A program made the position numbers and the translations under genes. From assembly GCF_003351405.1 (NCBI RefSeq), contig NZ_CP031240.1, forward strand, positions 992,001 through 1,056,000: a DNA stretch of 64,000 nt, written 5' to 3'. The notes beneath the pieces are model-generated. The model worked only from the letters and a program-made list of their open reading frames with translations, was not told the DNA's origin and did no database searches. Positions 1 to 64,000 of the stretch are shown piece after piece (position 1 is the first letter of the stretch; each line of letters opens with the position of its first letter). This DNA is from Haemophilus haemolyticus (GTDB taxonomy: Bacteria > Pseudomonadota > Gammaproteobacteria > Enterobacterales > Pasteurellaceae).

Positions 1-594
1 ATTCGTGCAAGTGCCTTGGTTTGGGTCGCGTTTGTTGATATAGCCAGAAAGTAAGCAGCGGCCAGAATACGCCATACATAATGCACCGTGTATGAAAATT
101 TCGAGTTCGATATCTGGCACGTGTTGGCGAATTTCAGCAATTTCATCTATTGAAAGTTCGCGAGATAAAATAACACGAGTTAATCCCATTTGTTTCCAGA
201 ATTTTACCGTTGCCCAGTTTACCGCATTCGCTTGTACTGAAAGGTGAATATCAATATCTGGGAAGTTTTCACGCACCAACATGATTAAGCCTGGGTCAGA
301 CATAATTAAGGCATCAGGGCCCATGTCGATCACAGGCTGTAAATCTTTGATAAAGGTTTTGAGTTTAGAGTTATGGGGTGCAATGTTCACGACCACATAG
401 AATTTTTTGCCAAGCGCATGGGCCTCATCGATCCCGATTTTTAAATTGGCGTGATTAAATTCATTGTTGCGTACACGTAAGCTATAACGTGGTTGGCCTG
501 CATAAACAGCATCTGCCCCATAGGCAAAAGCATAGCGCATATTTTTGAGGGAGCCAGCAGGGGAAAGTAATTCTGGTTTGAATTGGGTTGTCAT
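1..594 (-). CDS. trhP: tRNA hydroxylation protein TrhP/YegQ, U32 peptidase family (3' part off window)
   Basis: The first 198 codons are visible from an ATG at 592-594; the rest runs off the left edge. The start MTTQFKPELLSPAGSLKNM and the U32 family signature (EIFVHGALCMAYSGRC, near residues 168-183) are clear. U32 proteins of the YegQ/TrhP group are annotated as peptidases or collagenases, but E. coli TrhP is known to act in prephenate-dependent 5-hydroxyuridine formation at the tRNA wobble position. The gene runs towards the left edge on the same strand as the thi operon but 231 bp away, so it is probably a separate unit. The family is certain; TrhP rather than its paralogues RlhA or UbiU/V is inferred from the N-terminus. 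Confidence 0.85.
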   Translation of the reverse strand, partial: MTTQFKPELLSPAGSLKNMRYAFAYGADAVYAGQPRYSLRVRNNEFNHANLKIGIDEAHALGKKFYVVVNIAPHNSKLKTFIKDLQPVIDMGPDALIMSDPGLIMLVRENFPDIDIHLSVQANAVNWATVKFWKQMGLTRVILSRELSIDEIAEIRQHVPDIELEIFIHGALCMAYSGRCLLSGYINKRDPNQGTCTN

Positions 595-825
595 AATATT
601 CTCTTTTGTCTGATTTCAGGTCAGGGATTTGCGCTAGGCAAATCGTTAGGTGGGGTATTGTAGAGAAAATATTTGGCTTGTAAAGGAAAGTGCGGTCAAA
701 TCCTAATTAGAAATTCAGTTTATCTGGTTCTGATATAAAGATTTAACCGCTTGAATTACCCTATATTAAATAAAATTATGAGCTTCAAATTTTGCCCTAT
801 AACAATTGCTTGTCTTTTATTTTGA
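595..825. other. intergenic region, trhP promoter side and thiE 3' side
   Basis: It has no ORF worth calling. It holds one uptake-sequence core (AAAGTGCGGT near 690) and AT-rich DNA that should carry the leftward promoter of trhP. I see no strong terminator hairpin for the thi operon here. Confidence 0.5.
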
Positions 826-1506
826 TTATGAGTTAACTATATTACTTTCTTCCTTTAAAGCTTGAGTCACTGCTTTTATATCATTTGCTTGAGTGATGGC
901 TGTGATTACAGCAATACCATCAGCGCCATATTCCCGTAAGGTTTTCACATGTTCTAGTTTTATCCCTCCAATCGCTACAAGCGGTTTGGTTATACCTTTG
1001 TTTCTCAAGGTTTGAATAAACGCCATTCCTAGAGTCGGGGAAGGATTTTCTTTTGACTGGGTCGAGAAAATTGGGCCAACACCAAAATAATCGATTTCAG
1101 CTATTTCCTCACCGATTTTTGCTTCATCTAAGCGGTTAATGGACCAACCAATAATCAGTGGTTTATTGGTTTTTGCTCGAATCGTTTTTACAGGCGTATC
1201 GCTTTGTCCAACATGAATTCCATCCGCTTCAATTTCCAATGCTAAATCAACGTTGTCATCAACAATAAATGGCACATCATATTGGTGGCATAAATCTCGA
1301 CAGCTAATTGCTAAGGATCGTTGTTCATCTGGTGAATTTTCGAGTGAGAATTTGCCTTTATCTCGGAATTGAAAACAGGTAATGCCACCTTCTAAAGCTT
1401 GTTTAAGAACAGAAAGCAAGTTATCTGCTGGATTATCACCTAAATGTCGGCAATCTTGTGTGCCTGCTACAAAATAGAGCGGTAAAATTTCTTGAATATT
1501 TTTCAT
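826..1506 (-). CDS. thiE: thiamin-phosphate synthase ThiE
   Basis: 226 aa, the normal size. ThiE joins hydroxymethylpyrimidine (HMP) diphosphate to thiazole phosphate to give thiamin phosphate in the cytoplasm. TIM-barrel landmarks are visible: QFRDKG near residue 46, the phosphate-binding GPIFSTQSK near 143-151 and VAIGGIK near 177. It is the last gene of the leftward operon, 10 bp after thiD. With thiD and thiM upstream it completes salvage of pyrimidine and thiazole; no thiC or thiG is present, which fits the salvage-only thiamin metabolism known for Haemophilus. Confidence 0.96.
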   Translation of the reverse strand: MKNIQEILPLYFVAGTQDCRHLGDNPADNLLSVLKQALEGGITCFQFRDKGKFSLENSPDEQRSLAISCRDLCHQYDVPFIVDDNVDLALEIEADGIHVGQSDTPVKTIRAKTNKPLIIGWSINRLDEAKIGEEIAEIDYFGVGPIFSTQSKENPSPTLGMAFIQTLRNKGITKPLVAIGGIKLEHVKTLREYGADGIAVITAITQANDIKAVTQALKEESNIVNS

Positions 1507-1516
1507 CTTTCAATCC

Positions 1517-2326
1517 TTAAAGGCGACTGTAAGCCCAATGATTTGTTGGTCCATGCCCATGACCAATATTCAATGGGTGAGCGATGGCTGCAGTGATAAA
1601 ATCTTTAGCTGTTTTCACCGCACTTTTTAATGGCGCGCCTTTGGCTAATTCTGCTGTTAAGCAAGCTGAAAAAGTACATCCTGTGCCGTGAGTATGTGGT
1701 GTATCGAAACGCATGCTTTCTAAAACAAAATGCTCACCATTTTGTAAAAGGATCCAATCTTGGCATTGCTGGCTTTGTGAATTGAGCGAATGTCCGCCTT
1801 TAATAATCACATTCTTTGCGCCTTGTTTTTGCAAGTCTAACGCAGCTTGTTGAATGCTAGCTGTATCAGAAATTTTGATACCTGTTAAAGCTTCTGCTTC
1901 AGGAATATTAGGTGTAATCACGTCGGCTAGTGGTAATAAATGTTTGATTAATGCGGAAACTGCTTGTTGTTGCAATAAAGGCGCACCACCTTTCGCAATC
2001 ATCACAGGATCAACCACTAATGTGCCAAATGGGCGATGACTTAAAAAATCAGCAACACATTCAATAATATCTGCTGTGCCAAGCATACCAATTTTGGCAC
2101 TTACAATCTGAAAGTCATTTTTGACTGCTTCCAGTTGTGCTTGAATCGTGTTCAGCGGAATTGGGTGAATATCAAATACGCCAAGTGTGTTTTGAGCAGT
2201 GACTGCAGTAATCACTGAAGTGCCAAAAACACCTTGCATTTGAAAGGTTTTGAGATCTGCTTGAATTCCAGCTCCACCGCCGCTGTCTGAACCTGCAATA
2301 GTCAATGTTTGCGGAATGTTAGACAT
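1517..2326 (-). CDS. thiD: hydroxymethylpyrimidine (phosphate) kinase ThiD
   Basis: 269 aa ribokinase-fold enzyme that phosphorylates HMP twice to HMP-diphosphate. The N-terminal [20 protein letters not shown] motif is a ThiD hallmark. [11 protein letters not shown] (near 105) and the anion-hole motif [11 protein letters not shown] (near 213-223) follow. Its start overlaps the end of thiM by 8 bp, suggesting coupled translation. It supplies the pyrimidine half for ThiE; its substrate comes from TenA and the ThiXYZ transporter encoded upstream. Confidence 0.97.
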
Positions 2327-3113
2327 ATTTCACCTCCGTATTTTGTTCTATTAAATCAGGTGTTAAGGCCGCCAATTCATCAAGCAAGCGAATTTGGAAC
2401 TGTCCAACTTGTGTGGTTAAGTTTTTAGCCGCAATCTCTCCTGCAATGGTGTAAGCTGCACAAGCTTCGAGTGTTGCTGAAAAATGTTTACCTTCATCAA
2501 CGGCTAAAAATGCTGCACAGACTGCACTTAATAAACAACCTGATGCGGTGACTTTGGGAAATAGCGGCGTACCATTATGGACTGTGGCAGTTTGTTGTCC
2601 ATCGCTGATAATATCGACCTCACCACTAATTAACACCGTACAGTCATAGCGTAGTGCAACACGTTGAGCGACTTCTTGTAGATTTGTTTTGCCTTGCCCT
2701 GCATCCACGCCTTTTGCTTGCCAGTCTTCACCTGCAATTGTAGCAAGTTCGCCAGCGTTACCTCGAATTAAGGCAAATTTCACTTCCGCTAATAATTGGC
2801 GGATGGTTTCGCGTCGGTAGCTAGTAGCGCCCACTCCAACAGGATCAAGTACAACAGGAATGCCTATTGAATTCGCTGTTTTACCGGCTAGTAACATAGC
2901 ATCTCGTTCTTGTCCAGTAATTGTACCGATATTGATGACTAATGCTTGGCTGATTTTTGGCAATTCAATCATTTCTTCAATATTAGCTGACATTAACGGT
3001 GATGCACCCAAAGCAAGTAGACCATTGGCACTAAAATTTGCCGCAACAATATTGGTAATATTATGAATCAACGGATTTTGTTCACGAATTTTTGATAAAT
3101 AAACTGCTTTCAT
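2319..3113 (-). CDS. thiM: hydroxyethylthiazole kinase ThiM
   Basis: 264 aa ribokinase-like kinase that salvages the thiazole moiety by phosphorylating hydroxyethylthiazole. Visible motifs are [19 protein letters not shown] near the N-terminus, [12 protein letters not shown] near residue 90 and the active-site region [10 protein letters not shown] near 189-198. It ends 8 bp inside thiD and begins 15 bp after tenA. It feeds thiazole phosphate to ThiE in the same operon. Confidence 0.96.
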
Positions 3114-3128
3114 TTTACCCCTCCATTT

Positions 3129-3779
3129 TTATGCTAAATCTAATCCCATTTGCCAAAATCCGATTTCCATTCGAGTGGCTGTGGTAAAAATCTGTTGGAT
3201 ATTAGCTATTTGAGAATCATTAAGTGGTTCACAAAGTACGGTAAGAAAATCAACAGTTTCTTGTGCGGCTTGTTGATATTCTGGTGCCGAGTATGCGTCA
3301 ATCCATGCTTGATAAGGATTGCTTGGTAGTTTTGGATAATTTTCTGTGATGTAGCAGGCGACTTGTGCGTAACCTAAAGCACAAGGCGTCACAGCTGCAT
3401 ATAGCTCTGGTAAGCCGCCCATCATTCCACAATCAAGCAGGTAACGAGTATAGGAAATACATGCCGCACTTTCTGGTGTTTGGAATATTTCCAGTTCACT
3501 TATTTCCCATTGTTGGCAGTAATCCAAATGTAATTGGATTTCTTGGCAAAGAATGTCGAGTGTTTTACGCGGCATGTCCATTTCGGCAAAATTTCTTGCC
3601 TTGAACACACCCAAAGCAAAAGCACGACTGTAATGGAAAAGATAGATGTAATCTTGTTTTAAATAGTGTTGAAAACAAGCTTTTGGCAAGGTGCCTTTTG
3701 CAAGTTGTTGCACAAATTCATGCTCAACATATTGCTTCCAATAAGGTTGCGCTTGCTGAATGAGTTGGTTGATCATCAT
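3129..3779 (-). CDS. tenA: aminopyrimidine aminohydrolase TenA
   Basis: 216 aa all-helical TenA/THI-4 protein. Class C TenA enzymes hydrolyse aminomethylpyrimidine from degraded thiamin to HMP. The conserved catalytic cysteine is present (C133 in TPCALGY), as are the substrate Asp near residue 43 (KQDYIYL) and the C-terminal Glu near 206 (RMEIGFW). Either of two adjacent ATGs could start it. It lies between thiY and thiM, consistent with transport of a pyrimidine breakdown product followed by its repair. Confidence 0.94.
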   Translation of the reverse strand: MMINQLIQQAQPYWKQYVEHEFVQQLAKGTLPKACFQHYLKQDYIYLFHYSRAFALGVFKARNFAEMDMPRKTLDILCQEIQLHLDYCQQWEISELEIFQTPESAACISYTRYLLDCGMMGGLPELYAAVTPCALGYAQVACYITENYPKLPSNPYQAWIDAYSAPEYQQAAQETVDFLTVLCEPLNDSQIANIQQIFTTATRMEIGFWQMGLDLA

Positions 3780-3785
3780 TTTCCC

Positions 3786-4730
3786 TTACTGTAATTCGAC
3801 AGCATAGTCTTTCAATTCAAGTGCTTTTGGAATCAAGCCTTTTTGATGCATAAATTCCGCCATTTGTTGATAACGTTTGGAATCCAATTGACGAGGTTTC
3901 GTTGCTAATAAAGGCAAGGTGTCTTTCCACGCTAATTGATTTAATTCTGTATTGAGTTCTTTTGGCTTATGGTTCACAAATGCTTGCCATGCTTCACCTG
4001 GATGGCTTTGTAGATAGGCTGTGGCTTGTTCAAGTGCGGTCAAAAAAGCGGAAATTTTTTTAGAGGCAAGATTGTTTTTGTTTGCGACTAAAATCAATTC
4101 ATCATAAACCGGCACACCATATTGTTCTGGGAAAAATGCCACGCCTTCTTGTTTTTCTAAGTGGATTTGATTGAGTTCGAAATTACGAAATGCCCCGATG
4201 ACCGCATCGACTTGCCCTGTTAAAAGAGAAGGAGAAAGCGACCAATTAACATTCACCAATTTTACGTCTTGGTTGCTGAGTCCGATGGCGTGGAGCATGG
4301 TATCGAGTAATACATCCTCAAAGCCACTGACGGAATAGCCTACTTTTTTCCCTTTCAGATCGGCAAGCGTTTTGATCTTGCTATTTTTGAGTACTACTAC
4401 GCTATTTAATGGACTGGAAATCAGTGAACCTACACGCACTAAAGGCAATCCTTCTGCGACTTGTTGATAAAGTTGAGGTTGATAATTAATAGCTAAGTCC
4501 ACTTTTCCTGCGGCAACCAATTTAGGCGGTAATGATGGATCAGCGGGTTCGATAATCTCGACCTCTAAGTTATTTTTTTCAAAAAAGCCTTTTTGCTGAG
4601 CCACGATGATCGCTGCGTGATCAGGGTTTACATACCAATCAAGCATTAAGCTAATTTTCTCTATTGCCAAACTGGTAAAACTGGCGCTGAGTCCAATTAC
4701 AAGACTGAAATAACGGATGATTTTCTTCAT
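3786..4730 (-). CDS. thiY: pyrimidine-precursor ABC transporter, periplasmic binding protein ThiY
   Basis: 314 aa of the NMT1/THI5-like family. It has a cleavable signal peptide (KKIIRYFSLVIGLSASFTSLA). The mature protein begins with KISLMLDWYVNPDHA, the family signature in which aromatic residues stack on the pyrimidine. GFEDVLLD and NYQPQL also fit. ThiY captures formylaminopyrimidine or related HMP precursors in the periplasm for ThiXZ. It is third in the operon, 25 bp before the end of thiX. Which pyrimidine it binds is inferred from the family. Confidence 0.92.
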   Translation of the reverse strand: MKKIIRYFSLVIGLSASFTSLAIEKISLMLDWYVNPDHAAIIVAQQKGFFEKNNLEVEIIEPADPSLPPKLVAAGKVDLAINYQPQLYQQVAEGLPLVRVGSLISSPLNSVVVLKNSKIKTLADLKGKKVGYSVSGFEDVLLDTMLHAIGLSNQDVKLVNVNWSLSPSLLTGQVDAVIGAFRNFELNQIHLEKQEGVAFFPEQYGVPVYDELILVANKNNLASKKISAFLTALEQATAYLQSHPGEAWQAFVNHKPKELNTELNQLAWKDTLPLLATKPRQLDSKRYQQMAEFMHQKGLIPKALELKDYAVELQ

Positions 4731-4755
4731 TTTTGTCTCCTTGTGTCATGAAGTG

Positions 4756-5493
4756 TTAAACGTGCCAAATAAAACGGCGTAGTAGCCAATCAATGCTGAA
4801 ATATAAGCAAAGCGAAATCGCCACTAAGATCAGCAACGCAGCGAACATTAAATCCACCTGCATACGAGCATTGGCGTGGATCATTAAATAGCCAAGCCCT
4901 TCTGATGACCCTACCCATTCTCCAATTACAGCACCAATTGGTGCGACTGAAACAGCAATTCGAAAGCCTGATGCAAATGCAGGTAATGCGGCAGGCAAGC
5001 GTACTTTGAGTAATAAACGCAAAGGGGAAGGTTTGAACGTTTTAGCGAGATCGAGCCAAGCTTTAGGCGTGTTGCGTAAGCCATCGTAACAAGCTGCAGT
5101 TACGGGGAAATAGATAATGAGAATAGCCATAACAATTTTTGATGGCATTCCATAACCTAGCCAAAGTACGAGTATCGGAGCGATAGCAAAAACAGGAATT
5201 GCTTGAGAAATCACTAAAACTGGTAACAGTAAGGACGATGTTTTAGGCGAAAAAGAGAGTAATAGGGCTGATGACAATCCAAAAATAAAACCCAGTAGCA
5301 GCCCTAAGCCAATTTCAATTAAGGTGATTTGTGTATGTTGCCAAAGCAGTTCTGAATGAGAAGTTAATTGCAGCCATACAGCTTGTGGAGAAGGAAATAT
5401 GTAATGGGGAAAATCACCGAATACGTCAATAAGTTGCCAAAGACACAGCAATATAATTCCAATAAAGAGCGGTTTAAGAAGGTTAAGTTTCAT
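4756..5493 (-). CDS. thiX: pyrimidine-precursor ABC transporter permease ThiX
   Basis: About 245 aa from the ATG at 5493-5491 (MKLNLLKPLF). A longer reading from 5541 would run deep into thiZ and is less likely. There are about six hydrophobic segments. The permease EAA-like loop (YFPVTAACYDGLRNTP...WLDLAKTF) lies mid-protein and should contact ThiZ. The start overlaps the thiZ stop in an ATGA arrangement, typical of coupled translation of transporter subunits. Confidence 0.92.
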   Translation of the reverse strand: MKLNLLKPLFIGIILLCLWQLIDVFGDFPHYIFPSPQAVWLQLTSHSELLWQHTQITLIEIGLGLLLGFIFGLSSALLLSFSPKTSSLLLPVLVISQAIPVFAIAPILVLWLGYGMPSKIVMAILIIYFPVTAACYDGLRNTPKAWLDLAKTFKPSPLRLLLKVRLPAALPAFASGFRIAVSVAPIGAVIGEWVGSSEGLGYLMIHANARMQVDLMFAALLILVAISLCLYFSIDWLLRRFIWHV

Positions 5494-6215
5494 CTTTTTC
5501 CCTCTAATAACTCGTTCAATAATTGCTGTTGAAGCATCCACAAATTTTCTTGGTTAAGTTCTCTTGGTGCTTTACCTTCAGGTTTTATAACATCGGATAA
5601 TGCTGCTTGATTAGGCTGTAGTGAGCGTAATACAAAAATACGCTGGCTTAAGCGCAATGCTTCTTGAGGATCATGAGTAACTAATAACACTGATTTATTT
5701 TTTAATAGTTCATAGGCCAAGTTTTGTAATTGGTAACGACTAATCGCGTCAAGGGCAGAGAAAGGTTCATCAAGTAAAACTAAGTCAGCGTTTTGCATTA
5801 ATACTCGAGCGAGCGCCACTCTTTGTTTTTGCCCTCCAGATAATTGAGCACAGTTTTTATGCAGATGCTCTGACATACCCACTTGTTCAAGTAGTGCTTT
5901 TGCTTGAAGAGTTGTTTTTGCAGATTTATTTCCAAATAGTACGTTTTCTAATTGGACGTTATCAACAATTGAAAGCCAAGGATAAAGGGTATCTTTTTGT
6001 GGTATCCATGCCACTCGAATATTAGGATGAAAGATGATATTGCCTTGAATTTTCCCTTGTGTATCAAGCCCTGCAATTAATCTTAAAAGCGTTGATTTAC
6101 CTACACCAGAGCAGCCAAGTAAGCTCACCCATTCATTAGGCAAAAGCGTTAAATCAAGGTGTTTAAATAGTACCTGCTTACCAAAAGCAAGACTAAGATC
6201 CTGAATATGCACCAT
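5490..6215 (-). CDS. thiZ: pyrimidine-precursor ABC transporter ATPase ThiZ
   Basis: 241 aa ABC ATPase. Walker A is GCSGVGKS (34-41), the ABC signature is LSGGQKQR (125-132), Walker B is LVLLDEPF (145-152) and the H-loop is LLVTHDPQEALRL. The close match to nitrate/taurine/NMT1-type ATPases fits its ThiX partner. It is the first gene of the thi operon, about 90 bp downstream of a TPP riboswitch on the same strand. Confidence 0.94.
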   Translation of the reverse strand: MVHIQDLSLAFGKQVLFKHLDLTLLPNEWVSLLGCSGVGKSTLLRLIAGLDTQGKIQGNIIFHPNIRVAWIPQKDTLYPWLSIVDNVQLENVLFGNKSAKTTLQAKALLEQVGMSEHLHKNCAQLSGGQKQRVALARVLMQNADLVLLDEPFSALDAISRYQLQNLAYELLKNKSVLLVTHDPQEALRLSQRIFVLRSLQPNQAALSDVIKPEGKAPRELNQENLWMLQQQLLNELLEGKR

Positions 6216-6305
6216 AGCATTAACCTAAGGATTAATGACTAAAGGTAACGACAGAAAAGGAATGAAAATAGGTATGAAGAATGAGAAAGTATTTTGGCAT
6301 ATTAG

Positions 6306-6388
6306 TTTCCTACGTCAGTGCTAACTGTTTCAGGTTCACGGGTATCATCTCAGCCATCTTGTGGCACCCCGACTAAAAGTAGGAAAAA
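6306..6388 (-). promoter_or_regulatory. TPP riboswitch (THI element) of the thi operon
   Basis: Read on the minus strand it shows the conserved core GGGGTGCC, then GGCTGAGATGATACCCG, then TGAACCTGA and a closing GTAGGAAA that pairs with TTTCCTAC at the 5' end (P1). Thiamin pyrophosphate binding would repress thiZXY-tenA-thiMDE. The order of elements is exactly that of bacterial TPP riboswitches, so the call is firm; whether it acts on translation or transcription was not resolved. Confidence 0.96.
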
Positions 6389-6471
6389 TTCTATACTGCA
6401 ATGAAAAATAAAACAAGGCTGAATTTTATTGGCTTTGGTTTCTAATTTTTTAGAAAAACTAAATTTATAAA

Positions 6472-6508
6472 AAATGCCTTTCCGATTTTATTCTTCGGAA
6501 AGGCATTG
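6472..6508 (-). terminator. rho-independent terminator of efp
   Basis: A 12-bp stem, AATGCCTTTCCG pairing with CGGAAAGGCATT, is followed on the minus strand by a T-run (GGCATTTTTTATAA). It lies about 90 bp after the efp stop codon. Confidence 0.9.
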
Positions 6509-6596
6509 AAATTGAATGCGGCTTTATCCATTTTAGATATTTACACTATTTCTAAATAATACCGTGGAAATTAACCGCACTTTTTTATCTAAATGA

Positions 6597-7163
6597 TTAT
6601 TTTACGCGAGATACGTATTCGCCAGAACGAGTATCGACTTTGATTACTTCACCGATTTGAACGAAAAGAGGTACTTTTACTACTGCGCCGGTGCTTAATG
6701 TCGCTGGTTTACCGCCAGTACCAGCTGTATCGCCTTTAAGACCTGGGTCTGTATCGACGATTTCTAATTCAACAAAGTTTGGTGGAGTAACAGTAATTGG
6801 TGCACCATTCCATAAAGTCACGATACAATCTGCTTGGTCTAATAACCATTTTTCTGCATCACCTACAGCTTTTGCATCTGCAGAGTATTGTTCAAATGTT
6901 TCTGGGTGCATGAAGTACCAGAATGCATCATCTTTGTATGAATAAGTTAAGTTAAGATCCATAACATCAGCAGCTTCAACCGAAGTACCAGATTTGAAGT
7001 TTACGTCTAATACTTTGCCTGAAATTAATTTACGAATACGAGTACGGGTGAAAGCTTGACCTTTACCTGGTTTTACGAATTCATTTTCAACGATTACGCA
7101 AGGTTCACCGTCTTGCATAAATTTTAGACCTGGTTTGAAATCACTGGTAGTATATGTAGCCAT
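6597..7163 (-). CDS. efp: translation elongation factor P
   Basis: 188 aa, full length, with an N-terminal KOW-like domain and two OB domains. EF-P rescues ribosomes stalled at polyproline. The loop FVKPGKGQA places Lys34 at the position beta-lysylated by EpmA/EpmB. The divergent neighbour, just 37 bp away, is epmB, the lysine 2,3-aminomutase that makes the beta-lysine donor. That gene is frameshifted here, so EF-P may lack its normal modification in this strain. Confidence 0.97.
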
Positions 7164-7200
7164 ATTTTTAATATCCTAAAAATTAGAGATGGTTTGAAAA

Positions 7201-8186
7201 GTGCGTATTTTAACCCAAGAACCCGTCATTAGAGAAGAACAAAATTGGCTCACAATTCTAAAAAATGCGATTTCAGATCCTAAATTATTGCTAAAAGCCT
7301 TAAATTTACCAGAAGATGATTTTGAGCAATCCATTGCTGCGCGGAAACTTTTTTCGCTTCGCGTACCACAACCTTTCATTGATAAAATAGAAAAAGGTAA
7401 TCCGCAAGATCCCCTTTTCTTGCAAGTGATGTGTTCTGATCTAGAGTTTGTACAAGCCGAAGGATTTAGTACGGATCCATTAGAAGAAAAAAATGCCAAT
7501 GCCGTGCCGAACATTCTTCATAAATATCAAAACCGCTTGCTCTTTATGGCGAAGGGCGGTTGTGCGGTGAATTGTCGTTATTGCTTCCGCCGACATTTCC
7601 CTTACGATGAAAACCCAGGAAATAAAAAAAGCTGGCAGCTGGCATTAGATTACATTGCTGATCATCCTGAAATTGAAGAAGTGATTTTTTCAGGTGGCGA
7701 TCCTTTAATGGCGAAAGATCATGAGTTAGCGTGGTTAATAAAACATTTGGAAAATATACCGCACTTACAACGTTTGCGTATTCACACCCGTTTGCCTGTT
7801 GTGATTCCGCAACGGATTACTGATGAATTCTGCACTTTATTAGCCGAAACTCGTTTGCAAACAGTTATGGTGACACACATTAATCACCCAAATGAAATTG
7901 ATCAAATTTTTGCTAATGCGATGCAAAAATTAAAAGCCGTGAATGTCACGCTTTTGAATCAATCCGTTTTGCTAAAAGGCGTGAATGATGACGCACAAAT
8001 TCAGGAATTTTGCCTTATTACTTGCATTTGCTAGATAAAGTGCAAGGGGCGAGCCATTTTTTGATTAGCGATATCGAGGCTATGCAAATTTATAAAACCT
8101 TGCAATCTCTTACATCTGGCTATCTTGTTCCCAAACTCGCACGAGAAATTGCTGGCGAACCAAATAAGACTTTATACGCGGAATAA
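7201..8186 (+). pseudogene. epmB: EF-P lysine 2,3-aminomutase EpmB, frameshifted by a small deletion
   Basis: From the GTG at 7201 the first 267 codons match EpmB well: the radical-SAM cluster motif CAVNCRYC, SGGDPLMAKDHE and LLNQSVLLKGVNDDAQI. Then the frame leaves the family and stops at 8034. The family sequence resumes in another frame from about 8001 (SGILPYYLHLLDKVQGASHF...VPKLAREIAGEPNK) and runs to a stop at 8184-8186. Against E. coli EpmB about ten codons are missing at the junction, a loss of about 31 nt (3n+1). The PLP-lysine and C-terminal region are therefore lost from the translated product. A sequencing slip is unlikely because codons are missing too. Confidence 0.9.
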
Positions 8187-8270
8187 GATCCGATAAAATA
8201 TCGCGTAATTTTTTCGCCGCACTTCCGCGGCTAATTAACATGAATAACAACAAGTATCAGGAGTAATCCA

Positions 8271-9629
8271 GTGGATTCTATGAATAAAAATCAAAATGAA
8301 CAATCATCTCAAGATGAATTAGATTTAGGTCTTAATCAAGTTGAACCAATTACACCAAAGAAAGTGGTGCAACCAAGTGAGTCAATTTTTGATAAAGCAA
8401 AAGGTTTATTTGCTAAAAAAGATCATGTAGAAACAAATTTTCATGAGCGTAAAGAGCCCACTTTTGGGCATACTCCTGCTCAAGAAAGTGCGCCTTTTAT
8501 TTCTAGCGAAACATTGAGAACAGAGCAAGAGCCAGTTATCCAGACTGTATCTGCAGAAGAGACAATATCTGCTGTTGAAGAAGAAATTAAAACTGAAACT
8601 ATTGCTATAGAAACTGTTGAGCAAGCGGAAAAACGCACTTTAAGCCAACCGGAAAAATGGAAAGTGTTGCAAGTATTACCGGCAAAACATCGCCGTTTAT
8701 TTATGGCTATTTTGGCGTTGGTCATTTTATTAATTATTTTCTTTGCATTAAAACCAAGTTCTGACACCGTTGAGTCTTTCACTCAATCTAACAGCAATGA
8801 AATCCCAGTGCAGTTCCAATCTTTAGATCAAAATCAACCAGTTGAAACCACGATTTTAGATAATCCTCCTGCACAAAATCAGATGGCTGCAGAGCAAGCT
8901 AACCAACCTGAAAATGCGCCAAAAGCAGATGAATCAGCTAATAGTGCGACCGCTCAAAATCAACCTGCAGAAAACATGGCTGCGCCACAAAACATGGTTG
9001 CGTCACAAAATATGGCTCAAGCTCCAGTTCAAACCTCAAATACAATGGATTCAGCTTCAGCTAATCCTATGCAAGTAGCTCAACCTGAGCAACCACAAAC
9101 TCAAGCTCAAGTGGAACAGACAAAAGCACCAACTGTTGTAGCGCCAGTTCAACCGGTGAAAAAAGTAGTAGAACAACAAGTTGCGCATAAAGATATTGCG
9201 AAAAAAGAAATGAAAGTTGCTGAAAAAACACATGTACCAGCAAAAGCAACTGAACAAAGCGTCGCTAAAACAGCGGGAAAAGCACCAATTGTTGAAGCAA
9301 AACCGATTCAAGTTAAAAAAGAAGTTAAAGTTCAAATTGTTGATGCAAAACCTGCAACGAAAACAGCTGCACCAACTGCATCGTCGAAAACATTAACTGT
9401 GCCTAAAGGCGTTTCTCTTATGCAAGTATTCCGTGACAATCAACTTAATATTTCGGATGTTAATGCAATGAGTAAAGCAGCGGGTGCAGGCAATGTTTTA
9501 AGTAGCTTTAAACCAGGTGATAAAGTTGTGGTATCCGTAAATAGCCAAGGGCGAGTAAATGAAATGCGTTTATCTAACGGTACGCGATTTGTTCGTCAGT
9601 CTGACGGTTCTTATGAATATAAAAAATAA
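8271..9629 (+). CDS. oapA: opacity-associated protein OapA
   Basis: 452 aa. OapA is known in H. influenzae for colony opacity and nasopharyngeal colonisation. It has a charged N-terminal cytoplasmic segment, one membrane helix (LFMAILALVILLIIFFAL, near residues 143-160), a long low-complexity Q/A/P/K-rich periplasmic stalk (about 170-370) and a C-terminal LysM-like/OapA domain (TLTVPKGVSLMQVFRDN...) that probably binds peptidoglycan. The GTG at 8271 is preceded by AGGAG at 8256-8260; the in-frame ATG at 8280 is possible but too distant from it. The stalk has many short A/Q repeats, but I see no perfect tandem repeat that would give phase variation. Confidence 0.9.
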   Translation: MDSMNKNQNEQSSQDELDLGLNQVEPITPKKVVQPSESIFDKAKGLFAKKDHVETNFHERKEPTFGHTPAQESAPFISSETLRTEQEPVIQTVSAEETISAVEEEIKTETIAIETVEQAEKRTLSQPEKWKVLQVLPAKHRRLFMAILALVILLIIFFALKPSSDTVESFTQSNSNEIPVQFQSLDQNQPVETTILDNPPAQNQMAAEQANQPENAPKADESANSATAQNQPAENMAAPQNMVASQNMAQAPVQTSNTMDSASANPMQVAQPEQPQTQAQVEQTKAPTVVAPVQPVKKVVEQQVAHKDIAKKEMKVAEKTHVPAKATEQSVAKTAGKAPIVEAKPIQVKKEVKVQIVDAKPATKTAAPTASSKTLTVPKGVSLMQVFRDNQLNISDVNAMSKAAGAGNVLSSFKPGDKVVVSVNSQGRVNEMRLSNGTRFVRQSDGSYEYKK

Positions 9630-9634
9630 TTTTA

Positions 9635-9656
9635 GGGCGAGCAATCGCCCATTTTT
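9635..9656 (+). terminator. terminator after oapA
   Basis: The stem GGGCGA-GCAA-TCGCCC is followed by ATTTTTC. It lies 6 bp after the oapA stop and before oapB. Confidence 0.8.
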
Positions 9657-9675
9657 CTTTTTCAAGTAGGATTTT

Positions 9676-10080
9676 ATGTTTAAAAAAACGTTTCTAATTT
9701 TAACCGCACTTTGCCTAGTAGGTTGTGCTCAAAGTGGTTTACCAAAGAAGACAGAGCCGCAAAAGATGCAGGTGGAAAAAGTAGATAAGGCTTTGCAAAA
9801 AGGTGAGGCTAAGGTTTATTTGTGTAAAGATGACAAGCAAGTTCGTATTGTTCATTCCACTCAAAAAAAACGTAAAAAATCATTGCATCACATTACGGTG
9901 ACTTTCAATTCTATGTCAGAAAAATTGACATTAATGATTTCTGAGCGCGGTAAAAATTACGGCAATATTCGTTGGACATGGCAAGAGCGCGATGATTTTA
10001 GTGTGCTAAAAACTAATTTAGGTGAAATTTTAGCGGAACAATGTGTATTACAACCTGTAGAGCGTTTATCCGGAAATTAA
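9676..10080 (+). CDS. oapB: OapB-like lipoprotein downstream of oapA
   Basis: 134 aa with a lipoprotein signal peptide ending in CLVGC-AQ, so Cys16 would be lipidated. In the H. influenzae oap locus the gene at this position is oapB, required with oapA for opacity. The mature part is basic with two cysteines (YLCKDDKQV and EQCVLQ) and looks like a lysozyme-inhibitor or MliC-like fold, but that is only an impression. An uptake-sequence core at 9703-9711 encodes part of the signal peptide (TAL). Confidence 0.75.
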
Positions 10081-10082
10081 TT

Positions 10083-10793
10083 GTGCAAACCGAACTCCAA
10101 CGTGGCTTTATTCTTCATCGTCGTCCTTATAGTGAAACGAGTCTTTTAGTGGATTTGTTTACTGAAGAAAGTGGTCGCCTAACCGTGATCGCCAAGGGCG
10201 CACGAGCAAAGCGTTCATCTTGGAAGTCGGTCTTGCAACCTTTCACACCTTTATTGCTGCGTTGGACGGGAAAAAGCTCATTGAAAACCCTCACTAAAGC
10301 AGAACCCGCCGCAATAACACTTCCTTTACAACAAACCGCACTTTATAGCGGTTTTTATGTGAATGAGTTACTGACTCGCGTTATTGAGTCTGAAACGCCA
10401 AATCCTGCGCTGTTTCAACATTATTTAAAATGCTTAACAGGCTTGGCAACGGAAACCAACGTTGAGCCAACTTTGCGTCTTTTTGAATTTCAACTTTTAC
10501 AAATTCTCGGTTATGGCGTGGATTTTTTGCATTGTGCAGGGTCTGGCGAGCCAGTGGATTGCACAATGACATATCGTTATCGTGAGGAAAAAGGTTTCAT
10601 CGCTTCTTTAGTGAAAGATAATCTCACTTTTTACGGAAGAGATTTGTTAGCCTTTGAAGCTCTCGATTTTTCCGATGAGGCGGTTCGTCAAGCGGCAAAA
10701 CGTTTTACTCGTATTGCACTTAAACCTTATCTTGGCGATAAACCGCTAAAAAGCCGAGAATTATTTTCACAGCACATTCTCTTGTTAAAATGA
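10083..10793 (+). CDS. recO: DNA repair protein RecO
   Basis: 236 aa from the GTG at 10083 ([24 protein letters not shown]). The frame is open from an ATG at 10041 inside oapB, but RecO homology begins at the GTG. It has an N-terminal OB fold (residues 1-80: [19 protein letters not shown]) and a helical C-terminal domain. RecO mediates RecA loading in the RecFOR path and anneals SSB-coated strands. The usual zinc-site cysteines are only partly present (LHCAG...VDCTMTY). It follows oapB by 2 bp. Confidence 0.94.
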
Positions 10794-10814
10794 TTTTTTA
10801 AAAATGTAAAGCAA

Positions 10815-10845
10815 AAATAAAGGCAAACAATGTTTGCCTATGATG
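10815..10845 (+). terminator. terminator after recO (also active leftward)
   Basis: The perfect stem AGGCAAAC-AAT-GTTTGCCT (10821-10839) sits between recO and a convergent small gene and is flanked by A-rich and T-rich DNA. Confidence 0.65.
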
Positions 10846-10846
10846 T

Positions 10847-11140
10847 TTATTTTAAACCGTTTTCACTTACTCCCGCTTTTGTGCTAAAAAATAATCCGGC
10901 AAAGCCGAAAACAAAGAAACTTATTGCAGAGTAATATGCTAACTGAATGCAATTTAAGATAGGCATATTTTCATTATTAAATGTAAGAACATCACCTAAG
11001 GTAAAAGCATATCCAACACTTAATGACAAAAGTACGATAATTTTTCCAATTGTTCTTTCTATATTCATTACTTTTAATCCAAATAATGCAATAAAAGGTA
11101 AAGCTATAAGAATTACAGAACTAATAAATAGATCATTCAT
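10847..11140 (-). CDS. small membrane protein of unknown function
   Basis: 97 aa with three hydrophobic helices (about residues 5-24, 30-50 and 68-86). It is not a family I recognise. It follows the next gene by 4 bp on the minus strand, so the two look like an operon. Codon use is AT-rich compared with recO and rlmD around it, so it may be accessory DNA that entered between these core genes. Confidence 0.6.
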   Translation of the reverse strand: MNDLFISSVILIALPFIALFGLKVMNIERTIGKIIVLLSLSVGYAFTLGDVLTFNNENMPILNCIQLAYYSAISFFVFGFAGLFFSTKAGVSENGLK

Positions 11141-11144
11141 TTTA

Positions 11145-11510
11145 CTATTTCTTAATTTTTTCTAACACTTCGCAACTATCAGAATCGCCATTTTTACAAG
11201 CTTTTTGAAACCATAATATTGATTTCTTTTTGTTCTTCTTAGCGAAATAACTATAGCCGAGGACAGCTTGAGCCCCTGCAATCACATGTTGGTTAAATTC
11301 TTTAATAGGTGTGTTTGCTACAGGTTCAGCATATTCTATAGCTTTAGAATAATTACCTGCACCCATTTCAAGAGCTGCCTGCTTTACGCGCCCACTCATT
11401 GCTACTTGTATGTTTGATTGTTCAAGAGTTAATTCATAAGAGTAAGTAGATAAACTCATTAATGATAAACCGAGTAATGTTGTAGTAACAGTTATTTTAA
11501 ACTTGTTCAT
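11145..11510 (-). CDS. exported Sel1-like repeat protein, unknown role
   Basis: 121 aa with a signal peptide (MNKFKITVTTTLLGLSLMSLSTYSYE; cleavage probably after SYS). The rest is helical with TPR/Sel1-like spacing: GNYSKAIEYAEPVANTP, then AVLGYSYFAKKNKKKSILWFQKACKNGDSDSC. Small exported Sel1 proteins often act in periplasmic protein interactions or as lysozyme- or toxin-associated factors; no role can be assigned here. It is probably co-transcribed with the downstream three-helix membrane protein. Confidence 0.65.
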   Translation of the reverse strand: MNKFKITVTTTLLGLSLMSLSTYSYELTLEQSNIQVAMSGRVKQAALEMGAGNYSKAIEYAEPVANTPIKEFNQHVIAGAQAVLGYSYFAKKNKKKSILWFQKACKNGDSDSCEVLEKIKK

Positions 11511-11552
11511 TTTTCATTCCTTTTTATAGAAAATTTCTTAGCAAGATGTTTT

Positions 11553-11595
11553 GTGTTATCTCTGTAAAGAGATAACACTAGTAAGTATACTTACT
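11553..11595. repeat. two adjacent perfect palindromes
   Basis: GTGTTATCTCT-GTAA-AGAGATAACAC (stem 11 bp, loop 4) is followed one base later by the uninterrupted palindrome AGTAAGTATACTTACT. No T-run follows, so neither is a classic terminator. They lie upstream of the leftward Sel1-like gene and could be operator or regulatory sites for it, or relics of a fimbrial control region. Confidence 0.6.
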
Positions 11596-11622
11596 GGAAA
11601 ATTGGCTATAAAAAGAGTATAA

Positions 11623-11712
11623 AAAACAGCGATTACTGGCTTATATAAAGATGGAAATATCACTAGTGGTACAGTAAATGCGGTTGCCACTTACACCTTT
11701 TCTTATCAGTGA
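11623..11712 (+). pseudogene. remnant of a fimbrial major subunit (last 29 codons)
   Basis: Between a TAA (11620-11622) and a TGA (11710-11712) the frame reads KTAITGLYKDGNITSGTVNA and then VATYTFSYQ. The ending (G-x-V-N-A-x-A-T-Y-T-F-x-Y-Q) is the donor-strand-complemented last strand typical of chaperone-usher pilins such as HifA. Nothing upstream continues the gene, so this is a relic of a deleted fimbrial locus. The family is inferred from the C-terminal pattern alone. Confidence 0.6.
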
Positions 11713-11829
11713 TTTACTCTAAATAAAAATTATGCCAATATTTGCGGGATCAAAGTATCAAATGGGATATCAATGAATCACAATTCTGTAATGTGTATAC
11801 TTAACTAATTTGGCGTAATTCTTCAAACA

Positions 11830-13146
11830 ATGGTTCTTCTTTATACCCCAAAGCAAAAAACAAACAATGTTCAAACCATTACGGCTGATATTCTTGATTT
11901 AGATTATCAAGGTTTAGGCGTGGCGAAAATTAATGGTAAAACTTGGTTTATTGAAAATGCACTTCCGCACGAAAAAGTGGAATGTCGTATTCTGGAGGAT
12001 AAACGCCAATATGGACACGCCATTGCAAAAAAATGGTTAGTAAAAAGTTCTGAACGTTTAGCACCTAAATGTGCTCATTTTATGCGTTGTGGTGGTTGCC
12101 AAGGACAACATATTCCTATTGAAATGCAGAGAAAAGCGAAAGAATCCGCATTGTTTAAACGATTAAGCAAATTACAGTCAGAGCCGATTTCATTTGAACC
12201 TATGATTTGTGACGATGCTTGGGCGTATCGTCGTCGTGTACGTTTGAGTTTATGGTTTAACCCGAGCTCAAAACAAATCGAGATGGGCTTTCGTCAGAAA
12301 AATACCAACGATTTAATTACTGTTCAATCTTGCGAAGTGGCAGAACCTACAATTAATTATTTACTGCCTAAATTAACCGCACTTTTAGAACAATTCTCTG
12401 CGCCGAAACAGCTTGGACATATTGAACTTGTGGTGGCCGATAATGGCATCGCAATGTTGTTACGTTACACCAAAAAACTTTCGGAAATTGACCGCACTTT
12501 ATTGCTTAAATTTGCTGAACAAGAAAATTTAATGCTGTTTTTACAAAGCGATGAAGGCATTGAACAAAACTATGGCGATTCACCTTATTATCAATTTTCT
12601 GATGGAATAAAATTACATTTTGATATTCGTGATTTTATCCAAGTAAATCGTGCATTAAATGAACGTATGGTGAATACCGCGTTGGATTGGCTTGAATTGA
12701 ACCAACAGGATTGCGTGTTAGATTTATTTTGCGGTATGGGAAATTTTACGCTTCCTCTCGCCAAACGCGTGAAAAGTGCGGTAGGAATTGAAGGTGTTTT
12801 TGAAATGGTACAAAAAGCGGAGCAAAATGCCGCAAGAAACCAAATCAAGAATATTGAATTTTTCCAAGCCGATCTTGACCAATCCTTTGTTGAACAACCT
12901 TGGTCACATCAGTCATTCAATAAAATTTTGCTTGATCCTCCACGTAGTGGCGCAGCTTTCGCGTTAAATGCGTTATGCGAGCTGAAAGCTGAGAAAATTT
13001 TATATGTGTCTTGTAATCCTGCAACATTAGTGCGTGATGCGGAAATTTTACGTGATTTTGGCTACAAGATTGAAAAAAGTGCGGTGATAGATATGTTCCC
13101 TCATACGGGGCATTTGGAATCGATCACGTTATTCACTACAAAATAA
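11830..13146 (+). CDS. rlmD: 23S rRNA (uracil-1939-C5) methyltransferase RlmD
   Basis: 438 aa. It has an N-terminal TRAM domain (residues about 15-70: DYQGLGVAKINGKTWFIENA), then the 4Fe-4S cysteines (CAHFMRCGGCQGQH, near 82-95, plus SCEVAEP), and a C-terminal SAM methyltransferase domain (LDLFCGMGNFTLPLA). The catalytic Cys is in YVSCNPATL near residue 399. It sets m5U1939 in 23S rRNA. It reads rightward into relA with a 77-bp gap to the relA ATG. Confidence 0.95.
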   Translation: MVLLYTPKQKTNNVQTITADILDLDYQGLGVAKINGKTWFIENALPHEKVECRILEDKRQYGHAIAKKWLVKSSERLAPKCAHFMRCGGCQGQHIPIEMQRKAKESALFKRLSKLQSEPISFEPMICDDAWAYRRRVRLSLWFNPSSKQIEMGFRQKNTNDLITVQSCEVAEPTINYLLPKLTALLEQFSAPKQLGHIELVVADNGIAMLLRYTKKLSEIDRTLLLKFAEQENLMLFLQSDEGIEQNYGDSPYYQFSDGIKLHFDIRDFIQVNRALNERMVNTALDWLELNQQDCVLDLFCGMGNFTLPLAKRVKSAVGIEGVFEMVQKAEQNAARNQIKNIEFFQADLDQSFVEQPWSHQSFNKILLDPPRSGAAFALNALCELKAEKILYVSCNPATLVRDAEILRDFGYKIEKSAVIDMFPHTGHLESITLFTTK

Positions 13147-13223
13147 CTCGGTTATTCGGTACAATATCCACCCAAAATAAAAGCGACAGGAAGTTGCTTG
13201 CTCTTCATCAACAAGGGGGTGTT

Positions 13224-15455
13224 ATGGTTGCTGTTCGTGGTTCTCATTTGTTAAATCCGCAGGATTTTGTGATTGAACAATGGTGCGCTGGCTTAAAACT
13301 GGCAGAACAAACAGAAAAAAGTTTGATCGATGCGTGGTATTACGCACGTGACTTAATGAGCACCCATCCCGATGAAATGAAGAATGCTACCTTGATTCTC
13401 CAGTCTGGAGTGGAAATGGTAGAAATTTTGCACGAACTTAATATGGATGCGGAAACATTGCTTACTGCCATGTTGTTTCCTATCGTTGCAAATAAATTAA
13501 CAGACTGGGACAGTCTAAAAGAAAAGTTTGGTGCGAAAATCACTAAATTGCTTAAAGGCGTGTTGGAGATGGATAACATCCGTCAACTCAATGCTAGCCA
13601 TTCCGCTAACGCCCTGCAAGTGGATAATGTTCGCCGTATGTTGTTGGCGATGGTGGACGATTTCCGCTGTGTAATCATCAAACTTGCCGAACGCATTACT
13701 TTCTTACGTGATGCAGAGCATCGTTGTGCAGAGGAAGACAAAGTCCTTGCCGCCAAAGAATGTTCTTATATTTATGCCCCTCTTGCCAATCGTCTTGGGA
13801 TTGGTCAGTTGAAATGGGAGTTAGAAGATTACTGCTTCCGTTATCTCCATCCTGAACAATATCGCGCTATTGCTAAATTATTGCAGGAACGTCGTCTTGA
13901 TCGTGAACATTACATTGCTGATTTCGTTAGAGAGTTGAGCGGTTATTTACGCGAAAATATCGAGCAAGTAGAAGTCTATGGTCGTCCGAAACATATTTAC
14001 AGCATTTGGCGCAAAATGCAGAAAAAGCATCTTGAGTTTAGCGGTTTATATGATGTAAGAGCGGTCAGAATTATCGTGCAAAAGTTGCAAGATTGTTATA
14101 CTGCACTTGGGATTGTTCATACTCAATTTAAACACTTACCCAAAGAATTTGACGATTATGTCGCTAACCCTAAACCGAACGGCTATCAATCTATTCATAC
14201 TGTTGTTTTAGGTAAAGGTGGCAAGCCAATTGAAGTGCAAATTCGAACTCAACAAATGCATGATGATGCAGAGTTAGGGGTGGCGGCTCACTGGAAATAT
14301 AAAGAAGGCAATACAGGCAGTATGTCTGCCTATGAAGAAAAAATTGCATGGTTGCGCAAATTGCTAGCTTGGCAAGATGATATTACGGATTCTGGCGAAG
14401 TGATGGCAGAGTTGCGTAGCCAAGTGTTTGATGACCGCGTGTATGTGTTTACGCCGAAAGGTGAGGTGGTAGATTTGCCAACGGGATCTACACCATTAGA
14501 TTTTGCTTATGCAATTCATAGTGAAATTGGTCATCGCTGCATCGGGGCAAAAGTAGCGGGACGTATTGTGCCATTTACCTATCAGCTACAAATGGGTGAT
14601 CAAATTGATATTATTACCCAGAAAAATCCGAACCCGAGCCGTGACTGGCTAAACCCAAATTTAGGATTTACTCACACGGCAAAATCTCGAGCCAAAATTC
14701 AAGCGTGGTTTAAAAAACAAGATCGCGATAAAAATATTCCAGCGGGTAAAGAATTACTCGATAATGAATTAGCGCGTTTAAATTTAAGTATTAAGCAAGT
14801 GGAACCTTATGCGTTACCACGCTATAACTTGAAAAATTTGGACGATCTTTATGCGGGCATTGGCAGTGGCGATATTCGTTTAAATAACTTAATCAATTTC
14901 TTGCAAAGCAAATTGATTAAAGTGACCACTGAAGAAGCTGATCAGGAAATTTTACGCCATGTTGCTAACAAAAGTGCGGTGAATTCTCAGCTGAAATCTG
15001 AGAAAAAAAATGGCTACGTGATTGTGGAAGGTGTGGGCAATCTTATGCATCATATTGCACGTTGCTGCCAGCCCATTCCTGGTGATGCGATTGTTGGTTA
15101 TATCACAATGGGGCGTGGTATTTCTATTCACCGAGCGGATTGTGAACAGTTCTTGGATTTACAAGCAGCTCATCCAGAGCGAGTTGTGGAATCTATTTGG
15201 GGCGAAAATTACGCAAGTGGGTTTCATATTAATATCCGTATTGTGGCTGGCGATCGCAATGGCTTATTGCGTGATATTACGACGGTTCTGGCAAATGAAA
15301 AAATTAGCGTATTGGGGGTCTCAAGCCGTGCTGATACCAAAAAACAGCTTGCTACCATTGATATGGAAATTGAACTCCATAATGTTGAAAGTTTAAGTAA
15401 AATATTGGCTCGATTAGCAAAATTAGATGATGTTATCGAAGCGAAACGTTTATAA
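13224..15455 (+). CDS. relA: (p)ppGpp synthetase RelA
   Basis: 743 aa from the ATG at 13224 (MVAVRGSHLLNPQDF); a TTG 30 bp upstream is in frame but less likely. RelA makes pppGpp on stalled ribosomes. Domain order: degenerate HD domain (LTAMLFPI where hydrolases have HD), synthetase (YDVRAVRIIV...YVANPKPNGYQSIHT), TGS (VYVFTPKGEVVDLPTGSTPLDFAYAIH), helical and zinc-finger region with CCQPIPGD, and a C-terminal ACT/RRM domain. The missing HD pair marks it as RelA, not SpoT. dgkA follows. Confidence 0.97.
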   Translation: MVAVRGSHLLNPQDFVIEQWCAGLKLAEQTEKSLIDAWYYARDLMSTHPDEMKNATLILQSGVEMVEILHELNMDAETLLTAMLFPIVANKLTDWDSLKEKFGAKITKLLKGVLEMDNIRQLNASHSANALQVDNVRRMLLAMVDDFRCVIIKLAERITFLRDAEHRCAEEDKVLAAKECSYIYAPLANRLGIGQLKWELEDYCFRYLHPEQYRAIAKLLQERRLDREHYIADFVRELSGYLRENIEQVEVYGRPKHIYSIWRKMQKKHLEFSGLYDVRAVRIIVQKLQDCYTALGIVHTQFKHLPKEFDDYVANPKPNGYQSIHTVVLGKGGKPIEVQIRTQQMHDDAELGVAAHWKYKEGNTGSMSAYEEKIAWLRKLLAWQDDITDSGEVMAELRSQVFDDRVYVFTPKGEVVDLPTGSTPLDFAYAIHSEIGHRCIGAKVAGRIVPFTYQLQMGDQIDIITQKNPNPSRDWLNPNLGFTHTAKSRAKIQAWFKKQDRDKNIPAGKELLDNELARLNLSIKQVEPYALPRYNLKNLDDLYAGIGSGDIRLNNLINFLQSKLIKVTTEEADQEILRHVANKSAVNSQLKSEKKNGYVIVEGVGNLMHHIARCCQPIPGDAIVGYITMGRGISIHRADCEQFLDLQAAHPERVVESIWGENYASGFHINIRIVAGDRNGLLRDITTVLANEKISVLGVSSRADTKKQLATIDMEIELHNVESLSKILARLAKLDDVIEAKRL

Positions 15456-15469
15456 AAATAGGAAAATTT

Positions 15470-15826
15470 ATGTATAAAACGACGGGGCTAACCCATTTAA
15501 TCAATTCCACTAAATATTCATTACAAGGCTTAAAAAGTGCGTTTAAAAATGAAACGGCTTTTCGCCACGAATGTTTTTTAGCCTGTATTTTAATTCCTCT
15601 TGCTTTCTTTTTAGGCGAAACAAAAATTGAAATTATCTTGATGATTTCTTCTGTTTTGCTTGTGATGGCATTAGAACTTTTAAACAGTGCGGTAGAGGCA
15701 GTTGTTGATCGCATTGGTACAGAACGCCATGAACTTTCAGGACGTGCGAAAGATCAAGGTTCTGCATCGGTATTTATTGCTCTTTGTATTGTCGGTATCG
15801 TTTGGGGCGGAATTTTATTCTTCTAG
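15470..15826 (+). CDS. dgkA: diacylglycerol kinase
   Basis: 118 aa, three transmembrane helices. Integral-membrane DgkA recycles diacylglycerol to phosphatidic acid at the inner membrane. The signature EAVVDRIG, ahead of the RAKDQGSASV motif, is complete. It begins 14 bp after relA and is probably co-transcribed. Confidence 0.96.
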   Translation: MYKTTGLTHLINSTKYSLQGLKSAFKNETAFRHECFLACILIPLAFFLGETKIEIILMISSVLLVMALELLNSAVEAVVDRIGTERHELSGRAKDQGSASVFIALCIVGIVWGGILFF

Positions 15827-15908
15827 CCCTTCAAAAGTGCGGTAAGTTTTTACCGTATTTTTGATTTATCCAATCACGTCAAAATCATTTATAAAAATAA
15901 GGAAAAAT

Positions 15909-16841
<933 letters not shown>

Positions 16842-16842
<1 letters not shown>

Positions 16843-17888
16843 TGAAAAATAATTTAAATTTACACCACACTTTGCTTAGCATTGCTTCGGTGATTATTAT
16901 CTTAGCTGGCGTAGCATTGGCGGCAGAAATTGTGGTGCCATTCTTGCTATCGCTATTTATCGCGATAATTTGTTCACCGATGATTAAGGCGATGATGCAA
17001 CGCCGAATTCCTCATTGGTTGGCCATTACTTTGCTTTTCGTCTTGATTTCTTTGGTGTTTTTCTTCTTAGTCGGACTGATTAACAGCACGGCAAGAGAAT
17101 TTACCCAATCAATTCCACAATATAAAGTTTTGCTTTCACAACGCGTGAGTGATTTAACTGGATTGTTGCAAGGTTTCAATCTGCCTTTCACGCTTTCGCG
17201 TGAAACCATCCAAGAAAATTTTGACCCAAGCATCATTATGAATTTTGTGAGCCGAGTATTGTTGAATTTCTCTGGTGTGGTGAGTAATGTGTTTGTTTTG
17301 GTGTTGGTCGTGATTTTTATGCTTGCTGAAGCACCAACGATGAAACATAAATTTGCTATGGTGATTAGTTCCACCCCTCATGATGCCGCTAAAGAAGAAC
17401 GCCATATTGATCGCGTTTTACAAGGCGTAATTGGTTATCTTGGCATTAAAAGTATCACCAGCTTGCTGACTGGCGTTGGTATTTTTATTTTGTTGGAAGC
17501 CTGTGGGGTTCAATATGCCATTTTGTGGGCAACCTTGAATTTCTTGCTGAATTATATTCCCAATATCGGTTCTATTATTGCGGCTATTCCAATTATCGTG
17601 CAAGCCTTATTACTAAATGGTTTTGGTGTTGGCTTTGGCGTGGCAATCGGTGTTATTGCGATCAATATGGTTGTCGGTAACATTATTGAGCCTAAAATGA
17701 TGGGTGAGCGATTAGGGCTTTCAACCTTAGTGGTGTTCCTTTCATTATTGTTTTGGGGATGGCTGCTTGGAACCGTGGGAATGCTACTGTCTGTCCCTCT
17801 GACAATGGCGTTAAAAATTGCTTTGGAGTCCAGTCCCAATACGGCAAAATATGCCTGTCTATTGGGGGATGTTGAAGATTTCAAATAG
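16842..17888 (+). CDS. perM: AI-2E family transporter / PerM-like permease
   Basis: 348 aa from a GTG that overlaps the glnB stop, with GAGGAGG as ribosome binding site. About seven or eight membrane segments are visible. The conserved family block is NYIPNIGSIIAAIPIIVQALL (near residues 228-248), followed by GNIIEPKMMGERLGLSTLVVF. This family (UPF0118, AI-2E) includes TqsA, PerM and Na+/H+ antiporter-like members; the substrate is not known. Confidence 0.88.
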
Positions 17889-17898
17889 GTTTTATAGA

Positions 17899-17931
17899 GA
17901 AAGTGCGGTGAATTTTCACCGCATTTTTTAT
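17899..17931. terminator. bidirectional terminator made of paired uptake sequences
   Basis: AAAGTGCGGTGAA-TT-TTCACCGCATTTTTT lies between the convergent perM and priA. Two inverted USS copies form the stem, a well-known arrangement in Haemophilus. Confidence 0.9.
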
Positions 17932-20120
17932 GATAAGTCTTGCGGATCAACATCCAAAATTAACCGCACTTGGCTGTTTTTTTCAAGTTCGGCTTGTTGA
18001 TATTCTCTCAATGCTTTTTGCAACGTCATTCTTGACGGATGTTGCAATAATAACTGCCAGCGATATTGCCCCGCTTTTTTGCTGAACGGTGCAGGCATAG
18101 GGCCAAGCATTTGCAATCCCGCAATTTGCTTCGATTGAAAAAAATCTGCAATCTGGCTTAAGCAATTTTCTGCAAGATCAGAATGTCGAGCCTGTGCTTT
18201 GAATAACGCCTGAAAAGTGAAAGGTGGCAATCCCATTGAATGGCGTAATTGTAAGGTTTCTTTTGCAAAAGCTTGGTAGCCATTTGCTAATAACGTGGTA
18301 AGCAAAGGATGATCAGGATAATGTGTTTGTAGCACCACTTCACCTTGTTTATCGGCACGTCCAGCACGTCCAGCAACTTGAATATAAAGTTGAGCTAAAC
18401 GTTCTTCTGCACGAAAATCCAGTGAAAATAATGCACTATCTACATTCACTAAGGCAACGAGAGTAACATTCGGAAAATGATGTCCTTTAGCAAGCATTTG
18501 TGTGCCAATCAAAATTTGGCTTTTGCCTTGTTGAATATCTTCTAAATAACCTTCCAATTTTCCTTTACGCGAAGTGCTATCGCGGTCGATTCGAGCAACA
18601 GAATAATGAGGAAATAGCATTTTCAAGGTTTCTTCTAATTGTTCCGTGCCGAGACCTGTAGTGACTAAATGAGTCGAGCCGCAATCACCACATTGTCTAG
18701 GAATAGTTTTCTGAGCGCCACAATGATGACAACGCAATACATTTTGATGCTGATGATAGGTATAAGGTTTTTCACAATGAGGGCATTGTGCAATCCAACC
18801 ACATTCATGGCAAAGCAATACGGGCGCGAAGCCACGACGATTTAAGAAAAGCAACACTTGATTGCCTTTTTCGAGGTGAGCTTTCATCCGTTCTAATAAG
18901 GGTTTTGAAAGCCCGTTTTGTATGTTTTGATTTTTCAAATCAACAACGAAATGACGAAGTGCGGTGGAATTCCCCGCTCTTTTTGATAAAACTAAATGTT
19001 GGTATTTGCCGTTTTGTACATTATTAATACTTTCTAAACTTGGCGTGGCGGAACCCATTAATACGGCAATATCTAGTTTTTGAGCTAGAACAATAGCCAG
19101 GTCTCGCGCGTGATAACGCCAGCTGTCTTGCTGTTTGTAAGATGCGTCGTGTTCTTCGTCCAAAATAATTGCACCAAGATTAGAAAATTGCGTGAACAAT
19201 GCCGATCTCGTGCCAATCACAATGGCACTTTGTCCCGAACGCGCACGATCCCATACATAAAGCCGTTGCGTATCGGTTAAATTAGAATGAAGAACATCAA
19301 TTTCTACGTTGAAACGTGCGTTGAAACGGCGCACCGTTTGTGGAGTTAGCCCGATTTCGGGTACAAGCACCAATATTTGTTTACCCGATTTTAAAATTTC
19401 TTCAATATACTGCAGATAAATTTCTGTTTTGCCTGAACCAGTCACCCCATCGAGCAGCCATACGTTGAAACCAGAATGAAAGAGCAATTGACTAAACGCT
19501 AAGGCTTGCTGCTTATTTAAGGTTAAACGATTTTCAGCATTGACAATTGGGTTATCGCCTAAGCTTTGTTGCCAGCTTAGGGGCTTTGTTTGGATAGTAA
19601 TTTCTTCAATAAACCCTTTGGCTTTTAAGGCTGACCAAATGGCAGAGGAAAAATCATTATTGCCTTTTTCAAGATCGGTTTCAGATAAGCATTGTAGAGC
19701 TTCAGCTTGCTTTTTCGAGCGTTTTAACAGACCTTGTTCAAGGGCATTTTTCCCCGCATCTGTAATTCGCCAAAAAGTGCGGTCATTTTTCACCGCACTT
19801 TCGCCGTTACGCAATTTCACAGGCAAGGCTTGAAATAACACATCGCCTAATCCCGCTTGATAATAATTTGCTGCCCAATGAAGCCAATCCCAATAAATTG
19901 GGGTAAAGAGCGGTGCTAAATCTAATGGTTGAAGAATGGCTTTGAGCTTATCCTCTGGCACGTCCGATTTTGTCGGAAAATCAGCCACAAGCGCTATGCG
20001 TTTTTGCGTACCAAAAGGCACAAGAACACGCATACCGATTTGTAATGAAACATCATCGGGGACGAGATAATTAAATAAACGAGGAAGCGGCACAGCCAGT
20101 GCCACTCGGATAATTTTCAT
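17928..20120 (-). CDS. priA: primosomal protein N' (replication restart helicase) PriA
   Basis: 730 aa from the ATG at 20120 (MKIIRVALAVPLPRLFNYL); 36 extra in-frame codons upstream are ignored because they overlap trmB and match nothing. It has an N-terminal DNA-binding domain, helicase Walker A GVTGSGKTEIY (near 224-234), DEEH, eight zinc-binding cysteines (CHECGWIAQCPHC...CHHCGAQ...CGDC) and helicase motif VI (QVAGRAGR). It reloads the replisome at stalled forks. An inverted uptake-sequence pair lies inside its coding region at 19775-19800. Confidence 0.97.
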   Translation of the reverse strand: MKIIRVALAVPLPRLFNYLVPDDVSLQIGMRVLVPFGTQKRIALVADFPTKSDVPEDKLKAILQPLDLAPLFTPIYWDWLHWAANYYQAGLGDVLFQALPVKLRNGESAVKNDRTFWRITDAGKNALEQGLLKRSKKQAEALQCLSETDLEKGNNDFSSAIWSALKAKGFIEEITIQTKPLSWQQSLGDNPIVNAENRLTLNKQQALAFSQLLFHSGFNVWLLDGVTGSGKTEIYLQYIEEILKSGKQILVLVPEIGLTPQTVRRFNARFNVEIDVLHSNLTDTQRLYVWDRARSGQSAIVIGTRSALFTQFSNLGAIILDEEHDASYKQQDSWRYHARDLAIVLAQKLDIAVLMGSATPSLESINNVQNGKYQHLVLSKRAGNSTALRHFVVDLKNQNIQNGLSKPLLERMKAHLEKGNQVLLFLNRRGFAPVLLCHECGWIAQCPHCEKPYTYHQHQNVLRCHHCGAQKTIPRQCGDCGSTHLVTTGLGTEQLEETLKMLFPHYSVARIDRDSTSRKGKLEGYLEDIQQGKSQILIGTQMLAKGHHFPNVTLVALVNVDSALFSLDFRAEERLAQLYIQVAGRAGRADKQGEVVLQTHYPDHPLLTTLLANGYQAFAKETLQLRHSMGLPPFTFQALFKAQARHSDLAENCLSQIADFFQSKQIAGLQMLGPMPAPFSKKAGQYRWQLLLQHPSRMTLQKALREYQQAELEKNSQVRLILDVDPQDLS

Positions 20121-20204
20121 AATCAACCTTGGGAAAAAATTTGCCCTATTATACGAGAAAAACGTGTATAATCGCCGCCAATTTTTTTCACGAACAAGAT
20201 TTTT

Positions 20205-20945
20205 ATGACACAAACTTTTGCTGATCAAAAACGTAAAACCGTTGAAACCGCAGAATTTACCGAAGATGGCCGCTATAAACGCAAAGTCCGTAGTTTTGTT
20301 CTTCGCACTGGTCGTTTGAGCGAATTTCAGAAAAACATGATGAATGATAACTGGGGAACACTTGGTTTAGATTATCAAACGGAACCTTTTGATTTTGCGA
20401 AGATTTATGGCAATGATAATCCAGTTGTATTAGAAATTGGCTTTGGAATGGGAAAATCGCTCGTGGATATGGCCTTTGCTAATCCCGACAAAAATTACCT
20501 GGGCATTGAAGTTCATACTCCTGGCGTTGGCGCTTGTATTGCTTATGCAGTGGAAAAAGGCGTAACGAATTTACGCGTGATTTGTCATGATGCCACGGAA
20601 ATTTTACGAGACAGTATTGCTGATGGTGCGCTTGGCGGTTTGCAGTTATTTTTCCCCGATCCTTGGCATAAAGTAAAGCATCATAAACGTCGTATTGTTC
20701 AACCGCGCTTTGTGGTACAAGTTGTACAAAAATTAGGTGGAAATGGTTTTATCCATATGGCGACAGACTGGGAAAATTATGCAGAGCAAATGCTAGAAGT
20801 ATTAAGCGCGAATACCGATTTAGTGAATACCTCGAAAAATGGCGATTATATTCCAAGACCAGATTTTAGACCTTTAACTAAATTTGAAGCCAGAGGCCAC
20901 AGACTTGGCCATGGTGTTTGGGATTTATACTTTGTGAAGAAATAA
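20205..20945 (+). CDS. trmB: tRNA (guanine-46-N7) methyltransferase TrmB
   Basis: 246 aa Rossmann methyltransferase that makes m7G46 in the tRNA variable loop. The SAM site is [15 protein letters not shown] (near 76-90), the active-site region is [18 protein letters not shown] (near 150-167), and the C-terminal [17 protein letters not shown] is family-typical. It is divergent from priA with 84 bp between the starts. Confidence 0.96.
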
Positions 20946-21062
20946 GCCTATTTTGGGCAAATTAACTTTTGGGTGAAGATTGATGTTGGGGAAATCCGAT
21001 GCCAAATTCACGAATTTAATATAGAATACTGATTTGAATACGACCTTAATAGGAGAAATACC

Positions 21063-21407
21063 ATGTCTAAATCTTACAATCAACGTCAACGCAAAAAACT
21101 TCACCTAGCTGAATTCCAAGAACTTGGTTTTCTTGTAAATTTCCAATTTGCAGAAGGTACTGCGATTGAAACTGTAGACGAAATCGTTGATCGTTTTATT
21201 AACGAAGTGATTCAACCAAATGGTCTAGCTTATGAAGGTAGCGGATATTTACATTGGGAAGGTTTAGTTTGCCTAGAAAAAATTGGTAAATGTGATGAAA
21301 GCCACCGTGAAACTGTGAAAAAATGGTTAGAAACAAATGGTTTGCAACAAATTGAAGTAAGCGAATTATTTGATATTTGGTGGGAATACCCAGCAAAAAC
21401 AGAGTAA
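21063..21407 (+). CDS. yggL: YggL/DUF469 family protein
   Basis: 114 aa, a small protein with the YggL pattern (SYNQRQRKKLHLAEFQELGF; ELFDIWWEYP at the end). E. coli YggL is known to associate with the 50S ribosomal subunit. It stands alone, with an AGGAG ribosome binding site (AATAGGAGAAATACC) just before the ATG. Confidence 0.9.
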   Translation: MSKSYNQRQRKKLHLAEFQELGFLVNFQFAEGTAIETVDEIVDRFINEVIQPNGLAYEGSGYLHWEGLVCLEKIGKCDESHRETVKKWLETNGLQQIEVSELFDIWWEYPAKTE

Positions 21408-21485
21408 TTTGATTTAAAAATAGCATGGCAATCGCTGTGCTGTTTTATTAAAAATATTCGCGAAATTCACCGCACTTTAGATTTT

Positions 21486-21539
21486 TTGATCTATCACAAA
21501 TAAAGCTCAATAATTTAACGATCTACCCATTTTGGGTGG
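21486..21539 (+). promoter_or_regulatory. candidate FNR and NarP sites upstream of napF
   Basis: TTGATCTATCACAA (21486-21499) has one perfect FNR half-site, TTGAT, and a weaker second half. At 21524-21539, TACCCATTTTGGGTGG is an inverted pair resembling NarP/NarL heptamers (TACYYMT and its reverse), though the spacing is one base short of the usual 7-2-7. Anaerobic and nitrate control of nap operons by FNR and NarP is established in enteric bacteria and Haemophilus; the exact sites here are inference. Confidence 0.5.
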
Positions 21540-21618
21540 TTCATATTGTAACTGTTGCGTCGCATAATTCTACGCCTTAAAAAAGCATTTGTTTATTTAT
21601 TCACAAAAGGCACGCTCG

Positions 21619-22149
21619 ATGACCGTTGAAAACTTACCCCGCAGACAGTTTTTACGAGGTAAATTCTTAACGTCTTTACATTCAGAAAATGAGCAAAAAC
21701 AAGGCTTTGATGGAATTCGCCCTCCTTGGTCTGTGGAAAATTCTATTTTTGTGGAGCAATGTACGCGCTGTGGCGATTGTCTTTCTGTCTGTGAAACCAA
21801 TATTTTGGTAAAAGGCGATGGAGGCTTTCCTGAAGTTCGTTTTGATAATGGTGAATGTACTTTTTGTGGAAAATGCGTAGATGTGTGTAAACAACCTATT
21901 TTTCATTCTCGCGATGAAAAACCTTGGTTACACAAAATCGAAATTGGCATGGCTTGTTTAAGCCAACATCGCATTGAGTGCCGTTCTTGCCAAGACAGTT
22001 GCCCGATGAGAGCAATTAGTTTTCGTCTGCAAATGGGGGGAGTGGCGCAGCCTTTAGTGAATACGGATGTTTGTAACGGCTGTGGGGCTTGTTTACAGGG
22101 GTGTCCGGTGAATGCGATTAAAATTAGTTATCTAAAACAAAATGAGTAA
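21619..22149 (+). CDS. napF: ferredoxin-type protein NapF
   Basis: 176 aa from the ATG at 21619 (MTVENLPRRQFLRGK); an in-frame start 30 bp upstream is less likely. Four cysteine clusters are visible: CTRCGDCLSVC, CTFCGKCVDVC, CLSQHRIECRSCQDSC and CNGCGACLQGC. NapF is a cytoplasmic iron-sulfur protein that helps mature NapA. It is the first gene of the nap operon and overlaps napD by 8 bp. Confidence 0.94.
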   Translation: MTVENLPRRQFLRGKFLTSLHSENEQKQGFDGIRPPWSVENSIFVEQCTRCGDCLSVCETNILVKGDGGFPEVRFDNGECTFCGKCVDVCKQPIFHSRDEKPWLHKIEIGMACLSQHRIECRSCQDSCPMRAISFRLQMGGVAQPLVNTDVCNGCGACLQGCPVNAIKISYLKQNE

Positions 22150-22423
22150 TACAAATTTATCTCCGGGAAGCGCAAAAAATTGGCATGTTGTTGGGCTAAT
22201 TGTTCAAGGTAATCCGGAAAAATTTGCGGCAATTCGAACCGCACTTTTAGCGATTGAGCATACTGAAATTCCAACTTTTGATGAAAAATTTGGAAAGATG
22301 GTCGTAGTGATGCAATCGCATGATCAACATATTCTGCTAGATAATATGGAAAGCGTGAAAGACATTGATGGTGTTATTAATGTGTCATTGGTGTATCACG
22401 AGCAAGACGAGCAGAAGAAATAA
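22142..22423 (+). CDS. napD: NapA signal-peptide-binding chaperone NapD
   Basis: 93 aa ferredoxin-like fold. NapD binds the NapA twin-arginine signal peptide and holds back export until cofactor is loaded. NWHVVGLIVQGNPEKFAAIR and the beta-strand pattern fit the family. It overlaps the napF end; a 156-bp structured leader separates it from napA. Confidence 0.93.
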   Translation: MSNTNLSPGSAKNWHVVGLIVQGNPEKFAAIRTALLAIEHTEIPTFDEKFGKMVVVMQSHDQHILLDNMESVKDIDGVINVSLVYHEQDEQKK

Positions 22424-22452
22424 ATTACTATAACAATACCGTAATTCTCTTG

Positions 22453-22541
22453 TAAGCAAGGGAAATGCTTAAAAGATAAAAGAAAAGTTGTTGTCTTTTA
22501 TCGCAAGGCTCTGCCTTAATAGGTGTGTAAAAAAGTTTACA
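22453..22541 (+). promoter_or_regulatory. hairpin-rich leader before napA, class unknown
   Basis: Four short hairpins stand in a row inside the napD-napA gap. H1 is TAAGCA/TGCTTA (22453-22471). H2 is GATAAAAGA/TCTTTTATC (22475-22502). H3 is AAGGC/GCCTT (22505-22517). H4 is TGTAAA/TTTACA (22526-22541). None is followed by a T-run. It could be an mRNA processing or stability element that raises NapA over NapD, or a cis-regulatory RNA. I could not match it to the Moco RNA consensus. Confidence 0.5.
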
Positions 22542-22579
22542 TTTAATAATAAATCAGTGTTTAACGTGGGGGAAACGCG

Positions 22580-25063
22580 ATGAGTTTAAGTCGTCGAGAC
22601 TTTATGAAAGCCAACGCAGCTGTAGCTGCGGCAACGGCTGCGGGGCTAACCATCCCAGTCAAAAATGTGGTTGCGGCTGAATCCGAAATTAAATGGGACA
22701 AAGCAGTATGTCGTTTCTGTGGTACCGGTTGTGCAGTATTAGTTGGTACTAAAGATGGACGTGTTGTGGCATCTCAAGGTGATCCGGATGCAGAAGTAAA
22801 CCGTGGTTTAAACTGTATTAAAGGTTACTTCTTACCGAAAATTATGTACGGTAAAGACCGTGTAACTCAGCCACTTTTACGTATGACAAACGGAAAATTT
22901 GATAAGAACGGCGATTTTACGCCTGTTTCTTGGGATTTTGCGTTCAAAACAATGGCTGAAAAATTCAAAGAAGCTTTCAAAAAGAACGGTCAAAATGCAG
23001 TAGGTATGTTCAGTTCTGGTCAGTCTACCATTTGGGAAGGCTACGCGAAGAACAAACTTTGGAAAGCTGGTTTCCGTTCTAACAACGTAGACCCGAATGC
23101 ACGTCACTGTATGGCATCGGCTGCAGTTGCGTTTATGCGTACCTTCGGTATGGATGAACCTATGGGTTGTTATAACGACATTGAAAATGCAGATGCTTTC
23201 GTTCTTTGGGGCTCAAATATGGCGGAAATGCACCCAATTTTGTGGTCTCGTATTACTGATCGCCGTATTTCTAATCCTGATGTTCGTGTAACTGTACTTT
23301 CTACTTACGAGCATCGTAGTTTCGAACTTGCTGATCACGGTTTGGTATTTACACCACAAACCGATTTGGCGATCATGAACTACATCATCAATTATTTAAT
23401 TCAGAACAATGCTGTAAACCACGATTTTGTGAACAAACACACTAAATTCAAACGTGGTGAAACCAATATTGGTTACGGTTTACGTCCTGAAAATCCATTA
23501 GAAAAAGATACTAACCGTAAAACTGCGGGCAAAATGTATGATTCTTCTTTCGAAGAATTAAAACAAATTGTGTCTGAATATACACTTGAAAAAGTATCTG
23601 AAATGTCTGGTGTGGATAAAACTCAGCTTGAAACCTTAGCAAAACTTTATGCTGATCCAAGCAAAAAAGTGGTATCTTTCTGGACAATGGGCTTTAACCA
23701 ACACACTCGTGGTGTATGGGCAAACCAACTAATTTATAATATCCACTTATTAACTGGGAAAATCTCACTTCCAGGTTGTGGACCATTCTCATTAACAGGT
23801 CAACCTTCTGCTTGTGGCACAGCACGTGAAGTAGGTTCATTCCCTCATCGTTTACCGGCAGACTTAGTAGTAACTAATCCTAAACACCGTGAAACAGCGG
23901 AGCGTATTTGGAAATTACCAAAAGGCACTGTTTCTGAAAAAGTTGGTTTGGACACAATTGCACAAGACCGTGCAATGAACGATGGCAAAATGAATGTGCT
24001 ATGGCAAATGTGTAATAACAATATGCAAGCTGGTCCAAACATTAATCAAGATCGTTTACCAGGCTGGCGTAAAGAAGGCAACTTCGTTGTTGTATCTGAT
24101 CCTTACCCAACTGTATCCGCACTTTCTGCTGACTTAATTCTTCCAACTGCAATGTGGGTAGAAAAAGAGGGTGCTTACGGTAATGCAGAACGCCGTACTC
24201 AATTCTGGCGTCAACAAGTAAAAGCACCAGGTGAAGCAAAATCAGACTTATGGCAATTAATGGAGTTTGCAAAATATTTCACAACTGATGAAATGTGGAC
24301 AGAAGAATTACTTGCTCAAATGCCTGAATATCGAGGTAAAACTTTATATGATGTGCTATTCAGAAATGGTCAAGTAGATAAATTCCCATTAAGCGAACTT
24401 GCTGAAGGTCAATTAAACGACGAATCAGAACACTTTGGTTACTATGTACACAAAGGTTTATTTGAAGAATATGCATCATTTGGTCGCGGTCATGGCCATG
24501 ACTTAGCTCCGTTTGAAATGTATCACAAAGCGCGTGGTTTACGCTGGCCGGTTGTCGAAGGTAAAGAAACCTTATGGCGTTACCGTGAAGGCTACGATCC
24601 GTACGTTAAAGAAGGTGAAGGTGTGGCGTTCTATGGTTATCCAGACAAGAAAGCGATTATTCTGGCTGTGCCTTATGAACCAGCGGCTGAGTCTCCAGAT
24701 AAAGAATATGATTTATGGTTATCTACCGGTCGTGTTCTAGAGCATTGGCATACTGGTACTATGACTCGTCGTGTGCCTGAATTACACCGTGCTATGCCGA
24801 ATAACCTTGTTTGGATGCACCCATTAGATGCTGAAGCTCGTGGTTTACGCCATGGCGATAAAATTAAGATTTCATCCCGTCGAGGAGAAATGATTTCTTA
24901 TTTAGATACTCGCGGACGTAATAAACCACCTCGTGGCTTAGTATTTACTACTTTCTTTGATGCTGGTCAGCTTGCAAATAGCTTAACGCTAGATGCGACA
25001 GACCCAATTTCAAAAGAAACCGACTTCAAAAAATGTGCGGTAAAAGTGGAAAAGGCTGCGTAA
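22580..25063 (+). CDS. napA: periplasmic nitrate reductase catalytic subunit NapA
   Basis: 827 aa, full length. It has a twin-arginine signal (SRRDFMK, residues 4-10). The 4Fe-4S ligands are CRFCGTGC then CIKGYF. The Mo-coordinating Cys is in [12 protein letters not shown] near residue 176. Mo-bis-MGD binding regions include [10 protein letters not shown] and, at the C-terminus, [12 protein letters not shown]. It reduces nitrate to nitrite in the periplasm with electrons from NapB. Its cofactor needs Mog (also in this window) and its export NapD. Confidence 0.98.
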
Positions 25064-25117
25064 AAACCATGTAAAAATCAACCGCACTTTATTTTCCCCT
25101 ATCAATAAAAGAGGAAG

Positions 25118-25957
25118 ATGAAAGTGCGGTTAAAATCTAAAAAGAAAATGAAGAAACCAGCTCTCAATCCTGAACGTAGAAAATTTCTCAAAGAAGCAAC
25201 CCGTACTGCGGGTGGTTTAGCTGGAGTTGGGATTTTGTTGGGATTGCAGCAAAATCAAAGTCTTGCTCGCGAAGGTGTGCCATTACGCCCACCGTTTGCT
25301 TTGCAAGATGCGAAAGCGTTTTCTGCCGCTTGTATTCGTTGTGGACAATGTGTTCAAGCCTGTCCTTATGACATGCTACATTTAGCATCTTTATTATCGC
25401 CAGTAGAAGCGGGAACACCGTATTTTATTGCGCGTGATAAACCTTGCGAAATGTGCCCTGACATTCCTTGTGCTCATGCTTGCCCAACAGGGGCGCTTGA
25501 TCGCAATGCGACAGATATTAATGAGTCGCGTATGGGGCTGTCAGTACTGTTAGACCATGAAACGTGCTTGAACTGGCAAGGGTTACGTTGCGATGTTTGT
25601 TATCGGGTTTGTCCATTAATCGATAAAGCGATTACATTGGAAAAACAACATAATCAACGTTCTGATAAGCATGCGTTATTTATTCCAACAGTACATTCTG
25701 ATGCCTGTACCGGATGTGGGAAATGTGAGCAAGCTTGTGTGTTAGAAGAAGCTGCGATTAAGGTTTTACCAATGGATCTTGCAAAAGGTATGTTAGGTAA
25801 ACATTATCGTTTGGGCTGGGAAGAAAAAGCGAAAGCTGGCCATTCTCTTGCGCCTAAAGATATGATTTCGTTGCCAACTCGCACGCCAGAAGGAACAACT
25901 GTAATTCCTGAACCGGCAGAACCCGTGCTTGCACCTATTTTAGGGAGTGGCAAATAA
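25118..25957 (+). CDS. napG: ferredoxin-type quinol dehydrogenase subunit NapG
   Basis: 279 aa. A twin-arginine-like signal ([20 protein letters not shown]) is followed by four 4Fe-4S clusters ([54 protein letters not shown]). With NapH it feeds electrons into the Nap chain. The ATG at 25118 has AGAGGA five bases upstream and sits on an uptake sequence, so residues 2-5 (KVRL) are USS-encoded; the ATG at 25148 ([12 protein letters not shown]) is an alternative closer to typical NapG starts. It overlaps napH by 1 bp. Confidence 0.94.
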
Positions 25958-26820
25958 TGGCAAATACACCAAAATTTGCAGGTAAAGAGTCGCGAGAAAA
26001 ATGGGGCTGGTGGTATGCAAACCGCTTTTTGTTTTGGCGTCGACTAAGCCAACTTAGCATTCTTGCGATGTTTTTAAGTGGTCCTTATTTTGGCGTGTGG
26101 ATTTTAAAAGGCAATTATAGTGGAAGCTTATTGCTTGATACTATTCCATTAAGCGACCCTTTAATTACAGCAGAAAGCTTGGCTGCAAGACATTTACCTG
26201 ATGCTCTCACCTTGATTGGTGCAGCAATTATTGTGTTATTTTACGCAGTGCTGGGTAGTAAAGTATTTTGTGGTTGGGTATGTCCGCTAAATGTTGTGAC
26301 AGACTGTGCTGCGTGGCTACGCCGTAAGTTAGGCATTCGCCAAACGGCAAAAATTTCGCGCGGTTTACGTTATGGCATTCTTGCGCTTATTTTACTAGGC
26401 AGTTGCGTAAGCGGAATGTTGCTTTGGGAGTGGGTTAATCCAGTGGCTGCACTCGGCCGTGCCTTTATATTTGGTTTTGGTGCAACAGGCTGGCTATTGC
26501 TTGTTATTTTTCTTTTTGATTTATTGATTGTAGAACATGGTTGGTGTGGACACCTTTGCCCAATTGGTGCTGCTTATGGTGTGATTGGTGCAAAAAGTTT
26601 AATCCGTATCAAAGTGATTGATCGTGCAAAATGCGATAATTGTATGGATTGTTATAATGTTTGTCCTGAAGCCCAAGTGTTACGTTCACCTTTACATGGA
26701 AAAAAAGACGAAAGCCTACTTGTGCTTTCCAAAGATTGTATCAGCTGTGGACGTTGTATTGACGTTTGCGCTGAAAAAGTTTTTAAATTTTCGACCAGAT
26801 TCGATCATTCAGGGGAGTGA
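25957..26820 (+). CDS. napH: quinol dehydrogenase membrane subunit NapH
   Basis: 287 aa. Four membrane helices carry the membrane CxxxCP motifs (FCGWVCPLNVVTD and WCGHLCPIGAAYG). Two cytoplasmic 4Fe-4S clusters follow at the C-terminus (CDNCMDCYNVCP and CISCGRCIDVC). It is the membrane partner of NapG and lies between napG and napB with no intergenic gap. Confidence 0.95.
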   Translation: MANTPKFAGKESREKWGWWYANRFLFWRRLSQLSILAMFLSGPYFGVWILKGNYSGSLLLDTIPLSDPLITAESLAARHLPDALTLIGAAIIVLFYAVLGSKVFCGWVCPLNVVTDCAAWLRRKLGIRQTAKISRGLRYGILALILLGSCVSGMLLWEWVNPVAALGRAFIFGFGATGWLLLVIFLFDLLIVEHGWCGHLCPIGAAYGVIGAKSLIRIKVIDRAKCDNCMDCYNVCPEAQVLRSPLHGKKDESLLVLSKDCISCGRCIDVCAEKVFKFSTRFDHSGE

Positions 26821-26825
26821 TTAAT

Positions 26826-27269
26826 ATGACTAAACAGGTATCTAAAATTTTAGCGGGATTATTTACCGCACTTTTTGCTGGCTCACTGATGGCATCTGAT
26901 GCACCAGTAGTGGGAAAAGATTTAACTCAAGCGGCAGAAAATATTGCTCCAGCATTTCATAATGCACCGCGTCAAGGTGAATTACCAGCATTAAACTATG
27001 TAAACCAACCTCCAATGGTTCCACATAGTGTTGCAAATTATCAAGTGACAAAAAATGCGAACCAATGTTTAAATTGCCACAGCCCAGAAAATTCTCGTTT
27101 GAGTGGTGCAACTCGAATCAGCCCAACTCACTTTATGGATCGTGATGGTAAAGTAGGTTCAAGCTCATCACCACGTCGTTATTTCTGTTTACAATGTCAC
27201 GTTTCTCAATCAAACGTAGATCCGATTGTTCCAAATGATTTCAAACCGATGAAAGGTTACGGAAACTAA
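26826..27269 (+). CDS. napB: periplasmic nitrate reductase di-haem cytochrome NapB
   Basis: 147 aa from the ATG at 26826 (MTKQVSKIL); an overlapping GTG 9 bp earlier is in frame. It has a signal peptide ending near SLMA-SD and two haem sites, CLNCH and CLQCH. It hands electrons from NapC to NapA. Haem attachment depends on the Ccm system encoded at 53.4-60.3 kb. A USS core at 26865-26873 codes for TAL in the signal peptide. Confidence 0.95.
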   Translation: MTKQVSKILAGLFTALFAGSLMASDAPVVGKDLTQAAENIAPAFHNAPRQGELPALNYVNQPPMVPHSVANYQVTKNANQCLNCHSPENSRLSGATRISPTHFMDRDGKVGSSSSPRRYFCLQCHVSQSNVDPIVPNDFKPMKGYGN

Positions 27270-27283
27270 TTTAAGAGGTCTAT

Positions 27284-27886
27284 ATGTCTGAGAAAAAACC
27301 AAATATCTTAAAGCGTTTCTGGCAATGGTTTAGAAAACCAAGCCGTATGGCGATAGGTACGATTATTATTTTATCAGCTATTGGTGGTATTCTTTCTTGG
27401 GTTGGTTTTAACTACGGTCTAGAGAAAACTAACACTGAGCAGTTCTGTGCGAGTTGTCATACTCAAGATGCTTATCCAGAATATTTGCATAGCGTGCATT
27501 ATCAAACTCGTACTGGTGTAGGTGCAAGCTGTCCAGATTGTCATGTGCCGCATGAATTTGGCGCAAAAATGAAACGTAAAATTGTTGCGGCTAAAGAAGT
27601 ATTTGCTCACTATACTGGAAAAGTGGATACATTAGAAAAATTCAATGCACATCGTTTAGAAATGGCTGAAAACGAATGGGCTCGAATGAAAGCTAACGAT
27701 TCTAAAGAATGCCGTAACTGTCATAAAGTAGATCGTATGAACTTCAACGATCAACGTTCTGTGGCAGCACGTATGCATGAAAAAATGAAAACTGAAGGTA
27801 AAACTTGTATCGACTGTCATAAAGGTATTGCACACCAATTACCTGATATGAGTGGCGTTGAGTCAGGATTCAAAGACGAGAAATAA
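27284..27886 (+). CDS. napC: tetra-haem quinol dehydrogenase NapC
   Basis: 200 aa NapC/NirT-family cytochrome. It has one N-terminal membrane anchor (IGTIIILSAIGGILSWVGF, residues 23-41) and four CxxCH sites (CASCH, CPDCH, CRNCH, CIDCH). It oxidises menaquinol and reduces NapB. It is the last gene of the nap operon, ahead of a USS-pair terminator. Confidence 0.96.
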   Translation: MSEKKPNILKRFWQWFRKPSRMAIGTIIILSAIGGILSWVGFNYGLEKTNTEQFCASCHTQDAYPEYLHSVHYQTRTGVGASCPDCHVPHEFGAKMKRKIVAAKEVFAHYTGKVDTLEKFNAHRLEMAENEWARMKANDSKECRNCHKVDRMNFNDQRSVAARMHEKMKTEGKTCIDCHKGIAHQLPDMSGVESGFKDEK

Positions 27887-27904
27887 TTTTCTCAAAATAT
27901 TGTG

Positions 27905-27945
27905 AAAAAATACCGCACTTACCTAATAAGTGCGGTATTTTTATT
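27905..27945 (+). terminator. terminator of the nap operon (paired uptake sequences)
   Basis: AAAATACCGCACTT-ACCTAAT-AAGTGCGGTATTTTT: two inverted USS cores form a 12- to 14-bp stem followed by a T-run, 19 bp after napC. Confidence 0.93.
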
Positions 27946-28061
27946 TTGTGTTTATACACGATAATCTATTGATGTTAGTCTTTATTTAAAGCCTATTTTT
28001 CAGTAAACTTAGCAAGTTTTGTTGAATTATTAAAATATTACTTAAAATTTAGGAATTTATT

Positions 28062-28850
28062 GTGGCTCACCGAGATTTTGCCGCACGTCGCGGTTCAAAT
28101 AATAAGAAAAAAACAAAAAAGAATAAGAATATTCTGATCATCCTCGCTTTAGTCATTGTGTTGGCTTTTGGTGTAGGGCTTTATTTGTTGAAAAATAAAA
28201 ATAGCGAAGCTGTAGTGCAACAGGCTGCAACACAACAAGAAAAAACGCAACCTAAAAGTGTCTTACCTAATCGCCCAGAGGAGGTTTGGAGTTATATCAA
28301 GGCGTTAGAAACTCGAACTGTTCCTGTTGATAATAAACCTACAAGCGTAGAGCAAAATATGCGCTTGACCGAAGAACAACGCCAAGTTTTAGTGCAAATG
28401 GAAAAAGAACAACAAGCAGCAGAAGAGGCGCGTAAATTAGCGGAGCAACAACGCGCGGTAGAAACAGCAAAAGCTCAACAAGTGCAAGTGGCGCCAAAAG
28501 TAGAGCAAGCGAAAAAGCCTGAAGCAGTAAAAACAGAAACAGTGCAACCTGAATCTATACAAAAACAAGAACAACCAAAAATTGAGATAGCTAAAAAGGT
28601 TGAACAACCTAAAACTACGGATAATTTGAACGGTGGTAAAAAATTCGGTTTACAGTGTGGCGCTTTCAAAAATAGAGCGCAAGCTGAAAATTTGCAAGGA
28701 CGCTTATCAATGACTGGGTTAAATGCACAAGTACAAGTAAATGGTGAATGGAACCGTGTTCGTGTTGGTGGATTTGCTAGTCGAGATGCTGCAGTGCAAG
28801 CGCAAAGTAAAGCTAAAAGTGTGGCGGATTGTGTTGTGATTGGTATGTAA
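28062..28850 (+). CDS. ftsN: cell division protein FtsN (SPOR domain)
   Basis: 262 aa from a GTG. It has a basic N-terminus (AHRDFAARRGSNNKKKTKK), a single membrane helix (ILIILALVIVLAFGVGLYLL, about residues 25-44), a long E/Q/K-rich linker and a C-terminal SPOR domain (about 190-262: GLQCGAFKNRAQAENLQGRL...RVRVGGFASRDAAVQAQ) that binds denuded septal glycan. The layout matches FtsN, which triggers septal peptidoglycan synthesis. Another SPOR protein cannot be fully excluded. Confidence 0.85.
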   Translation: MAHRDFAARRGSNNKKKTKKNKNILIILALVIVLAFGVGLYLLKNKNSEAVVQQAATQQEKTQPKSVLPNRPEEVWSYIKALETRTVPVDNKPTSVEQNMRLTEEQRQVLVQMEKEQQAAEEARKLAEQQRAVETAKAQQVQVAPKVEQAKKPEAVKTETVQPESIQKQEQPKIEIAKKVEQPKTTDNLNGGKKFGLQCGAFKNRAQAENLQGRLSMTGLNAQVQVNGEWNRVRVGGFASRDAAVQAQSKAKSVADCVVIGM

Positions 28851-28905
28851 TGCTAATCTAACGTTGTTGAGTTATCTTGATACGTTAAATCTCTATGATT
28901 GAAAT

Positions 28906-28952
28906 AAAAAAATCCCAACTAAAAGTGTGGTGCAATTAGTTGGGATTTTTTT
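28906..28952. terminator. bidirectional terminator between ftsN and proB
   Basis: AATCCCAACTA pairs with TAGTTGGGATT around a 15-base loop, with A-run and T-run on the two sides; the flanking genes converge here. Confidence 0.9.
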
Positions 28953-28963
28953 ACTAAGGATTA

Positions 28964-30067
28964 TTACAAAATAATCATATCATCACGATGCATTGCTACT
29001 GCACCGTATTCATAGCCTAACACATGTTCAATGTCTGCTGATTTTCGGCCCTTAATTAATTGTAGGGCATCGCTGTTATAGCGTGGCATACCTAGTGCAA
29101 TGTCTTTACCAGTTTGAGTGCGTATTTTGACTACTTCACCACGCGAGAAACGCCCTTCCACGTTAACAATGCCAGCGGGTAATAAGGATTTATTTTGTTC
29201 AAGAATAGCGTTTTGGGCTCCTTCATCAACAGTGATGATACCTGCAGATGGCGCGGCGAAAAGCCATTGTTTGCGACTTTCTAATCGATCAGATTGATGG
29301 GCAATAAACTTTGTACCAATATTTTGTTCATAAGCAAGATCAGCGATTACATTTGGGCGATTACCTGGGGCAATAATTGTTTCAATTCCAGAGCGAGTGG
29401 CAACATCAGCAGCAATGATTTTAGTCATCATTCCACCTGTGCCAAGATTGGTTCCACTGCCACCAGCGATTGAGCGAATGTGGTCAGTAATTTGTTCTAC
29501 AACTGGAATTAATTTCGCTGCAGGATTTTTACGCGGATCACTATCAAATAAACCTTGTTGATCAGTCAATAAATAAAGTTGTTCCGCTTGAACAAGAATA
29601 GCGACTAATGCAGATAAATTGTCATTATCGCCAACTTTAATTTCTGCGGTCGCCACCGCATCATTTTCATTAATCACAGGAATAATGTGGTTATCTAAAA
29701 GTGCGTGTAAAGTATCTCGCGCATTTAAAAAACGTTCGCGATCTTCAATATCAGCACGAGTTAATAAAAGTTGTCCGATATGAATATCATAAATAGCAAA
29801 TAATTTTTCCCAAGCCTGAATTAATTGGCTCTGACCAACCGATGCAAGTAGTTGCTTTGAGGCAATTGTGGGTGGTAATTGAGGATGATTCAGATAATGA
29901 CGACCTGCTGCAATAGCGCCAGAAGTAACGATCACTATACGAAATCCATCATTATGCAATTGTGCAATTTGACGAACGATTTCCATCATGTGTGGTGAAT
30001 TCAGTTTTGGCGAACCCTGTGTTAGGGTACTTGTACCAAATTTCACTACGATTGTTTTCTTGTTCAT
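28964..30067 (-). CDS. proB: glutamate 5-kinase ProB
   Basis: 367 aa from the ATG at 30067 ([18 protein letters not shown]); 14 upstream in-frame codons are less likely. It catalyses the first step of proline synthesis. It has an amino-acid kinase domain ([35 protein letters not shown]) and a C-terminal PUA domain from about residue 280. It is divergent from folA. Confidence 0.96.
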
Positions 30068-30168
30068 AGTCGTTTCCAAAGTTCTTAAAATTGACATTAA
30101 CGTTATCACTAAATCAATGAAAAATCACCTAATATCAGGTATAGTAACGGCAAATTTTAGGGGGATTT

Positions 30169-30651
30169 ATGACATTTAGTTTAATTGTGGCGACGACATT
30201 AAATAGCGTGATTGGTAAAGATAACCAAATGCCTTGGCACTTGCCTGCAGATTTATCATGGTTTCGTCAGAACACGACTGGCAAACCAGTCATCATGGGG
30301 CGTAAAACGTTTGAAAGTATTGGTCGCCCGCTACCTAAACGTACTAATATCGTGCTTTCTCGTCATCCTTTTGAACACGAAGGTGTTGTATGGAAAGATA
30401 GCTTTGAAAGTGCGGTAGATTTTGTCAGAGATTTTGATGAAATTATGTTGATTGGTGGGGGAGAGTTATTCAAACAATATTTGCCACAAGCAGATAAGTT
30501 ATACCTTACTCAAATTCAGGCAGAACTAGATGGTGATACTTTTTTCCCTCAATTGAATTGGGATGAGTGGGAAATTGAATTTGACGAATATCGTAAGGCG
30601 GATGAACAAAATCAATATGATTGTCGATTTTTGATTCTTACACGGAAATAA
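30169..30651 (+). CDS. folA: dihydrofolate reductase
   Basis: 160 aa, normal size. Folate- and NADPH-site residues are in place: IGKDNQMPWHLPADLSWFR (residues 14-32), MGRKTFESIGRPLP (43-56) and MLIGGGELF (near 92-100). The enzyme makes tetrahydrofolate and is the target of trimethoprim; I did not judge resistance. It starts about 100 bp from the divergent proB. Confidence 0.96.
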   Translation: MTFSLIVATTLNSVIGKDNQMPWHLPADLSWFRQNTTGKPVIMGRKTFESIGRPLPKRTNIVLSRHPFEHEGVVWKDSFESAVDFVRDFDEIMLIGGGELFKQYLPQADKLYLTQIQAELDGDTFFPQLNWDEWEIEFDEYRKADEQNQYDCRFLILTRK

Positions 30652-30833
30652 ATCAAATTAATGAGACTATATTTTTAGAGCATTCATTAATCTAGAAAAT
30701 AAAGAGATGATGATTTCTCTTGAGTTCGCCTTTTTAAAGTTTCATAATGAGCCTTCATTTTTATTTTTGATAGTTTTAAAGGTTATCTCAAATATCTCAT
30801 TTTTAAACATTATCCCAGATTAGGGAAGGCATT

Positions 30834-32006
30834 ATGACGCAAACTGCAACTGAAAACCCATCAACTAAATCTGTATCAAATAAAACTAATCGTAAAAAAG
30901 GCTTAAGCATTTTTATTCTTGTTCTGCTTATTATTGGTATTGCCTGTGCTTTGTATTGGTTTTTCTTCTTGAAGGATTTTGAAGAAACAGAAGATGCTTA
31001 TGTGGAGGGAAATCAAGTGATGGTGTCATCACAAGTTGCGGGAAATGTAGCGAAGATTAATGCTGACAATATGGATAAAGTCCATGCAGGTGATATTCTA
31101 GTTGAATTGGATGATACGAATGCAAAACTTAGTTTCGAACAGGCAAAAAGCAATCTCGCCAATGCTGTGCGTCAGGTAGAACAACTTGGTTTTACTGTGC
31201 AACAATTGCAATCAGCTGTGCACGCCAATGAAATTTCTTTAGCTCAAGCACAAGGCAATTTGGCACGCCGAGTTCAACTTGAAAAAATGGGTGCAATTGA
31301 TAAAGAATCTTTCCAACATGCAAAAGAAGCCGTTGAGCTTTCCAAAGCAAATTTAAATTCCTCTAGAAACCAATTAGCTGCTAATCAGGCTTTATTGAGT
31401 AACGTTCCATTACGTCAACAACCGCAAATACAGAATGCAATGAGCTCACTCAAACAGGCTTGGTTGAATTTACAACGTACAAAAATTAGAAGCCCAATTG
31501 ATGGCTATGTGGCGCGTCGTAATGCTCAGGTTGGGCAAGCCGTTTCAGTGGGTGGTACATTAATGGCAGTGGTTTCTAATGAACAAATGTGGCTAGAAGC
31601 TAACTTCAAAGAAACCCAATTAACGAATATGCGCATTGGCCAGCCGGTGAAAATTCATTTTGATTTATACGGTAAAAATAAAGAATTTGATGGCGTGATA
31701 AATGGCATTGAAATGGGGACTGGTAATGCGTTTTCTCTTTTACCTTCACAAAATGCTACGGGTAACTGGATTAAGGTGGTGCAACGTGTGCCTGTGCGAA
31801 TTAAATTAGAACCACAACAATTTTCTGAAACGCCATTACGAATTGGTCTTTCTGCAACGGCAAAAGTAAGAATTTCCGATTCATCTGGTCCAATGTTGCG
31901 AGAAAAATCAGAACAGAAAACTTTATTTTCTACTGATACACTTAAATATGATGAAAGTGCGGTAGAAGATTTGATTGAATCTATCATTCAGCAAAACAGC
32001 CATTAA
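30834..32006 (+). CDS. emrA: multidrug efflux membrane-fusion protein EmrA
   Basis: 390 aa. It has an N-terminal membrane helix (ILVLLIIGIACALYWFFFL, about residues 27-46), a biotinyl-lipoyl half-motif (DAYVEGNQVMVSSQVAGNV), a coiled-coil hairpin (about 90-200) and a beta-barrel (MWLEANFKETQLTNMRIGQPV). It links EmrB to an outer-membrane channel in a tripartite pump. A 182-bp gap with no gene separates it from folA; emrB starts 9 bp after it. Confidence 0.94.
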   Translation: MTQTATENPSTKSVSNKTNRKKGLSIFILVLLIIGIACALYWFFFLKDFEETEDAYVEGNQVMVSSQVAGNVAKINADNMDKVHAGDILVELDDTNAKLSFEQAKSNLANAVRQVEQLGFTVQQLQSAVHANEISLAQAQGNLARRVQLEKMGAIDKESFQHAKEAVELSKANLNSSRNQLAANQALLSNVPLRQQPQIQNAMSSLKQAWLNLQRTKIRSPIDGYVARRNAQVGQAVSVGGTLMAVVSNEQMWLEANFKETQLTNMRIGQPVKIHFDLYGKNKEFDGVINGIEMGTGNAFSLLPSQNATGNWIKVVQRVPVRIKLEPQQFSETPLRIGLSATAKVRISDSSGPMLREKSEQKTLFSTDTLKYDESAVEDLIESIIQQNSH

Positions 32007-32015
32007 GGCGGTGTT

Positions 32016-33548
32016 ATGGACAATTCCGCCAAAAAATTTCCACCTATTCAAGGTGGCGCGCTGATTTTATTAACACTAGCTTTATCTCTCGCCACCTTTA
32101 TGCAAGTATTAGATTCTACCATTGCAAATGTGGCGATTCCTACTATAGCGGGCGATCTTGGTGCATCTTTTAGCCAAGGAACGTGGGTAATTACTTCTTT
32201 TGGTGTGGCAAATGCGATTTCTATTCCAATAACAGGTTGGTTAGCAAAACGTTTTGGCGAAGTGCGGTTATTTTTAGTTTCAACTTTTTTATTTGTTGTC
32301 TCTTCTTGGCTTTGTGGGATTGCAGATAGTCTTGAAGCATTAATTATTTTTCGCGTCATTCAAGGTGCTGTCGCAGGCCCAGTGATTCCTCTTTCGCAAA
32401 GTTTATTATTAAATAATTACCCGCCAGAAAAACGTGGAATGGCATTGGCATTTTGGTCAATGACTATTGTGGTTGCGCCTATTTTTGGTCCAATTTTAGG
32501 CGGATGGATTAGTGATAATATCCACTGGGGATGGATCTTCTTTATCAATGTTCCGATTGGTTTATTAGTTGTGCTAATCAGCTGGAAGATTTTGGGGAAC
32601 CGAGAAAGTGAAATTATTCATCAACCTATTGATAAAGTCGGTTTAGTTTTACTTGTCTTAGGCGTGGGATGTTTGCAATTAATGCTTGATCAGGGACGTG
32701 AGCAAGATTGGTTTAATTCTAATGAAATCATTATATTAGCTGTTGTTGCTGTTGTTTGTCTGATTGCTTTGGTTATTTGGGAATTGACAGATGATAATCC
32801 TGTAGTAGATATTTCGCTTTTCTATTCTCGTAATTTTAGCGTAGGGTGTTTATGTACCAGTTTAGCCTTTTTGATTTATTTAGGTTCTGTGGTATTAATT
32901 CCGCTCTTGCTACAACAAGTCTTCCATTACACCGCGACGTGGGCTGGGCTTGCGGCTTCCCCAGTTGGATTATTCCCAATTTTGCTTTCACCGATTATTG
33001 GGCGTTTCGGTTATAAGATCGATATGCGAGTTTTAGTGACGATAAGTTTTATTGTATATGCAATAACATTTTATTGGCGAGCGGTGACTTTCGAGCCATC
33101 AATGACTTTTGCTGATGTGGCTTTACCACAATTAGTGCAAGGTTTAGCGGTAGCCTGTTTCTTTATGCCACTTACCACGATAACCTTGTCTGGTTTACCT
33201 GCGCATAAAATGGCTTCTGCGTCTAGCTTATTTAACTTCTTGAGAACTTTAGCGGGTTCTGTAGGGACATCTTTAACTACATTTATGTGGTATAACCGTG
33301 AAGCTGTTCACCATACTCAATTAACAGAATACATTAATCCTTATAACCCAATTTCCCAAAGTTTTTACCATCAAATGAATCAATTTGGTTTAAGTGATAC
33401 CCAAACTTCAGCTTACCTCGCTCAACAAATAACATCGCAAGGATTTATTATTGGTGCAAATGAAATATTTTGGTTATCAGCTATGGGATTCTTAGGATTG
33501 TTTATTGTGATTTGGTTTGCAAAACCACCTTTTGGGGGCAGACATTAG
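32016..33548 (+). CDS. emrB: multidrug efflux MFS transporter EmrB (14 TM)
   Basis: 510 aa DHA2-type drug:H+ antiporter. Motif C-like and motif A-like segments are visible: TFMQVLDSTIANVAIPTIAG (TM1, motif D1) and GWLAKRFGEVRLF (motif A). About 14 membrane helices. It pairs with EmrA. It is the last core gene before the restriction island, whose left inverted repeat starts 49 bp after the stop. Confidence 0.95.
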   Translation: MDNSAKKFPPIQGGALILLTLALSLATFMQVLDSTIANVAIPTIAGDLGASFSQGTWVITSFGVANAISIPITGWLAKRFGEVRLFLVSTFLFVVSSWLCGIADSLEALIIFRVIQGAVAGPVIPLSQSLLLNNYPPEKRGMALAFWSMTIVVAPIFGPILGGWISDNIHWGWIFFINVPIGLLVVLISWKILGNRESEIIHQPIDKVGLVLLVLGVGCLQLMLDQGREQDWFNSNEIIILAVVAVVCLIALVIWELTDDNPVVDISLFYSRNFSVGCLCTSLAFLIYLGSVVLIPLLLQQVFHYTATWAGLAASPVGLFPILLSPIIGRFGYKIDMRVLVTISFIVYAITFYWRAVTFEPSMTFADVALPQLVQGLAVACFFMPLTTITLSGLPAHKMASASSLFNFLRTLAGSVGTSLTTFMWYNREAVHHTQLTEYINPYNPISQSFYHQMNQFGLSDTQTSAYLAQQITSQGFIIGANEIFWLSAMGFLGLFIVIWFAKPPFGGRH

Positions 33549-33597
33549 TAGCGTATTTCAGATATAAAAGAGCGGTCAAAAATATGATGATTTTTCG

Positions 33598-33620
33598 GTA
33601 TTATGTAGTAGTTGCACAAA
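33598..33620 (+). repeat. left terminal inverted repeat of the restriction island
   Basis: It reads GTATTATGTAG, one variable base, then AGTTGCACAAA. The same 23 bases occur inverted at 38965-38987 with only the middle base changed. TGATTTTT occurs just outside both ends (33588-33595 and 38990-38997) as a possible target duplication. Confidence 0.75.
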
Positions 33621-33655
33621 ACCTGAGATTCAATCTTAACTGAAGTAAAATTTCC

Positions 33656-33691
33656 AATGCCCTTATCTTTAAAAACAGGATTAAGGGCATT
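33656..33691 (+). terminator. terminator-like hairpin downstream of emrB
   Basis: AATGCCCTTA pairs with TAAGGGCATT across a 16-base loop, followed by TCTTAT. It could end emrAB transcription. It lies inside the island's left repeat, so it may belong to the element. Confidence 0.5.
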
Positions 33692-34047
33692 TCTTATATC
33701 TTATTTTAGCTGATTTCTCGAGGTATTACACAAAATTTCCTTACCGCAGACGTAACTAATCCGCTCAATCTTGTAAAAGGTAAGTAACCTTTCCTGATAC
33801 GAATCAGAATGTTATTTTGCGATTAAAAGTTAAGCTGAACTAAGTGGCTTATCCCTTTAGGGCTGATGGCGACATTTTTGCGATTTTATGTCATAATTCA
33901 AATAATTTTTTATTTTTAAAGTGGATTTTAAAATGTCCTTGACATTAACCATTATTAACAACGATATTGCGTTGCGTATTCAGCGTAAATCTTCACTGCT
34001 CTTAGTGCAAGCGCCCTTTTCAATAAAATGCATAGGAGTGAAATTCT

Positions 34048-35169
34048 ATGCAATCTAATCAAATTTCCCTGTTTGATGCTCAAACCAAACCTAAAATTCT
34101 TTCTCTTTTTTCAGGCTGTGGCGGTCTAGATCTTGGCTTTCATCAAGCTGGATTTGAAACCGTTTGGGCGAACGACTTTTCCCATTGGGCTTGTGAAAGT
34201 TTCCGTAAAAATATTGGCGATGTGATTGTGGAGGGCGATATTGAGCAAATCGATCCGAACGATCCTACCATTCCCGATTGTGACATTATTCTTGGTGGTT
34301 TTCCGTGTCAAGATTTCTCAATGATTTGGAAACAACCTGGCTTAGACGGCGAGCGTGGCAATCTTTACAAGAGCTTTTTACGCTTTGTAAACGCTAAAAA
34401 GCCCAAAGTTTTTGTGGCAGAAAACGTGAAAGGTTTGCTCACGGCAAACAAGAAAAAAGCTATTCAGCAGATAATTACCGATTTTGAAAGCTGCGGTTAC
34501 TACGTTCAGGCGAAATTGTATAACTTTGCTGAATTTGGCGTGCCACAATTTCGTGAACGAGTGCTGATTGTCGGTGTGCGTTTAGATACTGGCTTTGATT
34601 TTCACCACCCACAGCCCACCCATAATGCAAGCGGTGAAAATGGGCTGAAACCTTACGTTACCGCAGGTCAAGCTGTTTCTAATATTCCAAGTGATGCGAT
34701 GAATAATGAACTGATGAAAATCAGCGACAAAACTCGTCAAATGCTGTCGCTTATTCGAGAAGGTGGCAATTTTACCGATATTCCCAAAGATCACCCATTA
34801 TATGTGAAAGGAATGATTAGCCATGTTTATCGCCGAATGCACCGAGATGAACCCTCTAAAACTATTATTGCGGCTGGCGGTGGTGGTACTTGGGGTTATC
34901 ACTTCCCTGAACCTCGAGCTTTTACCAACCGTGAACGAGCAAGATTACAAAGTTTTCCTGACGATTTTGAATTTATCGGTTCAACCACTGAAGTACGTCG
35001 TCAAATTGGTAATGCTGTACCACCGCAAGGTGTGGTAGAGCTTGCAAAGGCGATTTTACCGATTTTTTCGGGCAATTATAAAAAAGTGGATTTATACAAA
35101 AAATTGGAAGCCGAAAAAGCCGAAGTTTTCCAAGATCGTTTAAATAAAATTCGTGGAGGAAAACGATGA
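34048..35169 (+). CDS. DNA (cytosine-5-) methyltransferase of a restriction-modification system
   Basis: 373 aa. C5 motifs in order: I ([19 protein letters not shown], from residue 18), IV with catalytic Cys ([10 protein letters not shown], near 89-98), VI (VAENVKGL), VIII ([12 protein letters not shown]) and X ([13 protein letters not shown], near 321-333). The target-recognition segment between VIII and IX is about 90 residues; I cannot read its specificity. It protects host DNA from the nuclease encoded next, which starts 4 bp before its stop. No uptake sequence lies in the gene, as expected for imported DNA. Confidence 0.93.
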
Positions 35170-36203
35170 ACACCGTTTTTTCTAATATCGCTCAAGCTGA
35201 AATTACAGATCGTTCGCTCAATAAAGTTTGGATGGACTTATTTAAGTCTGCTGATGAAGTCACTATGGCGACTGGTTATGTTTCTAATGATGCGATTAAA
35301 GAATTGCATAAAATCATTGAGCATAATCCTAAATTAAGAAAACTGGATCTTTTAGTTGGAATGCACTATTTGGAAGGTTTTACTCGTCCACAATATGACA
35401 GCCTTTGTGAGCTTAATCAATTCTTGCAAGAAGAAAAACGTGGCTCTGTTTTCATTTCTCCCTTTGTTAAATTCCACGGAAAAATGTATTCCTTTAAAAA
35501 CGGAAAACAAATTGACAGCTTAATTGGTTCAGCAAATTTAACTTGTTTTTGGGATAGTACAGAACGTACTTATGAAACAATGCTTCATTTAAATGGAAAT
35601 GAGGCATTAAGTCTGCAAACGGATATTCAAAGCACAATTACTAAGCTAGGAAAACCTATTAGCGAAGTTGAAACGCCAAATAACTTTAAAGAACATAATA
35701 GCCATTTAGAAAATTGCTTGGGTGTAAGCAAAGTTAACGCAGCTGATGTAGCACTATTATTTATGCAAACATCAATTTATAAATTTGATATTCAGGCTAA
35801 AACCGAAAAAAGCAGTAATCTAAATGTTTTCTTTGGAAAAGGGCGAGAAGATCAGCGAGGCTTTATCAAGCCAAGACCTTGGTATGAAGTAGAGATTATC
35901 GTTTCAAAATATATTACAAAGCAACATGGCTATCCGTACCATAAATCATTTACTGTAATTACTGATGACGGTTGGAAATTTAAATGTAAAACATCAGGAG
36001 ATTACTCTAAAAACTTTCGTTCTGAAAATGATCTCAAAACATTAGGGAAATGGATCAAAGGCAGATTAGAAAGTACCAACTGTTTGAAAACAGGTGAAAT
36101 GATTACCGAAGAAACTCTACGTAAATACGGTAATGATAAATTTGAATTTCGTTCAACGGATAATCCTGATGTTTGGTTGCTTTCGTTTAAGGGGAAAAAC
36201 TAA
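35166..36203 (+). CDS. PLD-family (NgoFVII/BfiI-like) type II restriction endonuclease
   Basis: 345 aa. A single phospholipase-D-type active site is visible: H104 and K106 in FHGKMYS, then GSANLT (S122, N124). PLD nucleases such as BfiI carry one such motif per subunit and use it as a dimer, without metal. The C-terminal half (from about 195) fits the B3-like DNA-binding domain of NgoFVII-type enzymes ([10 protein letters not shown]...[14 protein letters not shown]). ATGA-type overlap with the methyltransferase and 0-bp spacing to the Z1 ATPase make one operon. Family assignment is by motif. Confidence 0.85.
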
Positions 36204-38096
36204 ATGCTGAAAACTTATTTAAATAAACTTACACCACCTGAGTTAGCGGATTCTGTAAAAAATACCGTTTCAGGATTTATGGATAAATTGGCCCAAATTG
36301 AGCTGAAAAAAGTTCAAAATGTTTTGTTACTAGGTAATGTGCAAAGTGGTAAAACCGCCCAAGTTTTAGGTGTATTAAGTGCATTAGCAGATGATGGCGA
36401 TCATAAAGTTTTTCTCTATCTCACTACGGATAGTGTTGATTTACAACAGCAAACGGTAAAACGAGCCAAAACCAGTTTGGATAGATTTATTGTTTTATCA
36501 GAAGATGATGACAAAAGTTTTACTCAAGTAATGAAAGCTGATAATCCAATTTTGGTGGTTATTAAAAAAAATGCTAGTGTGTTAAAACGTTGGCGGAATT
36601 TATTTAAAAGCCAAGAAAATTTGAAAGGCTATCCGCTGGTTATTGTGGACGACGAAGCCGATGCGGCAAGTTTAAATACTAATGCAAATAAACAGGATAA
36701 AGATGCTAGTACAATCAATAAACTATTGAATGAAATCAAAAATAGCTGTTGCCAAAGTTTATTTATTCAATTAACCGCTACTCCACAGTCTTTATTATTA
36801 CAACACCAAGAATCTGAGTGGCAACCCGAATTTATCCATTTTTTTGAAGCAGGTGAAAAATATATTGGTGGCAATTTTGTTTTTTCTGATCCACCGAACA
36901 AACTTATTTTCCGTCCGATTGACAGTGAGCTAGATGAAATTAAAGATGATAGCGGAGAAATTCCCGAAGGTGTAACACGAGCTTTGCAAAGTTTTTTATT
37001 AACTTGTGCAGAATTTGATTTATGTAGAAAAACAAATTGCAATTTTGCCTTGCACCCAAGTTATAAAATTCAAGATCACACCGCCTTTGCTGATAAAATT
37101 CAGGCTTGTTTAAATGATCTCGTACAAGCAGTGAATAATGATGAAAATTTTGCAAATAGTTTTAAAGAAAGCTACCAAGATTTGCAGCAAACCAAACCAG
37201 ATATTCATCACTTTGAAGAAATCTACGAAAACCTGACTGCACTTTTGCAAGATAAAAGAATCAGTGTTGTTGTACTAAACTCTAAGACTGAAGCTGATTT
37301 TGATTTAGAAAAAGGATTTAATATCGTAATTGGCGGTAATGTGATTGGACGTGGCTTAACTATTCCAAAATTACAGACAGTTTATTACAGTCGTACAGCG
37401 AAAAAGCCGAATGCTGATACCTTTTGGCAACATTCTCGCATTTTTGGTTATGATCGTGATATATCTCTATTAAGGCTTTATATGCCTATGGATGTATATA
37501 AATTTTTTGTATCGCTTAATCAAGCAAATAATTTAATTATTGAACAAGCTAAACAATTAAACGGAAATGTACAAATTATTTATCCGAAAAATATCAACCC
37601 AACTCGTAAAAATGTGTTGAAATCAGATGCAGTCAATCAACTAGTTGGTGGTGTAAATTATTTTCCATTTAAGCCAAATGAAAAAAATTTATCCCAGATC
37701 AATGGATTACTACCTACTATTGAGCAAAATCCAATTAAGGAGGATTTATATCAAATTGACAATGAAACCTTATTTTTAATTTTAGAAAATCTAGGTAATT
37801 ATCAATCTGATGATTGGGATAAAGAAAAATTTGTCACCAGTATTCAAGCCTTACAAACTCAACGACCAAGTTTTAAAAATTATGTTTTAATCAAAAAGGG
37901 AAGAAAAATTGGTAGAGCCACCGGCACAATGCTTTCCGAAGATGACCGTAAATTGGGTGATAAATACCCAAATGATTTGTTTTTAACACTTTATCTTGTT
38001 GTTGGTGATGAAAATAAAGGTTGGAAAGGCGAAGATTTTTGGCTGCCTAATATTAAATTACCGCATAAAGGTTTAGTTTATTGGGGATTGAAATAA
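36204..38096 (+). CDS. Z1-domain superfamily-2 ATPase of the restriction operon
   Basis: 630 aa. Helicase-like motifs: Walker A GNVQSGKT (44-51), Walker B/II DDEAD (149-153), III TATP (191-194), V GGNVIGRGLTIPKLQ and VI FWQHSRIFGY. The GRGLTIP and QHSRIFGY blocks are hallmarks of the Z1 domain, found in operons with C5 methyltransferases and diverse nucleases. Its role is not established; translocation or licensing of the nuclease is inference. It starts directly after the endonuclease stop and ends at a strong terminator. Confidence 0.85.
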   Translation: MLKTYLNKLTPPELADSVKNTVSGFMDKLAQIELKKVQNVLLLGNVQSGKTAQVLGVLSALADDGDHKVFLYLTTDSVDLQQQTVKRAKTSLDRFIVLSEDDDKSFTQVMKADNPILVVIKKNASVLKRWRNLFKSQENLKGYPLVIVDDEADAASLNTNANKQDKDASTINKLLNEIKNSCCQSLFIQLTATPQSLLLQHQESEWQPEFIHFFEAGEKYIGGNFVFSDPPNKLIFRPIDSELDEIKDDSGEIPEGVTRALQSFLLTCAEFDLCRKTNCNFALHPSYKIQDHTAFADKIQACLNDLVQAVNNDENFANSFKESYQDLQQTKPDIHHFEEIYENLTALLQDKRISVVVLNSKTEADFDLEKGFNIVIGGNVIGRGLTIPKLQTVYYSRTAKKPNADTFWQHSRIFGYDRDISLLRLYMPMDVYKFFVSLNQANNLIIEQAKQLNGNVQIIYPKNINPTRKNVLKSDAVNQLVGGVNYFPFKPNEKNLSQINGLLPTIEQNPIKEDLYQIDNETLFLILENLGNYQSDDWDKEKFVTSIQALQTQRPSFKNYVLIKKGRKIGRATGTMLSEDDRKLGDKYPNDLFLTLYLVVGDENKGWKGEDFWLPNIKLPHKGLVYWGLK

Positions 38097-38102
38097 CACT
38101 AC

Positions 38103-38134
38103 GCCATCTGAGTTCAAATTCAGATGGCATTTTA
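38103..38134. terminator. terminator after the Z1 gene
   Basis: GCCATCTGA pairs with TCAGATGGC, followed by ATTTTAC. It lies between the rightward Z1 gene and the leftward repressor relic. Confidence 0.85.
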
Positions 38135-38139
38135 CTATA

Positions 38140-38479
38140 TTAAGCATTATCTATTTTTGAGATTTCCTTAAAAGAAATCGCAAATGCTTCTTTGAGGTTT
38201 TCAGGCATAGCACGATAGTGTGCAATAAGTTTTTCTTCTTACTTAGACATATAGCTTTCTTGGGTGATGGTTTGAAACATCGCACCATTACCTGTTAGCA
38301 ACCAAGTAATTCTGATCTCTAATGCCTCATGGATTTTTACCAATCCTTCAACGTTTGGGTCACGCCCTTCATTCAAGTAATTCATCGCAGAACGATAAGA
38401 AATGATTGTGAGTTCTGAAAATTCTTTTATCGATATTCCTTTTACTTCTAAAATCTGCTTTAGTCGGTTTGCTATGCAT
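38140..38479 (-). pseudogene. decayed phage CI-type (HTH) repressor gene
   Basis: A good ribosome binding site (CAGGGGAGA) precedes an ATG at 38479, but that frame drifts. The neighbouring frame reads IANRLKQILEVKGISIKEFS, then ELTIISYRSAMNYLNEGRDP and WLLTGNGAMF, which looks like a phage CI-repressor HTH. So a +1/-1 shift lies near the start. A TAA at 38241-38239 then interrupts ...SYMSK, and the same frame continues with EEKLIAHYRAMPENLKEAFA to a second TAA at 38140-38142. Two lesions indicate decay, not phase variation. Confidence 0.65.
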
Positions 38480-38572
38480 TCTCCCCTGCGTTGGGAAAAT
38501 CAAGAAAAAGTTGTCTGTCCGAAGTGTAATATACAAACGCTTACAAAATTGCAACAGCTGCAAGCATTGCAA

Positions 38573-38901
38573 CTACACCTTTAGTGTGCTATGCATTCGA
38601 GGCAAATCGTTATCAATAGCTGGTTATCTAATTTCAATGCTTGAAGGTTGATTTCATTCGTATGAAAGTATTTTTCAGGTTGCTTTTTAAGGATATGCGC
38701 CACTAATTGGCGTGGTGATGATTGAAAACGGACATTACGAGATTTCTTACTTAATGAAAAATCTGAATCTCTTGCGTGATTTAGCGCAGTTTGATAGTCT
38801 AAAACTATCTGATTTAATCCCTTTACTTTTTCTTCAAATTCAGCTCGTTCTTGTTCTGCAAGAGAAAGTTATTCAATCAATAATTTTTCTAATGCATTCA
38901 T
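38573..38901 (-). pseudogene. decayed small helical protein gene, phage/island type
   Basis: AAAGG precedes an ATG at 38901 reading MNALEKLLIE then a stop (38871-38869). The same frame continues with LSLAEQERAEFEEKVKGLNQ and KSRNVRFQSSPRQLVAHILK to about 38600. There a single-base loss shifts it, and the neighbouring frame ends NDLPRMHSTLKV-stop. The original product would be about 109 aa, coiled-coil at the N-terminus, of unknown function. It sits divergently behind the repressor relic's far side at the right end of the island. Confidence 0.55.
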
Positions 38902-38964
38902 TTTTTTCTTACCTTTAAATTACAACGAAGTAAGAAAAATGTAGCAGAAACATTTAGTTAAATC

Positions 38965-38987
38965 TTTGTGCAACTGCTACATAATAC
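38965..38987 (-). repeat. right terminal inverted repeat of the restriction island
   Basis: Read on the minus strand it is GTATTATGTAG, C, AGTTGCACAAA, matching the left repeat in 22 of 23 positions. Its inner part also pairs with ATGTAGCAG at 38939-38947, making a local hairpin. Confidence 0.75.
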
Positions 38988-39028
38988 TGTGATTTTTGGC
39001 CTCTCTTGTTTATATGATTTTAATTCAA

Positions 39029-41158
<2,130 letters not shown>

Positions 41159-42145
41159 TTACACGCGAGCAAGATATGTTTGCTCTGCATTTTCATCAAA
41201 GATTTCTTGTTCTTCAGTAAGCACGATGCCTTGTAAATCTTCGGCTAATGTATGTGCAGCGCGGATCATCATTCGTAAATTAGCGAGATTATTACCTGGC
41301 GATGGCAGTTGCATGAAGAATACAATTCCCATTGTGCTGAAATCTACTAAGTTATAGGAATCGAATATTCCTGGTTGCTCTAAATTTGCCACGCTGAAGA
41401 GAACGGGGCTTGCCACACTTAAATCTAAGTGGCGGTGATACATTTCATCCTCACCCAAGATAAACCCTAAGTTTTCAAGTGCTTGTACTAATTTCGCACC
41501 ATTGAATTGGTCGCTAGATTTTGGAATAAGATAAAGTTGAATATAGCCAGTTTTTTGTTTCGGTTTAGTTGTGGTTTCTGCTTTTGGTTCATTAAAAGAT
41601 ACGTTGTAGTCCACTTGACGTTCTTCGTGAGCTAATTCCGCAAGTTGCGCTCTTAATTCTGGTGATGATGAATTAATTCCATCGAAACTAGCATTTTGGC
41701 TTTGTTCTTCAATTTGTTCCAATGTCATATTCGCAACGCTATTTGATGTCGGCATATCATATTGTGGTTGAGTCGGCTTTAACGGCTCAGAACGATGATT
41801 TCCCATATCATAAACAGGTTGAACATTTGGAATCGAAATCTTAATGTCATCGACGCTTTTTTCACTTTGTCTATAATCAACAGGTTCTTGAGTCACAGCT
41901 GCATTAGGCATGACTTGATGACGAATTGGGGCATTTGCTTGCGCTGCAGTGACGTGAGACAAATTAGCATTTGTTGGTTGCGTTTCTTCTTGAGTATGGG
42001 ATCTTTGCACATGAGAAGTGCGGTCAAATTTATTAGCTTTATCAAAATATTTTGATTTCTCACGACGATTTGACCATAATCCGTGCACGATTAAGGCAAT
42101 AAGTGCCAAAATGCCCACAATAATCAAAATTGTATTTAAATCCAT
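41159..42145 (-). CDS. zipA: cell division protein ZipA
   Basis: 328 aa. It has an N-terminal membrane helix ([19 protein letters not shown], residues 6-24), a charged then P/Q-rich linker (about 30-185) and a C-terminal FtsZ-binding domain ([20 protein letters not shown]...[19 protein letters not shown]). ZipA tethers FtsZ to the membrane. Its layout is mirrored by FtsN in this window. cysZ is divergent, 152 bp away. Confidence 0.95.
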
Positions 42146-42297
42146 CTTTATTCCTTACGCGTGCTAGTCCAGCGAGAATGCTATTAATGGCGCTAATCCT
42201 ACCATATTTCAGTAGGTGAAAAAATACTTCAATGCGTGGAATTTTAAGGGAAAAGAGCGGTCTGTTTTAGGCGTATTTTTATTGAAAGGAAAGAAAA

Positions 42298-43116
42298 ATG
42301 TTGAATCCCAATGAATTAAAATCTGGCTTCCATTATTTTGTAATGGGCTGGCATTACATCACACAAAAAGGTTTGCGTCGGTTTGTTATTATTCCAATTT
42401 TGCTCAATACCGTTTTGCTTTGTGGTTTATTTTGGCTTTTTATTAGCCAAATCACGAGTGCGATTGATTGGGTAATGAATTTTATTCCAGACTGGCTTAG
42501 TTTTCTCAGTGTAATTTTACTGACACTTTCGATCTTAACAATTTTATTGCTCTTTTATTTTACCTTCACCACACTTTCTGGCTTTATTGCCGCACCTTTT
42601 AATGGCTTGCTAGCGGAAAAAGTAGAAAAAATACTGACAGGTGAAAATATCAATGATGATAGTCTTGTGGATGTAATGAGAGATGTGCCTCGTATGCTTA
42701 CTCGAGAATGGCAAAAATTACGTTATAGCCTCCCCAAAATTATCGCCTTGTTTTTACTGAGTTTTATTCCTTTGGTTGGGCAAACCATCGTGCCTGTACT
42801 TACTTTCTTGTTCACTTGTTGGATGATGGCAATTCAATACTGTGATTATCCTTTTGATAATCATAAAGTCTCTTTTGATATCATGAAAAATGCGCTTGGC
42901 AATCAACGAACTCAAAGTTTAACTTTTGGTGGATTAGTAACTTGTTGCACGTTTGTGCCTGTGATTAATTTATTAATTATGCCTGTTGCAGTATGTGGTG
43001 CGACGGTGATGTGGGTGGAAAATTATCGTAATTACTTACGTTTTAATATGAATAGCTACCCATCATCTCAAACGGGGCTTGATGTTCGTTCAGAAAATAC
43101 AGGGGTTGTTAAATAG
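42298..43116 (+). CDS. cysZ: sulfate transporter CysZ
   Basis: 272 aa with about four to six hydrophobic segments. Family landmarks are [20 protein letters not shown] at the N-terminus and [15 protein letters not shown] mid-protein. CysZ imports sulfate for cysteine synthesis. cysK follows 99 bp later on the same strand, the usual pairing. Confidence 0.93.
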
Positions 43117-43215
43117 CTTGCGGTTATAAAATAGATCAAATAACTATTTTTTTAATCAAAAGTGCGGTGCTATAAATAAACCAACACTAACGAAGTCCAA
43201 CAAAAGGGAAATATT

Positions 43216-44166
43216 ATGACAATTTATGCAGACAATTCTTATTCTATCGGAAATACGCCACTTGTGCGTTTAAAACATTTTGGTCATAACGGAAATGTGG
43301 TCGTGAAAATTGAAGGTCGTAACCCAAGCTACAGCGTAAAATGCCGTATTGGAGCGAATATGGTGTGGCAAGCAGAAAAAGATGGCACGCTTACGAAAGG
43401 AAAAGAAATTGTAGATGCAACGAGCGGTAATACAGGTATTGCTTTGGCCTATGTTGCAGCAGCTAGAGGTTATAAAATCACACTCACCATGCCGGAAACA
43501 ATGAGCCTAGAAAGAAAACGCTTATTGCGCGGATTGGGTGTTAATTTAGTGCTTACCGAAGGCGCAAAAGGAATGAAAGGCGCGATTGCGAAAGCAGAAG
43601 AAATTGTTGCTTCTGATCCAAACCGCTATGTCATGCTTAAACAATTTGAAAATCCAGCTAATCCACAAATTCATCGAGAAACAACAGGCCCTGAAATTTG
43701 GAAAGATACGGATGGAAAAGTCGATGTTATTGTTGCTGGCGTAGGAACAGGCGGCACCATTACGGGTATTTCTCGCGCGATTAAATTAGATTTTGGTAAA
43801 CAAATCACTTCTGTTGCCGTTGAGCCAGTGGAATCTCCTGTGATTACTCAAACTTTAGCGGGCGAAGAAGCAAAACCAGGTCCACACAAAATTCAGGGTA
43901 TCGGTGCTGGTTTTATTCCAAAAAATTTAGATTTATCTATTATTGATCGCGTAGAAACTGTTGATAGCGATACCGCACTTGCCACAGCTCGTCGCTTAAT
44001 GGCGGAAGAAGGCATTCTTGCAGGTATTTCATCTGGTGCAGCTGTCGCGGCTGCAGATCGCCTAGCTAAATTACCAGAATTTGCTGATAAACTCATTGTC
44101 GTTATTTTGCCTTCAGCTTCAGAGCGCTATTTAAGCACAGCATTGTTTGAAGGGATTGAGGGATAA
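43216..44166 (+). CDS. cysK: cysteine synthase A (O-acetylserine sulfhydrylase)
   Basis: 316 aa. PLP attaches to Lys42 ([14 protein letters not shown]), the substrate loop is TSGNTGIA (near 71-78) and the PLP-phosphate loop is GTGGTITGI. It makes cysteine from O-acetylserine and sulfide. It is followed by a USS-pair terminator; the accessory locus begins right after it. Confidence 0.97.
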
Positions 44167-44178
44167 ACCAAGAAGAAC

Positions 44179-44209
44179 AAAGTGCGGTGAATTTTCACCG
44201 CACTTTTAC
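44179..44209. terminator. bidirectional terminator, paired uptake sequences
   Basis: AAAGTGCGGTGAA-TT-TTCACCGCACTTTTACC between the convergent cysK and the HEPN gene. Confidence 0.92.
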
Positions 44210-44307
44210 CTAGACCAAAGGAGTTCAATCTGAATGATATCAGATTGGTGAGAATTATAGCGAACTAGATTGCAAGGTTGGTTCGCAAATTACATTAAGA
44301 AATAAAT

Positions 44308-44964
44308 TTATTTTACAACAGGATAGAAAGGTTTTCCCCAACTTGGCTCTGAATCATTACGCAACATAATTTTTACCATTGCAGGTACGAATAATGACAG
44401 TAATGCACAGGCTTCTTCTAGCTGTTTACGGTTGGTACTACTTTCATAAGTAGCTCCGCCATGTATAAGCTGATTTCTCAATGTGTATAAATGCCCAAAT
44501 ACCACTTCCAATACTTCTGCTGTTTTCTGTTCTTCAAAAGCAAAATGGGCTTTTTTCTTCGCTGCAGAAAACATTGCTTTCCATTCTTTCCCTGCTAATA
44601 GACCATTATGAGCATCCCAAAATGGTTGGAATGTATAAGGCGTATCTAGTAGAGCTTTCACTGTCCCAGGAAATTCATCCCAGATAATTCCATAAAGTAG
44701 ATGTTCAGAATCCAATTCACAAAGGCGAGTAATAAATTGATGAAATACCTTACGTTCAATTTCTTTTTTACTTAACTCATCGGCATAGGCTGCATTAAAG
44801 GCAATCCAAAGTGCGATAAATTTGAAGTCTAAATTTTCTTCTTCATTGGCTTTTTTCAACCAGCTTAATGTACGGTGCATTTTTAAGCGAAAGTTATCGT
44901 TAAAGGTATCACGATTTTCTTTGTAATAATTGGTTAAATCTTCAAGTTGTTTTGTCAGTGACAT
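44308..44964 (-). CDS. HEPN-motif protein, unknown function
   Basis: 218 aa from the ATG at 44964 (MSLTKQLEDLTNYYKENRD); an earlier in-frame start adds 8 residues. It is helical, with a C-terminal RNQLIH (R163, H168) fitting the Rx4-6H motif of HEPN ribonucleases, followed by GGATYESSTNRKQL. Many HEPN proteins of this shape sit in defence loci, but others are housekeeping, and nuclease activity is inference. It has its own likely promoter and is split from the GTPase operon by a terminator. Confidence 0.7.
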   Translation of the reverse strand: MSLTKQLEDLTNYYKENRDTFNDNFRLKMHRTLSWLKKANEEENLDFKFIALWIAFNAAYADELSKKEIERKVFHQFITRLCELDSEHLLYGIIWDEFPGTVKALLDTPYTFQPFWDAHNGLLAGKEWKAMFSAAKKKAHFAFEEQKTAEVLEVVFGHLYTLRNQLIHGGATYESSTNRKQLEEACALLSLFVPAMVKIMLRNDSEPSWGKPFYPVVK

Positions 44965-44999
44965 AATGGGCTCCGATATAATCAACATAGAGTTATTAT

Positions 45000-45029
45000 T
45001 GTATAGATTAATTTGTTTGTAAATTTCAA
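45000..45029 (-). promoter_or_regulatory. candidate sigma-70 promoter of the HEPN gene
   Basis: Minus strand TTGAAA, an 18-bp spacer, then TATACA, about 35 bp before the start codon. Confidence 0.5.
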
Positions 45030-45065
45030 AAGAAAACCCATTGGGTGGTTCAATGGGTTTCTTGT
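45029..45065 (-). terminator. terminator after the third GTPase gene
   Basis: Minus strand AAACCCATTG pairs with the following CAATGGGTTT around a short loop (one bulged base) and leads into TCTTTT. It separates the GTPase operon from the HEPN gene. Confidence 0.75.
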
Positions 45066-45103
45066 TTCTTAGTACATACTAGTTTAACCAAGGAAATAAC
45101 TTT

Positions 45104-46828
45104 TTATTTGTTCATTTTTCGTTTGATACTTTCTAATGATGATAAGAATCTCTGAATATTAGAATGGAAAGACTCATTTTCATTTATTTCTATTTCCTTA
45201 TTTTCCTTATTTAATAAAATATGTTTAGGAAATATCATCTCTAATGCATTATTAAATTTCTCCATCACAGATTTTAATTTTAATAAGTGTGATTCTTGAG
45301 AGCTGATATCAAAATATTTCATTAACTCATCAACTTTATCTTCATCATCATTTCTCCAGTTTGAAGCTAAAGATTGTCTAATAGTAAAAAGTTTATCCTT
45401 AATTTTTTTATTCTTTTTAATATCTGCCTGTATTGCTTTTTTATACATTACATTCACGGAATCCAGTGATTCATAGATTTCTTGAATACGGTTAATTTCA
45501 AGATCTTGCTCTATAAAAAATGCTTTTAATGATTTTCTAAAATAAGAATATTCTTTTTTCATTTTGGAACTATATGCAGAAATGCCTTGATATTCAATAC
45601 CATAATTATCAAGTTCAGTAGCAATTTCTTCCATAATATCTTCTACATCAGATAAAGGTCTTTGATCGCATTTGTTTAATACGACATAAAGTGTTTTTTT
45701 CTCTGAAGTTGCTTCATCTAAAAACTCTAAATCACTTTGTGGAATGGTGCCTGCAGTTACAGGAATAAGCCATATTAATGCCCCAGCTTCTTTAATAAAG
45801 TTATCAGCAGTCTCTCTATCTTCATTTGTATGCGATTGTTCTGATGATGACGGGTTATATCCTGGGGTATCTACAAAACATATATGTTTATAACTGAGTT
45901 TATTTGTCAGTACCATATAAGGCATAATATCTTTCAAATTAAATCCGAAAGATCTAATAAAGTCATGAGATAGTTTTTTATAAATATTAGGTTCTATTTT
46001 TAGCAAATCTATCATTTCTCCTTTTGGACTCGCACCTAATAATCCCACGTTATCACTATTCATTACATAAGTTGGAATTGCAGTTGTTGGTTTAATACCT
46101 ACAGGTAACTTAACTGAATCATTTTCAAATAAACTACTAATAAACTCTGATTTACCCGCACTAAAACCACCTCCAACTGCAACAACTTTTTTATTATAAA
46201 ACTCAGGATATGAGCTAATACTTCTTAATTCTTTGCCTATTCTTTGTAATTTTAATAATGCTAAAGCTTCTTCTTTTAATGAAGATTCTTCATTAGCAAA
46301 TTCCATAAAATCATTTTCTAAAATAGATTCATATTCTCTTACACCTTCGTGAATATAATTAGCTTTCAATAAATGTGCGATAAGATTATTCTTGAAATAT
46401 AACTCTTCATAATTTTGATTTAATTTTATATGTTTTTCATTAAGTGTTTTTAAATCAGATTCTAATTTATCCTTATTTTGAATAGAGTTATCATAATCTT
46501 GACTTAACTGAGAATATTTTGAATTAAGAGCGACTAAATCAGATTGTAATTTATCGCCACGCTGAACAGATTTATCATAATCTTGCTTTAACTGGGAATG
46601 TGTGGCATTAAGATCAGTTAAATTTGATTGTAACTCCTCGCCTTCCTTGACTGAGTTTATATAATTTTCAGTTGTTTCTCTCAGGTTATTTTCTAATGTT
46701 GATAAAGTTATTTCTAACTCATCTAATGATTTTTCTATCGATAAAACTAAAGTTTTCTTTTTAAATATAAAACTTAGTCTTGATTTATCTTGAATAGTAT
46801 TTCTTATTACTAATAGCTGCTCACGCAT
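45104..46828 (-). CDS. dynamin-like GTPase 3 with 28-residue coiled-coil repeats
   Basis: 574 aa from the ATG at 46828 (MREQLLVIRN); 13 earlier in-frame codons are less likely. Residues 30-150 are coiled coil built from about three 28-residue repeats (YDKSVQRGDKL...YSQLSQD; YDNSIQNKDKL...). The GTPase domain follows: G1 GGGFSAGKS (219-227), switch-I Thr in KPTT (248-249), G3 DTPG (320-323), G4 NKCD (385-388). The rest is helical. The size is that of bacterial LeoA-type dynamins. It is third in the operon, 69 bp after GTPase 2. Confidence 0.85.
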   Translation of the reverse strand: MREQLLVIRNTIQDKSRLSFIFKKKTLVLSIEKSLDELEITLSTLENNLRETTENYINSVKEGEELQSNLTDLNATHSQLKQDYDKSVQRGDKLQSDLVALNSKYSQLSQDYDNSIQNKDKLESDLKTLNEKHIKLNQNYEELYFKNNLIAHLLKANYIHEGVREYESILENDFMEFANEESSLKEEALALLKLQRIGKELRSISSYPEFYNKKVVAVGGGFSAGKSEFISSLFENDSVKLPVGIKPTTAIPTYVMNSDNVGLLGASPKGEMIDLLKIEPNIYKKLSHDFIRSFGFNLKDIMPYMVLTNKLSYKHICFVDTPGYNPSSSEQSHTNEDRETADNFIKEAGALIWLIPVTAGTIPQSDLEFLDEATSEKKTLYVVLNKCDQRPLSDVEDIMEEIATELDNYGIEYQGISAYSSKMKKEYSYFRKSLKAFFIEQDLEINRIQEIYESLDSVNVMYKKAIQADIKKNKKIKDKLFTIRQSLASNWRNDDEDKVDELMKYFDISSQESHLLKLKSVMEKFNNALEMIFPKHILLNKENKEIEINENESFHSNIQRFLSSLESIKRKMNK

Positions 46829-46897
46829 TTTTTCACCTTTAATGATATTAAAAATGTATGGAGTCAAATCAATTCACACCATACATATTGTTTTATG

Positions 46898-49129
46898 TTA
46901 ATTAATTACAATTTCAGATTTTAATTTTTTAACTTCACAATTAATAGAATTATAAAGCTTAGTATTGACTTCAATATCATTTAAATCAGATAAGGTTTTA
47001 TTTAAACGACGTGTTAGATCTGTAGTAAGCCTGTTTCCAAGTCTTTGATTGATAAGTGTCTTTCTATAATTCTCTACATAATTAGTAATCATATTACTAA
47101 CAGATTTTTGTAGATTATTCATATATTCTTCTGATTTACGGATAAAAGAATTTCCATCACTTTCATCAAGCGTAACTCGACGCTCAAAGTCACTTGGCTT
47201 AGCATCAAGTTTAAACATCATTTCTGGTAACTTAGAAATAGATTTATTTAATAATTCCTCGATTACTCGTTGTTTTGGTAAATACTGTTTTACTTCAGCG
47301 TTAGTATTCAGTTTACCATATAGACGACTCCCAACAACATCAACTACACTATCTTGCCAACCAGATTTAATAGAGCTTGCAAGATAGGAAAGTTGTTCTT
47401 CAATTCTTTCTCGAATTTCATCAATAGCGTCGCAAATTGGAGCTGTTCTTACCACCTTAACAATTTTTGTTCTGGAACGTTCAACATCTTCATAAGAATA
47501 GCCACCTAACCCAATCTTTCTAGCTCCCCAAGATAATAGACCGGGTTTTTCACGTCTAACGCTTTCAGTATAGTATTCAGTTTTGGTTTCCGTTGTTCTT
47601 CCCTCATCAGAGTCAAAGCCTTTAAAAATATCTCTATTTTTATTACTTAATGCTTCTTCAAGTTGTGAAGAAAAATCTTCAACAGAATGCGTAAAGGTTT
47701 CATTAACGTTATTTTCAATATCTTTTGATATTCTCTCTAGCATTGCTTTTCTACGTAAAAGCTGTTCTTCATTCGCAGAATCTAATTCTGAAAGTTGTAT
47801 TTCAGTCCATTTTTCAATGGCAGAAAGATAATTTCTTAATTGATGTTTATATTTATCGTTAAATGTTCTATCCGCTTTATCTAGGGTTGCTTGTTTATTT
47901 TGATTAATGGTATCAATTATTTGATTAATCTTTGTTTTTCCAGTAAGTGCGGCTAATACTTCTTTCGCTTTTGCAGATGAATTAAATATGCTTGGGAAGC
48001 TATCAGAAAGGTTATACCAAACAGTTTGTCCTAATTCATCCCATTTATTTTTTTCATCAAAATATTGTAAAAGGGTAAAAGCAATACTTGAAGAACCCAC
48101 AAACTCGTTAAATTTTACATTTCTTTGATTTAATACTTCGTGTGCTCTTTCTTTAAGAGAACTTGTTACTTGTTCAATTAATAATAAAGGATCGCTAATA
48201 CTTTCAGAAACAGCAGATTCAATTAAGGTATCATCAAATCGACTACCAATTAAATAACATTCTTGTACACCGCTCGCAGTCATTGCTCCTTCAATAAAGT
48301 TACAGTCACTCTCATCTAAAAACTGTGATGTAGGTGAAACAGTTAATACCACATTACAATTTTTTAAGAATTGATTTGTACGCTCTTCGCGAGATTTTAC
48401 AGGATCGTTCACTCCCGGTGTGTCAATAATCTCAATCCCTTTTAATCCTTCTTCTGGTAAATATAAAATGACAGATTTAGTATAAGGCATATATTTACCA
48501 TCAGCTCCAACATAGTGTTGTAATTCACTCATTAAAGCATCAGGTGTATTGGCTTCTAGTTGTGTAACTTGTGGCATTTCTCCAGATTTGTTAAGCAGAA
48601 TAGCTTGCTCATAAGCACCGAGATAAAAATGATCTTTTAATTCTTTTTCGGCGTTTTTTTCTGCTCTTCTTAGAATTTCGTTATCATCCAATACTTTACG
48701 AGCTGCTTTATTTCTTTCTTTTAATGTAGAAATTTGATCTTGAATTTCTTTTTTTAAAAAGTCCTCATATTTCTTTGCATTTTGTTTAATTTCTGAGATG
48801 TCTTCTGGCGTAAAACAATCAATCTCAGCTCGACAGGTTTCCCCATAACGTAAACAAGTCAATGCGGCAGTCATTGGTGTTGCTGCTTTTGGTAGAACAT
48901 CTCGTCCACCGAAAAATAGCATATTCAATAATGAGCTTTTACCAGCTTTTACGCGACCAATTACACCAATTTTTAAAATACGCTCTTGCTTAATCTCTTT
49001 ATTGTGCGCCGTTAGCTCCTTTTCTAGCTTACGGCTATCTGTATAATTTGGATTTACATCACTTTCTTCATCAATTTTATAAAGTTTACTGAAGCTTTCT
49101 ACACGTTTCGTAAAGTCTAAAATATCCAT
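46898..49129 (-). CDS. dynamin-like GTPase 2 (743 aa)
   Basis: G1 is GRVKAGKSS (58-66), switch-I Thr84 is in KAATPMTAAL and G3 is DTPG (236-239). The G4 position reads GSRFDD (295-300), not NKxD, so guanine specificity may be relaxed. A long insertion lies between switch I and G3 (about 105-225). The C-terminal 350 residues are helical stalk-like sequence, with a basic patch near 525-560. The closest familiar shape is a CrfC/YjdA-like dynamin-superfamily protein. It starts 13 bp after GTPase 1. Confidence 0.85.
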   Translation of the reverse strand: MDILDFTKRVESFSKLYKIDEESDVNPNYTDSRKLEKELTAHNKEIKQERILKIGVIGRVKAGKSSLLNMLFFGGRDVLPKAATPMTAALTCLRYGETCRAEIDCFTPEDISEIKQNAKKYEDFLKKEIQDQISTLKERNKAARKVLDDNEILRRAEKNAEKELKDHFYLGAYEQAILLNKSGEMPQVTQLEANTPDALMSELQHYVGADGKYMPYTKSVILYLPEEGLKGIEIIDTPGVNDPVKSREERTNQFLKNCNVVLTVSPTSQFLDESDCNFIEGAMTASGVQECYLIGSRFDDTLIESAVSESISDPLLLIEQVTSSLKERAHEVLNQRNVKFNEFVGSSSIAFTLLQYFDEKNKWDELGQTVWYNLSDSFPSIFNSSAKAKEVLAALTGKTKINQIIDTINQNKQATLDKADRTFNDKYKHQLRNYLSAIEKWTEIQLSELDSANEEQLLRRKAMLERISKDIENNVNETFTHSVEDFSSQLEEALSNKNRDIFKGFDSDEGRTTETKTEYYTESVRREKPGLLSWGARKIGLGGYSYEDVERSRTKIVKVVRTAPICDAIDEIRERIEEQLSYLASSIKSGWQDSVVDVVGSRLYGKLNTNAEVKQYLPKQRVIEELLNKSISKLPEMMFKLDAKPSDFERRVTLDESDGNSFIRKSEEYMNNLQKSVSNMITNYVENYRKTLINQRLGNRLTTDLTRRLNKTLSDLNDIEVNTKLYNSINCEVKKLKSEIVIN

Positions 49130-49142
49130 ATTGTCTCCTCAA

Positions 49143-50942
49143 TTATAAATAGTTTTTCATTACTTGCTTTAATGAACTAATCGCAGATTTTAATTTACTA
49201 ATTTCAAGCTCTTGATCTTTAACATTACCTTTCTCTTGTGATGCACGATCAATTTCTTGAATTTTATCTTTAATCTCTTGATCAAAAATTATTTTAATTT
49301 GTGCGATTAATTGATTTTTAAAACCATTTAACATTTGTGGTAGTTGTTCTTCAATGCTACTCGCAACTTTAGGTATAATGCTTTCTTCAAATGCTCTTTC
49401 AAGTGCATCTTGCTGTTTCATTTCTTGGATTCGTCTTGTTGAACCATCATCTGAACTACCAAAAATATCAGTAATAAAACTTGGTAAAAGTGAAACAACA
49501 GCTTGAGCAATAGGGTTTTTAGTCAATAATGATGTGATTATTTTTAAAATTATACCAATTACATCATTATTACTTTGGCTATCTTCTTTGACATTGGTAT
49601 CAATATTTCTAATATCCAATAAGGTTTGATTCATTTTTCTGTTAATATCTGCTTTCAAACGTAATAATGATTCATTATTCAAACTCATTTGACTTGCATT
49701 TCTAGCTGACATTTCTTGTAAAATGCCAGCAAATTGCTCAGTTAATTCAGTGCTTAGTCTTTCTAAATAGCTTTTTACACTGCTGCTTAATGTATTTTGA
49801 ATCAAACTACCAACTTCCTCAGAAAACTGAAATTGATTACGTTCTAGTGTTTTAAGTAAACGTGCTTTATTTGTTCTTAATTCTGTTTTAATACGTTCAA
49901 TAATTAGATTAACACCGTCAAATCGGCGAGATTCAAGGGAGTTCATTTCTCTTGCTTGCTTTTCTTCAAGGCGTTCTTTTTGACGCTCAAGTTTGTCTTT
50001 TGCAGATTTAATTTCTTCCTCAGTTTCTTGTAAAACTGAAATATTTGAATTTAATGTTTCTATAAATTTTCTACCTTGAGAATGTAATCCATCTGAAAAA
50101 ATATTCTCAATTAATTTATCTTTATCAATATTATCTAAGATATGTTGTAATGCATCAGTATTTTTCACACTTGATACATAGATTTCATTTCCATAATCTA
50201 AATCATTCAATGTATCAGTAATATTTTCACGTACTTCTTCAATAATATCTTCTGAACGTGTATCTGCCTTTGTTAGACAGAATGTAAATTCTTTTTCTGT
50301 TTGTAATATTTTTTCAGCTTCTTGAATGATATCTCCAGTGATCTCTCCAGATCCTACTGGGTGGAGTATAACAAAATGAACACCACGGCGAATATATAGA
50401 TCAATAGCTTTATTATGTCTGTTGTTTGCCGAACCAAATCCAGGCATATCAGCTAGAATGAAAGGTTCGAGTTCTTTTAATTTTTTATTATTTGAATATA
50501 ACTTAATATAGCTATAATCAAGTTCATCATTTTGATTACCGCTTTCAGCAACAAATTTATCTAATTCAGATAAATTAACTTGAGTTCTTTCAATTATAAA
50601 ATCTGGATTATTATCATCTAATTTGATTAATTCAGCATATTCTTTCCCTTCTGTATAACGTAGTTCTGTAGCTAACTTTGTAACTGGCTCTTGCCCAGTA
50701 GGAAGAATACCTTTTCTTTTTTCTTTTTTATGATTTGGATCAAGAAAATAATTAATTAATGTGCTTTTACCGGCACTAAATCCACCCACGATAGGAATAA
50801 TCATTTCTAAATGATTAATGTCGTTACTGTACTTATCTAATACAGCTATCTCTTCTACTTTAGTTTCATTATTTAAACTTAAAGGTTCAATAATTTCTTT
50901 TGCTTGTTGAATGTAATTAAGTAAATTTTCCTTTGTTGTCAT
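49143..50942 (-). CDS. dynamin-like GTPase 1 with a hydrophobic paddle-like segment
   Basis: 599 aa. G1 is GGFSAGKS (53-60), switch-I Thr is in ILPTGQEPVT, G3 is DMPG (165-168) and G4 is TKAD (224-227). A coiled coil (about 303-340) is followed by a helical stalk. Residues 461-495 form a strongly hydrophobic stretch (VIGIILKIITSLL, AVVSLLPSFI) that could insert into membrane, as in bacterial dynamins. It starts 16 bp after the WYL gene, so it should be under its transcript. It is distinct in sequence from the two GTPases behind it. Confidence 0.87.
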   Translation of the reverse strand: MTTKENLLNYIQQAKEIIEPLSLNNETKVEEIAVLDKYSNDINHLEMIIPIVGGFSAGKSTLINYFLDPNHKKEKRKGILPTGQEPVTKLATELRYTEGKEYAELIKLDDNNPDFIIERTQVNLSELDKFVAESGNQNDELDYSYIKLYSNNKKLKELEPFILADMPGFGSANNRHNKAIDLYIRRGVHFVILHPVGSGEITGDIIQEAEKILQTEKEFTFCLTKADTRSEDIIEEVRENITDTLNDLDYGNEIYVSSVKNTDALQHILDNIDKDKLIENIFSDGLHSQGRKFIETLNSNISVLQETEEEIKSAKDKLERQKERLEEKQAREMNSLESRRFDGVNLIIERIKTELRTNKARLLKTLERNQFQFSEEVGSLIQNTLSSSVKSYLERLSTELTEQFAGILQEMSARNASQMSLNNESLLRLKADINRKMNQTLLDIRNIDTNVKEDSQSNNDVIGIILKIITSLLTKNPIAQAVVSLLPSFITDIFGSSDDGSTRRIQEMKQQDALERAFEESIIPKVASSIEEQLPQMLNGFKNQLIAQIKIIFDQEIKDKIQEIDRASQEKGNVKDQELEISKLKSAISSLKQVMKNYL

Positions 50943-50958
50943 TTTTTACCTCAATTAA

Positions 50959-51852
50959 TTATTTATAGTTTGAAATATAATTTTGTAAATTAGAAAGCAT
51001 TTTATTTTGTAACTCATTTTGGCTCACAATCACCAAATGTGGAATCCAATATTGCACCAAGGGAATAATTTCTAATTCGTGAATGTTTTTGCAAGAGAGC
51101 AGAAGTTCACCATTTTCTAATTTTCGGATGGTTTCTTGGTTTGGTAGTAAATTACGTCGAGTGAAATAATGGGCAACGGAAGCATCTACTTTGATTACAA
51201 CTTCACTAATTTGATTGCCGTGAGAAATGCTGTCGCTTTTTTGAATTTCTGAGAGAAATTGTTCATCAGGTTTGAATGTTTTATCTGTTATTTTTAAAAA
51301 ATGGATTTGAGTGAAGCAAAAGGTTTTTTGTTTTCCATTTTCAAGACCGATGAGATACCAAACCCCATTTTTATTTAATAACACATAAGGCTCAACTTCA
51401 CGATTTGAAGCATTTTGAGTGCCGAGTTTTTGATAGGTAAATTGCACCACGCAATGTTTTTCAATGGCATTTTGAAGTTGTTTAAATTCTTGTTGGCGAT
51501 GCTGAATCGCTTCGTAATGTAATCCTTTAACGGCAATACTTTCATTTAAACTATGTTGAAAAAATTCACGATCTATTTTAGGGAAAAGATCTTGCACACT
51601 AGCGAAATGGGCAAATCGTTCAATATCTTCTTTAGTGAACACACCGAGTTGGGCGCGGTTTAAACGATAAAAGCGCGGTCCATTTTGTTCCCAATTTAAA
51701 AAAACAAGACGTTCATTTAGATCTTTTTGTAAGGTGCGAATGCCGATAGAAAAGCGATCAGCTAATTCATTAATATCAATCTGCCCTGTGGTATTCAATT
51801 CCACCAAAATAGAAGCTAAACGTTCCGCTAGTTTTTCGTGTTTGTTCGACAT
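50959..51852 (-). CDS. WYL-domain transcriptional regulator (BrxR/CapW-like)
   Basis: 297 aa from the ATG at 51852 (MSNKHEKLAERL); the frame is open 106 codons further upstream but that part overlaps the divergent XRE gene. Residues 5-55 are a winged HTH (GQIDINELADRFSIGIRTLQKDL). A WYL domain (about 130-200: VEPYVLLNKNGVWYLIGLENGKQ) and a WCX-like C-terminus follow. WYL regulators of this layout repress defence operons and are thought to sense nucleic-acid ligands. As first gene of the GTPase operon it probably autoregulates it. Confidence 0.88.
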   Translation of the reverse strand: MSNKHEKLAERLASILVELNTTGQIDINELADRFSIGIRTLQKDLNERLVFLNWEQNGPRFYRLNRAQLGVFTKEDIERFAHFASVQDLFPKIDREFFQHSLNESIAVKGLHYEAIQHRQQEFKQLQNAIEKHCVVQFTYQKLGTQNASNREVEPYVLLNKNGVWYLIGLENGKQKTFCFTQIHFLKITDKTFKPDEQFLSEIQKSDSISHGNQISEVVIKVDASVAHYFTRRNLLPNQETIRKLENGELLLSCKNIHELEIIPLVQYWIPHLVIVSQNELQNKMLSNLQNYISNYK

Positions 51853-52006
51853 AGTTATTCTCTTGATTTCAATATATGTGCGTATTTTATGTAAAGTATT
51901 TGCACGGTTGATTCGGGCGAGAAAAATATTTTGTATAAAATCTCGCTTATTGTAAGAATTTAACTCTTTATTGCAAGATTTTAATTCTCTTTTTATTGGG
52001 TGGTGA

Positions 52007-52387
52007 ATGTCTATACTCGTTCCATTCAAAAAATGGAATAAAGAAAATGGCGTGAAAGATAAAGTTGAGATAAATAAACAAGTGGGAGCTTCTATTGCAA
52101 AATATCGGAAAGCCTCAGGTTTATCACAAGCAAAAGTGGCAGAAATATTGGGATTAAGCAATGATGCCATTTCTAGAATGGAGCGCGGCAGGATTGGATT
52201 AAATGTAGAGCGTTTATGTGAATTTGCAACACTGTTTCAATGCCGTGTGTCTGATTTAATCACAGATAGTAGTTTGCAACCATCGGATCAAATTTATCAA
52301 CTTGATCGATTATTAAATCAATTAGATGATATGGAAAGAAGAAAATTAATTTTATTGATTGAACAAATGATCGAATGGAAAAATTAG
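52007..52387 (+). CDS. XRE-family HTH regulator
   Basis: 126 aa. The HTH is near residues 25-80 (VGASIAKYRKASGLSQAKVA, EILGLSNDAISRMERGRIGL), followed by a short helical tail (DQIYQLDRLLNQLDDMERRKLILLIEQ). It is divergent from the WYL regulator with 154 bp between the starts, so both could act on the shared control region. No target is known. Confidence 0.85.
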   Translation: MSILVPFKKWNKENGVKDKVEINKQVGASIAKYRKASGLSQAKVAEILGLSNDAISRMERGRIGLNVERLCEFATLFQCRVSDLITDSSLQPSDQIYQLDRLLNQLDDMERRKLILLIEQMIEWKN

Positions 52388-52488
52388 CTACAGAAAATTA
52401 GGTTTGATTATCCTGTTGATAACTGTCTAACTTTTGGGGCTAGTCGTTTCCACCGCACTTTTATATATTGAGTATAAGTAAAGAAGAA

Positions 52489-52510
52489 AAGCCTAGCGTT
52501 TGCTAGGCTT
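52489..52510 (-). terminator. terminator of sodA
   Basis: AAGCCTAGC-GTTT-GCTAGGCTT; on the minus strand it is followed by TTCTTCTTTA. It lies 13 bp past the sodA stop. Confidence 0.88.
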
Positions 52511-52522
52511 CTTCAATATTGA

Positions 52523-53170
52523 TTATTTTGCACTGTTGCAGTGTGCTGTTTTTTGTTCAAAACGTTCTGCGACGAAATCCCAGTTTACCACGTTCCAGAA
52601 TTCTTTAATGTAGTCTGGACGACGGTTTTGGAATTTCAAGTAGTAAGCATGTTCCCAAACGTCTAAACCTAAAAGTGGGAAACCTTCACAACCTGCAACT
52701 TCTTTACCCATTAATGGGTTATCTTGGTTTGCTGTTGATACCACGGCTAATTTACCTTCAGCAGTTAATACTAACCACGCCCAACCTGAACCAAAACGAG
52801 TTGCGGCTGCTTTTTCAAATTCAGCTTTAAATGCTTCTACAGAACCGAAATCACGTTCGATAGCATCTTTTAATGGTCCTTGTAAAATAGTACCTTTTTT
52901 CAAACTTTTCCAAAATAAACTGTGGTTTGTGTGACCGCCTGCATTATTGCGTAATACGCCACGTTTTTCTGCAGGGATTTTGTCAAGGTTAGAAACTAAT
53001 TGACCTGGGCACATTTCCACTAATTCAGCGGGTAAACCTTCTAATGCAGCGTTTGCATTGTTTACATAAGCTTGATGGTGTTTGCTGTGGTGGATTTCCA
53101 TTGTTTGCGCATCGAAATGTGGTTCTAATGCATCGTAGGCGTAGCCTAATTCAGGTAGAGTGTAAGCCAT
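52523..53170 (-). CDS. sodA: manganese superoxide dismutase
   Basis: 215 aa. Metal ligands are in place: His in [11 protein letters not shown], His in [10 protein letters not shown], and Asp/His in DVWEHAYYL. Gly in NNAGGHTNH and Gln in [11 protein letters not shown] are the Mn-type signature pair, so manganese rather than iron is expected. It removes cytoplasmic superoxide. It stands alone behind a 264-bp region shared with divergent ccmA. I saw no convincing Fur box. Confidence 0.95.
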
Positions 53171-53434
53171 AATTTATTCCTTCTATGTAATAAAGACAAA
53201 TTTCGTTGAGGGTTTTGGTCTATAACCAAAAGTGAGCAAATAATAGCAAAAATTTTGATTTAGATCATTAAATGTTTTTCCTTTTACATTAATAGACGAA
53301 TTTATTAAACCTTGTTTTAAATCAATAAACCTATCAATCTACGCCTAAAGAGTTATCTGTTTTGGGGGCTAAAATCTCGTCAAATATTTCTCTTGTGATA
53401 GAATACCGCCACTTTTTATTTTCCCTTTGCAATT

Positions 53435-54073
53435 ATGTTTGAACCACACAAGTTATCTCTGCAAAATTTATCCTGCCAACGTGGTGAGCGCGTACTTTTT
53501 CGTGCTTTGACTTGCGATTTTAATAGCGGTGATTTTGTACAAATTGAAGGGCATAACGGCATAGGTAAAACCAGTTTATTACGTATTCTTGCGGGTTTAG
53601 CTCAACCTTTAGAAGGCGAAGTGCGGTGGGATTCTGAAGCAATTTCTAAACAACGTGAACAGTATCATCAGAATTTGCTTTATTTAGGTCATCTTTCGGG
53701 CGTAAAACCAGAATTAACCGCATGGGAAAATTTGCAGTTTTATCAACGAATTAGTCAAGCTGAACAAAATACTGATATTTTGTGGGATTTGCTTGAGAAA
53801 GTAGGGTTGTTAGGTCGTGAAGATTTGCCCGCCGCACAACTTTCTGCAGGGCAACAAAAACGTATTGCATTAGGTCGCTTATGGCTGTCTCAAGCGCCCT
53901 TATGGATTTTAGATGAGCCGTTTACTGCGATTGATAAAAAAGGCGTAGAAATTTTAACCGCACTTTTTGATGAGCATGCTCAACGAGGTGGTATTGTGTT
54001 GTTGACCAGCCACCAAGAAGTACCTAGTTCTCATCTGCAAAAATTGAATTTAGCGGCTTATAAAGCGGAATAA
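53435..54073 (+). CDS. ccmA: haem exporter ATPase CcmA
   Basis: 212 aa ABC ATPase: Walker [10 protein letters not shown] (39-47), signature LSAGQQKR and Walker B WILDEPF. With CcmBC it powers release of holo-CcmE in cytochrome c maturation. It is the first gene of the ccm operon; ccmB follows at once. Confidence 0.96.
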
Positions 54074-54077
54074 CGTG

Positions 54078-54743
54078 ATGATTTTTTTAGAGATAATTAA
54101 ACGAGAACTTCAAATTGCGATGCGCAAAAATGCGGAGATTTTAAATCCGCTATGGTTCTTTTTGCTTGTGATTACTTTGTTTCCGCTTGTTATTGGGCCG
54201 GATCCTAAATTACTTTCCCGTATCGCACCGGGTATCGCATGGGTAGCCGCATTACTTTCAGCATTGCTTTCTTTTGAACGTTTGTTTCGTGATGATTTTA
54301 TTGATGGTTCTCTTGAACAATTAATGTTAACCGCACAGCCTTTGCCGATGACGGCTCTGGCTAAAGTCGTTGCACATTGGTTGCTCACCGGTTTACCGCT
54401 TATTTTGCTATCACCGATTGCTGCTTTATTGCTTTCTCTTGAGGTCAATATTTGGTGGGCATTGGTTTTGACATTGTTACTTGGCACTCCTGTATTGAGT
54501 TGTATCGGTGCAATTGGCGTGGCTTTAACGGTGGGATTGAGAAAAGGTGGCGTGTTGTTGAGTTTGCTTGTCGTTCCGTTGTTTATTCCTGTTTTAATTT
54601 TTGCGTCATCAGTATTAGAGGCAGCAGGATTAAATGTGCCTTATGGGGGGCAACTGGCGATTTTAGGTGCCATGATGGTTGGCGCTGTAACGCTTTCGCC
54701 TTTTGCCATCGCAGCGGCACTGCGAATTAGTTTAGATAATTAA
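54078..54743 (+). CDS. ccmB: haem exporter membrane protein CcmB
   Basis: 221 aa, six membrane helices. NPLWFFLLVITLFPLVIGPD and ERLFRDDFIDGSLEQLML are close to E. coli CcmB. The ATG at 54078 is chosen; a GTG one codon earlier is possible. Confidence 0.96.
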   Translation: MIFLEIIKRELQIAMRKNAEILNPLWFFLLVITLFPLVIGPDPKLLSRIAPGIAWVAALLSALLSFERLFRDDFIDGSLEQLMLTAQPLPMTALAKVVAHWLLTGLPLILLSPIAALLLSLEVNIWWALVLTLLLGTPVLSCIGAIGVALTVGLRKGGVLLSLLVVPLFIPVLIFASSVLEAAGLNVPYGGQLAILGAMMVGAVTLSPFAIAAALRISLDN

Positions 54744-54802
54744 TTTCATTCCACCGTATAAAAGTGCGGTGGTTTTTCTCTTTAATTTTTAAGGATTTTT
54801 TT

Positions 54803-55543
54803 ATGTGGAAGTGGCTACATCCTTATGCAAAACCCGAAACTCAATATCGTATTTGCGGTAAATTGAGTCCGTTATTTGCATTTTTAACGCTTATTTTACT
54901 CGGTGTCGGCATTGTATGGGGCTTAGCATTCGCTCCAGCAGATTATCAACAGGGCAATAGTTTCCGAATTATGTACGTGCATGTACCGACAGCGATTTGG
55001 TCAATGGGTGTGTACGGTTCAATGGCGATTGCAGCTGTGGTTGCCCTTGTGTGGCAAATTAAGCAAGCTCATTTAGCAATGATTGCAATGGCGCCAATTG
55101 GTGCATTGTTTACTTTTTTATCGCTTGTTACGGGCGCGATTTGGGGTAAACCAATGTGGGGCACTTGGTGGGTGTGGGATGCTCGCTTAACTGCAGAATT
55201 GATTTTATTCTTTCTTTATCTTGGGATTTTAGCGCTTTATTCTGCTTTTTCAGATCGTAACGTAGGGGCAAAAGCGGCTGGGATTTTATGCATTACAACG
55301 GTCGTGATTTTACCGATTATTCATTTTTCGGTGGAATGGTGGAACACGTTACATCAAGGTGCGAGTATCACTAAACTGGAAAAACCATCCATTGCAATTC
55401 CAATGTTGGTTCCATTAATTTTGTGTATCTTCGGTTTTTTAACCTTGTATATTTGGCTTACTTTAGTCCGTTATCGCGTGGAATTATTGAAAGAAGATGC
55501 GAAACGTCCTTGGGTTAAAGCATTGGCTCAAACACTGAAATAA
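54803..55543 (+). CDS. ccmC: haem exporter protein CcmC
   Basis: 246 aa from the ATG at 54803 (MWKWLHPYAKPETQYR); 13 in-frame codons upstream are not expected. The tryptophan-rich WWD motif (WGTWWVWDARLTAE, near 120-133) and flanking His residues bind haem and load it onto CcmE. A 59-bp spacer with a USS lies upstream. Confidence 0.96.
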   Translation: MWKWLHPYAKPETQYRICGKLSPLFAFLTLILLGVGIVWGLAFAPADYQQGNSFRIMYVHVPTAIWSMGVYGSMAIAAVVALVWQIKQAHLAMIAMAPIGALFTFLSLVTGAIWGKPMWGTWWVWDARLTAELILFFLYLGILALYSAFSDRNVGAKAAGILCITTVVILPIIHFSVEWWNTLHQGASITKLEKPSIAIPMLVPLILCIFGFLTLYIWLTLVRYRVELLKEDAKRPWVKALAQTLK

Positions 55544-55585
55544 AGTGCGGTTAGTTTTTTAGCGATTTTTTATAAGGAATATTTT

Positions 55586-55789
55586 ATGTTTTTCCAAACT
55601 TGGAGTGATTTTTTTAATATGGGTGGCTACGGTTTTTACGTATGGTTATCCTATGCAGTAAGTTTAGTGGCAGTTATTGCCTTAATTGTTCAAAGTGTAA
55701 AACAACGCAAGACAGTGTTACAAAATGTATTGCGTGAGCAACAACGCGAAGAACGTTTACAACAAGCAAATAAAGGGAACACACTATGA
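55586..55789 (+). CDS. ccmD: haem exporter protein CcmD
   Basis: 67 aa with one membrane helix ([19 protein letters not shown]) and a basic, Q/R-rich cytoplasmic tail, the CcmD pattern. It helps release holo-CcmE. It overlaps ccmE in an ATGA arrangement. Confidence 0.93.
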
Positions 55790-56307
55790 ATCCAAGACGT
55801 AAATCCAGATTTAAATTAGTCATTTTTGTTGTGCTCGGCATTGCTATTGCAAGTGGATTGATGCTGTATGCATTACGTCAAAATATCGACTTGTTTTATA
55901 CGCCATCTGAAGTGATTCAAGGCAAGGATAATAACCCGAATCAAAAACCTGAGGTGGGGCAGCGTATTCGTGTTGGCGGTATGGTGGTTGAAGGCACGGT
56001 AGTGCGTGATCCAAAAAGCTTAAAAGTGCGGTTCGATTTAAATGATATTGGCCCTGCGATCACTGTTGAATATGAAGGCATTTTGCCGGATCTTTTCCGC
56101 GAAGGACAAGGCATTGTGGCTCAAGGTGTATTAACTCAGCCAACTGTTTTAACCGCGACAGAAGTATTGGCTAAACACGATGAAAATTATGTGCCACCAG
56201 AATTAGGTGAAAAAATGCAAAAAGTGCATAAACCAATGGGTATTGGTGATGCAGATTTAAAAGGCGAAAGCGCACGTGATCGTCAAGAAAAAGAAGGCGC
56301 AAAATGA
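55786..56307 (+). CDS. ccmE: haem chaperone CcmE
   Basis: 173 aa, an N-terminal anchor ([20 protein letters not shown]) and an OB-fold domain. The haem-binding His is in [11 protein letters not shown] near residue 130. It carries haem to CcmF/H. ATGA overlaps with both ccmD and ccmF. Confidence 0.96.
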
Positions 56308-58250
56308 TTGCTGAATTAGGAAATTATGCGCTGGCTTTAAGTTTAGCCGTATCGCTTATGTTGGCGATTTTCCCTTTGTGGGGGGCAGAAAAAGGCAATG
56401 CTCAATTAATGGCATTAGCTCGCCCAATGACTTATGGTTTATTTGCAAGTTTAAGTATCGCTTTTGCTGCATTATTTTATTTATTCGCAGTAAATGATTT
56501 TAGTGTGCAGTATGTGGTGAATAACTCTAATACGGCTTTACCGATTTATTATCGTTTGTCTGCCGTATGGGGGGCTCATGAAGGTTCTTTATTACTGTGG
56601 ATTTGGCTACTGGCTGTTTGGTCATCTGCCGTTGCTTTATTGAGTAAACATTTACCCCAAGAAGCGGTTGCTCGCGTGCTTGGTATAATGGGGATTATTA
56701 GCGTCGGTTTTGTGTTGTTCGTCTTGTTTACCTCAAATCCTTTTACGCGTACTTTCCCTGATTTCCCAGTGGACGGAAAAGAACTTAATCCAATGTTGCA
56801 AGATGTGGGCTTAATTTTCCACCCTCCATTGCTTTATATGGGCTATGTTGGTTTTTCTGTGGCATTTGCGTTTGCGATTGCATCCTTAATGACCGGAAAA
56901 TTAGATTCAGCTTGGGCGCGTTGGTCACGTCCTTGGACGCTTGCTGCTTGGGTATTTTTAACTTTAGGTATCGTGCTCGGTTCTTGGTGGGCTTATTATG
57001 AGCTTGGCTGGGGCGGCTGGTGGTTCTGGGATCCAGTAGAAAACTCATCGTTTATGCCTTGGCTTGCTGGTACAGCATTGATTCACTCTCTTTCTGTCAC
57101 AGAAAAACGCGGTTCTTTCAAAGCTTGGACGGTATTACTTGCGATTTTAGCCTTTTCACTTTGTTTACTCGGTACGTTCTTAGTTCGTTCTGGTATCTTA
57201 GTTTCAGTTCACGCATTTGCATCGGATCCAACTCGTGGTTTGTATATTTTGGCTTACCTCGTTGTGGTGATTGGTGGTTCGCTTGCGCTCTATGCGTATA
57301 AAGGAAGCCAAATTCGCTCTCGTGATAATGCAGAACGCTATTCACGTGAAAGTATGTTGTTATTAAATAATATCTTATTAATGACCGCACTTTGCGTTGT
57401 ATTCTTAGGAACGTTGTTACCACTCGTTCACAAACAACTTGGGTTAGGTTCTATTTCTATTGGTGCGCCATTCTTTGATCAAATGTTCTTAATTATTATG
57501 ACACCATTTGCATTATTGCTTGGTATTGGACCTTTGGTGAAATGGCGTAGAGACCAATTTTCTGCAATTCGTACGCCTGTTGTTATCAGCGTATTTGTTA
57601 TGGTGATCGCAGGTTTTGCGTTACCTTACTTCTTGCAAGATAAAATTACCGTGAGTTCGGTGCTTGGTTCAATGATGACGGTGATTATCGCTTTACTTGC
57701 GCTTTATGAATTACAACAACGTGCGACGCATCGTGAACCATTCTTTGTGGGCGTACGCAAACTATCTCGTTCTCATTGGGGAATGATGTTAGCTCACTTA
57801 GGTGTAGCAATGACCGTATGGGGTATCGCATTTAGCCAAAACTTTAGCGTAGAACGTGATGTTCGAATGAAAGTCGGCGAGAGTGCACAAATTGGTCGTT
57901 ACGATTTTAAATTCGCAGGTGTGACGGACGCGAATGGTCCAAATTATGTTGGTGGAAAAGCGCAAATTGATATTTCGAAAGATGGGCAACCAGAGGCAAG
58001 TTTATTTGCAGAAAAACGTTTTTACACAGTAAGTCGGATGTCTATGACGGAAGCCGCGATTGCTGGTGGTTTAACTCGTGACCTTTATGTGGCACTTGGT
58101 GAAAAACTTGAGGACAATTCTTGGGCGTTACGCTTATATTACAAGCCATTTATTCGCTGGATTTGGATTGGTGGCTTGTTTATGGCGTTAGGTGGATTAT
58201 TGTGTATGCTCGATCGACGCTATCGGTTTAATGCGTTGTTGAAGAAATAA
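56304..58250 (+). CDS. ccmF: cytochrome c haem lyase subunit CcmF
   Basis: 648 aa, about 15 membrane helices. The WWD domain ([19 protein letters not shown], near 233-251) and conserved His residues ([19 protein letters not shown]) are present. It is the core of the haem lyase with CcmH and CcmI. A hairpin cluster separates it from ccmG. Confidence 0.97.
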
Positions 58251-58258
58251 TTTATACT

Positions 58259-58368
58259 GCCATGGGTAGGTATACCCATGGCTAATTGAAATGGTTCCCC
58301 TTTGGGGAATTTCAACTAGCCTCAAAGAGGCTACACTTTTACTAGCCTAGGGTATACTTACCCTAGGC
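58259..58368. repeat. array of four hairpins between ccmF and ccmG
   Basis: GCCATGGGTA/TACCCATGGC (58259-58282, 10 bp). TTGAAAT...TTCCCC/GGGGAA...ATTTCAA (58286-58315). TAGCCTC/GAGGCTA (58317-58333, 7 bp). GCCTAGGGTA/TACCCTAGGC (58345-58368, 10 bp). The first and last share a GGGTA/TACCC core. None has a T-run, so they look like intergenic dyad repeats or mRNA processing/attenuation elements. Confidence 0.75.
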
Positions 58369-58392
58369 ACCAATTTTAAAGTGCGGTAAAAA

Positions 58393-58938
58393 ATGAAAAA
58401 AAAATTACTCGTTCCTCTTATTCTCTTTTTATCGATAACAATTGCATTTTTAGTGCAATTAAAACGTAATGCGCAAGGTGAAGATATTAAAGCATTAGAG
58501 TCTGCTTTGGTTGGAAAGCCTGTGCCAGCAAAAAATTTAACGGAGCTTTTTGAAAATAAAGCTTACACGAATGAGTTGTTTCAACAAGGTAAGCCAGTTT
58601 TGCTTAATGTGTGGGCGACTTGGTGTCCGACTTGTTATGCAGAACATCAATATTTAAACAAACTTGCTAAAGATGGTGTGCGAATTATTGGTTTAGATTA
58701 TAAAGATGAATCACCTAAAGCAATGAAGTGGTTAAAAGATCTTGGAAATCCTTATAAAGTTGTTTTAAAAGATGAAAAAGGTTCTTTCGGTTTGGATTTA
58801 GGAGTATATGGTGCGCCAGAAACTTTTATTATAGATGGTAAAGGCGTGATTCATTATCGTTATGCCGGTGATGTAAACGAGAAAGTTTGGACTCAGACTT
58901 TAAAACCAATTTATGACAAACTTTCGGAGCAACAATAA
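58393..58938 (+). CDS. ccmG: thiol:disulfide oxidoreductase CcmG/DsbE
   Basis: 181 aa with an N-terminal anchor (LLVPLILFLSITIAFLVQL) and a thioredoxin fold with WCPTC (Cys78, Cys81) and the cis-Pro in YGAPETF. It reduces apocytochrome CxxCH cysteines before haem attachment. It joins ccmH in a TAATG overlap. Confidence 0.95.
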   Translation: MKKKLLVPLILFLSITIAFLVQLKRNAQGEDIKALESALVGKPVPAKNLTELFENKAYTNELFQQGKPVLLNVWATWCPTCYAEHQYLNKLAKDGVRIIGLDYKDESPKAMKWLKDLGNPYKVVLKDEKGSFGLDLGVYGAPETFIIDGKGVIHYRYAGDVNEKVWTQTLKPIYDKLSEQQ

Positions 58939-59399
58939 TGAAGAAAACATGGTTATTTTTGACCGCACTTTTGTTTAGCTCAGTGGCCTTTTCATCCATT
59001 GATGCGCTTAATTTTAGTTCTCCACAGCAAGAGAGTGATTACCACCAATTAACACAATCTTTGCGTTGCCCTCAGTGTCAAAATAATAATATTGCGGATT
59101 CCAATGCGACTATCGCTGTGGATATGCGTGGCAAAGTATTTGAGCTTTTACAAGAAGGCAAATCGAAAAATGATGTCGTAGATTATATGGTGGCACGCTA
59201 CGGCAATTTTGTAACTTACGATCCACCTATGACAGCGAGTACATTAGTGCTATGGATTGCCCCATTATTGCTTGTGTTGTTAGGCGTGGTATTTTTATTA
59301 AGACGTAAACCAAAAGCTCAAAGTGCGGTGAAATCCCAAGATGTTTTAACTGATGAAGATAATGCGCGTTTGGCAGAATTATTAAACAAGGATAAATAG
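58938..59399 (+). CDS. ccmH: cytochrome c maturation protein CcmH (N-terminal type)
   Basis: 153 aa with a signal peptide and the RCPQCQNNNIADS redox motif (near residue 43), one C-terminal membrane helix (TLVLWIAPLLLVLLGVVFLL). In E. coli this part is fused to the CcmI-like TPR; here they are two genes, as in many bacteria. A uptake-sequence core at 58962-58970 codes for TAL in the signal. Confidence 0.95.
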   Translation: MKKTWLFLTALLFSSVAFSSIDALNFSSPQQESDYHQLTQSLRCPQCQNNNIADSNATIAVDMRGKVFELLQEGKSKNDVVDYMVARYGNFVTYDPPMTASTLVLWIAPLLLVLLGVVFLLRRKPKAQSAVKSQDVLTDEDNARLAELLNKDK

Positions 59400-60317
59400 A
59401 TGAATTTTGCATTAATTTTTATATTAACCACTTTAGTTGTAGCGTTAATTTGTTTTTATCCTTTATTACGTCAATTCAAAGCGAAACATGGGCAAAAACG
59501 TGATGATTTAAATAAGGCGTTGTATTTCTCACGCTTGGAAGAAATTGAGCAAGATAATTCCCAAGGTTTAGTTGAAAATGTTGAGCAACTCAAACAAGAA
59601 TTACAGAAAACCTTACTTGATGATGTGCCGAGCAAGGTTCAAGAGAATGTGGATTATTCTGGCAAATCTTATGGAAAAGTGTGGTTTGTGTCTGGCGTGT
59701 TGGCGCTAGGAATTATCGCTGGCTCTTCTTATTTTATGGTGGGCTCTTGGCAAGCCGAATCGATGTTAGAGCAAACTTATGCGAAATTGCCCTATTTCTT
59801 TGATCGAATGAAAGATGAAGATAAAAATCCATTTTCTGATGCAGAAATGCAGCAATTTTCTACCGCACTTCGAATCGATTTGCAGAAAAATCCAACTGAT
59901 GCAAAAAAATGGTGGATGCTTGGTCAAATTGGGATGAATTTAGGTGATGCGCGTTTGGCATTTGATAGCTATCAAAAGGCTAATAAACTCGAACCAGATA
60001 ATGTGCAATATAAATTAGGTTATGCTCGTATATTGATGTTCTCTGAAGACGCGACTGATAAACTTAAAGGTGGCGATTTATTGCGTCAAGTGATTCGTCA
60101 AGATCACACTAATGTTGAGGCGTTAAGTCTGCTCGCATTCCGTTACTTTGAAACGGAAGATTATAAAATGGCTGCAGTGACTTGGGCGATGATGCTGCGC
60201 TTAATGCCTAAAGATGATGAGCGTGTTCCACTAATTGAAAAAAGTATTCGTGCTGCGCGTGATGCTTTAGAAGCTCAAAACGAAGAAAAATCAAAAAGTA
60301 TTACCCCTGAAAAATAA
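59400..60317 (+). CDS. ccmI: cytochrome c maturation protein CcmI (TPR)
   Basis: 305 aa with two membrane helices (residues 4-22 and about 95-112) and a periplasmic TPR domain (WWMLGQIGMNLGDARLAFDSYQKANKLEPDNVQYKLGYARI). CcmI holds apocytochromes for the haem lyase. It starts directly after ccmH and ends the operon. Confidence 0.92.
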   Translation: MNFALIFILTTLVVALICFYPLLRQFKAKHGQKRDDLNKALYFSRLEEIEQDNSQGLVENVEQLKQELQKTLLDDVPSKVQENVDYSGKSYGKVWFVSGVLALGIIAGSSYFMVGSWQAESMLEQTYAKLPYFFDRMKDEDKNPFSDAEMQQFSTALRIDLQKNPTDAKKWWMLGQIGMNLGDARLAFDSYQKANKLEPDNVQYKLGYARILMFSEDATDKLKGGDLLRQVIRQDHTNVEALSLLAFRYFETEDYKMAAVTWAMMLRLMPKDDERVPLIEKSIRAARDALEAQNEEKSKSITPEK

Positions 60318-60424
60318 CCTAGTATCATATAAGTCTTTTTGATATAGTTCGGTAATGCTATTAATTGGCAAATAGCTATTTTAATATTAGAAATTACTTT
60401 AAAGAACGTTAAGGAGAACTGGAG

Positions 60425-60955
60425 ATGAATTACAAAAATTGTACTTCTTTTTCTTTATTTTGTAGCATGCTGGTTAGTTTGTTTGTACCGCATTTATCTA
60501 TTGCTGAAGATACATCTAGTTCAGTAACTTATGTTGATGAAAAAGATAAGAAAGCCTTTAGCTCTGATATATCAAGTAATGATACTCAGAAATTAGGTCA
60601 AAGCATTGAGTTAAAAGTTTATAAAATTAATGAGATGAGTTCATCAGAAAGTGTTTTTGAGTCTCCAGCTGGTATTTGTCAAGGATTTAAAGTAAAAAGA
60701 GGTGTGGATTACACAAATTCAACTCACAATTATCTTTCGCCAAATGATAAAAGTGAATATTACGGTAGTGTAACGGGGGCGACGATTTATAATCAAAAAG
60801 ATCCTCAAAATTTAAGTTATGTGCCAGTTTATTCAATTACAGATAAAGATTTATCTAAGCGTATTCAGTTAAAAGAAAATAAAACATTAAAGGAAAAAGC
60901 AGCGAATTATGTATCAGAAGGTAGGGCTGTATTAACTGACGTAATTTGTAAATAG
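60425..60955 (+). CDS. exported protein of unknown function
   Basis: 176 aa with a signal peptide (CSMLVSLFVPHLSIA-ED) and two Cys in the mature part (GICQGF and the end DVICK), which could pair. It is Ser- and Lys-rich with no motif I know. GAGAACTGGAG lies just before the ATG. The next gene, a lipoprotein, starts 9 bp after it, so the two are probably one small surface-exposed operon. Its AT-rich codon use differs from the ccm genes. Confidence 0.6.
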   Translation: MNYKNCTSFSLFCSMLVSLFVPHLSIAEDTSSSVTYVDEKDKKAFSSDISSNDTQKLGQSIELKVYKINEMSSSESVFESPAGICQGFKVKRGVDYTNSTHNYLSPNDKSEYYGSVTGATIYNQKDPQNLSYVPVYSITDKDLSKRIQLKENKTLKEKAANYVSEGRAVLTDVICK

Positions 60956-60964
60956 GATGATTTA

Positions 60965-61264
60965 ATGAGAAAAATAGTTTTTGTTAGTTGTGCAATCTTA
61001 GGTTTAGCAGCATGTTCATCTCAACCAGAACAAACTGGTGGCGGTGTTTATGATATGAAGGCTGTGCAAGAGTATAATGCTCGTGTAACAAGTGGTAATA
61101 CGGTTACTCAGGCACAGAAAGATAAAGTGGCAAGTCAAGTTGATACTAACTTAAAATTGAATGCGAGTGATAATAAAGTTAGAACTCGAGTGAGAAGTTC
61201 GCTACCGGTTATCCCTGTAGTCCCAAGTGTCGGGTATCATTATAATTACCATCATTTTAGATAG
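60965..61264 (+). CDS. small lipoprotein of unknown function
   Basis: 99 aa. The lipobox LAAC-SS puts lipidated Cys at residue 17. The rest is Q/K/T-rich and ends in PVVPSVGYHYNYHHFR, a His/Tyr-rich tail. No family recognised. It is followed by a strong bidirectional terminator. Confidence 0.6.
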   Translation: MRKIVFVSCAILGLAACSSQPEQTGGGVYDMKAVQEYNARVTSGNTVTQAQKDKVASQVDTNLKLNASDNKVRTRVRSSLPVIPVVPSVGYHYNYHHFR

Positions 61265-61270
61265 AAAAAC

Positions 61271-61300
61271 TAAAGCCTTGATTATCAAGGCTTTAGTTTT
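61271..61300. terminator. bidirectional terminator
   Basis: TAAAGCCTTGA-TTA-TCAAGGCTTTA followed by GTTTT, between the lipoprotein gene and the leftward transferase gene. Confidence 0.92.
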
Positions 61301-61301
61301 G

Positions 61302-62907
<1,606 letters not shown>

Positions 62908-62983
62908 TGTATTTCTCTCTTTAATATATGAAATAATCAATAAAAATAATTTGATTCTGACTTATTAACTGTTTTATTGTTTG

Positions 62984-64000
62984 TTAGTTACAAACAATCT
63001 TAACTGCTAGTCCGCCTTGAGATGTTTCGCGATACTTGGCGTTCATGTCTTTGCCTGTTTCGTACATTGTTTCAATCACTTTATCTAAGGTTACTCTTGG
63101 ATTAGTAGTTCGGCGTAAAGCCATACGTGATGCATTGATTGCTTTAACTGAAGCAATCGCATTGCGTTCGATACAAGGTACTTGAACTTGACCGCCGACA
63201 GGGTCGCAAGTTAATCCTAAGTTATGCTCCATTGCAATTTCAGCTGCTATGCATACTTGTAGTGGATTACCACCCAAAATTTCAGCTAGTCCCGCAGCTG
63301 CCATTGAACAGGCTACACCCACTTCACCTTGACAACCCACTTCTGCGCCAGAAATCGAAGCATTCATTTTATAAAGTGAACCAATCATACCTGCTGCTAA
63401 TAAATAGTGTTCAATGATTTCAGGTGTTAATGGTGAGATAAACTTCTCGTAGTAAGCTAATACAGCTGGAATAATCCCGCATGCACCGTTGGTTGGCGCT
63501 GTGACTACGCGTCCACCCGCTGCATTTTCTTCATTGACAGCAAGCGCAAACATATTAACCCAGTCGATCACACGCATTGGATCGTTGGACAAATTAGTAT
63601 TTGCTTGCAACATACGATAAAGAGAGGCTGCACGACGTGGCACTCGTAATGGTCCAGGTAAAATTCCTTCAGTGTGAATACCGTGTTCGATACAAGCTTG
63701 CATCGTCTTCCAGACATTCTTTAAATGAGCACTAACAGCTTCTTTGCCATGCAAGGCGATTTCATTTTCCAACATCACAGTAGAAAGCATTAAGCCGTTA
63801 TCACTGCAATGTTTCAAAATATCTTCTGCATTTTTGTAAGGATAAGGCACTTGGGCTGTGTTTTTTTCTTCTTGACCAAAATGGGCTTCATCGACAATAA
63901 AACCACCACCGATCGAATAATAGGTTTGGCGATAAAGCTCTGTGCGATTTTCATCAAGAGCGGTAATTGTCATGCCATTTTCATGCAATTTTAAAAAAGT
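62984..64000 (-). CDS. sdaA: L-serine dehydratase SdaA (5' part off window)
   Basis: About 338 codons of the C-terminal part. Serine-binding and iron-sulfur landmarks are visible: [43 protein letters not shown] and [20 protein letters not shown]. It deaminates serine to pyruvate with a 4Fe-4S cluster. The frame is open to the right edge ([11 protein letters not shown]), so the start lies outside. The transferase gene begins 76 bp after it on the same strand. Confidence 0.95.

Follow-up and report, generated by a model that had tools for sequence, protein, structure and literature searches.

Three adjacent dynamin-family GTPase genes (D1, D2 and D3) in a 64,000-nucleotide stretch of Haemophilus haemolyticus DNA (the window) form a conserved, co-inherited unit behind a WYL-domain regulator gene. 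The WYL-D1-D2-D3 set was interpreted, with somewhat better than even confidence, as a membrane-acting three-dynamin defence module, carried as cargo of an exchangeable XRE/WYL...HEPN cassette in the cysK-sodA gap. Judged from its sequence, the locus probably encodes a bacterial immune system that has not been named. The features of the locus, in window positions, were:

44180–44205, no strand: left boundary behind cysK, two DNA uptake sequences (AAGTGCGGT) inverted relative to each other (motif search)
44308–44988, minus: HEPN-type protein, 226-aa ORF, possibly with an internal start such as ATG 44964 (RNxxxH motif)
44995–45023, minus: promoter-like site 5' of the HEPN gene (10/12 consensus matches; a consensus match only)
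45034–45060, no strand: terminator-like stem-loop in the D3/HEPN interval (plus-strand call; weak on the minus strand)
45104–46828, minus: D3, 574-aa dynamin-family GTPase (ATG preceded by AAAGGTG; Dynamin_N, structure model)
46898–49129, minus: D2, 743-aa dynamin-family GTPase, kin to BDLP and Cj-DLP1 by sequence (Dynamin_N, 2.8e-21)
49143–50942, minus: D1, 599-aa full-length bacterial-dynamin-like GTPase (Dynamin_N, structure model, motif conservation)
50959–51852, minus: WYL-domain regulator that heads the operon, 297 aa from ATG (PF13280, 3e-14; PADLOC WYL, 2.6e-24, 84 bits)
51955–51988, no strand: candidate operator, a 14-nt inverted repeat in the intergenic region of the divergently transcribed WYL and XRE genes (86% complementary)
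52007–52387, plus: XRE (HTH_3) regulator, divergent (Pfam)
52452–52460, minus: right boundary, a DNA uptake sequence 5' of sodA (motif search)

The ORF map showed the WYL gene, then D1, D2 and D3, on the minus strand with intergenic gaps of 16, 13 and 69 bp. The initial annotation had described this WYL gene, three large GTPases and a divergent XRE gene, and its ORFs, sizes and gaps were as given there. Its G1 motifs (GGFSAGKS, GRVKAGKS and GGGFSAGKS) were also found in the letters. It had placed the locus at 44989–52387; the trio unit within these limits was real, but the HEPN gene at the other end of the unit had been omitted and the cassette had not been recognized. The terminator it had placed behind the operon was present as the stem-loop at 45034–45060, but the call was limited to the plus strand, and the minus-strand tail was T-poor.

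Pfam Dynamin_N scored above its cut-off of 27 bits in D1 (49), D2 (77) and D3 (45), and all three proteins had a GTPase domain of the BDLP/IniA/mitofusin class with G1, G2 and G3. BLASTP among them aligned GTPase-domain stretches only (34% over 50 aa, 23% over 226 aa and 35% over 40 aa). On this sequence comparison, D1, D2 and D3 are three distinct dynamin families and not duplicates, in agreement with the initial annotation.

The predicted structure of D1 had a dynamin/mitofusin fold, with 548 aa aligned to BDLP and both the neck and trunk helical bundles covered. The G1, G2 and G3 residues and the G4 lysine of D1 showed little or no variation across 54 sequences. A hydrophobic paddle had been proposed for one dynamin. 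A moderately hydrophobic hairpin was indeed present in D1 at about residues 461–494, but its Kyte-Doolittle 19-residue peak of 1.52 did not exceed that of the HEPN protein (1.54; D3, 1.36), and model confidence was low there. D2 matched BDLP (2j68) with an E of 5.8e-11, and its profile matched Cj-DLP1 among solved structures at 5.6e-22; the G1, G2 and G3 residues were invariant or nearly so in an alignment of 10 sequences. D3 was modelled as an N-terminal coiled coil, a GTPase and a mini-mitofusin-like helical bundle. Its predicted fold was of the dynamin/mitofusin type and resembled a truncated mitofusin, with a neck-like bundle and no trunk seen in the predicted structure. The G1, G2, G3 and G4 residues of D3 were fully or almost fully conserved across 52 sequences, and its helix 18–114 corresponded to the long coiled coil noted earlier. 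The dynamin assignment was thus borne out by the models of D1 and D3 and by sequence matches of D2 to solved bacterial dynamins. LeoA was absent among the fold matches listed, which has no bearing on kinship. CrfC, a clamp-binding GTPase, was rejected as the identity of D1 (33.7 bits, a weak local match) and D2 (24.8 bits), the equivalog cut-off being 1146.

Related loci (n = 80) were collected by the D2 profile. All three dynamins were present in 63 of them; therefore, the grouping exceeds chance. The bacteria that keep the trio together are distantly related. Among the 62 loci with one intact copy of each gene, the trio was on one strand in every case, two orders covered 57, and the distance matrices of D1, D2 and D3 correlated. 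The gene order on which the initial annotation had relied was kept. In L053, L086 and L097, a partner dynamin was absent although the contig extended 6 kb or more beyond D2 in both directions.

Some related loci carried additional functions. A patatin region was fused to D1 relatives in 6 loci, and L058 and L148 gave a weak PADLOC match to phospholipase effectors. The window's own D1 had no patatin domain in Pfam. A 1050-aa HerA-like ATPase followed D2 in 8 loci (Clostridia and one Synergistaceae bacterium), 5 of which had the full trio; the assignment by Pfam was for L061 only. Over 1048 aa, this ATPase shared 39% identity with the HerA encoded next to a single-dynamin cargo in one Pasteurellaceae cassette. 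The identity of the accessory genes of cluster c2 (about 400 aa) was not found. The position of the HerA-like ATPase, its resemblance to the cassette HerA and the weak local match of D1 to the CrfC model (33.7 bits) would be consistent with dynamins that act as switches on nucleic acid or DNA translocation, working with the ATPase on invading DNA and not on the membrane. This explanation is highly improbable, since no HerA gene was found beside the window's trio in the ORF map or by Pfam, and the patatin fusions point to lipid.

The insertion site was investigated between cysK and sodA. No DNA uptake sequence was found between 44206 and 52451, and the insert between the uptake sequences had a low G+C content. 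In three congeners (L173, L174 and L175), cysK and sodA were about 100 bp apart with an uptake motif between them, the gap holding one full and one imperfect copy. At cysK-sodA, nine congeners showed an empty site (3), a Zorya-like cargo (1) or another gene order (5). Entry of the XRE/WYL...HEPN cassette into the cysK-sodA gap is the best reading of these data. The trio was patchy, being found in 5 of 121 Pasteurellaceae genomes.

A machine for membrane maintenance or vesicle release, with any phage effect secondary, was considered as well. Such roles are reported for LeoA/LeoB in vesicle release and for DynA of Bacillus subtilis in membrane surveillance. In PMC4159319, vesicle release was reduced by roughly half in the leoA and leoB knock-outs; in PMC8844932, DynA seems to support membrane integrity, and its reported phage resistance acts via delayed lysis. 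The modelled folds of D1 and D3 are of the LeoA/LeoB/DynA class. However, the patchy presence of the trio, an insert low in G+C and lacking uptake sequences, and a congener with other cargo between matching ends at the identical site do not fit a housekeeping role, which makes this explanation quite unlikely.

The ends of the cassette were fixed and its cargo was variable. Differing cargo was bracketed by WYL and HEPN genes in 24 of 121 Pasteurellaceae genomes, with WYL 5' of HEPN on one strand in all 24 cassettes. The cargoes included Eleos, BnzB and Zorya-like genes, as well as PADLOC candidates and further GTPases. An overlap of over 20 bp with WYL or HEPN excluded a gene from the cargo count, by which one 238-aa ORF in L154 was dropped. 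The HEPN gene is the fixed downstream end of the cassette. HEPN was found in 5 of 90 trio/D2 loci, many of the other 85 being cut by contig ends.

The HEPN catalytic motif is R-x4-6-H. RNxxxH was present in 33 of 33 relatives of the HEPN protein and fully conserved in a 16-sequence alignment (A10). Some homologues were titled HEPN domain-containing protein, many were unnamed or hypothetical, and PF18735 was precomputed for 2 among the 120 homologues listed. The window's protein had no weighty match in Pfam, PADLOC or NCBIfam and none above the Pfam cut-off, and a 16-sequence profile gave no PDB match among solved structures. The motif suggests that the HEPN-type protein is a probable RNase. 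Promoter-like sites such as that 5' of its gene numbered 23, whereas shuffled sequence gave a higher mean of 42.

The WYL protein matched PF13280 above the Pfam cut-off, and its HTH_DeoR, HTH_11 and WCX matches were below theirs. It was scored as a regulator of the helix-turn-helix and WYL type, located 5' of a defence-like operon. Of 24 cassettes, 11 had a divergent XRE gene no more than 600 bp from WYL, a count that left out the window, where the WYL ORF was read from an earlier start. The candidate operator at 51955–51988 is AT-rich and could be due to chance. Its sequence was retained in congener L137, whose entire WYL region is near-identical. The WYL gene was broken by stops in several cassettes, including that of the Eleos-bearing relative L151. 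WYL was found in 25 of 90 trio/D2 loci, with many of the remaining 65 cut by contig ends.

The neighbourhood of the trio was compared with controls. From 222 eligible proteins in 24 genomes, the 140 closest to the trio were taken, and from 360 same-contig controls a random 128. Test proteins that were shorter than 130 aa, open-ended or in accessory clusters c2, c3 and c6 were excluded. At E ≤ 1e-15, 93 families were obtained for the 140 proteins and 103 for the 128 controls, and no PADLOC family other than WYL was enriched beside the trio; WYL occurred in at most 1 of the 128 controls, among the families listed. With a WYL profile searched against all control frames, WYL was linked to 13 of 24 trio loci and 0 of 24 controls, although this profile was built partly from test loci and favours the test side.

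The defence reading is supported by the frame that the trio has in common with Eleos, a BnzB protein and Zorya-like genes, by this WYL linkage and by the patatin-D1 fusions of related loci. Against it stand the lack of enrichment of PADLOC families other than WYL, the loci in which WYL, HEPN or a partner dynamin was not found, the broken WYL genes, the modest hydrophobicity of the D1 hairpin, the lack of a fitting PADLOC model and the failure to confirm D2 in any viral contig. The initial annotation is thereby partly supported: its three distinct dynamins do form one conserved unit and a defence role is favoured, while the three-part complex, the phage-derived WYL signal and the phage protection that it proposed would be predictions. 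Phage origin of the region was rejected: megablast against phage records gave no match, and 39 D2 pattern matches in viral contigs yielded no confirmed relative.

The trio also occurred on plasmids. A Photobacterium plasmid carried the genes in its conjugation region between TraU and TraN, and E. coli F-type plasmids carried the trio together with a CFI-box gene. Among 5426 E. coli genomes, 5 held near-identical DNA, at 0 places on chromosomes. The genes were also on Pseudomonas and Calditerrivibrio plasmids. These locations are consistent with an inter-plasmid or anti-conjugation system, in which the envelope would be altered against mobile elements and phage would not be the main target. Such a role was judged unlikely. 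A plasmid location is usual for phage defence too, the Pasteurellaceae frame is common to Eleos, BnzB and Zorya-like genes, and none of the 80 record titles named a plasmid, though draft contigs would often not tell.

By analogy with CapW, the WYL repressor would hold the operon low and release it under infection or stress. D1 and D2 may be the membrane-binding dynamin pair, and D3, trunkless and with a coiled coil, may be an adaptor or sensor. Upon infection, the GTP-bound proteins would come together at the inner membrane, which they would reshape or breach; the phage would then fail to inject its DNA, replicate or be released, or the cell would die early. With the patatin phospholipase on D1 of relatives, the attack on the membrane would be a chemical one. 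The probable HEPN RNase, perhaps transcribed separately, could be a second layer or a guard of the cassette. A broader picture is offered tentatively and is rather doubtful as a whole: an ancient three-dynamin immune machine of about a dozen bacterial phyla would kill or wall off infected cells through GTP-driven co-assembly on the inner membrane, reinforced in some lineages by a HerA motor or a patatin lipase, and in Pasteurellaceae would be one of many interchangeable cargoes of an XRE/WYL...HEPN slot moved by natural transformation between uptake sequences.

If the interpretation is true, the trio would link mitofusin-like machines to immunity and would allow heteromeric dynamin action on a membrane to be tested during infection. 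The WYL...HEPN frame holds known cargo (Eleos, BnzB, Zorya-like) and unknown cargo, so a survey across Pasteurellaceae should yield candidate systems. The regulator and HEPN protein are common to the cassettes, and one test may serve all.

PADLOC had no model fitting the trio. No description of three co-encoded dynamins or of a WYL...HEPN cassette was found in the literature, most subscription papers being outside reach. The accessible parts of PMC12595487, PMC4159319, PMC12629846, PMC9122601, PMC13335696, PMC11811056 and PMC12839542 described no three-dynamin system or cassette, and those of PMC9122588, PMC8844932 and PMC6104087 no three co-encoded dynamins and no such cassette. The dynamin defences found described have one or two dynamins, from which the three-family trio differs.

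Eleos (LeoA and LeoBC) is grouped with Dynamins in the accessible part of PMC11811056. Like the trio, it consists of operonic bacterial dynamins, and in L151 it sits in a matching WYL...HEPN frame. The trio is not Eleos because the LeoA and LeoBC models scored at most 25 bits here, compared with 520 and 464 bits for L151; three other families are present instead. The best PADLOC LeoA score was 22 bits, on D2, and D1 and D3 had no LeoA match at E ≤ 0.1. The NCBIfam LeoA model gave D1 13 bits (cut-off 325), and the 25 bits of LeoBC on D2 covered the GTPase region only. The patatin regions on D1 of six related loci resemble the patatin-like phospholipase effectors of defence systems, but patatin is joined to a dynamin there and the window's D1 lacks it. 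As with the CapW/BrxR repressors, a WYL gene is directly 5' of a defence-like operon, and the promoter region contains an inverted repeat; the operator here is only a candidate, and CapW-dependent induction was dispensable for protection in the accessible text of PMC9122588. DynA, compared with the trio by its published description, likewise ties a dynamin to phage resistance, but is a single protein of two fused dynamins (PMC4159319, accessible part), whereas three separate genes are found here. Bacterial dynamin genes are mostly paired, according to the available part of PMC6104087. The trio resembles the class of Cj-DLP1/DLP2, BDLP1, IniA and mitofusin, in that D1 is modelled as full-length and D3 as similar to a truncated mitofusin, and differs from it in having three co-inherited families, one without a visible trunk.

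The genes of the locus, in window coordinates, are as follows:
52007-52387, plus strand: XRE gene, divergent from the WYL gene
50959-51852, minus strand: ORF of the WYL-domain regulator (WYL)
49143-50942, minus strand: D1, 599 aa, Dynamin_N above the Pfam cut-off
46898-49129, minus strand: D2, 743 aa, Dynamin_N above the Pfam cut-off
45104-46828, minus strand: D3, 574 aa, Dynamin_N above the Pfam cut-off
44308-44988: HEPN gene, a 226-aa ORF beyond D3 and a weak stem-loop

The ORFs agreed with the initial annotation of a WYL gene and three GTPases (599, 743, and 574 aa) separated by 16, 13, and 69 bp, with a divergent XRE gene. Its view that the three are not duplicates was also borne out, as alignments between D1, D2, and D3 were confined to GTPase-domain stretches. 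The unit it described, WYL-D1-D2-D3, was present, but its description left out the HEPN gene; the terminator it placed behind the operon corresponds to a stem-loop behind D3, which is weak. Some homologues of the 226-aa ORF bear the name "HEPN domain-containing protein", and the ORF has an RNxxxH motif that was kept in 33/33 relatives.

D1, D2, and D3 (the trio) form one conserved unit. Four other genomes of the Pasteurellaceae, and several plasmids, also carry them close together. A D2 profile scan with one genome per species gave at least 593 pattern matches, at least 216 of them confirmed, and the best 80 were retained. The full trio was present in 63 of these 80 loci; in 14 of the other 17 the contig ends within 6 kb of D2 on one or both sides, leaving three real exceptions (L053, L086, and L097). 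These 80 loci being the closest relatives, the linkage is not evidence on D2-like proteins as a whole. Adding the window and nine loci found earlier brought the total with a complete trio to 73/90. Record titles place the loci in roughly twelve phyla: Pseudomonadota, Campylobacterota, Spirochaetota, Fusobacteriota, Fibrobacterota, Bacteroidota, Bacillota, Synergistota, Latescibacteria, Victivallales, Deferribacterota, and Acididesulfobacter. Order, strand, and distance were analyzed in the 62 loci where D1, D2, and D3 were each intact and single-copy. The three genes were co-oriented in all 62, with the order D1-D2-D3 in 37, D1-D3-D2 in 20, and another order in 5, and 103 of 124 gaps were at most 100 bp. 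The correlations of the three distance matrices were 0.855, 0.826, and 0.908, reached by 0 of 2000 permutations. On one E. coli plasmid (L014, 10255-12938), D2 is interrupted where an IS3-family transposase gene is annotated; sister plasmids carry an intact trio.

Across 121 genomes of the family, D2 occurred in 5, HEPN in 29, and WYL in 36, with four of the WYL matches very weak. WYL and HEPN lay 0.4-9.4 kb apart in 24 genomes, WYL preceding HEPN in the same orientation every time; in five HEPN-bearing genomes, a WYL gene of this kind was absent nearby. The genes between these ends varied among the 24 cassettes. The trio was the cargo in two, the window and L015. The cargo of L151 was Eleos, with LeoA (3e-156) and LeoBC (3e-139) downstream of a split WYL gene, and L150 carried proteins resembling LeoA/LeoBC. 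L143 carried BnzB (4.5e-137) of the Bunzi system; L137 carried genes like IetA and Zorya; and L138, L147, and L153 carried PADLOC candidate proteins. By cluster membership, with scans on cluster representatives, 15/24 cassettes held a dynamin- or IIGP-like GTPase. L157 had no gene between the ends, and the sole ORF there was 113 aa in L146 and 238 aa in L154, the latter excluded from the cargo count by the overlap cut. The WYL gene was in two frames in L139, L151, and L158, and may thus be dispensable there or a recent loss. In the L148 cassette, a stand-alone patatin gene lies next to genes for a dynamin-like GTPase and a YjcZ-like protein.

Accessory domains and genes were found at the related loci. 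An N-terminal patatin-like phospholipase region was present in D1 (genes of about 1060-1290 aa) in L054, L058, L075, L087, L091, and L093, with Pfam support in L058, the one locus of the six scanned. A 1050-aa HerA/DUF87 ATPase followed D2 in eight loci from Clostridia and a Synergistaceae bacterium (L061, L063, L064, L066, L067, L071, L072, and L082); that of L061 shared 39% identity over 1048 aa with the HerA of the single-dynamin cassette L140. Loci ordered D1-D3-x-D2 (L058, L067, L071, L088, and others) have one or two proteins of about 400 aa as x, a cluster present in 23 loci, and the scanned copies drew next to nothing from Pfam and PADLOC. In L012, L073, L074, L080, L081, and L085, D3 is short (405-434 aa) and an 818-863-aa protein follows the locus; in E. 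coli plasmids this protein is annotated CFI-box-CTERM. Trio loci of Fibrobacter kin (L031, L034, and L039) have several same-cluster genes after the trio, the scanned member of which (L031) has a Fib_succ_major domain.

The window's cassette sits between cysK and sodA. Among nine congeners, these genes are about 100 bp apart in three (L173-L175), and in five (L176-L180) cysK is adjoined by genes other than sodA. At the window's site in L137 (G044), WYL and HEPN were 98% and 95% identical to those of the window, with different cargo. The G+C content of the insert (about 8 kb) was 30.8% vs 38.5% in the remaining window. The AAGTGCGGT uptake sequence, with 47 copies across the window, occurred at both insert edges and not within the insert. 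Together with the gene order, this sequence suggests Haemophilus as the source. A second AAGTGCGGT-free stretch of 8.8 kb (32260-41069) ends at ligA, so absence of the uptake sequence alone is a weak sign. The empty sites, swapped cargo, low G+C, and uptake-free insert together fit a recent arrival, perhaps by natural transformation.

We consider a three-dynamin defence module in an exchangeable WYL...HEPN cassette the best explanation, with moderate confidence. The frame shared by the trio and known systems (Eleos, BnzB, and Zorya-like) counts for defence, and ZorC and ZorD adjoin the trio on a Pseudomonas plasmid. The WYL family was found at 13/24 trio loci vs 0/24 same-contig controls, with a profile built partly from the test loci, and HEPN at 3/24 vs 0/24. 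The D1 fusions to patatin in six loci also count for defence, as does the HerA-like ATPase next to D2 in eight, a relative of the one in single-dynamin cassettes. PADLOC families apart from WYL were not enriched beside the trio, so the weight of the defence case, as read from sequence, would rest mostly on the cassette. The limited hydrophobicity of the D1 hairpin slightly lowers confidence in the defence-module reading.

The gene content, conserved active sites, and cassette structure are established, and the folds of D1 and D3 are predicted by modelling. WYL would repress the operon by analogy with CapW and BrxR (PMC9122588; PMC9122601). The three GTPases would gather on the inner membrane and alter or break it, as the patatin fusions and the general behaviour of dynamins suggest. 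HEPN, from its motif, would cleave RNA; PMC12839542 proposes standalone HEPN proteins in BREX-type loci as backup suicidal effectors. DynA delays lysis (PMC8844932), which suggests that keeping the membrane together is another way for a dynamin to protect, so the membrane effect of the trio could go either way.

No PADLOC (2023) model fitted the trio, and neither a three-dynamin system nor a description of the WYL...HEPN cassette was found in the literature searched. Defence based on dynamins is already known, and the trio would therefore be a variant within it. The trio is not a member of Eleos, but it may work like Eleos.
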